From: a virus
Direction: 5' to 3' (one strand)
Virus record (IMG/VR): IMGVR_UViG_3300044966_000278
Coordinates: 1 to 32,256 of that record
Length of the DNA: 32,256 nt
This document shows, in pieces, positions 1-32,256 of the stretch. A program made the translations under genes and the position numbers. The notes under the pieces are model-generated. The model saw nothing but the letters and a program-made list of their open reading frames with translations. It was not told the origin of the DNA and searched no databases. How positions within the stretch are numbered: the first letter of the stretch is position 1; each line of letters begins with the position of its first letter.

Positions 1-36
1 CGGCGTGCTGATCTTGCCGTCCTTGTGCGGAGTCAT
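1..36 (-). CDS. 5' end of a gene running off the left edge
   Basis: Only the first 12 codons are inside the window (MTPHKDGKISTP). The ATG overlaps the TGA of the upstream gene as ATGA, and a GGAG Shine-Dalgarno lies about 9 bases upstream (GGAGAGTCCGA-ATG). The coupling and the good ribosome site make a real start likely. The product cannot be named from 12 residues. Confidence 0.55.
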   Translation of the reverse strand, partial: MTPHKDGKISTP

Positions 37-419
37 TCGGACTCTCCGCTTTCCGTCTGTGTTGCTGGGTTTTCCCATGTGCTTAGACTAGCGCGCGTTG
101 CCCACGCTAGGTTGGCGACCTTGGCTTCGTTCCAAGACGCATCTGGGTCGGTGTACCTTCGCGCAAAGTCGTAACGCGCTTTGTTCATGGCGAGGTATAA
201 GACCATGTCGTATGCCTCTTCGCGCATGTTCTCATGGAATGTGTCCCACTTCCAGTCAAGCCATTCGCCGTCGTGTTCCTCGCAACCAGCAATGTAGCGG
301 CGCTTCAGAACTTCTCGTAGGGTGGCTGGTCGCAGGATGTCCCAGATATGAAAGTCGACGATCTCTCTAATCGAACTTTCAATGTGCTTCTCAACGTCGT
401 CCCAGATTTCAGAACTCAT
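33..419 (-). CDS. hypothetical phage protein, 128 aa
   Basis: This acidic protein, rich in aromatic residues, belongs to no family I recognise. It begins MSSEIWDDVEK and is mostly predicted helix, with a central stretch rich in Trp, Arg and Glu and a polar tail ending ESGESE. The start is the ATG at 419, preceded by GGAG with a 7-base spacer. It overlaps the end of the upstream zinc-ribbon gene by 11 bases and its own stop by 4 bases with the next gene, so it is translationally coupled in the leftward operon. No enzyme motif is visible. Confidence 0.7.
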   Translation of the reverse strand: MSSEIWDDVEKHIESSIREIVDFHIWDILRPATLREVLKRRYIAGCEEHDGEWLDWKWDTFHENMREEAYDMVLYLAMNKARYDFARRYTDPDASWNEAKVANLAWATRASLSTWENPATQTESGESE

Positions 420-876
420 CTTCGCTCTCCAGTTCTTGCGCTAGGCGCGGGTGTAGTTTCGCCATCTGCTCGTAGGTGACGGTGAACTCTGTGCCGTCGT
501 GGCGAGTGCATGTCTTCGGGCCCTCATGCTTTAGCCTGAGCATATGTTCTCTGAGGCTTAGCACCTGATTGGTTCCACTCGCACACCCATCGTCACAGTA
601 GGGCTTGCCGTTGACTTCAAGGGTTACGCTTGGTTGGAGGGGTGCCCCACACCGTTCGCAGGTATTGAATCCAAGCGGAGGTGTTACTGCGCCTAGCAGT
701 CGGTCGCGTTGCTTTAGTAGCCATGCTGGGTCTTCCTTTGCTTGTGCTCGCGCGCGCTCTACTTTGTAGCGCAGGTACGCTGACGGGTTGTCGATAATCA
801 TACCCTTGTCTTTGTCCTTCTGCACTGCCTCTTCGGCTACAAGCGTCAGGATCTTATCCATATACTCTTCGTTCAC
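409..876 (-). CDS. zinc-ribbon protein, 155 aa
   Basis: The start is a GTG at 876 (VNEEYMDKIL). It is chosen because a strong GGAGGGG site sits 5 bases upstream, overlapping the stop of the Mom-like gene. The N-terminal half is charged helix. Around residues 83-110 a CERCG ... YCDDGC arrangement looks like a treble-clef or zinc-ribbon site, followed by a basic helix and an acidic tail. Such small zinc proteins may bind nucleic acid, but the function is unknown. Position directly after the Mom-like gene is notable because phage Mu pairs mom with the zinc-finger gene com. The cysteine pattern here is not obviously Com, so I do not claim that role. Confidence 0.7.
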   Translation of the reverse strand: MNEEYMDKILTLVAEEAVQKDKDKGMIIDNPSAYLRYKVERARAQAKEDPAWLLKQRDRLLGAVTPPLGFNTCERCGAPLQPSVTLEVNGKPYCDDGCASGTNQVLSLREHMLRLKHEGPKTCTRHDGTEFTVTYEQMAKLHPRLAQELESEDEF

Positions 877-877
877 T

Positions 878-1390
878 TTACCCCTCCGTATCGAATAGTG
901 TTGTTGTCTGGTTGTTTCTATCTTGGTGGTCTGTATCGATTGGTTCTCGCAGCCTGTATTCCCATCTGATTTTGGGAGCGGTAGATTGTGCTGCGCTTCG
1001 ATCCCTCTTGTCCGTGTCCCACGATGCGTGTCTCTTCTGTTCTGACGCAACGCTCCAGCCCGACGCTTTGTAGATAGTTCCGGCGTGAGCCTCTGTGTCC
1101 TGATAGGAAATAAGAATTGCTATGTGTGGCATTTCTTTTTTGATCCACTTCCGCATATAGCCCAACATTCGCGAAGCGGTATTTGCTGGGCAATCGTCTG
1201 CTATTGCCATGCGCCTTAGTTCAAGCATCTGCCTTCCATACTTTAGGCGATTCGCAGCAATCGGAGACGACCATATCGCTGTGGCGAAAAACAATCCCTC
1301 AAACTTGGCCACAAAACAAACGTAGTCTCTATTCCTAACTACGTTAGACCATTCGATAATCGGGAACCTACTGTGCCACTTCGCATTGAG
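878..1390 (-). CDS. Mom-like DNA modification protein (GNAT fold); start unclear
   Basis: The protein contains WHSRFP, then AIWSSPIA, LELRRMAIAD, NTASRML, LISYQD and GTIYKASGW. These line up with the phage Mu Mom pattern (LELNRMAF, a Ser-rich helix, SF-D, GTIY-ASGF). Mom is a GNAT-fold enzyme that converts adenine in phage DNA to a carbamoylmethyl derivative, protecting it from restriction. The stop is TAA at 878-880 and the next gene's ribosome site overlaps it. No ATG, GTG or TTG lies in frame between the tRNA-like gene (ends 1431) and WHSR at about 1378. The left limit given is only where family-like sequence begins. The frame stays open through the tRNA to a TTG at 1528. A frameshift or non-standard initiation is possible. 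Confidence 0.72.
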   Translation of the reverse strand, partial: LNAKWHSRFPIIEWSNVVRNRDYVCFVAKFEGLFFATAIWSSPIAANRLKYGRQMLELRRMAIADDCPANTASRMLGYMRKWIKKEMPHIAILISYQDTEAHAGTIYKASGWSVASEQKRHASWDTDKRDRSAAQSTAPKIRWEYRLREPIDTDHQDRNNQTTTLFDTEG

Positions 1391-1430
1391 TGTGCATGCA
1401 AGATTGACGCTGCATGGAGAAAATGAGAAC

Positions 1431-1506
1431 TGGAGCGGAGAGGTCGGGATCGAACCGCCGTCTTCAACTTGGAACAGTTGTTGTGTTTCCACTACACCAT
1501 CCCCGC
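1431..1506 (-). tRNA. tRNA-Gly(TCC)-like gene with two extra bases
   Basis: On the minus strand a cloverleaf can be drawn: acceptor GCGGGGA with TCTCCGC (one G-T pair), D stem GTGT/ACAC, T loop TTCGATC, and an encoded discriminator T plus CCA. The overall form resembles bacterial tRNA-Gly with anticodon TCC. Two departures are seen. The anticodon arm pairs CAAC with GTTG around an 8-base loop TGTTCCAA instead of 7 bases. The T stem GGCGG pairs with CCGACC only if the A is bulged. It lies between the RuvC-like gene and the Mom-like gene. It may be a decaying gene, or a functional oddity such as a four-base decoder. Confidence 0.65.
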
Positions 1507-1535
1507 GTGTTCGCTCACTATACAACAAGTTCTCG

Positions 1536-2159
1536 TCACTTGCCCGCCTCTTCCTCCAACCACTTGATGTCTTGCTCGCTCAGTTCAATGGACTGTAGCG
1601 TTTCGAAGCGGTGCGCGAGCGCGATGCAGATTGCGTCTCGCTGATCCTCTGTCGCCTTGTCCCACTGATTCTCCAACTGTGGGACGTTCTCTCTGATTGC
1701 GGCATGGATCCTATCCTTCATCCGCTCGCCCTCTGGCAGCGGGTACTGCTTGCGGAGAATGCTCTGCCATGTCGTCGGCGAGTACCATTCCGTGTGCGGG
1801 CCGCATGCTGCTGACACTGCGCCTACCAGTGGCATCAACTTACCGCCGAATCCGACGGGTGATTCGATGGCCACGCTTGTGATGTCCACGCTGTCGTGGA
1901 TGATGTCAAGTAGACCCGCGGTTTTGTAGTGGACTTCGACGCACCGCTCGTTCGGCTTCTTCGTGTCGATGCTGAACATTAGTGCGCCCGTGTCGCTGAG
2001 ATCTCCCATCGCTGGGATGATCCCAATGGCAATGCACTTTGTACTGATGTCGATTCCAACGACGACGGGGTTGCGGTCTGCCGGGTCTTCGTGAGGCGGG
2101 TACAGCATCGACGTGATGCAAGATGGGCAGTCGCAGAGTGTGTCTGGGTTAGCGGTCAT
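1536..2159 (-). CDS. RuvC-like Holliday junction resolvase, 207 aa
   Basis: RNase H-fold signatures occur in the expected order. VVVGIDIST gives Asp37 on the first strand, VAIESPVG gives Glu99, and the C-terminal ATEDQRDAICIALA gives Asp172 and Asp175. This is the catalytic acidic set of RuvC-type resolvases, which cut branched DNA before packaging or during recombination. An unusual CDCPSC cluster at residues 9-14 may bind metal. The ATG at 2159 follows an AGGAAGAC ribosome site inside the end of the tiny membrane gene. Neighbouring SSB, annealing protein and nuclease genes fit a recombination role. Confidence 0.8.
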   Translation of the reverse strand: MTANPDTLCDCPSCITSMLYPPHEDPADRNPVVVGIDISTKCIAIGIIPAMGDLSDTGALMFSIDTKKPNERCVEVHYKTAGLLDIIHDSVDITSVAIESPVGFGGKLMPLVGAVSAACGPHTEWYSPTTWQSILRKQYPLPEGERMKDRIHAAIRENVPQLENQWDKATEDQRDAICIALAHRFETLQSIELSEQDIKWLEEEAGK

Positions 2160-2226
2160 GTCTTCCTGACAGGAGATAGGCGATAACGATAATGATTGCC
2201 AGCCCGATGACTTGGCTTGTGTTCAC
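2149..2226 (-). CDS. 25-residue single-span membrane peptide
   Basis: The frame begins with a GTG at 2226 that overlaps the previous stop as GTGA and ends TAA at 2149, overlapping the RuvC-like start. It encodes VNTSQV followed by about 15 hydrophobic residues (IGLAIIIVIAYLL) and SGRHDR. This fits one transmembrane span with a positively charged end. No clear Shine-Dalgarno is seen, so translation would rely on coupling. It lies next to the membrane-anchored hydrolase and could act with it, for example as a small holin-like or anchoring peptide. That is speculation. Confidence 0.5.
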   Translation of the reverse strand: MNTSQVIGLAIIIVIAYLLSGRHDR

Positions 2227-2672
2227 TTCCACGAACCGTCGCTGTTGAACCCGTAGAAGCCGATCATCTCGCTGCACTCCCACCCGGTGTATCCGTAGCC
2301 GGGATAGGTCTTTTCTGCCCACTTGTAGAAGCGCCACGATGCCCAGATCTGTTCGATGGGCGTGGCTTGGTGCATGTCTTCGGGCTGTCCCTTGCGCTTG
2401 TGGATATCCCACAGCACATTGGTCATACCGAGGCCACCCTTGAAGGAGTGGTTGTGGGACTGGTGCCAATTGATACCAGCCCACTTACCCTTGCGCCCGG
2501 AGGGCTGCTCGCAAGCGCCAATCTTCAGGGCTGTGTCCACCCAGTACTTGGGTGGGGGCGTTGCTCCCTGCGCGTTGCTCTGTCCCCACAGAAATGCGCC
2601 GACGATGACGCATGTGCAGAGGACTCCGCACAGGAAGCCGCGATCCCACTGGTTAGAACGGGATGTCGCCAT
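2223..2672 (-). CDS. membrane-anchored Rpf/transglycosylase-like cell-wall hydrolase, 149 aa
   Basis: Residues about 10-30 form a hydrophobic segment (GFLCGVLCTCVIVGAFLWG), acting as a signal anchor. The rest has ACEQPS, WAGINWH, FKGGLGMTNVLWD, a helical region and a late YTGWECSEM. This resembles the lysozyme-like fold of resuscitation-promoting factors and related actinobacterial muralytic enzymes, where the Glu after the first Cys is catalytic and two Cys form a disulphide. The likely role is cleavage of peptidoglycan during entry or exit. The ATG at 2672 has AGGAG 7 bases upstream and overlaps the SSB gene by 20 bases. It lies among recombination genes, away from the virion genes. The family call is from motif recognition only. 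Confidence 0.68.
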   Translation of the reverse strand: MATSRSNQWDRGFLCGVLCTCVIVGAFLWGQSNAQGATPPPKYWVDTALKIGACEQPSGRKGKWAGINWHQSHNHSFKGGLGMTNVLWDIHKRKGQPEDMHQATPIEQIWASWRFYKWAEKTYPGYGYTGWECSEMIGFYGFNSDGSWK

Positions 2673-3030
2673 CGAACGTCTCCTGCTTCGGCGCTGCGCT
2701 GGGCGCTGCGCTGGGCGCTGCGCTGTCCTTGCGCGGATCGAACGGGTAGGCGCGCATGACGCTGACTTCGATCTTGTTGCGCTTCTGTCCGTCCTTCTCC
2801 CACTGCGAGTACTTCAACTTGCCTTCGACGCAGACGCGCCGACCCTTGGGAATGGACGCGATGATCTCTCCGGTCTTTCCGAACGCTACGCAGTCGATGA
2901 AGTTGGTGTGCTCCTTCTCGCTGCCGTCCTGTGCTCGCCACTTCTCGTTGTGGGCGACGGTGAACTTGATTGCAACGCCGTTAGGTTCCGGGTCTCGGAC
3001 GAGATTGCCAATGAGATATACGCTATTCAC
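2653..3030 (-). CDS. ssb: single-stranded DNA-binding protein, 125 aa
   Basis: The N-terminal 100 residues have the OB-fold order of bacterial SSB: MNSVYLIGNL-RDPE, ikFTVAHNEKW, an IDCVAFGKTGEII block and GRRVCVEGKLKY. A short linker of repeated Ser-Ala-Ala-Pro leads to the tail FDGDIPF, close to the classical DDIPF tip that recruits replication and repair partners. It coats single-stranded DNA during replication and recombination. The ATG overlaps the preceding stop (ATGA). The linker is encoded by a 12-base repeat (GGGCGCTGCGCT) that could expand or shrink. Confidence 0.93.
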   Translation of the reverse strand: MNSVYLIGNLVRDPEPNGVAIKFTVAHNEKWRAQDGSEKEHTNFIDCVAFGKTGEIIASIPKGRRVCVEGKLKYSQWEKDGQKRNKIEVSVMRAYPFDPRKDSAAPSAAPSAAPKQETFDGDIPF

Positions 3031-3176
3031 TTCTGCTTACGCCTTTCAATGAGGGTGTCGAACAAGTATACGGGTGCTGACAGTACTTCGATCAGCATGG
3101 CAGCCGCACAATACAGCACCGTGGCGACGATTACCACGCATGGGATTCCGATTAGGAAGAGTAGTACTTCTTTCAT
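3027..3176 (-). CDS. small membrane protein, 49 aa
   Basis: The start is the ATG at 3176, sharing one base with the upstream TGA (TGATG). The upstream extension of this open frame overlaps the nuclease gene and is rejected. The product begins MKEVLLFLIGIPCVVIV and has one long or two short hydrophobic stretches through residue 38, then a basic tail (LIERRKQK). This suggests an inner-membrane protein with a cytoplasmic C terminus. There is no family match. It is coupled to both SSB and the nuclease. Confidence 0.65.
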   Translation of the reverse strand: MKEVLLFLIGIPCVVIVATVLYCAAAMLIEVLSAPVYLFDTLIERRKQK

Positions 3177-4039
3177 CAGATGTTCCCGATGGGGATGACG
3201 TTGCGGTTCTTGCTTCCGTACTCGCAGCGGTTGTAGAACTCGCACCACTGTTGGGAGCATGCCCACGTTCCGCGTGCTATCGGTGCAAACGATCCTGTCT
3301 CGCACGAGTGTTCCATCATGGACAGGATGTCATGCGCGTAGTGATGTGTTAGTTCATCTGTCCATGCCTGATCGTCGTCTCGTACTTGGATGCTTTCGAT
3401 CCTGCCCGGGGTCTTCCTGCCGATGTCGACCACGTTCCATCCGCGTCCAACAACGGGGGTTTCTTGGGTTGCCGCCATGCCAGCGGCGTAAAGGGTCAAC
3501 TGCTGGTCGATGGCTGCGGTGTCGTGCGTGTATGTTCCGCTACGCTTTTTGAGTGTGGCCTTGTTGTCAACGATGATCAGACCACCGGCCTCCTCGCTCA
3601 GTTCGACGAGGTCGATGTTGCCAATCATCAGCACGTCGCTGGTGATCTCGTACTCCAGTTTGTGCTGGACGTACTGTACGTTGGACTTTTCTGCGACGGC
3701 GGAGTACTCCCTGATCGCGCTCATCATCTTGCCCACGAGGTCGTCGTCGCCAGCGATGTCGGTCTCGTCGAAGTCGGCGTCGGGCTCGTTCCAGTACTCC
3801 AGTGCTGCGCCGATGCCAGCCTCTTCGTCTACTGGCTTGTCGTCCATGCGCTGACGCAGCATCTCGTTGGCCGCCTTGTCGAATGCGCTGCCGACCTTGA
3901 CCCGTCCGGGCAGGATGCCCTTGATGCCTTCGACGTAGCGATACTCGTAAGCCTTGGGGCACTGCTTGTACATCCGCATCTGGGAGTACGAGACGAGCGC
4001 CTTGTCGCCTTCGTCATTCTTCTTGGGTAGGCTACTCAT
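3176..4039 (-). CDS. Cas4/RecB-type PD-(D/E)XK exonuclease with Fe-S cluster, 287 aa
   Basis: Motifs appear in the canonical order: VSYSQMRMYKQCP with Cys27, GSAFDKAANEML, NIDLVE (Asp143), IIVDNKAT (Asp158 and Lys160), and QLTLYA, the QxxxY motif. The C terminus has WACSQQWCEFYNRCEYG, giving Cys261, Cys266 and Cys272. Together with Cys27 this is the four-cysteine iron-sulphur set of Cas4 and AddB-like nucleases. It probably resects DNA ends to make single strands for the annealing protein encoded just upstream. The ATG at 4039 is chosen over the TTG at 4048 because AGGAG is correctly spaced from it. It overlaps the annealing gene by 8 bases. Confidence 0.85.
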   Translation of the reverse strand: MSSLPKKNDEGDKALVSYSQMRMYKQCPKAYEYRYVEGIKGILPGRVKVGSAFDKAANEMLRQRMDDKPVDEEAGIGAALEYWNEPDADFDETDIAGDDDLVGKMMSAIREYSAVAEKSNVQYVQHKLEYEITSDVLMIGNIDLVELSEEAGGLIIVDNKATLKKRSGTYTHDTAAIDQQLTLYAAGMAATQETPVVGRGWNVVDIGRKTPGRIESIQVRDDDQAWTDELTHHYAHDILSMMEHSCETGSFAPIARGTWACSQQWCEFYNRCEYGSKNRNVIPIGNI

Positions 4040-4766
4040 CGGTTGCAATCTCCTCTAGATCCTTGATGATCTTGGCTTCATTGTTCTCAACGTACTCAGC
4101 CGGGGTGTCTTCGGCGGGCTTGGCCTGAGCCTTGACCCACGCTTCGATGTCGCGCGCCACGTCGGGATGCTTACCTACCTGCTCTGCGAACAGTTCAAAG
4201 GTGGTGGCGTTGTCGTCGATGATGCCGCGGATCTTTAGAACCTGCTTGATCTTATCTCGCTTTGCCTTGCTCCAGCCCTTGGCCTGCGTCAAGACGTGAT
4301 CGGTGGGCGATGGCTCTGGTGCTGCGGTCTCAAGATCGTTCTTGCTCCAGAGGTTTAGTGCTACGCCGAAGCGCATGGCTGCATTGCGAATGCCGTCGCC
4401 GATGATCTCCTTGATCAGGTCGCCGTCGGTGCGGCGGTCGTTCGGTTCGACGCTGCCGTAACCGATGCGGTTCTGGTCGAAGATCCAGAGGCGGATCCAC
4501 ATGCCGATGGGCCTGCCCTCGGCGTTGCGATCAACGATAGGGCTCTTGTTTAGGTCTGTTCCTACGGGCTCCCAGTGCCAGAGCGGGTCGTGGCGAAGCA
4601 GCATCTCCGTCACGGCGGCATGACCGACGTACGAAAGATTAGTTCCACCCTTAGGCTTCGTCTCCACGAGGCTGGGGTGCGGGGTGCGCAGGTCGTCGTG
4701 AAGATTGCGCAGCGCCTTGATGCGCTCGGCATCGGGCAGGTCGGGCGCGTCAATGTATTCCGGCAT
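4032..4766 (-). CDS. putative single-strand annealing protein (Rad52/ERF-like), 244 aa
   Basis: The core has NLSYVGHAAVTEMLL, WHWEPVG, GMWIRLWI, a GYGSVE strand and then GDLIKEIIGDGIRNAAMRFG. This resembles the SSB-dependent annealing proteins of actinophages and other phages, where an 'AIKEAIGDALRNAAMRFG' helix follows a beta sheet. It would pair complementary strands exposed by the adjacent nuclease, and it interacts in context with SSB two genes downstream. The C-terminal third is charged and helical. The ATG at 4766 has AAGGAG nine bases upstream. The exact superfamily (Rad52, ERF or another) cannot be fixed by eye. Confidence 0.68.
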   Translation of the reverse strand: MPEYIDAPDLPDAERIKALRNLHDDLRTPHPSLVETKPKGGTNLSYVGHAAVTEMLLRHDPLWHWEPVGTDLNKSPIVDRNAEGRPIGMWIRLWIFDQNRIGYGSVEPNDRRTDGDLIKEIIGDGIRNAAMRFGVALNLWSKNDLETAAPEPSPTDHVLTQAKGWSKAKRDKIKQVLKIRGIIDDNATTFELFAEQVGKHPDVARDIEAWVKAQAKPAEDTPAEYVENNEAKIIKDLEEIATDE

Positions 4767-5148
4767 TTTGTCTTCTCCTTCGGCACTCTTCGATGTGCCT
4801 GTTGATGGCGTCCCTGTTCCACATGGGGCGCTTCTTTTGTGGTGTGCTCATTACGAACAGTGGTGGTGGTACTCGGTGCCTGTGGTTTGGGTGCCCGGGC
4901 TTTGGGAGGTGGACGCTGTGCTTGTCGCACATGCGTCTGGCCTCGTCGTAACTGATCAGATCTGTGAAGTCTTTGGGTAGAAACTTCTCTGCTCCGTGGT
5001 GGTCTTTGACGACGTAGCCGCTTGCTGGTCTGTCGTCGCAGGCGCAGTAGAACTTACCTTCGTGCTTGTAGTACAACTTGTCCGTAGGCTTGAAGTGCTT
5101 GTAGATATGCGGCTTTCCGCCACGGTTCCTGACCTTGGGCGGACTCAT
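4750..5148 (-). CDS. hypothetical protein with CxC motif, 132 aa
   Basis: The ATG at 5148 (MSPPKVRNRGGK) is chosen. A TTG at 5187 would add 13 residues and overlap the previous gene, but neither has a strong ribosome site. A KFYCACDDRP segment near residue 35 and a later ARRMCDKH could hold metal, and the C-terminal 30 residues are strongly basic (RRRRQNAGIH). The stop overlaps the annealing gene. I do not recognise the family. A basic, Cys-containing protein beside recombination genes may bind DNA, but this is only inference. Confidence 0.62.
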   Translation of the reverse strand: MSPPKVRNRGGKPHIYKHFKPTDKLYYKHEGKFYCACDDRPASGYVVKDHHGAEKFLPKDFTDLISYDEARRMCDKHSVHLPKPGHPNHRHRVPPPLFVMSTPQKKRPMWNRDAINRHIEECRRRRQNAGIH

Positions 5149-5167
5149 GGTTCCGCTGACGTAGACC

Positions 5168-5575
5168 TTAGTGCTCGTCTGATTCAAAGATCAAACTTTC
5201 CCATCTCATCGTTGGTCGACGGTGGCACTCTGGCCGGTCAGACCTGACGTACTCATCGGTCGGGTAGATGATCCCATCCTTTGCTGCCCTCCGCATAACT
5301 GCACCCATCGCTCGGGGTTCGTGTGTCTTGAACTGTGGGAATAGATTAGAGATTGTCTTCCACACGTTGTCTGTGGTGAAGAACTGATTGCACTCTGCGA
5401 CGAGGCGGCATGCAAGATAGGCAGCCTGCGCCCAGTCCGGGTCGGCGTTCTTCTCTACCCGGTCGATGGCTTCGTCTCGCGCCTGCGTTGCGGCATTGAT
5501 GCCGTGCGGAGTGTGGACGAGCGGCACCCCGTACGAGCGAAGGATGTCTTCCACTGTCATCTGCTCGTCAGACAT
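5168..5575 (-). CDS. conserved phage protein, winged-helix-like, 135 aa
   Basis: Start MSDEQMTVEDILRS at 5575 is taken; the longer frame overlaps the upstream gene too far. The middle (FFTTDNVWKTI) followed by EPRAMGAVMRRAAKDGII and YVRSDRPECHRRP matches a pattern I know from actinophage small proteins of unknown function. It has the look of a winged helix: helix, recognition helix, then a wing with a Cys-His. DNA binding is therefore plausible. It is in the early operon between two unknown genes and overlaps the upstream one by 8 bases. Confidence 0.68.
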   Translation of the reverse strand: MSDEQMTVEDILRSYGVPLVHTPHGINAATQARDEAIDRVEKNADPDWAQAAYLACRLVAECNQFFTTDNVWKTISNLFPQFKTHEPRAMGAVMRRAAKDGIIYPTDEYVRSDRPECHRRPTMRWESLIFESDEH

Positions 5576-5975
5576 TGTCTTTACCTGCGATGCAGACGTA
5601 GCCGTCGGCGATGCTACGGCCAATCGGAGTGATGTACAGGCTGTTCGATCCAGACGTGCTGGCTGTTACGCGAGCGTTGCCGTGGACGTGGTCTGCGATA
5701 CGGCGTAGATCGATGTGCTCGCTTGGCTTGTCGATCCAGTTGATTGTCTCCTCCGGGTCAACGATGAGGATGGTGACGAGGATTGATTCGTCTTTTGCGA
5801 CGAGTCCGAAGCGGGCGAGCATGTCGCGCGTCATGGTCTTGGTGACGCTGTCGATCGTGTTTGCCTCGCTGGCGAATGCGCTCATGCGCTCTGCGATCTG
5901 CGCCTCCGTGAACGTCATGTCGTCCGGGTCTGGCGTGCGGTCGTAGTCGTCCTGCTCGCGAATGTGCCTTGTCAT
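5568..5975 (-). CDS. hypothetical protein, 135 aa
   Basis: The protein is mixed alpha/beta with an acidic N terminus (MTRHIREQDDYDRTPDPDD) and strands such as SILVTILIVDPEETINW. It has no cysteine or nucleotide-binding motif and no recognised family. The ATG at 5975 has GGAAGAGGTAAG as ribosome site and starts three bases after the stop of the upstream gene. Its stop overlaps the next start by 8 bases, so it belongs to the coupled early operon. Confidence 0.65.
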   Translation of the reverse strand: MTRHIREQDDYDRTPDPDDMTFTEAQIAERMSAFASEANTIDSVTKTMTRDMLARFGLVAKDESILVTILIVDPEETINWIDKPSEHIDLRRIADHVHGNARVTASTSGSNSLYITPIGRSIADGYVCIAGKDNV

Positions 5976-5978
5976 GTC

Positions 5979-6167
5979 TTACCTCTTCCTTTCGATGATG
6001 TAGTGCTCCGTTGATCCGGAGCGGCTGATGAACGTGACGTTTCCTTTCTTGTTCATCAGGTCGTGCGCCTCGCTTGTTGCCCCGACGACGTGTTCGGTGT
6101 TGCCGATCCAGACGTAGGCGAGGCTGCCCAAGTTGGGGCGGGTGATGCTAGCGGGTGTCTGCTGCAT
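5979..6167 (-). CDS. small hypothetical protein, 62 aa
   Basis: A short basic beta-rich protein (LAYVWIGNTEHVVGATSEAHDLMNKKGNV...). It is the first gene after the five-hairpin gap. Unlike its neighbours it has no visible Shine-Dalgarno in front of the ATG at 6167. Instead a TGAGGT-loop-ACCTCA hairpin ends 16 bases upstream. A later in-frame ATG at residue 38 is an alternative start. Translation may be controlled by the structured leader. The family is unknown. Confidence 0.55.
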   Translation of the reverse strand: MQQTPASITRPNLGSLAYVWIGNTEHVVGATSEAHDLMNKKGNVTFISRSGSTEHYIIERKR

Positions 6168-6181
6168 AGTCGTATGGTAGT

Positions 6182-6338
6182 TGAGGTTTCTTACCTCAGA
6201 TGTTTGGGGTTTGTAAATCTTGGCACCCCTCTGGCTGCGGGGAAGGGGACGCTAGCCAGAGGGGGAGAGACAGCCACTTGTCTCATCAGCGGCGAGAAGG
6301 GGAGCCGCTGCCAAGTTGAGCAGGCACACCCTACCTGC
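6182..6338 (-). ncRNA. five-hairpin structured region, candidate regulatory RNA
   Basis: The gap 6,168-6,358 has no gene but five successive inverted repeats: 6182-6198 (6 bp, 5-base loop), 6226-6264 (11 bp plus 3 bp, one bulge), 6267-6284 (GAGACA/TGTCTC), 6287-6310 (7 bp) and 6320-6338 (5 bp). The loops of the second and fourth are 10 bases each and differ at one position; read on the minus strand they are TCCCCTTCCC and TCCCCTTCTC. These are complementary to the GAAGGGG leader in front of six early genes. The minus strand is assigned because the flanking genes run that way. If transcribed from the plus strand, the loops would instead mimic the leader, like a decoy RNA. No promoter is evident, so it may be processed from the operon transcript. 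Confidence 0.45.
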
Positions 6339-6358
6339 GTGCGCCTATGGTAGCAGGC

Positions 6359-6544
6359 CTACGCGCCTGTGTCGGACCCGCTGGTGTTGCGGATTCTTCC
6401 GAACTTGCGTGCCTTCTTGAGTGCTTCCGCCATTCCCTTGCGGTAGTCGACTCCGGCGTCCATGTTGACGACGGTGATCTTCGACCCGTCTTTGCGGTAC
6501 TTGACTGTTCCGACTTTGTCTACCTTTTTTCTTTCCATGGTCAT
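6359..6544 (-). CDS. small basic hypothetical protein, 61 aa
   Basis: MTMERKKVDKVGTVKYRKDG followed by a short strand and a Lys/Arg-rich helix. There are two possible ATGs six bases apart; the first overlaps the upstream TGA as ATGA and is used. It is very basic and might bind nucleic acid. Downstream of its stop the five-hairpin region begins. There is no family match. Confidence 0.6.
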   Translation of the reverse strand: MTMERKKVDKVGTVKYRKDGSKITVVNMDAGVDYRKGMAEALKKARKFGRIRNTSGSDTGA

Positions 6545-6894
6545 AGCATATCACCCCACGTTGTGTCATCGATAACGCGGTCGTCGATGTAGAGCATGTC
6601 GATCCACACTCGCTGGTATGCGCTGTGGTGGCGCTCGTCCTTGACGGAAGACTTGAAGTTATCGTAATCGATATCGTTAGCCATGGCTGCGAGCGCGTCT
6701 GCCCACTCCTTCTTGCTGCAGAGCAGGCGGTATCCGTAGTCAGCCTTCTCGTCAAGCCACCAATCAAGGGGCTTGTCAAGGACATGGGAGATGTTGACGA
6801 TATCCTGCTCGCAGCGTGCGCGTACGATCAGTCCGTCGCTGTCGTCCCTGTTCTCTACTACTGAGAAGAATCCTAGTTTTGTCATTAGCCACAT
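6541..6894 (-). CDS. hypothetical protein, 117 aa
   Basis: Start MWLMTKLGFFSVVENRDDSD at 6894 is chosen because GGAGGAAG lies 7 bases upstream. The next ATG (6885) sits on the preceding stop but is too far from that site. The protein is small alpha/beta with an acidic central part (ARCEQDIVNI, DWWLDEKADYGYRLLC) and many aromatic residues. I recall similar uncharacterised proteins in actinophages but no function. Confidence 0.65.
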   Translation of the reverse strand: MWLMTKLGFFSVVENRDDSDGLIVRARCEQDIVNISHVLDKPLDWWLDEKADYGYRLLCSKKEWADALAAMANDIDYDNFKSSVKDERHHSAYQRVWIDMLYIDDRVIDDTTWGDML

Positions 6895-7094
6895 GGCTCT
6901 TCCTCCGGGTTCTGTCGGTAGTAGATGCTGAGCATCAGGTCGGGCAACTTCTCGTCGCCGTCCTGCGATGCCTCGTACAGTGCGCGGTTCTCCTCGGGGG
7001 TGAGGTCGTCTGCGTCGACGATCAGCATGTCGTGGGCTGCGCATCCGCCGTGCGAATGATCAGCCATGTTATACCACAATATATTCTTAGCCAT
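6885..7094 (-). CDS. small hypothetical protein, 69 aa
   Basis: MAKNILWYNMADHSHGGCAAHD then an acidic helical part (DLTPEENRALYEASQDGDE). The ATG at 7094 follows AGGAAGGAAC; the longer frame would run into the hairpin upstream and is rejected. It is the first gene after the terminator-like hairpin of the DUF932 gene, so it may start a new transcription unit, though I see no promoter. The family is unknown. Confidence 0.62.
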   Translation of the reverse strand: MAKNILWYNMADHSHGGCAAHDMLIVDADDLTPEENRALYEASQDGDEKLPDLMLSIYYRQNPEEEPCG

Positions 7095-7123
7095 CTTTTT
7101 GTTCCTTCCTGTCGGGGTGTTGA

Positions 7124-7163
7124 CCACCCCCGCCCAGAGTGATGGATAGTCGGGCGGGGGTGG
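7124..7163 (-). terminator. perfect 12-bp hairpin after the DUF932 gene
   Basis: CCACCCCCGCCC at 7124-7135 and its exact complement GGGCGGGGGTGG at 7152-7163 flank a 16-base loop, starting 7 bases beyond the DUF932 stop. This is a very stable GC-rich stem. No U-tract follows on the minus strand, so it may be a weak or factor-dependent terminator, a 3' stabiliser, or a processing site. Confidence 0.6.
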
Positions 7164-7169
7164 ATTCGG

Positions 7170-8183
7170 TTAGGCGCTGAGCGCCACTGCCACGCTGCGA
7201 TCCTTGAGCGTGGTGGTCTGGTTGGCACCGAGCAGGTTCTTGTCGATGAACTTGTCGTCGGAGCGGTGGTTCTTGCTCCAGTCGACGTACTCGGCGACGG
7301 CCTGCACGAAGCCCCACTTGGTGTGCTTGATGTTGGCGAGGTTGTCGACGTCCCATGCTGCGTGGATGGCATCGCGTGTGTTCTGTGCGATGGTCAGTCC
7401 GCGCGTGCTCTCGTCATCCTTCGGGGTCGGGAGCGGGACGAGCATCTCCAGCATGCGGTCGAACGAGATGCGGTTGATCGGCTGTGCGATGAGCGTGTCG
7501 CCGAGCGTCTGCAGTTCGTCGAAGTAGGCGTTGCTGAAGCCGAGCATGTCGCGCGCATCGCGTACCTTGTCGGTCACGTTCGGCGTGTGCCTACCCTTCC
7601 ACATGTTCTTGGACTCTTTCATGCTCCACTGTAGCGTGTTCTGGCAGACCACTCGGATCGGCGTGGTGTAAACGCTGAGTGCCGTGTTCCCGTCGTGCCC
7701 GTTGCAGAGGGTGACGAACGGGTCGATGCGCTCGTCGGGGTCGCCGCCGATCAGGATGTCCCTGTTCAGGCGGGCGAGTGCCCAGATCTTGCGCCCGTTG
7801 TAGAGGCTACCGGCGGTGTGGTAGTGCGCGTCTCCCTTGCCGATGATCTCGTCGAAGAAGTCGAAGGCGTCGACGTTTTGGATCACCTTGTAGTGGGGTG
7901 TCGCGATACCGAGCGCCTGTCCTGTATCCATGCGGACGTTCGCTACCTTGTTGTGGACCTCTGTCTCGGTGTAGTCGTCGGGCTCGTTACCGTACTCGTC
8001 GATGTTGTCGGCCCCGATGTGAACGTAAATGGGGTGCTGCTCCACCGTCCAGTCTAGTCCGGCTAGGCGGATGGCCTCTGCGCTGGTGACTACGTCCTCG
8101 TCGATGACGGTGCCGAGGCGGTGCCATGCGGGCTCGCGGTTTCCGTAGAACGCCTTGTCGTGCTCCATGATTGCGTGACTCAT
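7170..8183 (-). CDS. DUF932 phage/plasmid-like protein, 337 aa
   Basis: The N terminus (AFYGNREPAWHRLGTVIDEDVVTSAEAI) and the following pattern of short strands and helices (YKVIQNVDAFDFFDEIIG, IWALARL, VCQNTLQW) are those of the DUF932 / TIGR03299 'phage/plasmid-like' family. Members occur in phages and plasmids of many bacteria; their biochemical role is not established. Length is typical of the family. It is a single-gene unit with its own repeat cassette upstream and a hairpin downstream. Confidence 0.85.
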   Translation of the reverse strand: MSHAIMEHDKAFYGNREPAWHRLGTVIDEDVVTSAEAIRLAGLDWTVEQHPIYVHIGADNIDEYGNEPDDYTETEVHNKVANVRMDTGQALGIATPHYKVIQNVDAFDFFDEIIGKGDAHYHTAGSLYNGRKIWALARLNRDILIGGDPDERIDPFVTLCNGHDGNTALSVYTTPIRVVCQNTLQWSMKESKNMWKGRHTPNVTDKVRDARDMLGFSNAYFDELQTLGDTLIAQPINRISFDRMLEMLVPLPTPKDDESTRGLTIAQNTRDAIHAAWDVDNLANIKHTKWGFVQAVAEYVDWSKNHRSDDKFIDKNLLGANQTTTLKDRSVAVALSA

Positions 8184-8259
8184 GTCGTGCTCCCTTCGTT
8201 GGTGTGGTGTAACCGTATCACGATTGTGGCTACGGTTTTGTTCGGGTTTTGTAAGGGGC
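8184..8259 (-). promoter_or_regulatory. cassette promoter before the DUF932 gene
   Basis: In gene sense: two 11-base units at 8238-8259 (degenerate copies of AATCCTTACAA), the dyad AACCGTA...TACGGTT at 8211-8237, then TACACC and a GAAGGGAGC leader before the ATG at 8183. No clean TATAAT box is seen in this copy. It aligns with five other cassettes at 8.75-11.17 kb. Confidence 0.6.
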
Positions 8260-8283
8260 GCCCGGCGTGATTGCCGAGCACCC
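8256..8283 (-). terminator. hairpin after the 152-aa gene
   Basis: In gene sense GGGTGCTCGGC pairs with GCCGGGCGCCC (11 bp with two G-U pairs) around a 6-base loop, starting 8 bases past the stop at 8291. The adjoining sequence is the 11-base repeat of the next cassette, with no clear U-tract. It probably separates the two transcription units. Confidence 0.55.
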
Positions 8284-8290
8284 CCTCGTG

Positions 8291-8749
8291 CTAGTCCTCT
8301 TCGACGTGCGTCACTTCGGCGTCGTAGTACTCCACCTCTGTGTCGATGGAGTCGTAGTGGCTCACATCGATGGTGTCGACACGTCCCAGCGCCTCGTCGC
8401 GGGCGTCGTCCTCTCCGTTCGCCTCCACCTGAAAGGTGATCGTGACGGGAACGCTGACGGTCACGTTGTACGTTTTCGTCAGGCTGATGCCGACGAGGTC
8501 GCGGACAATGTCGACGCGGTCGTCGTTGCCGTCGGCCCAGTTGCGGAGGTCGTCGATCCAGTCCGCCTCGCAGTCCTTCGCGAAGGGTGCGAACACGTCC
8601 GCGATCAGGCTGCGGAGCATGCCGATGGTGTCGTCCTTGCGCATGCTCCCCTCCTTGAGCAGGTGGATCCTACCCTTGAGCAGTTCGATATCTCCGCGGA
8701 GAACCTCCGGGTCAGCGGTGTCGGTGGTGGTGGTGTCGGTGTCGGTCAT
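8291..8749 (-). CDS. hypothetical protein with helical N-terminal and acidic beta C-terminal part, 152 aa
   Basis: Start MTDTDTTTTDTADPEVL at 8749 directly follows the shared leader; the longer frame runs through the promoter cassette and is rejected. Residues 15-45 form a likely coiled coil (LRGDIELLKGRIHLLKEG). The second half alternates strands (TYNVTVSVPVTITFQVEA) and then a very acidic end. No family is recognised. It is expressed from its own cassette. Confidence 0.65.
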   Translation of the reverse strand: MTDTDTTTTDTADPEVLRGDIELLKGRIHLLKEGSMRKDDTIGMLRSLIADVFAPFAKDCEADWIDDLRNWADGNDDRVDIVRDLVGISLTKTYNVTVSVPVTITFQVEANGEDDARDEALGRVDTIDVSHYDSIDTEVEYYDAEVTHVEED

Positions 8750-8827
8750 GGTGTAGATCCCTTCTCGTGGTGTACTTACAGTGTGCCACAAGATTGTGGC
8801 TTGATTTGTAAATCCTTTGTAAGGATT
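8750..8827 (-). promoter_or_regulatory. cassette promoter before the 152-aa gene
   Basis: Two 11-base units at 8806-8827, a perfect 7-bp dyad GCCACAA/TTGTGGC at 8785-8800, a CACACT -10-like box, TACACC, and a GAGAAGGGA leader. The stop codon of the 72-aa gene (8826-8828) lies in the repeat. Confidence 0.65.
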
Positions 8828-9044
8828 ACTCGGCGTCGTCCGGGTAGTCGTAATCCCCGGCATACTCATTACGCATCGCCGTACTGTGCGCCTCGGTGAT
8901 GAGTCGGCGCAAGAACCATATATCCTCTCGGCTAAAAAAGTCGTATGAACTGAGGGATAAAGCGGTCAGTCCGTCGATGATGGCGGCCATCTCTCGGATG
9001 GTCAGTGTGTCGGCGATGATGTCGTGCCGCTTCTCTGTACTCAT
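8826..9044 (-). CDS. hypothetical helical protein, 72 aa
   Basis: Start MSTEKRHDIIADTL at 9044 follows the GAGAAGGGG leader by 5 bases; the longer frame includes cassette DNA and is rejected. The protein is predicted all-helical (MAAIIDGLTALSLSS, WFLRRLITEA) with an acidic Tyr-rich tail. No family is recognised. The stop codon is embedded in the 11-base repeat of the following cassette. Confidence 0.62.
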   Translation of the reverse strand: MSTEKRHDIIADTLTIREMAAIIDGLTALSLSSYDFFSREDIWFLRRLITEAHSTAMRNEYAGDYDYPDDAE

Positions 9045-9119
9045 GTGCACCCCTTCTCTTGGTGTAATCACAGTATGCCACAAGATTGTGGCTCTAGTTG
9101 TAAGGATTTTGTAAGGATT
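9045..9119 (-). promoter_or_regulatory. cassette promoter before the 72-aa gene
   Basis: The best-preserved copy. Two perfect tandem 11-mers are at 9098-9119 and a dyad GCCACAA/TTGTGGC is at 9077-9092, identical to the 8.79 kb copy. CATACT then TACACC follow, and then a GAGAAGGGG leader. The complement of that leader occurs as a 9-base stretch in the loop of the hairpin at 6287-6310. The GP88-like stop codon lies at the end of the repeat. Confidence 0.7.
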
Positions 9120-9933
9120 ACGCAGCCTGCAGGAACCCGTGCCGCGTACCCTTCTGCCCGCGCATGCGTCCCTTCGCGCGGAGCCCTACAATAACGCCGC
9201 CCGGATCAGTAAATCGGAGGTCGTGCGCATCGCCGTCGACGACGGGGTAGGTGTCGCCCCATGGTGCCGTCCACGTTGCGGGCAGCGGTGCCCCCTTGCG
9301 CGTCGCGAATACCACGGCCACCCTGTAGCCCGCGTCTAGGTAGCGGCGTGCTGCTACGCCATCGCCGCCGGGATACGAATACGTCGTATCAATCCCGTGC
9401 TCTGCCGCGTCAGGCGTCGGCCGCTTGGTGTAGTCGTACAGGACGCAACCCTCCGCGATAGCGTGCGCTACCACCTCGGGGAACTTGCGGTGCCAAGCGA
9501 TGTCCGAGGTTCCGTTCAGGCGCAGGGCGGGTGTCAGACCGTGGCGGCGTGCGCGTCGCGCGTGCGCGGTGATCTCCCGACATAGCCGCGCGCTGAACCC
9601 TTCCGGGTCTAGGATCATCGCCGCCGTGCGACGGATCCGGCTAGCCTGAATCGTGTTCCACCCGCTAGCGTCGAGGCTGATACCACCCCTGCCGCTAGTG
9701 TTCAGGCATCCGGCGGTGCACTCGGCACTAGCCCACGGGCAGACATTCGCGCCTGACATTGTCGCCGGTGCGAGGTGCAGGACGGCGGGCAAGTAGCCCA
9801 TATCCGCCGCGCCCTTCGCCACCTTAGGGTTCGTCGTGGTGAGCAGGGATCCTGTCCCCTTCACCGGGTAGTGCGTATCGATTGCGGCTACCGTCGCGTT
9901 GACCGCGCGTAGCACTAGATTACTGTAAGCCAT
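9118..9933 (-). CDS. GP88-like phage protein, 271 aa
   Basis: The sequence shows YLPAVLHLAPATMSGANVCPWA followed by Cys72 and Cys76, then RLNGTSDIAWH (about 139-148), YDYTKRP, VAVVFATRKG, PVVDGDAHDLRF and VVGLRAKG-type ending. This order is that of a widespread phage family typified by mycobacteriophage gene product 88. Three closely spaced cysteines (65, 72, 76) and invariant Asp/His/Arg suggest a metal-binding enzyme, but no reaction is known to me. It has its own cassette promoter. The start at ATG 9933 follows a GAAGGGG leader. Confidence 0.75.
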   Translation of the reverse strand: MAYSNLVLRAVNATVAAIDTHYPVKGTGSLLTTTNPKVAKGAADMGYLPAVLHLAPATMSGANVCPWASAECTAGCLNTSGRGGISLDASGWNTIQASRIRRTAAMILDPEGFSARLCREITAHARRARRHGLTPALRLNGTSDIAWHRKFPEVVAHAIAEGCVLYDYTKRPTPDAAEHGIDTTYSYPGGDGVAARRYLDAGYRVAVVFATRKGAPLPATWTAPWGDTYPVVDGDAHDLRFTDPGGVIVGLRAKGRMRGQKGTRHGFLQAA

Positions 9934-10010
9934 TCCGATTCCCCTTCGTTCGGTGTAGTCACACTGTACCGCACGATTGCGGCACGATTTGTAAGGATTT
10001 TTTATGGGTT
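9934..10010 (-). promoter_or_regulatory. cassette promoter before the GP88-like gene
   Basis: One perfect and one degenerate 11-mer at 9989-10010, dyad CCGCA/TGCGG at 9969-9982, TACAGT -10-like box, TACACC and GAAGGGGA leader. The stop codon of the 75-aa gene sits in the second repeat. Confidence 0.65.
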
Positions 10011-10236
10011 ACGGGCTGAGTAGCCCCGCCGCCTTGGTCTCCCTGCGCCATTTCGCGGCCGCGTTGCCGTAGTCCTGATACAGGCTATGAATGGTGCCCC
10101 ACGCGTGCAGACTCATGGTCTCGCCGAGCACCTCCTCGGTGTAGCCCAACTTCGACATAGCGTCGCATGCCGCATCCATCGCATCTAGCGCCCGGTTCAG
10201 CGCGTACGCGGCTTCTCGGTATTCCTTCGTGATCAT
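10009..10236 (-). CDS. hypothetical helical protein, 75 aa
   Basis: MITKEYREAAYALNRALDAMDAACDAM and onward is almost entirely helical, with a central LHAWGTIHSLYQDYG. No family is recognised. The ATG at 10236 follows the AGAAGGGG leader of its own cassette, the one with a consensus TATAAT, so it may be the most strongly expressed of the small early genes. Confidence 0.65.
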   Translation of the reverse strand: MITKEYREAAYALNRALDAMDAACDAMSKLGYTEEVLGETMSLHAWGTIHSLYQDYGNAAAKWRRETKAAGLLSP

Positions 10237-10312
10237 CCTGCACCCCTTCTATTGGTGTAGCCACATTATACCGCACCCGAACGGTGCAGTTTGTAAGGAT
10301 TTTGTAAGGATT
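10237..10312 (-). promoter_or_regulatory. cassette promoter with consensus TATAAT
   Basis: Perfect tandem 11-mers at 10291-10312, dyad GCACC/GGTGC at 10273-10287, a consensus TATAAT at 10265-10270 (minus strand), then TACACC and AGAAGGGG leader. No TTGACA lies at the normal distance. The dyad occupies the spacer and the repeats the upstream activator position. Confidence 0.75.
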
Positions 10313-10399
10313 CGAACACACTCGCCGGGTCTAAACGCGGGCACACTTCTCCCTTCCTCCTGCCCTCCGGGCGCACTCCGAACCGCCTAGCCAATCCAA

Positions 10400-10443
10400 T
10401 GGGGGGTGCCGGGAATCGAACCCGGCAAGGCCAGCCACCCCCC
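10400..10443 (-). other. tRNA acceptor/T-arm minihelix (possible tRNA remnant or attachment core)
   Basis: On the minus strand GGGGGGT (10443-10437) pairs with ACCCCCC (10407-10401), followed by an A. GCCGGG (10426-10421) and CCCGGC (10413-10408) close a canonical T loop TTCGATT. Only ten bases (GGCTGGCCTT) stand where the D and anticodon arms should be. It begins 7 bases after the stop of the 39-aa gene. No CCA follows. It could be a deleted tRNA, the tRNA-derived part of an attP site, or an RNase P/Z processing signal. No integrase is in the window. The flanks 10,313-10,399 hold nothing else I can recognise. Confidence 0.6.
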
Positions 10444-10449
10444 ACGCGC

Positions 10450-10569
10450 CTACCCGATACGCAGCACCCGGCACGCCTCTCGCGCCTGCTCGCGCTCCTC
10501 CGGCGTCAGCACCTCCCCCGCCTTCAGCCGCGCCACGAACGCCGCTAGACGCTTCTCCACCGGACTCAT
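10450..10569 (-). CDS. short hypothetical protein, 39 aa
   Basis: The product starts MSPVEKRLAAFVARLKAGEV and continues with an Arg/Glu-rich helix (TPEEREQAREACRVL). Its ATG overlaps the preceding TGA (ATGA) and its codon pattern matches the neighbours. It looks like a helix-turn-helix-sized fragment but no family is recognised. It is the last gene of the three-gene unit driven by the 11.1-kb cassette and is followed by the tRNA-like minihelix. Confidence 0.6.
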   Translation of the reverse strand: MSPVEKRLAAFVARLKAGEVLTPEEREQAREACRVLRIG

Positions 10570-10859
10570 GCCGCCACCGCCATACGCGCCGCACGCTGCG
10601 CCCACTTCTCCCGCGAACCCTGCCGATACCCGCCGCGCTTACCGTGCTGCGACTTCCCCACCGGCCGCACCTTGCACGCCCACGCAGGCACCCGCGCATC
10701 CGGCAAAACCGTAACCGTGAACACGCGACCATCGATCACGCGGAACCCCGCACCCGCAGGCACCGGCACGCCGTCACGCTGAACGCCCACGAACCGGCCA
10801 CCCGCACCGCGCAGCATCACGCCGCCACCGAAGGCAGGCACCCCCGTAGGGGCGATCAT
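10566..10859 (-). CDS. basic hypothetical protein, 97 aa
   Basis: The first 55 residues are glycine/valine-rich strands (GGGVMLRGAGGRFVGV, FRVIDGRVFTVTV), and the rest is strongly basic (GKSQHGKRGGYRQGSREKW). Local GC is higher than in most of the window. It overlaps both neighbours by four bases (ATGA). It may bind nucleic acid through its tail. No family is recognised. Confidence 0.62.
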   Translation of the reverse strand: MIAPTGVPAFGGGVMLRGAGGRFVGVQRDGVPVPAGAGFRVIDGRVFTVTVLPDARVPAWACKVRPVGKSQHGKRGGYRQGSREKWAQRAARMAVAA

Positions 10860-11086
10860 GCCTGCACCCCCAATCCCTGAACCGCAACGCGGTAGCCATT
10901 GTCATACGCCCGTTCGATCAGCACAACTTCCCCGCGGGTCGCGCACGCATCGAACGCCTGTAGCAAACGTCCGCCCCAATAATCCAAGGCCGCACGATCC
11001 TGCGAACCGTGGTACAGCCGGGCACAAGCGAAACCCGCCTTCCACCCCTCCTGCTCCCGCAACGTCTGTTCGTCGTTCTTCGTCAT
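10856..11086 (-). CDS. hypothetical protein, 76 aa
   Basis: Start MTKNDEQTLREQEGW at 11086 is set by the GGAAGGGG leader; the longer frame reads through promoter DNA. The product looks helical (GFACARLYHGSQDRAALDYW) and ends VAVQGLGVQA. It is first gene of a three-gene coupled unit. The family is unknown. Confidence 0.65.
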   Translation of the reverse strand: MTKNDEQTLREQEGWKAGFACARLYHGSQDRAALDYWGGRLLQAFDACATRGEVVLIERAYDNGYRVAVQGLGVQA

Positions 11087-11170
11087 ACCGCACCCCTTCC
11101 ATTCGGTGAAACCACACCATACCACACCCCAACCCCCCCAAACCAAACCCTTACACAATCCTTACAACCC
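11087..11170 (-). promoter_or_regulatory. divergent copy of the early cassette promoter
   Basis: A TATGGT box, a TCACC element and a GGAAGGGG leader match the other cassettes. The 11-base repeats (11151-11167 region) are present but in opposite orientation, and the dyad is replaced by a purine-rich stretch. This is the outermost leftward promoter. The GGAAGGGG version is complementary to the loop of the hairpin at 6226-6264. Confidence 0.55.
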
Positions 11171-11656
11171 CACCATGCGGAGGGGATGAGAAGGTACGCG
11201 CGCGCGACGCCAACGCCCGAGCGAGAACCCCACCCGACGCGCCCGACCATGTACCCATCCTCGGGCTTGTTTTTTTGTGGGTAAGAAGATTGTGTAGGCT
11301 GCTTCTTGCGTTGATTGGATGGGTTTTCTTTGCCCCTCCCTAGCCTTTTGGCTAGCCAACGTCCGTTTAGCGTGCTTGTTGTCCCTGCACGATCCGACCT
11401 GTCCGTTTCCGGGGTGTGGTCTGGTCGTCTGATGGCGATCCGTGGTGCGGTGTTCGCGTCAGTGCTCCGACTAGGCGTGCTGGTTCTGTGTGCTTGACCC
11501 TTGAGCGGGGGTTGTTGCGTTGTTGTTCTAGTCTAGCGCGTCTTTGCCATGTCGATGATTCTTTTGTGTGTGTACATTGCACTGTATGTATGTCGTGTGT
11601 ATGTACATGTTCGACATATCGTGCATTTGTTCGATTTTTCGTGTATTGTCACGATA
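11171..11656. other. gene-free divergent control region
   Basis: I see no coding potential on either strand here. It contains the plus-strand terminator-like hairpin at 11241-11276, a CTAGCC-TTTT-GGCTAG hairpin at 11340-11355, an AAGAAG/CTTCTT hairpin near 11284, and from 11565 on a T/G-rich tract with repeated TGTACAT and TGTATGTA words. It separates the early leftward and late rightward transcription blocks and probably contains the late promoter, but no convincing -35/-10 pair is visible. Confidence 0.6.
11241..11276 (+). terminator. rightward intrinsic terminator-like hairpin
   Basis: GCCCGA (11241-11246) pairs with TCGGGC (11261-11266) and is followed by TTGTTTTTTT. It would stop plus-strand transcripts. 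No plus-strand gene lies upstream, so it either ends a short RNA or blocks antisense read-through into the late region. Confidence 0.55.
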
Positions 11657-11971
11657 ATGAAGAAGCAGATGCGTACATACGGTATGTACGAAGAAGAATT
11701 GCGCCAGTTTAACGAGGCTCAGACCATTCGTCGCGGAAAAAAGAAGGATGGTTATCCTCCTTCGTATTTTGCTGATGCGTTTGAGTACACGCAGCCGAGG
11801 CGTAATAGTCGTGGTTGTGGCGACGTAACCGTTATTAACCAGAACACTGGCGAGGTAAAGAAAGTTCCGGCTGATGAAGTCACGCGTGTGTATCAGCATT
11901 ATCGTGGACAGGCTGGTGGGCGCTATGCTTTGCGTACAGATCGTATTGATCTAGCCGAAGAAAGCGCGTAA
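11657..11971 (+). CDS. first gene of the late block, hypothetical, 104 aa
   Basis: MKKQMRTYGMYEEELRQFNEAQ then a basic stretch (RRGKKKDGYPP), a glycine/asparagine-rich centre and VTVINQNTGEVKKVPADEV. It has no recognised family. The start is uncertain: ATGs at 11657, 11669 and 11684 all lack a clear Shine-Dalgarno, and a 19-base palindrome covers the second and third. The stop overlaps the next ATG (TAATG). As the gene before the terminase subunits it may take part in packaging or regulation. Confidence 0.6.
   Translation: MKKQMRTYGMYEEELRQFNEAQTIRRGKKKDGYPPSYFADAFEYTQPRRNSRGCGDVTVINQNTGEVKKVPADEVTRVYQHYRGQAGGRYALRTDRIDLAEESA
11672..11690. repeat. 19-base palindrome, possible operator
   Basis: CGTACATAC-G-GTATGTACG is a perfect 9+1+9 inverted repeat. 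Related TGTACAT/TGTATGTA words occur at about 11571, 11583 and 11600. This is consistent with a binding site for a dimeric regulator at the head of the late block, or an mRNA hairpin that hides the start. Confidence 0.55.
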
Positions 11972-12393
11972 TGGTCAGCGAAGAAACGGAAGAGAAGTAT
12001 TTTGGCGAGGACGCTAAGCAAAGCATCCTAGAAATGGCCAAACGACCTATTGCTCTGCTGACTATTGCCCAGTCGCATGGCATTCCACCATCCACGCTTG
12101 CTAATCGCGTAGAAGAAGAGGACGAGTTTGCCCTCGCGTTTCAGAAAGAACGAGCAAACATTCAGTCAAAGATCATTGATCAGGTGATGGAGAAGGGTGA
12201 TGGTGATTGGCGCATGTGGTTCCAAGTCGCAGAGCGCCTATTTCCCAGTGGTTACGCCAAAGAAAAAGCCAACACGATTAAGATTGAGGCTTCAGCGTTT
12301 GATTGGAACCAGTTGGGCCGCTTGACGGAGAAGGATCTTCCAAAGCGCGAAGTCAAGCACATCGAAGCAGAAAGCGTAGAAGTCAATGACTGA
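11971..12393 (+). CDS. putative terminase small subunit, 140 aa
   Basis: An N-terminal helical region has the form of a helix-turn-helix (ILEMAKRPIALLTIAQSHGIPPSTLANRV), followed by a charged helix and a phage-small-terminase-like region (DWRMWFQVAERLFP-GYA). It ends shortly before the large terminase with one 46-codon gene between. Small terminases recognise the packaging start and oligomerise. The assignment rests on position and this HTH-like part, not on a firm family match. Confidence 0.62.
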   Translation: MVSEETEEKYFGEDAKQSILEMAKRPIALLTIAQSHGIPPSTLANRVEEEDEFALAFQKERANIQSKIIDQVMEKGDGDWRMWFQVAERLFPSGYAKEKANTIKIEASAFDWNQLGRLTEKDLPKREVKHIEAESVEVND

Positions 12394-12526
12394 ACCATTC
12401 GACACGAATCGTGACCCGGGCGACGAGCAACCGCCCACTAAGGGCAAAGATTATTACCTCGTACTAGACAAAAACGGATGTCTGGATATCCCAAACGATC
12501 AGGAAACTGATGTCTCGTCAGATTGA
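12386..12526 (+). CDS. short acidic hypothetical protein, 46 aa
   Basis: MTEPFDTNRDPGDEQPPTKG then YYLVLDKNGCLDIPND. It overlaps the upstream stop by 8 bases and the terminase start by 17 bases, so translation is tightly coupled. The compact KDYYLVLDKNGCL strand pair looks genuine. The function is unknown; it may assist packaging. Confidence 0.6.
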   Translation: MTEPFDTNRDPGDEQPPTKGKDYYLVLDKNGCLDIPNDQETDVSSD

Positions 12527-14123
12527 CGCACAAGAAAAACGCCGCAAACCCAAAGCCGGATCCAAAGCACGACTCGTCAACGATCTTCCAAATGACCAGT
12601 TTGACCTCCGAAAAAAAATTCTTTTGGATCCCGATTGGATTTACCCAAATCTTCTGGGAATGCAGCCGTGGAGCAAACAGTGGGAAGTAATCCGTAGCGT
12701 CAGAGACAACAAGCGCACCGCTGTACGCTCATGTCACGGCTCCGGCAAGACGGCTGTTGCCGCCGCCGTCGTCCTAGAGTTCATGCTACAAGGGCCATGC
12801 CGAGTGATCACTACTGCCCCAACGTGGTCGCAGGTTGAACAGTTGCTCTGGCGAGAGATCGCGCAACGTCATCGACATATTGATCCCGCCTTCGGAAAAC
12901 TCTTCAAGACGCAACTTGAAATAGCCCCAGACTGGTTCGCCATCGGACTCTCCACTGATACTCCGGAGCGTTTTCAGGGCCACCACGCCCCCAGAATGCT
13001 GCTGGTAGTTGATGAGGCGAGTGGTGTAGATGACGCTATCTACGAAGCCTCCGAAGGATTCCTTACCGCCGAAGGCGCACGCGTCCTCCTTATCGGAAAC
13101 CCGACCCGTACTGCTGGAACGTTCTACCGAGCGTTCAAACCAGATTCTGGATGGCATAGAGTACACATTAGCGCATTCGACACGCCGAATTTTACGGGCG
13201 AAGAGGTACACGAAAACGCAGCACGCGCCCTCGTCACACCAGAATGGGCAGCAGACGCAGCAACACAGTGGGGGCTAGACTCGCCCGCTTACAAAATCCG
13301 CGTACTAGGAGATTTCGCGGAAACAACGGGCCGCCAATTCTTCCAATTCCTACAGAACCTCGCCTATACCGACCCCAAGAAGAAGGGGCGCATGCTGGGC
13401 CAACCCGTAAAAGGTGGAACCGTCCGCTTCTACGACGACACAAGCGGCCCAATCAAGATCTATCATCACCCAGTCAAAGATCGACGCTACATCGTCTTTG
13501 CCGACGTAGCCGGAAGTGTTACAGAAGACAATTATCAGGCCCGCGTAACAAATTATGACTCAACTGATGGCTCTGACTACGCCGCCGCAGTCGTAATTGA
13601 CGCAGAAAACGGTCAAATCTGTGCCGAATACCACGGACGCCCAGCACTAGACGAGTACGCAGAAGAACTAGGCCGCATCGCACACACATACAACAAGGCA
13701 CTACTAGCCGTAGAGCGAAACAGCATGGGACAAGCCGTCCTACTCATGCTAACCACAACATACAACTACCCAAACTTGTACAGGCCAAGGCATATGAACA
13801 GCACAATGCCATCAATGGACAAGAAAATTGGCTGGTCTACCAACTCTGCTACTAGGCCACGCATGCTTAGCGCACTACAAGCCCAGATCCGTGATCATCC
13901 AGAAACAATCTGCAGCGAACGCCTAATTGACGAGTTGCGCACGTTTGTATACGACAAGCGTGGACGCGAAGGCGCTGATTACGGGTGCCACGACGACATG
14001 GTAATGGCCGCTGGCGGAGCATTCGCCGTTATGCAAGAAACGATGTACAAGCCAATTGACCTCAGGCCGCAGCGGCGTAGCAGATCTACTACAACCATCA
14101 CAAAACGCGCACCACGCGTCTGA
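12510..14123 (+). CDS. terL: terminase large subunit, 537 aa
   Basis: The ATPase half has Walker A SCHGSGKT (about 74-81), Walker B MLLVVDEAS (about 163-171) and the coupling motif LIGNPT (about 194-199). The RNase H-like nuclease half has FADVAGS (Asp332), AVERNSMG (Glu402) and a late HDDMVMA. This enzyme translocates phage DNA into the prohead and cuts concatemers. Length is normal. The N terminus is basic (RRKPKAGSKAR). It lies after the putative small subunit and before the portal block. Confidence 0.96.
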   Translation: MSRQIDAQEKRRKPKAGSKARLVNDLPNDQFDLRKKILLDPDWIYPNLLGMQPWSKQWEVIRSVRDNKRTAVRSCHGSGKTAVAAAVVLEFMLQGPCRVITTAPTWSQVEQLLWREIAQRHRHIDPAFGKLFKTQLEIAPDWFAIGLSTDTPERFQGHHAPRMLLVVDEASGVDDAIYEASEGFLTAEGARVLLIGNPTRTAGTFYRAFKPDSGWHRVHISAFDTPNFTGEEVHENAARALVTPEWAADAATQWGLDSPAYKIRVLGDFAETTGRQFFQFLQNLAYTDPKKKGRMLGQPVKGGTVRFYDDTSGPIKIYHHPVKDRRYIVFADVAGSVTEDNYQARVTNYDSTDGSDYAAAVVIDAENGQICAEYHGRPALDEYAEELGRIAHTYNKALLAVERNSMGQAVLLMLTTTYNYPNLYRPRHMNSTMPSMDKKIGWSTNSATRPRMLSALQAQIRDHPETICSERLIDELRTFVYDKRGREGADYGCHDDMVMAAGGAFAVMQETMYKPIDLRPQRRSRSTTTITKRAPRV

Positions 14124-14135
14124 TAAAGTTAAAAT

Positions 14136-14417
14136 ATGTCTGAAAGTACTCCAGCATGGCAGCGCAAAGAAGGAAAGAATCCTTCTGGTGGTCTAAATGC
14201 TGCTGGACGCGCGGCGTACAACAAGGAGAATCCCGGAAAGCCGGGCCTAAAGCCGCCAGTAAAGCGTGCGCAGGCAGCGCGTTCTCCACAGCACGCTGCT
14301 CGTAGGCGTTCTTTCTGCAGTCGCATGAGTGGTATGAAGAAAAAGTTGACCAGCGCAAAAACAGCAAAAGACCCTAACAGCAGGATCAACAAATCGTTGC
14401 GTGCGTGGGACTGCTAG
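14136..14417 (+). CDS. DUF6321-like phage protein, 93 aa
   Basis: TPAWQRKEGKNPSGGLNAAGRAAYNK near the N terminus, GLKPPVKRAQ, RRRSFCSRMSGM in the middle and a final NSRINKSLRAWDC match a small protein common in marine and freshwater phages that I know as DUF6321. It is basic, with unknown function. In other phages it is encoded near packaging or head genes, as here. There is no Shine-Dalgarno; the ATG directly follows an AT-rich CTGATA...AAAAT stretch. Confidence 0.75.
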   Translation: MSESTPAWQRKEGKNPSGGLNAAGRAAYNKENPGKPGLKPPVKRAQAARSPQHAARRRSFCSRMSGMKKKLTSAKTAKDPNSRINKSLRAWDC

Positions 14418-14447
14418 TCCGTAATAGTACTGATATACTTTTAAACT
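14418..14447 (+). promoter_or_regulatory. AT-rich late start element
   Basis: CTGATATACTTTTAAACT directly precedes the ATG at 14448. A similar CTGATA-AT-rich-ATG layout occurs before the genes at 14136 and 27249, all without a Shine-Dalgarno. It could be a -10 element giving leaderless or short-leader transcripts. Confidence 0.35.
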
Positions 14448-14609
14448 ATGTCGGGAAATCTTCCACCTACGAATTATCAGAAGTTGGTTGCAAAACTTCG
14501 TGCTCGTGGAGTCCGCGATCCGAAAGCCCTTGCTGCTAGCATTGGAAGAAAGAAATACGGCAAAGCAACTTTTCAAAAAATGGCCGCAGAAGGCCGGAGG
14601 AACAAGTAA
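14448..14609 (+). CDS. small basic protein, 53 aa
   Basis: MSGNLPPTNYQKLVAKLRARG, then VRDPKALAASIGRKKYGKATF and a basic end. The 'DP-ALAA-IGRKKYGK' helix pair is one I recall from other phages, without a function. The stop overlaps the next ATG (TAATG). Small size, high positive charge and position between terminase and portal suggest a DNA-binding virion component, which is inference only. Confidence 0.65.
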   Translation: MSGNLPPTNYQKLVAKLRARGVRDPKALAASIGRKKYGKATFQKMAAEGRRNK

Positions 14610-14785
14610 TGGCAACTCGCCCCGCCCCGGCCAGCCGCAACAAGAGCGGTAAGGCTGCAAACAAGAAGACTGTCGCGAACATGAACAAGATCAACAAGAC
14701 TGTTCAGTCCGCAACGAACAAGATGGGCGCTCGCCCGTCTGCCGTTAAGAACTTCCTTAAGAAGTATTCGCAGGGGATGCGATAA
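14609..14785 (+). CDS. small Lys/Asn/Ala-rich protein, 58 aa
   Basis: MATRPAPASRNKSGKAANKK followed by an Asn/Lys/Thr helix and AVKNFLKKYSQGMR. The net charge is strongly positive with no acidic residue visible. It is coupled on both sides by TAATG overlaps. Composition is like DNA-condensing proteins. No family is recognised. Confidence 0.62.
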   Translation: MATRPAPASRNKSGKAANKKTVANMNKINKTVQSATNKMGARPSAVKNFLKKYSQGMR

Positions 14786-15135
14786 TGGCCATCATGCCGC
14801 CCGCTGAAGGCGCTCCGATGCCCGGCCCCGCTATGGGCGCTCCCGGTATGGAGCCCGCGCCCGCTGCGCAGATGATGGCCCCGCTTGCAATGCTCGCTCA
14901 GCAGCAGCAGCAGGCAGTTGCGGCCCAGCAGCAGCAGCAGATGATGATGCGCGAAGCAATGAAGCAGCAGATTCTGCGCCTTGTCAGCATGATGCCGATG
15001 GCGAATCCCGCTGGTGTCGCTGCTCGTACTGAGCCGCTTCCTCCGTCGATGGGAGAGAACGATATGTCTCCGGATGAGAACGAGAACGCCATGGGTGACA
15101 TGGCTGAAGATCAATCTGAGGAGATGATGTCGTAA
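14785..15135 (+). CDS. Met/Pro/Gln-rich low-complexity protein, 116 aa
   Basis: The first 35 residues are Pro/Ala/Met-rich (PPAEGAPMPGPAMGAPGM), the middle has two glutamine runs of five (QQQQQ) inside a helix that continues MMMREAMKQQILRLVSMM, and the tail is acidic. The Gln runs are encoded by CAG repeats. It may be a scaffold-like or internal head protein. No family match. Confidence 0.62.
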   Translation: MAIMPPAEGAPMPGPAMGAPGMEPAPAAQMMAPLAMLAQQQQQAVAAQQQQQMMMREAMKQQILRLVSMMPMANPAGVAARTEPLPPSMGENDMSPDENENAMGDMAEDQSEEMMS

Positions 15136-15410
15136 TGCCTATCAACAATTTTCAAGCCAAAGACGCTTCGCTACCGTCCTACACTCGCGCAGTAGCAATT
15201 ACCGCAAACGATTCGACTGATCTTGTTGAAACGACACGCGCAATTGTTGTTGATCACGCTTCGTCTCAGCATGCTAACGTGAGCGTTATTCTCAAGGATG
15301 ACACCACTGCTGTCACAATTCCGATTCGCGTTGGTCTTGCTTTCCCGATTCGCGCAACGCGCATTCGCGCGACTGGCACCAATGCTAGTTCGATTGTTGC
15401 TCTATACTAA
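15135..15410 (+). CDS. small beta-rich virion protein, 91 aa
   Basis: A pattern of AVAITANDSTDLVETTRAIVV ..., VSVILKDDTTAVTIPI, PIRATRIRATGTNASSIVALY is familiar from many phages: a short all-beta protein encoded near the portal, ending '-RV-ATGTTAT-IVALY'. I infer a head decoration, spike or adaptor role. The TAATG overlap with the previous gene gives its start. Confidence 0.68.
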   Translation: MPINNFQAKDASLPSYTRAVAITANDSTDLVETTRAIVVDHASSQHANVSVILKDDTTAVTIPIRVGLAFPIRATRIRATGTNASSIVALY

Positions 15411-15415
15411 ATCTT

Positions 15416-17158
15416 GTGATTGAAGGCGACCAGAGAGAACTACTCGTACGCTTTAACAAGTGCTTTGATGCGGCTAAAGCGCCCCATCAGACACGCGTAA
15501 CAAAGTACGAGAAGTGTGACGACGCGTACAACGCTGTCCTGCGTCCCCGCGATGACGATTGGCAGAGCGACCTTCACCCTCCGTACGTTATGCAAATCGT
15601 GGAGTTGCTTGCCAGCAACATGATTGACGAGAATCAGCGGGCCAAGGTACTTTCCTCGCAGCCCGCTAACGACGAGTCCGCCAATCTGCACGAGCACCTG
15701 TTGAATCAGCAGCGCGAGGCTGATCGATATGGCGAGAAGTTGGTTCCATTCGTACTACAGGCCCTAATCCGTGGCTTCACGGTTGCCAAGGTTACATGGC
15801 GCGAAGAATGGCGCAAGGTAAAGCAGCGTGATTTCCAGCCGTCGCCGTTTGGCTCGCAGATGATTGGAAAAGTTACGGAGACTCGTGTCCCGTATCGTCA
15901 GCAGCCCGGCTTTGTCGTTATTGACGCTAAGCAGTTTTTGTGGGATCCGACGGCGTCGTCCATTGATGATGCTGCTGATGTTTTTCACATTACTTACGAG
16001 ACTAAGAAGAGTCTTGAGAGAAGTGGTATTTACGAGAACATTGATCAGATTGTTGCTGGCGCTTCGTCCGAGTTTGAAGGGACGAACCCCAATAAGCGCA
16101 AGGGACGTATTGAGGTCATTGAGTGGTGGCGTCGTGAGGGCGACGAGATTTACCTGACGACTGTTGCCAATCGCGGAACGATTATCCGCGACGAGTGCAG
16201 TCCGTTCTGGCATGGCGAGTTCCCGTTCGTAACGGCGTCTCCGATGCCTAGCCTATTTGAACTTAGCGGCCACAGCGTTGTTGAGATGATTGCCGATATT
16301 CAGGCAGCATTGTGGGAAATGCAGAATCATCGCATCGACAATACTCGCTTCATGTCGAACGCTGCTGTCTTTGTTGACCCGTCTGCTGAGCAGCAGGACT
16401 TTCGCCTTATGCCGGGCGGCATTCTTCGCGCCCGCCCAGATCAGATCCAACCGTGGCAGCCGAACACCAGCATCATCTCGCCTACGGTGCAGGCTGAGGA
16501 ATTGCTGAAGGGTGATTTGCAGAATCTCAGCGGCGCTGTGGCGTACTTGAGTGGTGCTTCTAACTCGCAGATTGATCAGACCACCGCTACGGGTGTAAGC
16601 ATCATTCAGAACATGGCGACTAAGCGCATTATGCGCATGAAGCAGCAGATCCTGTTTGCGCTCAAGCGCGTTGGCGAGCAGCAGATTGCGCTAAATCAGC
16701 AGTTGCTGCCGCCCAATGTTGCAATTCGTATTGATCGCGGCGCTGCCGGTATTGAGTGGAAGGCGGCCAACCCGGCAATGCTGCAAGGCAAGTACGAGTA
16801 TGTTGTCGAAGACGCAGCAGAATCCCTTATTCGTCAGGAGAAGCGTGCCGAAGCACTGGCTAAGGCTAATTTCCTGACTGCCAATTACATGCTTATGCAG
16901 CAGGCTGGCGTCACTCTTGACCTGAGGAAGGTCGTTGAGGATGTCACCGAAGCGTTTAGCGAGGAGCCCACCAAGTACTTTAAGGAAGAGGCTCCCGCTC
17001 CGATGCCCGCCCCGCAACTGGTCGGCGGTGGAGGGGCGGCAGCGGCACCGACACCCGAAGCGATGGCTGCTGGGGGCGGACAGGGCGGTATGCCTGTTTC
17101 TGCTCCTGAGGCTGGCGCTGAGGCCGGTGCCGCTGTGCCGCCTCCTGAGGCCGCATGA
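15416..17158 (+). CDS. portal protein, 580 aa
   Basis: The protein starts at a GTG (VIEGDQRELLVRF), with no strong ribosome site. It has the portal features DDDWQSDLHPPYVMQIVELL, a long helical-beta body (FLWDPTASSIDDAADV, RGTIIRDE), a helix-rich region with QIDQTTATGVSIIQN and ATKRIMRMKQQI, and a flexible C terminus rich in Ala, Gly and Pro. It forms the dodecameric ring at the head vertex through which DNA is packaged and ejected. Order after the terminase and before the scaffold supports the call. Confidence 0.85.
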   Translation: MIEGDQRELLVRFNKCFDAAKAPHQTRVTKYEKCDDAYNAVLRPRDDDWQSDLHPPYVMQIVELLASNMIDENQRAKVLSSQPANDESANLHEHLLNQQREADRYGEKLVPFVLQALIRGFTVAKVTWREEWRKVKQRDFQPSPFGSQMIGKVTETRVPYRQQPGFVVIDAKQFLWDPTASSIDDAADVFHITYETKKSLERSGIYENIDQIVAGASSEFEGTNPNKRKGRIEVIEWWRREGDEIYLTTVANRGTIIRDECSPFWHGEFPFVTASPMPSLFELSGHSVVEMIADIQAALWEMQNHRIDNTRFMSNAAVFVDPSAEQQDFRLMPGGILRARPDQIQPWQPNTSIISPTVQAEELLKGDLQNLSGAVAYLSGASNSQIDQTTATGVSIIQNMATKRIMRMKQQILFALKRVGEQQIALNQQLLPPNVAIRIDRGAAGIEWKAANPAMLQGKYEYVVEDAAESLIRQEKRAEALAKANFLTANYMLMQQAGVTLDLRKVVEDVTEAFSEEPTKYFKEEAPAPMPAPQLVGGGGAAAAPTPEAMAAGGGQGGMPVSAPEAGAEAGAAVPPPEAA

Positions 17159-17355
17159 GCACACTTCTTGACTCTATTCTGAGTCAGACAAGTTGGATTG
17201 CCGTAGAGGAAGAGTTGCAGATCCGGAAGGATTTGCTTTTGCGGCAAATGGTGTACGATAATCTTAGTTACGAGGATTACTTGCGACTAAGTGGCGAGAT
17301 CAAAGGACTTGATTTCGTTCTCAAACTAAAGTCAAGGAGACTTACCAGTGTCTGA
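17155..17355 (+). CDS. small helical protein between portal and scaffold, 66 aa
   Basis: MSTLLDSILSQTSWIAVEEE, LRQMVYDNLSYEDYLRLSGEI and a basic tail. The ATG overlaps the portal stop (ATGA) and the end overlaps the scaffold start. All-helical, possibly an assembly or chaperone-like factor for the prohead. No family is recognised. Confidence 0.65.
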   Translation: MSTLLDSILSQTSWIAVEEELQIRKDLLLRQMVYDNLSYEDYLRLSGEIKGLDFVLKLKSRRLTSV

Positions 17356-18187
17356 CGATGACATCTTCATGGAGACCATCCGAGCGGCTAACGCCGAAGA
17401 GGATGAGGGCGACCAGCCCATTGAAGAAGAGGCCCCTGTTGAGGAAGAGTTCGTAGAGGAAGATCCCCGCGTTTTTGCTGGCAAGTACCAGTCGGCTGAT
17501 GATCTTGAGAACGCGTACCTTGAATTGCAGCGCAAGTTCCACGAGTCGCGCCAGCCTGACCCTGAGCCTGAGGTACAGCAGCCTATTGCTCCTGCGTACT
17601 TTGGTAGCGAGCCTTCGACTGAGGCTGAGGTTGTTTCGTTTGCTGAGCAGGATCCGACAAACGCAGCGATGTGGGTTATCAACAATGCTGATCGTCTTCC
17701 CGATGATCTTGCAAACGCTGTGCTTGAGCATTGGTGGGCGCAGAAGCCGTGGGAGGCTACGCAGTATTTCATGGAGCAGCGTCTCGCTTCTGAGCGCGAG
17801 CAGTTGTCGGACATGACGATGCCGCTTGTTGAGCAGCACGAGCGTGCCGTCATGAGCGAAGCGTACGACATGATCGTTGACGCCATCCCAGATTACGATG
17901 AGTATCAGGCTCGCGTTGAACAGTTTATTGACGAGCGAGACGTTAGCGGAATCATTCCCATTGGTAGTGAAGGAGACCCGGTTGCGCTCGCCGAGGGAAT
18001 TGGTACAATTGTAGGGATTATCAAGTGGCAGGAATATCAAACTGCCATGCGTAATCAGGGGATGATTGTCCCCGATCAAGAAGCCCCTCAGGCTCCCATG
18101 GTCAGCACGCGGAACACTACGAGTCCGGCGGATCTTGGAAGTGATGAGATGGACGACTTGATTCGGAACATGATTCTCAACGCCTAG
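17348..18187 (+). CDS. scaffolding protein, 279 aa
   Basis: A GTG start preceded by AAGGAG (9-base gap). It is strongly acidic in the first 45 residues (many Glu/Asp/Pro), then FAGKYQSADDLENAYLELQRK, a phrase typical of phage capsid scaffolds, and a helical C-terminal half ending in a Met/Asp helix (MDDLIRNMI). It would direct capsid assembly and leave or be degraded before packaging. Position between portal and capsid genes is classical. Confidence 0.83.
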   Translation: MSDDDIFMETIRAANAEEDEGDQPIEEEAPVEEEFVEEDPRVFAGKYQSADDLENAYLELQRKFHESRQPDPEPEVQQPIAPAYFGSEPSTEAEVVSFAEQDPTNAAMWVINNADRLPDDLANAVLEHWWAQKPWEATQYFMEQRLASEREQLSDMTMPLVEQHERAVMSEAYDMIVDAIPDYDEYQARVEQFIDERDVSGIIPIGSEGDPVALAEGIGTIVGIIKWQEYQTAMRNQGMIVPDQEAPQAPMVSTRNTTSPADLGSDEMDDLIRNMILNA

Positions 18188-18273
18188 GCGGGCCGCTTGA
18201 CCAGAGCGACACCCCGACAAGGGTTTTCGACCAGAAAACAGAAAACTCAAGTCTAAACAAGGAGAAGTAACAG

Positions 18274-19428
18274 ATGGCTGTTACCATTCTTTCGGGTGTC
18301 GCTGACGACGCTGACATCCTTCAGGCCCGCCGTGTCGTTGACATGGATCCTGTCATCAAGCAGTTGGAGCCGGACGACGCTCCGTTCACCGTGATGCTTT
18401 CGCAGACTTCTTCGCGTCCCGCGAAGTCGCAGAAGGTTGAGTGGCTGTCGGATCAGTTGGTTCCCCGCCTGACCACGCTCGCCGTTGCCGTCCTCACGGC
18501 CGACACGACGATCACGGTTGCTACTGGCACTGGCGATTACTTCCGCGCCAACGACATTCTGCGTCTCGCCAATGGTGAGAACGTTCGTGTCACGTCGGTC
18601 GCTACCGATGTCCTCACGGTTGTCCGCAGCATCGGCACGGTCGCCGCTTCGGGCGTTGCAATCAGCACTGACGTTATCAAGATCGGTAACGCTTCGGCTG
18701 AGGGCGCAACGCTTGGCACCATCAAGATGACGCAGCAGGTTGCTAACTACAACTACTGCCAGATTCAGCGTGATCCGCTTGGATTCACCAAGACGCTGGA
18801 GGCTTCGGATCTGTACGGTGGCAAGGAGCCGCAGTACGAGGCGAAGCAGAAGATGATGGAGCATCGTCGCCAGATTGAGAACACGCTGTTCTTTGGTCAG
18901 CGCGACATCACCACGGCTGGCTCGCCGGTCGGCTACTGCGGTGGCCTCGTGGAGTTCATCTCCTCCAACATCACGACTGTCGGCGGCAACCTGACGGAGA
19001 GCGGCTTCGCGACGTTCCTCCGCACCGGTTTCCGTTACGGCTCGCGCAACAAGGTCCTGTTCGCGTCGCCGCTGATCGTGTCGGCTCTGTCCTCGTTTGC
19101 GCAGAGCAAGTTGGCCCCGCCGTCGTCCGACGTGAAGTCGTACGGTGTCTCCCTTCAGGAGTACCGTGGTGCTAACGGTGGTACCGTCAAGATCGTTGAG
19201 AAGCGTGACTGGCTGGACTACTCTACCACCAGCAACCAGATCGGCTCTTGGGCCGTGCTGGTCGACATGGACGACGTTGTCATGCGCCCGCTGCGCAAGA
19301 CGGCTCTTCTCCCCAATCGTCAGGCTCCGGATGCGGATACGACGATTCAGGAGTACCTGACCGAGTACTCGCTGCAGGTCGGCGTTGAGCAGAACCACGC
19401 GATCCTGCGCGGTGTGACGGGCTACTAA
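18274..19428 (+). CDS. major capsid protein, SU10/DUF5309-like, 384 aa
   Basis: The layout MDPVIKQLEPDDAPFTVML, then a kVEWLSDQ strand, a beta insertion with LTVVRSIGT, NYCQIQRDPLGFTKTLEA, MMEHRRQIENTLFFG and a long C-terminal sheet fits the SU10-type HK97-fold capsid family (DUF5309). An AGGAG site lies 7 bases before the ATG. Codon choice is more GC-rich (GAC, CTC, CGC) than in its neighbours, as expected for the most highly expressed protein. A strong terminator follows. Confidence 0.85.
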   Translation: MAVTILSGVADDADILQARRVVDMDPVIKQLEPDDAPFTVMLSQTSSRPAKSQKVEWLSDQLVPRLTTLAVAVLTADTTITVATGTGDYFRANDILRLANGENVRVTSVATDVLTVVRSIGTVAASGVAISTDVIKIGNASAEGATLGTIKMTQQVANYNYCQIQRDPLGFTKTLEASDLYGGKEPQYEAKQKMMEHRRQIENTLFFGQRDITTAGSPVGYCGGLVEFISSNITTVGGNLTESGFATFLRTGFRYGSRNKVLFASPLIVSALSSFAQSKLAPPSSDVKSYGVSLQEYRGANGGTVKIVEKRDWLDYSTTSNQIGSWAVLVDMDDVVMRPLRKTALLPNRQAPDADTTIQEYLTEYSLQVGVEQNHAILRGVTGY

Positions 19429-19457
19429 GCCAACATTCCACCTACGGGTGGTCTTCG

Positions 19458-19509
19458 GGAGCCTCTGGCGCTACAATCTAATTTGTAGTGTCAGAGGCTC
19501 CTTTGTCTT
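19458..19509 (+). terminator. intrinsic terminator after the capsid gene
   Basis: A stem of 19 pairs (19458-19476 with 19483-19501, three of them weak or G-U) closes a 6-base loop and is followed by TTTGTCTT. A CCACC-TACG-GGTGG hairpin sits just before it (19439-19452). It would enrich capsid mRNA by ending most transcripts here. Confidence 0.85.
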
Positions 19510-19530
19510 ACAGAAAGAGAGAAACCCAAC

Positions 19531-20223
19531 ATGCGTTTCGTTAGCCGCTCCGCTAACTACACCCTCATCGCACGCGGCGAGGCTGAGTATGATGTTTTTG
19601 AGACTGCTGAAGGAACGATGATTCCTCGCACTGTCAAGAAGCCGCCGCTGATCATTGAGTTCAAGCACGGCATGGCATACCCCGACGAGACGTATGCGGC
19701 AATGCTGCACTGGTCTGGCGCTCCGACTAATCGCACAGACCCTGAGCGCGTTGATGGGCACGGCGTTTCTGTACCCGACATTTTTGGCGCTGTCCCTTAT
19801 CAGCGTGGCGTTATGATTCAGGATGGCGTTGGACGCATCATGGGTGTCAGTAATCCTGCTCGCCCTCAGTACAACTTTAGCCTGTTTGATAGCGAGTGGA
19901 TTGCGGACGCAGACGACCGCAAGGAGGCGGAGGATGCTCTGCTGAAGAACTCTGATAACGGAGTTTGGTACGTCAAGGTTGACGCGCTTGAGGTTGCTCC
20001 TCCGTGGCCGAACTACAATAAGATCCGCGCCAAGAAGGGCATGACGGTCGCTGAGACAATTGCCGCGAAGTGCGACGAGGATGGGTATAGCGTTGCTGAG
20101 GTTCTCGCTTATGAGAAGGCGCACGCTAATCGTCCCGCTGTTGTGGCTGCGCTAGAGGCACTTGGCACTGAGAAGGCTGTTCAGGCTGAAGAGTCCGAGG
20201 CTCTTGAGGTGGAGATCGTCTAA
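19531..20223 (+). CDS. hypothetical virion protein, 230 aa
   Basis: The N-terminal half is beta-rich (NYTLIARGEAEYDVF, PLIIEFKHG), then KVDALEVAPPWPNYNKIRA and a C-terminal helical part (VAETIAAKCDEDGYSVAEVLAYEK). No family is named. It follows the capsid terminator and precedes connector genes. The final overlap with the next start (TAATG) couples them. It may be a head completion or vertex protein. Confidence 0.6.
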   Translation: MRFVSRSANYTLIARGEAEYDVFETAEGTMIPRTVKKPPLIIEFKHGMAYPDETYAAMLHWSGAPTNRTDPERVDGHGVSVPDIFGAVPYQRGVMIQDGVGRIMGVSNPARPQYNFSLFDSEWIADADDRKEAEDALLKNSDNGVWYVKVDALEVAPPWPNYNKIRAKKGMTVAETIAAKCDEDGYSVAEVLAYEKAHANRPAVVAALEALGTEKAVQAEESEALEVEIV

Positions 20224-20573
20224 TGATTGGCGTTCCGATCACTGCCCACGCTGAGGAAACCGCCGATATCGTGCATGGCGAGGATCAGTCCACGATCAAG
20301 TGGTACATTGATCAGGAGGGTTTTGATCGGATTCGGGCGGGGATGGCTTGCAGTCATTGTCTTGAGCCATTCCCCGCTCCGCCTAGCATTCGCACTACCG
20401 CTGTTTGGCGCGAGCATGCGCACCATTACAGTGGCATTCGCACCAAGGACGAGTTGCTTGACCTTGTTGTCAAGGGGCGGTGCCCGATCTGCAAGAGCGA
20501 GGTTTCTAACGAGATGGTCGAAGTCAGCCATCGTGGCAAGGACGAGTTTGAGCCCACGGATGGTGCGTACTAA
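20223..20573 (+). CDS. small zinc-binding protein, 116 aa
   Basis: Two pairs of cysteines, CSHC at about residue 43 and CPIC at about 87, make a probable zinc site. The region between has HAHHYSG and a helix. The N terminus has DIVHGEDQSTIKWY. The function is not known. It is coupled to both neighbours and may be a head-tail assembly factor. Confidence 0.65.
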   Translation: MIGVPITAHAEETADIVHGEDQSTIKWYIDQEGFDRIRAGMACSHCLEPFPAPPSIRTTAVWREHAHHYSGIRTKDELLDLVVKGRCPICKSEVSNEMVEVSHRGKDEFEPTDGAY

Positions 20574-21268
20574 TGGCGACTTTTTCTGACCTAAAGACTC
20601 GTGCGCAGAACATGGCGCTAACTGAAGACGAGGCGCTTGCTGGCGTTTTTGTCAATGACGTGTACCGTGATCTTGTTGTGCAGGCGCAGTTGAAGTGCAC
20701 TAATTCAACAGAGACGCTTACGCAGGGTCAGAACCTGTACACGTTTTCTGGGTTTGGAATTACTGATCTTGGAATGATTCAGTACATTGTTTACCGCGCT
20801 CAGGGACAAACGGATGGCTATATTCTTGAGCCATCTGATCTTGAAAGTGTTCTTCAGTTGTCGTCAACTAATCCGACCGGCTATCTTCGCAAGTACGCGC
20901 TGCAAGGTTTGGACAATCTGTATGTGTGGCCATCGTCGCAAAGTACTGGTGACGTGCTGATTATCTATTACGCTCAGAACCCAGCAGATATGGTTGTTGC
21001 TGGTGACGAGCCGTCTGTTGTGCCAAGCCAGTGGCAGCACATGATCAGTGTTGGCGCAGCATCGCGCCTTGCTGACGCAGTCGGAGAAGACGTTCCGCTT
21101 GCTCAAGCGCTTCAGAATCGTTACGAACTCATGTACGCCATGTTTGTCAAGTGGGTCAAGGGCCGTCAGGGTCGTGGCACGCAGATGATGAGCAGTGGTT
21201 ACACGCGTTCTACTGGTATGCCTCCGCACGATAGAAGCGCGTACTACTCCAATCCCGGTAATTACTAA
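20573..21268 (+). CDS. head-tail adaptor (P22 gp4-like), 231 aa
   Basis: The start MATFSDLKTRAQNMALTEDEALAGVFVNDVYRDLV is the helical opening common to P22 tail-accessory factor (gp4) type adaptors, followed by a central sheet (LEPSDLESVL, LYVWPSSQSTGDVLIIYY) and a helix-rich C terminus. These proteins bind below the portal and attach the tail. The call is by pattern and position. Confidence 0.72.
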   Translation: MATFSDLKTRAQNMALTEDEALAGVFVNDVYRDLVVQAQLKCTNSTETLTQGQNLYTFSGFGITDLGMIQYIVYRAQGQTDGYILEPSDLESVLQLSSTNPTGYLRKYALQGLDNLYVWPSSQSTGDVLIIYYAQNPADMVVAGDEPSVVPSQWQHMISVGAASRLADAVGEDVPLAQALQNRYELMYAMFVKWVKGRQGRGTQMMSSGYTRSTGMPPHDRSAYYSNPGNY

Positions 21269-23355
21269 TGGCGGGCGCTAGCCGCTGGGCCGAATACTCC
21301 GACTTTTCTGGCGGAGAAATGAGCGACATTAGCGCCTCCCTTATCCCCGATAATGGCCTGCTCTATGCTGAAAATGTTTTTACGGATAAGTCTGGGCGCG
21401 TAACAAAGCGCGGTGGCATTCGTAATTTTCTTCAGAGCGCAAACTCTAATTACTTTAGTTCACTTGGAACTTCTGACGATTCGGAAAACGCAACGCTCCA
21501 GCGAGGATACGCATCTCGCATTTCGTCCAACAAAGTAATCCTTGATTCTTTTGAAATTGGCGTTGGCACAATTGGTGCCCTTAATACGGGAACGGTTTCA
21601 ACAAACAATGATGTTGGTTCGTACGCGTCCGGGCTCATTGGTGAATCGTTTAACACGTTTGGCATTTGTGGGTTCCCTGTTGCTGAAAATTCCACGACAC
21701 TTGGGGCGACATATAACGCGCTGCCATTTGTTTGGGCTGGCGGTGCCGATGCAAATGTAGGAAACTACACAACGACAAGCAGCGGAACCGCGACGTTTAA
21801 AGCCAACGATTCTAAGATTCAGTTTTCTACACTCGCGGTGTATAACACTTTTAAAGCGACAAGTATGGCTGGCCAGTTTTTCTATGCAACGACTGGTGCG
21901 GGAACAGGCCAGAACGAATACGTTGGCAAGATTGTTTCTCAGGACGATACGAACTTTACGATTACCGTAACTCCTACGCCGAAGAATGCTTTTGTCGCAA
22001 CGTATTATTCTCGCTCAACAACGTTTGGCATGGGTGGTGCGAACTTTGAGAGCGGTGGTGGCGCTAGGCCAATGGGCGCTAACGCTGGCGTAATCCATCA
22101 GAATCGTGTTGTTTGTGCCACTCAGGCAGTAAGCAACTACACGTCACTTTCGGCTTTTACTCAACCAACATTTTCGCAGGTCGATGCTCGCGCAAACACC
22201 ATTATGTGGAGTTCAATCACGGGCGAGGGCGCTACTGCGGTAAACACCAAGTCTGATGGGATGCTTGGTCTTCTCTATGCTGGTTGGCCAAAGAGTCAAA
22301 CGCTAACGCTTGATACCGCTGGAATCACGGGCATTGTAAGTCTTGACGCAAATAACCTTATGGTTTTGTGTGTGGATAAGATTCTGATGATTAGCGGTAC
22401 GCTTGGCACGGTTCTTCCTGCTGCTGGTGTAAACACGAACTCTGTAAACATTCGTACGCTTTCTACGAACATTGGGTGCGCGTACCCGAAGACGATCCAG
22501 AAAACTCCGAAGGGTGTGATTTTTTCTGACCTGAACACCGTCTATATCACTGACGGTTCGGATTTCGTCAATCTCATGGATGCAAAAGTTCAGTTCTCGT
22601 ACGGGTACTTTTCTAGCACTGTTGGTATCTACGGCGCTGATTTCCCCTGCGGGTCTGCCATTATCCTCAACAACTACTACGTCCTATTTACCAAGTATGG
22701 CCTTGGCTGGATGTGCGATCTTTCAAATAGTTTTTCTTGGACAAGAGTTAAGGCAACTAAATCCGCGTCACCGTACTTTACGACGTTCGGTGTTGGGATT
22801 AATGACCCAACTGGTAGCGGACGCGTATACGCACCGTCGGTTCAAGTCGATTCTGCAAATCCGGATCCTGCAAGTGGTTCTAGGATTTGTCGTGTTGACA
22901 CGATAGTTCTTCCGGACGCGGCTTTTGCATCTCCAGTTCCTGCTGGATATACAAACGGATCAGACCCGGACACAACTACAAGAGTGAACTGCAACGTTAT
23001 TACTAAGTCGTACACGTTTGGATCTTCTTCGATGAAGCGTTTTCAGAAGATGGTATTTACGGGTCAGAATAGTGGGGTTACGATTGTTAGCCTCAAGAGT
23101 GGGCTTGACCCGGACGTTATGGCTAATGATGGTTCTTTTTATCTTGGGACTGTTTTCTACAATAGTCAGCCATCTGTTCGGAAGGATCTGCGCGGGACAG
23201 CACCGCCGGGACTCGCTGGGAAAAAGATTACAAACGTTGGGATGGCGTTTGGTTTCCAGACAGGGTTTACCGGAGCGACTGCTGGAGACTCGTTCTGGAT
23301 TGACAAGATTTCGTTTAACTTTACCCCGACAAGGCAGGGCAGGGTTAAGCGGTAA
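21268..23355 (+). CDS. tail hub/stabilisation protein, 695 aa
   Basis: The opening WAEYSDFSGGEMSDISASLIPDN and AENVFTDKSGRVTKRGGIRNFL are typical of long beta-rich phage proteins that start 'A.NV..D..G.L.KRPG', such as P22 gp10-like tail stabilisers and tail-tube hub proteins. The rest is a series of strands and Gly/Ser/Thr loops, which would fit a beta-propeller. It lies right after the adaptor gene, which also fits. No lysozyme or peptidase motif is seen. Confidence 0.7.
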   Translation: MAGASRWAEYSDFSGGEMSDISASLIPDNGLLYAENVFTDKSGRVTKRGGIRNFLQSANSNYFSSLGTSDDSENATLQRGYASRISSNKVILDSFEIGVGTIGALNTGTVSTNNDVGSYASGLIGESFNTFGICGFPVAENSTTLGATYNALPFVWAGGADANVGNYTTTSSGTATFKANDSKIQFSTLAVYNTFKATSMAGQFFYATTGAGTGQNEYVGKIVSQDDTNFTITVTPTPKNAFVATYYSRSTTFGMGGANFESGGGARPMGANAGVIHQNRVVCATQAVSNYTSLSAFTQPTFSQVDARANTIMWSSITGEGATAVNTKSDGMLGLLYAGWPKSQTLTLDTAGITGIVSLDANNLMVLCVDKILMISGTLGTVLPAAGVNTNSVNIRTLSTNIGCAYPKTIQKTPKGVIFSDLNTVYITDGSDFVNLMDAKVQFSYGYFSSTVGIYGADFPCGSAIILNNYYVLFTKYGLGWMCDLSNSFSWTRVKATKSASPYFTTFGVGINDPTGSGRVYAPSVQVDSANPDPASGSRICRVDTIVLPDAAFASPVPAGYTNGSDPDTTTRVNCNVITKSYTFGSSSMKRFQKMVFTGQNSGVTIVSLKSGLDPDVMANDGSFYLGTVFYNSQPSVRKDLRGTAPPGLAGKKITNVGMAFGFQTGFTGATAGDSFWIDKISFNFTPTRQGRVKR

Positions 23356-24761
23356 TGGCCCTTGACGAAAGCAACATCGAAGCCACACGGATCGCGCTAA
23401 GCGGCGCTGGCCCAATCCCGAACGCCGTCCTCTACAACAATGCTAAAGACCTAGCCGCCGCAATGAAAGCGGCAGGCGTCACGTTTGGTGGAACATCCGA
23501 CCCGCTCCCCATCGGCTCCGTCGTCGCTTACTCTGGCGCGACAATCCCCACGGGCTATCTAGACGCGGATGGTTCTAGCCAACTCCGAGCATCCTACCCT
23601 GACCTCTTTACGGCTATTGGGACGACGTACGGGCCGGGTGCGGTTCCGGGGACGACGTTCGCGCTTCCAAACTTTGTTGGAACCTATACGAACTTCATCA
23701 TTAAGGCGACGGCTGCGGCTGCTAGTACGACAGTGGTTAGTGAGACGCTCATTGCGGTGCCTCTAGGCTCGCTCCAGTTGTATGCGGGTAGTGTGTATCC
23801 GACTGGTTGGCTACGCGCTGACGGGACTGCTATCAGCCGCACAACGTACGCAGGCTTGTTCGCGATTATCGGGACAACGTATGGTGCTGGCGATGGCAGC
23901 ACCACATTCAACCTGCCGAACCTCTCTTCTAGTGGTGTCCCTAGTCCGGTTTACATCATCAAGGTAACGCTTAGTGGCAGTGTTGAGCCGTCTACCGTTG
24001 CTCATGCTTCGTCGCATATTCGTGCTGGAACGGATGTCATTGACGGGGATCGGGTACAGATTGATTATGTGCCGTCTGCGTATACGCGGAATGCGGCTGC
24101 GCCCGGTGCTGGTGCTGTCACGGATCTTACTGCTCATCTTGCTGGGATTGACACGGATAAGTTGCGTGTTGGGGCTACTGCTGGCGGGGATCTTACGGGA
24201 ACGTATCCAAGCCCAACAATCTCAAATATTACTAACGCCCCTATTCATAACAGTAATACGACTATTAGTTTGCGTACGTCTAATGTTGAGCGCATGGGAA
24301 TTGACGCTAGCGGCCGAGTTACGTCGCCGTATCAGCCGGGATTCTTTGTTTACAACGCGGCAAATCTTGGCCGCGGAGCGGGAGACCAATCAGCAATGGT
24401 GTGGACAAACATTGTTTACAACACTGGGAGTCACTACAACACTTCAAACGGTAGATTTACTGCGCCAGTGTCGGGATACTATATGTTTTGCGCGTCTATC
24501 CGCCTTGATGGAGGTGGTGCCGGAAATTACATGCGATGGGGAATAAAAAAGAATAATACTGGTAATGGTTGGGATTCTCAGTACGGACAACAGCACGCCA
24601 TTTTCGGCAGTACGCACCCTACTGATTACATTACACTGCCTGTAAGCACTGTGATTTATCTTGCCGCTAGTGATTATGTGTGGTCATGGGCGTTTCACAT
24701 TGCAACCGGGACAACGTGTATTGCGGCCGAATCGTCGTTTTCCGGATACTTTCTTGGCTAG
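23355..24761 (+). CDS. tail fibre with two collar domains and a C1q-like tip, 468 aa
   Basis: Two tandem tail-collar domains (about 50-118 and 137-205) share the pattern PIGS--AYSGATIPTGYLDADG and FALPNF. A central linker has GGDLTGTYPSPTISNI. The last 140 residues (RFTAPVSGYYMFCASIRLDGG) have the jelly-roll look of C1q-like trimeric heads. It is a receptor-binding or side-fibre protein, and likely trimeric. The collar copies suggest an internal duplication. Confidence 0.8.
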   Translation: MALDESNIEATRIALSGAGPIPNAVLYNNAKDLAAAMKAAGVTFGGTSDPLPIGSVVAYSGATIPTGYLDADGSSQLRASYPDLFTAIGTTYGPGAVPGTTFALPNFVGTYTNFIIKATAAAASTTVVSETLIAVPLGSLQLYAGSVYPTGWLRADGTAISRTTYAGLFAIIGTTYGAGDGSTTFNLPNLSSSGVPSPVYIIKVTLSGSVEPSTVAHASSHIRAGTDVIDGDRVQIDYVPSAYTRNAAAPGAGAVTDLTAHLAGIDTDKLRVGATAGGDLTGTYPSPTISNITNAPIHNSNTTISLRTSNVERMGIDASGRVTSPYQPGFFVYNAANLGRGAGDQSAMVWTNIVYNTGSHYNTSNGRFTAPVSGYYMFCASIRLDGGGAGNYMRWGIKKNNTGNGWDSQYGQQHAIFGSTHPTDYITLPVSTVIYLAASDYVWSWAFHIATGTTCIAAESSFSGYFLG

Positions 24762-24768
24762 GAGAATT

Positions 24769-25026
24769 ATGCCCAATTTCACTATCACTATCACCGATGC
24801 GGAGGCAGCAGCCCTTGCTTACGTAATGGCAGACCCGCAAGAATGGACGCAGAACGCCATTAGTGAACGCGCCCGTATCGCAAGCGAAGAACTCGTTGCG
24901 CGAGAAACTGCGCGGATGCTTGCCGACCCGAACATCACCACCATTCCTGCTACGGCTGAAGAGATCATTATGGCAGCAGAGCCGTACGTTGCACCAGAAG
25001 CACTAGTCGTGCCCGGTGACGTATGA
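24769..25026 (+). CDS. small tail-fibre-associated protein, 85 aa
   Basis: MPNFTITITDAEAAALAYVMAD and DPQEWTQNAISERARIASEEL, the second a helix I recall from small proteins encoded beside phage tail fibres. GGAG precedes the ATG by 5 bases. Its stop overlaps the next fibre gene. Possibly an assembly or capping partner for the fibres. Confidence 0.65.
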   Translation: MPNFTITITDAEAAALAYVMADPQEWTQNAISERARIASEELVARETARMLADPNITTIPATAEEIIMAAEPYVAPEALVVPGDV

Positions 25027-26042
25027 CTATTTTTGGTAGTGGACATCAAGTAGTAACCAGCACCACACGCCCCGCCACGCCCATTGGTGGACAGGTAATT
25101 TACGAAACTGACACCCAAAAGGTAATGACTTGGAATACGGTCGCGTGGGTAGAGGTTATGAAGTCCGGACTTACTGTTGCCGGTGGTGCGTTGAAGGGAA
25201 CTTACCCAAATCCTACTTTTGCTAGTGCAAGTGTTGTTGCGAGTGGCGGAGTTGTTTCGTCCTTTTCTGATGCCTCTGGAGCGACCTATGGCGTCCATCG
25301 GTTTTTAAGTAGTTCAACGTTTAATGTGTCTAGTAGCGGACTTGTTGACGTGCTTATTGTTGCGGGTGGTGGTGGTGGAGGGTCGCTTGGCGGTGGTGGC
25401 GGCGCGGGCGGCGTGGTCTTGCTGTATGGGCTAACCGTTTCTGTTGCAAATCATAGTGTTGTTGTTGGGAATGGCGGCGCGGGCGGCGCGGGCGGCGGGG
25501 GTTCAAACAACGGGGTAACTGGTCAGAACAGCACTTTTCTTGGCAATACGGCGTTTGGTGGCGGCGGCGGCGGGGCGCATACAAACCTTGGCTTAAATGG
25601 CGGCTCTGGTGGGGGCAACGGGTACGGGCAAGCCGCGAGTGCTTTGGGCGGATTCCCACTAAGCGATCAAGGAAGTTTTGGGGGAGCGAGTTTGTCTGTT
25701 AACCCATACCTTAATGGTGGTGGTGGAGGGGCTGGTTGTTCTGGCGGGGATGCCGCCGGTACACACGCTGGCGTTGGTGGGGATGGGATTAGGAATGACA
25801 TTACGGGTAGTCTTGTTTGGTATGCCGGTGGTGGCGGCGGCGGGAAGCATAATGATTTTGCCGGGACACAGGGACGTAGGGGGATGGGTGGCGGTGGTGA
25901 TGGCGGTGCAAACTTTGCTGGCGCAAATGGTACGGTTAATACAGGTGGTGGCGGTGGTGGCGGGGGATACCAAGCCGGGACTTTTTATGCTGGCGGAACT
26001 GGCGGCAGTGGTATTGTTGTAATTAGGTATCGTACGTCTTAA
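25023..26042 (+). CDS. glycine-rich tail adhesin, 339 aa
   Basis: Residues about 10-50 form a fibre module (ATPIGGQVIYETDTQKVMTW), followed by GGALKGTYPNPTF. From about 110 on, runs of four to nine glycines alternate with short polar strands and end GGSGIVVIRYRTS. Many such glycine-rich domain proteins end this way. The layout resembles polyglycine-sandwich adhesins known from T-even gp38-like proteins. It is probably a receptor-binding tip. Confidence 0.72.
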   Translation: MTIFGSGHQVVTSTTRPATPIGGQVIYETDTQKVMTWNTVAWVEVMKSGLTVAGGALKGTYPNPTFASASVVASGGVVSSFSDASGATYGVHRFLSSSTFNVSSSGLVDVLIVAGGGGGGSLGGGGGAGGVVLLYGLTVSVANHSVVVGNGGAGGAGGGGSNNGVTGQNSTFLGNTAFGGGGGGAHTNLGLNGGSGGGNGYGQAASALGGFPLSDQGSFGGASLSVNPYLNGGGGGAGCSGGDAAGTHAGVGGDGIRNDITGSLVWYAGGGGGGKHNDFAGTQGRRGMGGGGDGGANFAGANGTVNTGGGGGGGGYQAGTFYAGGTGGSGIVVIRYRTS

Positions 26043-26057
26043 TCTTTAGGAAGCATT

Positions 26058-27218
26058 ATGTCTCCAGCATTCTCCGGCCTAGGCCCAACAGTAGGAACAT
26101 ACGCAGAACGAGTCGCCCTCGCGTCGCCACCACTTGGTCAACTCTTCTACCAGTACGACACGGACGAGTACGTTAAGTACGGTATTGATGCTGATGGCAC
26201 TAATCGTTGGATGCAAATGAATGATAATCCTCAGCGCAATCTTGTAATCAACGGTTCCTTTAACGTATGGCAGCGCGGAACATCGTTCAACCCAACGTCT
26301 GTAAATACTTTAAGTGGCAACAACTATGGTGTTGATCGTTGGCAAATGCTTCAAGCAACCAATAGGTCAGTCGCGTTTTCTCAGTTTGCTATTGGCACTA
26401 GCGATCCTGCTGGCTATAACTTTTGTACTCGCGTTGGGCGCCAGACTGGCGACACGTTTGTTACTCCGTTTATTCTGCAGACAAGTTTTGAATCACGGAA
26501 CCTTCGGAGCGTGCGTAATAAGTATGTGACTCTAAGTTTCTGGGCTAGGGCTGGCGCTAATTATTCTGCCGCATCTAGTTTTCTTACCTCACAGATTGTA
26601 AGGGGTATTGGAACTGATGGTACGGTAGGTAACTTTACAAGCGATACGCCCATTTCTCTTACAGACCACGTTTTGACTACTTCGTGGAAGCGGTTTACGA
26701 TGACAACAACTGCTGTTGTTCCAACAACTACTAATCAGTTGGGTATTAAGTTTACGTTTACGCCCACTGGTACGGCTGGTGCCTCAGATTATTTTGACAT
26801 TACTGGTGTGCAGTTAGAGGTTGGTACTGCTCCTAGTGATTTTGAGTTTGAACAGTTTGAGACTACGCTTCGCAAATGCCAAAGGTACTATCAACGTATA
26901 AATGCAGTTGTCGGCGCTCATATTGCAACACTTACATTTTATGGCGCAGATCGTGTTTGGGGAAATTTGTATTACTTGCCAACAGTAATGAGAGCAACAC
27001 CGACAAGTATGAGTGTATCTTCTGCGGGGCATATTAGTTGCTATAACTCTATTGGTGGTTCAATTGCGGCGGCTACGTCAATAAATTTGCAATCAACTCC
27101 TCAAAATCTATTTACTGGAGGAATCGTTTTGGCTTCTAGTATTGGTACAACCAGTCAGCCGGGTATTTTGGTTTGGAATAATGCTTCTGGGTGGCTTGAT
27201 CTTAGTGCGGAATTGTAG
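26058..27218 (+). CDS. tail fibre of the 'NGSFNVWQRG' type, 386 aa
   Basis: An N-terminal module (SPPLGQLFYQYDTDEYVKYG) resembles that of the previous gene. Then comes NLVINGSFNVWQRGTSF, a phrase recurring in phage tail fibres, a jelly-roll region ending VQLEVGTAPSDFEFEQFETTLRKCQRYYQR, and a C-terminal sheet. Predicted to bind a surface carbohydrate. An AGGAAG site precedes the ATG. Confidence 0.77.
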   Translation: MSPAFSGLGPTVGTYAERVALASPPLGQLFYQYDTDEYVKYGIDADGTNRWMQMNDNPQRNLVINGSFNVWQRGTSFNPTSVNTLSGNNYGVDRWQMLQATNRSVAFSQFAIGTSDPAGYNFCTRVGRQTGDTFVTPFILQTSFESRNLRSVRNKYVTLSFWARAGANYSAASSFLTSQIVRGIGTDGTVGNFTSDTPISLTDHVLTTSWKRFTMTTTAVVPTTTNQLGIKFTFTPTGTAGASDYFDITGVQLEVGTAPSDFEFEQFETTLRKCQRYYQRINAVVGAHIATLTFYGADRVWGNLYYLPTVMRATPTSMSVSSAGHISCYNSIGGSIAAATSINLQSTPQNLFTGGIVLASSIGTTSQPGILVWNNASGWLDLSAEL

Positions 27219-27248
27219 TTCTGACGTGGCGTCTGATACTCTATAACT
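27219..27248 (+). promoter_or_regulatory. AT-rich start element before 27249
   Basis: CTGATACTCTATAACT ends at the ATG, with TCTGAC 16 bases before TATAAC. It resembles the elements before 14136 and 14448 and may be a weak late promoter. Confidence 0.35.
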
Positions 27249-27590
27249 ATGTATTTGTACGACGCTCAGCGCACAAACTTTCAGACTGCAATGCCGCGCC
27301 TCGCCACGAAGCCGGGTCAGCAGCGTCAGTTGATGCCGCGTAGTATGAATCGTGGCAAGGCTGCGATGCCGCAGCCCGCTATGCCGATGCCTGCTGGCGC
27401 TTCTAAGGGGCAGCGTCCTGCTCCTGTTTCGATGGGGACGGGTAATGTTGGTGGTGCTCCGATGCTTGCGAAGAAGCCGATGCCTGCTGATGGTGAGATG
27501 AGCATTATGCCGGTGAAGAAGGGTGCTGGTGGTCCGATGAAGTCTGCTGATATGATTAAGAAGATGGCTGCTTTCAAGCCACAGATGTAG
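27249..27590 (+). CDS. Met/Pro/Lys-rich protein, 113 aa
   Basis: Low complexity: MPRLATKPGQQRQLMPRSM, PQPAMPMPAGASKG, APMLAKKPMPADGEM, then KKMAAFKPQM. Basic and probably disordered, with repeated Pro-Met. It is similar in style to the 14785 product. No ribosome site is clear. No family match. It may be an internal head protein or DNA-binding component. Confidence 0.6.
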   Translation: MYLYDAQRTNFQTAMPRLATKPGQQRQLMPRSMNRGKAAMPQPAMPMPAGASKGQRPAPVSMGTGNVGGAPMLAKKPMPADGEMSIMPVKKGAGGPMKSADMIKKMAAFKPQM

Positions 27591-27599
27591 GAGAGAGTT

Positions 27600-27875
27600 A
27601 TGCCTCAGTTTGATTTGAAGGGTCGCGGCGACGTTGCTGGCGCTATTTCCAAGGGCACTGCGGATATGGCCGCTAAGAATCCGAACGGCCCCAAGAAGGC
27701 TGCCGCAAAGTCTACTGTGACGAAGTCTGATTCGTCTGAGACGAAGACGATCCCTGTTCCGGGTACGCTGAATTATTTTATGCGTAAGACGGAGAAGGAT
27801 GGTAAGGGTAACGCGAAGAATCGCGCGTATACGATGTGGAAGCGGTATAAGCAGTCTCAGCGTCGCGGGTCGTAA
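27600..27875 (+). CDS. small Lys-rich protein, 91 aa
   Basis: MPQFDLKGRGDVAGAISKGT, a disordered Lys/Ala/Ser middle (NPNGPKKAAAKSTVTKSD) and a basic helical end (RAYTMWKRYKQSQRRGS). GGAG lies before the ATG. It is likely a nucleic-acid-binding or internal virion protein, judged by composition only. Coupled to the proline-rich gene by a TAATG overlap. Confidence 0.6.
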   Translation: MPQFDLKGRGDVAGAISKGTADMAAKNPNGPKKAAAKSTVTKSDSSETKTIPVPGTLNYFMRKTEKDGKGNAKNRAYTMWKRYKQSQRRGS

Positions 27876-29101
27876 TGGCTCGTAAGCCTCCTGCTCCGGG
27901 CAGGCCTCCTGTTAGGCCCGCCGCCCCGCCTCCGCCTAAGCCTGCGTCTCCGCCGCCTAGGCCCAATCCGTCTAAGCCGCCTGCTCCGGGCAGGCCCCCT
28001 GCTCCGGGTAAGCCGCCTACGCCTCCGGCGGGTAAGCCCACGCCCGGGCCTGTCGTTCGCGGGCCGGGTGGTTCTCCTAAGACGAAGCCGCCTAAGCCTG
28101 CGGGTAATCCGGGGCCGGGGCGTTCGTGGGTATTTAAGAATGGTAGTTGGGTTGCAGAGCGTAAGACTGTTGCTGCAAATGTGAGCGCTCCGGCTGGGGC
28201 TACTGGTGGCAGGACGCAGACGGGTAATAACGGTAGCGTTGTTCTCGGTGCCCCCGCTTCTGATGCTGATACTGGTGTCGATACTGGTGACGCCGGTGTC
28301 GGTGCTGCTGTTGAACCGCCAGTAACGTCTAAAACTCCTGAGCAGATTGCTGCAGATGTGGCAAAGTCTGCACAGTCTTCTGTTGCGATGAGGGATCCGG
28401 CTCTTGCTGGCAGGTACACGAGCGAAACTACTGGTCTTGGTGGCCTTGGAATTAAGTACACGAAGGCTGGGGGTGGGACGGCGACCTACGAAGATATCTT
28501 TGGTTCTGTCGCTCCGGGGTCTAGTGTTGACCGTAGCAAGTTTGAAGTGCGTGATGCTCTTGGACGCGTGGTCAATAGGGATCTTCTTGGCAGTGATGTT
28601 TATGGTGGCGCTGCTGCTACTGATATTGCTGGAACTGCGCTTGGTAATGAGATCCTTGGTGCTCGTCGTGCTGCTGCTAGTGAGGCTGAGGGGCGCTCGT
28701 CTAGTGGTGTTTCTGGTGGTGGTTTGCGGAATGCTGCAGGTGAGGTGCAGGGGCAGCGTGAGGGTGCGGCTATTACTGGCTTGCTTGGCAAGTTGTATGG
28801 CATTGAGGGTGACATTACGAATGAGCGTACTAAGACGTATCAGGATGCTCTTGAGACTGCTGCTGGTGGGGATATTGGTCGCTGGGCTCCGGAGCCTAGT
28901 GCTCCTGCTGGCGGTTCGACTCCGCCCCCTGCGGAGCCCAAGCCTAAGCCGGTTAAGCCTAAGCCGGTTAAGCCTAATGTTCCTAAGGCTCCGGGTGGTT
29001 CTCCTAAGACGAAGCCGCCTAAGCCTGCTGGTAATCCGGGGCCGGGCCGCAAGTGGGTCTATAATGCAAAAAGTAATTCTTGGCAGGCGGCGCGCAGATG
29101 A
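27875..29101 (+). CDS. proline-rich virion protein with duplicated end module, 408 aa
   Basis: The first 65 residues are almost only Pro, Lys, Ala, Gly and Arg (a polyproline, extended chain). The module GGSPKTKPPKPAGNPGPGR plus a 'WV' and an 'SW' appears at about 65-93 and again at the C terminus (375-408). Between them is a helical part with GIEGDITNERTKTYQDALE. The DNA repeat is near-identical (28066-28119 and 28996-29049). A long flexible spacer or surface-binding protein is likely. No family match. Confidence 0.65.
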   Translation: MARKPPAPGRPPVRPAAPPPPKPASPPPRPNPSKPPAPGRPPAPGKPPTPPAGKPTPGPVVRGPGGSPKTKPPKPAGNPGPGRSWVFKNGSWVAERKTVAANVSAPAGATGGRTQTGNNGSVVLGAPASDADTGVDTGDAGVGAAVEPPVTSKTPEQIAADVAKSAQSSVAMRDPALAGRYTSETTGLGGLGIKYTKAGGGTATYEDIFGSVAPGSSVDRSKFEVRDALGRVVNRDLLGSDVYGGAAATDIAGTALGNEILGARRAAASEAEGRSSSGVSGGGLRNAAGEVQGQREGAAITGLLGKLYGIEGDITNERTKTYQDALETAAGGDIGRWAPEPSAPAGGSTPPPAEPKPKPVKPKPVKPNVPKAPGGSPKTKPPKPAGNPGPGRKWVYNAKSNSWQAARR

Positions 29102-29130
29102 TCACTGACATTCAGAAGAAGAAGAAGTAA
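29098..29130 (+). CDS. 10-codon bridging ORF (doubtful)
   Basis: An ATG overlapping the proline-rich gene's stop (ATGA) opens a frame MITDIQKKKK whose stop overlaps the next start (TAATG). It could carry ribosomes between the two genes. It may have no product role. Confidence 0.3.
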   Translation: MITDIQKKKK

Positions 29131-30146
29131 TGGCGAAGCCTAAGAAAACAATTCCCGGCCCGTACGATACGCCGTTTATGAACAGGCGTCAGCGTGAGCA
29201 GAAGGCTCAGCAGACAGCGCGAGATGCGGTTGAGAGCGTTGCGCAGATTGATGCTCGTCGTCAGCGCGAGGAACTTGCTGCTCAGGGGATTACGCAGTCG
29301 TTTCAGGATATGCTGCGCGAGCAGGCTAATGCTCAGACTAATCGTCTTGCTGCTATTCAGGCTTCTGCTGGTCAGAATGTTGGTGCTGGTACGCTGGCTT
29401 CTTCGATTGCTGGCACTACGCAGGCTGCTGATCTTGCGCCGCGTCTTGCTGCTGGTCGTGGTACGGAGATTGTTGCTGATGTTAATGCTCGTGCTTCGCA
29501 GGCGCGTAAGGAGCGGGCGCAGGATTTTCGTAAGTATCTGACGCAGGCTCGTGCTGATGTGGAGGCTGGTGAGCGCGAGAAGCAGGCTGCGCGGATTGAG
29601 TCTGCTGCTACTGCTAAGGCTTATGATCTGAAGTTGAAGGATTATGAGCGCAGTAATTACGAGTCTGATCGTAATTATGATCTTGCTGTGGCTAGGTACG
29701 AGTCGCAGTTGGCTAAGGTTGACACTGGCAAGATTGATGATCTGATCCCGACGTTCTCTACTATGGCTAAGGATCTTGCTTCGAAGAAGGGTACTGGCGC
29801 TTACGAGGGCGAGGTAACGTACGTTAACTCTGTTACCGGTAAGAGGGAGACGCTTCCTGTGAGTGGTGTTGACTTTAAGCCTGCTGGTAAGTCTCAGGCT
29901 CAGCGTGATGCTTTTTGGAAGAGTTACATTGAGAAGAAAATTGGTGCCAAGATCTCTGGTATTCCTGTGCGTACTGTTGAGCGTGGCTCTACAAAGACTC
30001 CTCCGCTTGATATTGCGAAGGCAATGTTTGATTCTGCCGGAACCCTTGGGTCGTTCAGTACGGCTGAGATTTATCAGGCAATTATGCGAACGCCCTTTGG
30101 CATGATGAATGCCGCTGCGGTGCGAGAGGCGTATCAGGGGATGTAA
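29130..30146 (+). CDS. putative internal virion protein with coiled coil, 338 aa
   Basis: MAKPKKTIPGPYDTPFMNRRQ then some 170 residues rich in Ala, Gln, Arg and Glu that form long helices (REELAAQGITQSFQDMLREQANAQ, ARKERAQDFRKYLTQARADVEA), a globular region with VNSVTGKRETLPVSGVDFK and a helical end. It resembles the coiled-coil internal or ejection proteins that precede the largest gene in podovirus genomes. No catalytic motif is seen. Confidence 0.6.
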   Translation: MAKPKKTIPGPYDTPFMNRRQREQKAQQTARDAVESVAQIDARRQREELAAQGITQSFQDMLREQANAQTNRLAAIQASAGQNVGAGTLASSIAGTTQAADLAPRLAAGRGTEIVADVNARASQARKERAQDFRKYLTQARADVEAGEREKQAARIESAATAKAYDLKLKDYERSNYESDRNYDLAVARYESQLAKVDTGKIDDLIPTFSTMAKDLASKKGTGAYEGEVTYVNSVTGKRETLPVSGVDFKPAGKSQAQRDAFWKSYIEKKIGAKISGIPVRTVERGSTKTPPLDIAKAMFDSAGTLGSFSTAEIYQAIMRTPFGMMNAAAVREAYQGM

Positions 30147-30147
30147 C

Positions 30148-32256
30148 TTGCCCCCGACTCCTCGCGACCCAAAGAAGCCAGTCATCATCACCTCGGGGCC
30201 GGGCCGTCCCGCTCCGATCAAGAAGCAGCCACTCCCGGCTTACGGGCCGTACAAGTTGCCGCTTACGGATGTTGAGAAGCGCATTGTTATTAAGAAGCGC
30301 ACGCCTAAGTACATTGATACGCCGCAGGGGAGGATCGCTACTGGTGGTGGTGGCGTTGGATTCTTTACTAAGGGCGACAAGGGTAAGATCATGGGGCGCG
30401 TTCGTGAGCGTGCCATGGAGCGCGAGGGTGCGTTGCGCGACAAGGTTGAGCGTCAGCGCGTTGCTGCGTCGGAGCCTCGGCTTGCTGCTCCGCCGTTGCC
30501 TAGCCTGAAGAGCGTTGTTCGCGAAAAGAAGAAGGAAGATTCTGACACGGGTTTTCTTGAGGGCCTTGCTGACGACATTGGTCTTGACGACTTTTATCGG
30601 GACAATGTTCTCCCGACGGTTGGCCGTGCTTTTGGTCAGATGTTTGAGAATGCGAAGGAAACGTATGGCGTTAGCGTTGTCTCTCCGGGCCTAAACATTG
30701 CCCGTACTGTTGCTGACGCTACGGGTGTTAGTGACAAGATTGATGAGCCGTTTGATTATGCAGCAAACCTTGTCAAGGGTGGCGCTGGTATTGCGAAGAC
30801 GCAGGGCTTTGATCGCGCTAAGCCGTATGTTGCTGGTGTGATTGATGGTGCTTCGAAGTTGGGCAAGGGCGGAGTTGAGGCTGTTGGCAAGGTAGATGAT
30901 TTCTTGCAGACAGAGGTTCCTGTCTACGATTCTGTGAAGACGTGGACTGATCGTAACGCTGTGCAGCCGTCGAAGGATGCGGCTGTTGAAGTGTTGTCGC
31001 GTGTGACGGATCAGCCAATCAATAGGCGCATTGATAAGGCAGACGAGTTTGATCGTAACTTTGTTTATCAGGCCAACGATATTACGCAGCGCGGGATGGA
31101 GCGCGAGACTGCTGCTCCTCAGGAGCGCCGTGATGTGTGGGTGCAGATGGCGCTTGGCGAGTTCGACGACCCGGCTTGGGAGGGTTACAAGTCTCCGTTT
31201 ACTCGTGAGCAGTTGAACAGGATGTCGGATTACGAGTTGGCGAATGCTGCGTATGGTACGCATACGAGCACGATTGCTTCCTTGTTTGAGGCTGCTAAGA
31301 ATGATCTGAAGAAGATTGGCGCTATGCCTGCGGCGATTGGCGCGTTGTCGCGGCAGATTCAGGACGCGAATGACAAGGGTGATTTTCGCGGCCTTGGCAA
31401 CATGGCTGAGTTCCTTGTTCGTCAGGGCGTGTCGAACATGGTGGCGCTTAGTAAGGCGAACCTGTATGTGATGACTGGCGGGAAGGCTGGTAATTATCAG
31501 GATCTTGTTCGTGCTTTGCAGGCTGAGCCGATTCTGACTGGTCTTGATGTTGCCTCTACGGCAACGATTTATGGTAAGGCTGCCACGTTTGGCTTGAAGT
31601 CTGGCGGCGCTCTTACTAAGGCTGGCTCTATTGCTAGCCGCGTCCCGGGTGCCGTTCCTGCTGGCCGTGTTATTGCTCGTGGCGCTGAGGCTGCTGCCGC
31701 TCGTCCTATTGCCGGTGCTCCTCTTCGGGCTGCTGCTACGACTGGTCGCGGGTTGCGCCGCATCGCTGATGTTGAGGAGGTTCAGGTTCGCGATCCAGCC
31801 ATGGCTGCAGTTGGGGATATCGCTGGCGCAACGGTTGGTGCTGACCGCACGTTCAGGCCGTCCTCCTCGTTCTTCTCTAAGTCTGCTTCGCTTTTGCGCA
31901 AGCGGCTATACGAGGGGAACAACCCCGTTTCGCGTGCTATCTACAAGCGCGGAGAAGTCGCTGATGCTAGCAAGTTCCGCGCTATCGCGTCTGCTGTTGT
32001 CGAAGAGTTGGGAACTGAGCGTGCCGCTCCTGTCGTCAAGGCGTTCAAGGAGATCTTTGATGAGGATCCAAACGTGGCGTTGCGCGTCATGTGGGATCTC
32101 AGCGGTTCTGAATCGTTCAAGATGCCCGAGGGACTTGGCGGTCGGGTTGTCGATCTGACACCGGGTAAGCGCGCTGACGAGTTGGAGAGCGTACTTGCTG
32201 GGCAGTTGTGGGTTAGGCGTGCGGATAAGGGTGGTGATGATGCGTTTAGGTTTAGC
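30148..32256 (+). CDS. 5' part of a very large internal virion or ejection protein (runs off right edge)
   Basis: The frame is open for all 703 codons to the edge. The TTG at 30148 is the likely start, with AGGGG 7 bases upstream; the first ATG is 81 codons later. The N terminus is Pro/Lys/Arg-rich (PRDPKKPVIITSGPGRP), then comes a mixed helical region (DIGLDDFYRDNVLPTVGRAFGQ, FDYAANLVKGGAGIAKTQG) with Ala/Gly-rich amphipathic stretches (AGSIASRVPGAVPAG). Length, position and style match the huge ejection or multi-domain proteins of short-tailed phages. Enzyme domains may lie beyond the edge. Confidence 0.72.
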   Translation, partial: MPPTPRDPKKPVIITSGPGRPAPIKKQPLPAYGPYKLPLTDVEKRIVIKKRTPKYIDTPQGRIATGGGGVGFFTKGDKGKIMGRVRERAMEREGALRDKVERQRVAASEPRLAAPPLPSLKSVVREKKKEDSDTGFLEGLADDIGLDDFYRDNVLPTVGRAFGQMFENAKETYGVSVVSPGLNIARTVADATGVSDKIDEPFDYAANLVKGGAGIAKTQGFDRAKPYVAGVIDGASKLGKGGVEAVGKVDDFLQTEVPVYDSVKTWTDRNAVQPSKDAAVEVLSRVTDQPINRRIDKADEFDRNFVYQANDITQRGMERETAAPQERRDVWVQMALGEFDDPAWEGYKSPFTREQLNRMSDYELANAAYGTHTSTIASLFEAAKNDLKKIGAMPAAIGALSRQIQDANDKGDFRGLGNMAEFLVRQGVSNMVALSKANLYVMTGGKAGNYQDLVRALQAEPILTGLDVASTATIYGKAATFGLKSGGALTKAGSIASRVPGAVPAGRVIARGAEAAAARPIAGAPLRAAATTGRGLRRIADVEEVQVRDPAMAAVGDIAGATVGADRTFRPSSSFFSKSASLLRKRLYEGNNPVSRAIYKRGEVADASKFRAIASAVVEELGTERAAPVVKAFKEIFDEDPNVALRVMWDLSGSESFKMPEGLGGRVVDLTPGKRADELESVLAGQLWVRRADKGGDDAFRFS

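Follow-up and report, generated by a model that had tools for sequence, protein, structure and literature searches.

Repeated candidate promoters upstream of the leftward genes of an uncultured, probably actinobacterial phage

Why would a phage place copies of one arrangement, built around a pair of 11-base repeats, in front of several neighbouring genes, and what would recognise them? This question is raised by the virus record IMGVR_UViG_3300044966_000278 of IMG/VR, an uncultured phage examined here over 32,256 bases (the whole of this stretch is called the window below). Its genes run leftward from approximately 11.1 kb down and, as structural genes, rightward from approximately 11.5 kb up. 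Recognisable products include a DUF932 protein, a gp88-family protein (PF17338, encoded at 9118-9933), the terminase large subunit, the portal, an SU10-like major capsid protein, and a recombination set of single-strand annealing protein, PD-(D/E)XK nuclease, SSB, and RuvC-like resolvase. The probable host is an actinobacterium, since relatives of the annealing protein are found only in phages of Mycobacterium, Streptomyces, and Arthrobacter and those of the DUF932 protein mostly in actinobacterial phages; the nearest isolate phages pointed to nothing finer than "actinobacterial". From gene order and content we infer that the genes carrying the repeated units are early.

Six leftward units of one design

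The 11-mer AATCCTTACAA occurs exactly seven times in the window, at 8817, 9098, 9109, 9989, 10291, and 10302 (all on the minus strand) and at 11157 (plus strand). Up to 2 mismatches give 14 matches where 4.8 are expected (0 of 100 shuffles as high). For the composite pattern repeat-N5-repeat-21N-A-NNN-T, chance predicts 1.4 matches and the window has 8, a number reached in 0 of 100 shuffles; 5 of these 8 are units 1 to 5. The six leftward units between 8184 and 11170 are real and share one design, from which unit 6 deviates. As an earlier note on this DNA had described, the repeats are perfect tandem copies at 9098-9119 and 10291-10312, TATAAT is present in one copy (as the -10 box of unit 5), and so are TACACC and the GAAGGG leader. 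Its claim of a single design stands for the common layout, which recurs in relatives, but not fully for unit 6, where the repeats are reversed and the dyad is missing. The units are as follows:

8205-8259, minus strand: unit 1, before the DUF932 gene (7170-8183); repeats GCCCCTTACAA at 8249-8259 and AACCCGAACAA at 8238-8248, both imperfect; spacer 8218-8237; palindrome AACCGTA 8231-8237 / TACGGTT 8211-8217; -10 box TACGGT 8212-8217; predicted +1 8205
8773-8827, minus strand: unit 2, before a 152-aa gene (8291-8749); repeats 8817-8827 and 8806-8816; palindrome 8785-8800; -10 box CACACT 8780-8785; predicted +1 8773
9065-9119, minus strand: unit 3, before a 72-aa gene (8826-9044); perfect repeats 9109-9119 and 9098-9108; palindrome 9077-9092; -10 box CATACT 9072-9077; predicted +1 9065
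9956-10010, minus strand: unit 4, before the gp88-family gene (9118-9933); repeats 10000-10010 (upstream, degenerate AACCCATAAAA) and 9989-9999; palindrome GCCGC/GCGGT; -10 box TACAGT 9963-9968; predicted +1 9956
10258-10312, minus strand: unit 5, before a 75-aa gene (10009-10236); perfect repeats 10302-10312 and 10291-10301; palindrome GCACC/GGTGC; -10 box TATAAT 10265-10270; predicted +1 10258
11109-11167, minus strand: unit 6, before a 76-aa gene (10856-11086); repeats 11146-11156 and 11157-11167 on the plus strand, opposite in orientation to the gene; spacer rich in G, no palindrome; extended -10 TGG-TATGGT with its hexamer at 11116-11121; predicted +1 around 11109
6167-6216, minus strand: possible unit 7, before a 62-aa gene (5979-6167), weaker and overlooked by the earlier note; repeats TTACAA 6211-6216 and AAACAT 6200-6205; palindrome TGAGGT/ACCTCA; -10 box TACCAT 6174-6179; spacing as in units 1-5

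The repeats of unit 6 lie approximately 4-5 bp further upstream than in the other units, and their inverted orientation is kept in the relatives L010, L011, and L013. The predicted +1 of unit 7 is the A of the ATG itself, i.e., it would be leaderless, and its stretch is nearly unchanged in L010 and L013; we count it as only possible since 1.4 composite matches are expected by chance.

The earlier note had expected the repeats to be conserved in related phages, and the design indeed recurs before the same genes in nearer and remoter IMG/VR relatives, namely L005, L007 to L014, L027, L029, and L031 to L036. Looser scans of viral contigs outside this phage clade gave only chance matches inside genes, and among the viral contigs scanned the design is restricted to this clade, where it precedes orthologous genes. 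An exact 20-mer in L006 was discarded as a unit because it looks like coding DNA, and a role of the copies as an origin or iterons was rejected because they are scattered across 3 kb and each keeps a fixed distance to a gene start.

Stop codons of neighbouring genes had been reported inside the repeats at 8826, 9118, and 10009. The overlap exists, but at 8826-8828 and 9118-9120 it is 2 nt of tight packing at the upstream repeat, and the third stop codon (10009-10011) overlaps the degenerate repeat of unit 4. In relatives, the stop codon near this position may be TAA, TAG, or TGA, which argues for close packing. The related idea that gene and cassette behave as modules is partly borne out, but orthologues can have a different unit (the sequence of the gp88 unit differs between lineages) or a shortened one (ahead of the 72-aa gene in L010 and L011, repeats and leader are still there but palindrome and -10 box are gone).

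Geometry of a candidate promoter

When 20 units, taken from the window and from related phages, are aligned, their order in gene sense is TnACAA, five variable bases, TnACAA, 20 nt, -10 hexamer, six bases, ACACC, GAAGGG, and ATG. The tabulated units have a repeat period of 11 bp. In the repeat logo, T6, A8, C9, and A10 carry the information; position 7 and the greater part of the N5 are looser. Of the 15 tabulated units whose repeats point forward, 13 have 20 nt between repeats and -10 box and 2 have 21 nt (the form seen in L034/L035). The -10 box has A2 and T6 in all 20 units, preceded by TG at -15/-14 in 15 and by CG in the other five. ACACC with its A at the predicted +1 is found in 18 of 20 units, 7 nt past the -10 box. 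The earlier note had placed the start near TACACC, and the exact 7-nt distance in nearly all units supports such a start. In unit 1, the predicted start is the second ACACC of TACACCACACC (TACACC followed by another ACACC), and its fall at +1 supports the register.

With the -10 box set at -12 to -7, the repeats cover about -54 to -33 with their cores centred near -41, a class II activator position, which supports the suggestion that they bind an activator. A scan with the standard -35/-10 consensus found no promoter anywhere in the region, and the units have no -35 box. They resemble extended -10 sigma-A promoters in having TRTGn before a TANNNT-like box and no -35 box, but differ in that some have CG for TG and C at the first -10 base, pointing to a need for an activator. 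The geometry is that of an activator-dependent class II promoter. Sequence, geometry, and conservation are observed directly, while promoter activity, start site, activator binding, timing, and the involvement of a host factor are inferred.

Taken together, the arrangement suggests, with a probability of about 0.68, that each unit is an activator-dependent, host sigma-A-type extended -10 promoter for one early gene or group, with an activator of the OmpR/PhoB type and the palindrome as a second layer. In this mechanism, each unit would be a separate promoter without a -35 box, and an activator dimer would bind the two TnACAA copies, whose 11-bp spacing puts them on the same face of the helix. 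This winged-helix activator would touch RNA polymerase from the class II position, and transcription would begin at the A of ACACC to give a short leader with GAAGGG as ribosome-binding site. Since every gene would have its own copy, the one design of six neighbouring units suggests that a single regulator could turn on the whole block together. Relative strength may be set by differences among units: the first -10 base is C or T, the dinucleotide ahead of the box is TG or CG, and the second repeat is perfect or degenerate. In most units, the palindrome over the spacer would add the second layer, probably as operator or hairpin. The repeats could thus be read, base for base, as part of a promoter whose activator box keeps a constant position, which yields direct predictions of start site and regulator. 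Against this reading stands the reversed box of unit 6.

Palindromes across the spacer

The earlier note had described a sequence-varying dyad in each unit. Palindromes are real in several units and covary, but the right arm is mainly the TRTGn extended -10 element, and unit 6 has no palindrome at all. That unit nevertheless keeps TGTGG-TATGGT, which is what identifies the right arm of the "dyad" mainly as part of the extended -10 element. The arms measure 5-7 bp.

It is possible, though at clearly worse than even odds, that a repressor uses the palindromes (about -30 to -12) as its operators and closes the promoters later in infection. They sit over the core promoter, and their centre is fixed in most units: of 91 possible pairs there, 68 are Watson-Crick, and the next best centre reaches 36. 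Stem p values range from 0.004 to 0.07 in the clear cases. However, the palindrome sequence differs among units, unit 6 does without one, the arms are 4 bp further apart in L034 and L035, and the right arm is already accounted for by the extended -10 element. Moreover, neither a repressor nor an integrase was found among the scanned proteins.

Slightly less probable, and on balance doubtful, is that the palindromes act in RNA rather than DNA, as hairpins between genes in read-through transcripts that affect mRNA processing or stability. They keep their symmetry when they change (e.g., from GCCAC/GTGGC to GCCGC/GCGGT), and a permutation test that swaps right halves among units returns p = 0.003, only a guide because units that are related do not count as independent. 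Folding energies of the clear cases are -7 to -12 kcal/mol, and hairpins between genes are frequent in the relatives L034 and L037. On the other hand, the palindromes lie upstream of the predicted start and would therefore be transcribed by read-through only, and G-T is not over-represented among mismatched pairs.

Candidate regulators and known elements

With its direct repeats, 11-bp period, and core TnAC-n7-TnAC, the phage box resembles the sites of OmpR/PhoB-family regulators and especially those of MtrA, which is highly conserved in actinobacteria (PMC3353115). The MtrA box of C. glutamicum is RTAACAATttnRTAACAAT, and MtrA activates there from sites upstream of -35 (PMC3353115). The S. 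coelicolor site is KTRACC-N5-GTKACN (PMC5650626), the form GTnACC-n5-GTnAC has also been given (PMC5650626, PMC13189361), and only T1 and C4 are invariant in the S. venezuelae half-site (PMC13189361). The core TnAC-n7-TnAC is present at 6 of 6 positions in units 2, 3, 5, and 6 and at 5 of 6 in unit 1 but not in unit 4, and it occurs at 8 places in the 32 kb. Further likenesses are the loose second position of the half-site, equivalent to position 7 of the phage repeat, and a box upstream of the core promoter for activation. By contrast, the phage half-site is C/T-TTACAA, not R-TAACAAT or GTnACC, and the phage box occupies the -35 position at a fixed distance of 20 nt. The full C. glutamicum consensus RTAACAATnnnRTAACAAT has 0 matches with up to 3 mismatches in this phage, whose units reach 10-12 of its 16 positions, and the S. 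coelicolor form fits no better than chance. We therefore do not file the element as an MtrA box; the best reading of these likenesses is that it is built like OmpR/PhoB-family sites and would work like an OmpR/PhoB-type activated promoter.

The failed C. glutamicum consensus also counts against the activator-dependent promoter reading, as does the finding that its geometry is not in excess in 395 actinobacterial genomes (class of G008; 3 matches versus 1 in the control). The simpler pattern TTACAA-N5-TTACAA shows a 2.6-fold excess in 397 genomes of the phylum (147 versus 56), coming in part, not from a known host, but from low-GC genomes in which the copies cluster near hydrogenase and hypB-like genes and before Pit-type transporters; we therefore rejected it as a clue to the host of this phage.

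Comparison of the phage proteins with Pfam and PHROGs revealed no DNA-binding regulator, integrase, or repressor, and neither a phage RNA polymerase nor a sigma factor was seen among the scanned proteins. The activator would then be either a host factor or a phage protein that escaped recognition. We tentatively propose that a host OmpR-family response regulator (e.g., MtrA) may govern each early gene, so that the start of infection would be gated by a host stress or growth signal through gene-by-gene class II promoters; this, too, is possible but at less than even odds. If so, a host signal would control the early programme of an environmental phage, and hosts of uncultured phages could be named with the help of the box.

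It seems unlikely that the activator is instead phage-encoded, in a small protein of unknown fold, and that the units are middle rather than immediate-early promoters. Many small leftward proteins lack a family match and could include it, and the exact arrangement is limited to this clade and not enriched in host genomes. Yet no DNA-binding family appeared among the scanned proteins, and the units adjoin the divergent region, where immediate-early genes are usually located.

A MerR-type promoter, with TTACAA as -35 box and a palindrome-bound regulator untwisting an over-long spacer, is highly improbable: most units do have a 20-nt spacer containing a palindrome, but TTACAA agrees with TTGACA at only 3 of 6 positions and there is no -35-like hexamer, the second repeat is left unexplained, unit 6 has no palindrome, and no MerR protein was found among the scanned proteins.

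Least credible of all is a translation-associated element like the SAS and ESAS of cluster K mycobacteriophages. The SAS, GGGATAGGAGCCC, is located directly before the start codon; such elements precede numerous gene starts, at times enclose the stop codon of the gene upstream, and have inverted repeats in about half of cases (PMC3203893; see also PMC12699233). The phage units likewise repeat just before gene starts and overlap upstream stop codons, but GGGATAGGAGCCC with up to 3 mismatches is found in the window 7 times where 7.0 are expected, in agreement with the earlier view that the sequences are distinct. The 17-bp imperfect inverted repeats of the SAS/ESAS are absent, and the ribosome-binding site is separate from the element. 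To our knowledge, SAS and ESAS before phage genes are still without a mechanism. The likeness is in repetition before gene starts; the sequences are unrelated, and the phage element, promoter-like in its -10 box and start-site spacing, has its repeats approximately 55-80 bp before the ATG. The only SAS match with two mismatches, at 9846-9858, lies inside a gene.

A tRNA-like minihelix and other tRNA-like elements

10400-10443, minus strand: tRNA-like minihelix (acceptor stem and T arm)
1435-1507, minus strand: weak tRNA, anticodon undefined
878-1528, minus strand: Mom-like protein for DNA modification, matching phrog_1384 (E = 1.4e-24) and Pfam Mom

The minihelix of the window pairs an acceptor stem (GGGGGGT/ACCCCCC) with a T arm (GCCGGGTTCGATTCCCGGC), and the D and anticodon arms are absent; neither ARAGORN nor Rfam gave a call for it. 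It is conserved in three related phages (L010, L011 and L013), and in L010 the stem reads GGGGAGT/GCTCCCC versus GGGGGGT/ACCCCCC in the window, a compensating change. A second tRNA-like element, unlike this minihelix, lies at about 8470-8560 of the more distant relative L037 and combines an acceptor (CGATTCGC/GCGAATCG) with a T-arm-like hairpin. The weak tRNA of the window overlaps the beginning of the frame that encodes the Mom-like protein. The tail region of the close relative L041 encodes a 2186-aa protein with an ADP-ribosyltransferase domain (6955-13515).

Spacer of unit 6, inverted repeats and a different leader

11122-11141, minus strand: G-run spacer of promoter unit 6, GGGGGGGTTGGGG

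This spacer is retained in L010 and L013 and lost in L011. Several strong inverted repeats occupy a non-coding stretch at 6230-6360 (minus strand), flanked by two leftward genes. Two relatives carry a repeated leader of another kind upstream of small genes (L034, 1-1800; L037, 8880-10000), in which a long hairpin of variable sequence is followed by a CCGGC...GCCGG hairpin and then by either GGAGGGAAC or CTAAGGAAGGGAACACC ahead of the ATG. Window positions 8255-8295 may hold a remnant of such a leader.

TTACAA repeats in bacterial genomes

Among genomes of the searched phylum, clusters of GTTACAA-N5-TTACAA occur in low-GC members (L155-L170), with a recurring spacer (ACCTA/ACCTT) and flanked by a hypB-like gene and hydrogenase-like genes. 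Three genomes of 60-63% GC (L146-L148) have TTACAA-AACC[CA]-TTACAA upstream of a Pit-type transporter gene, with a conserved block between this repeat and the gene.
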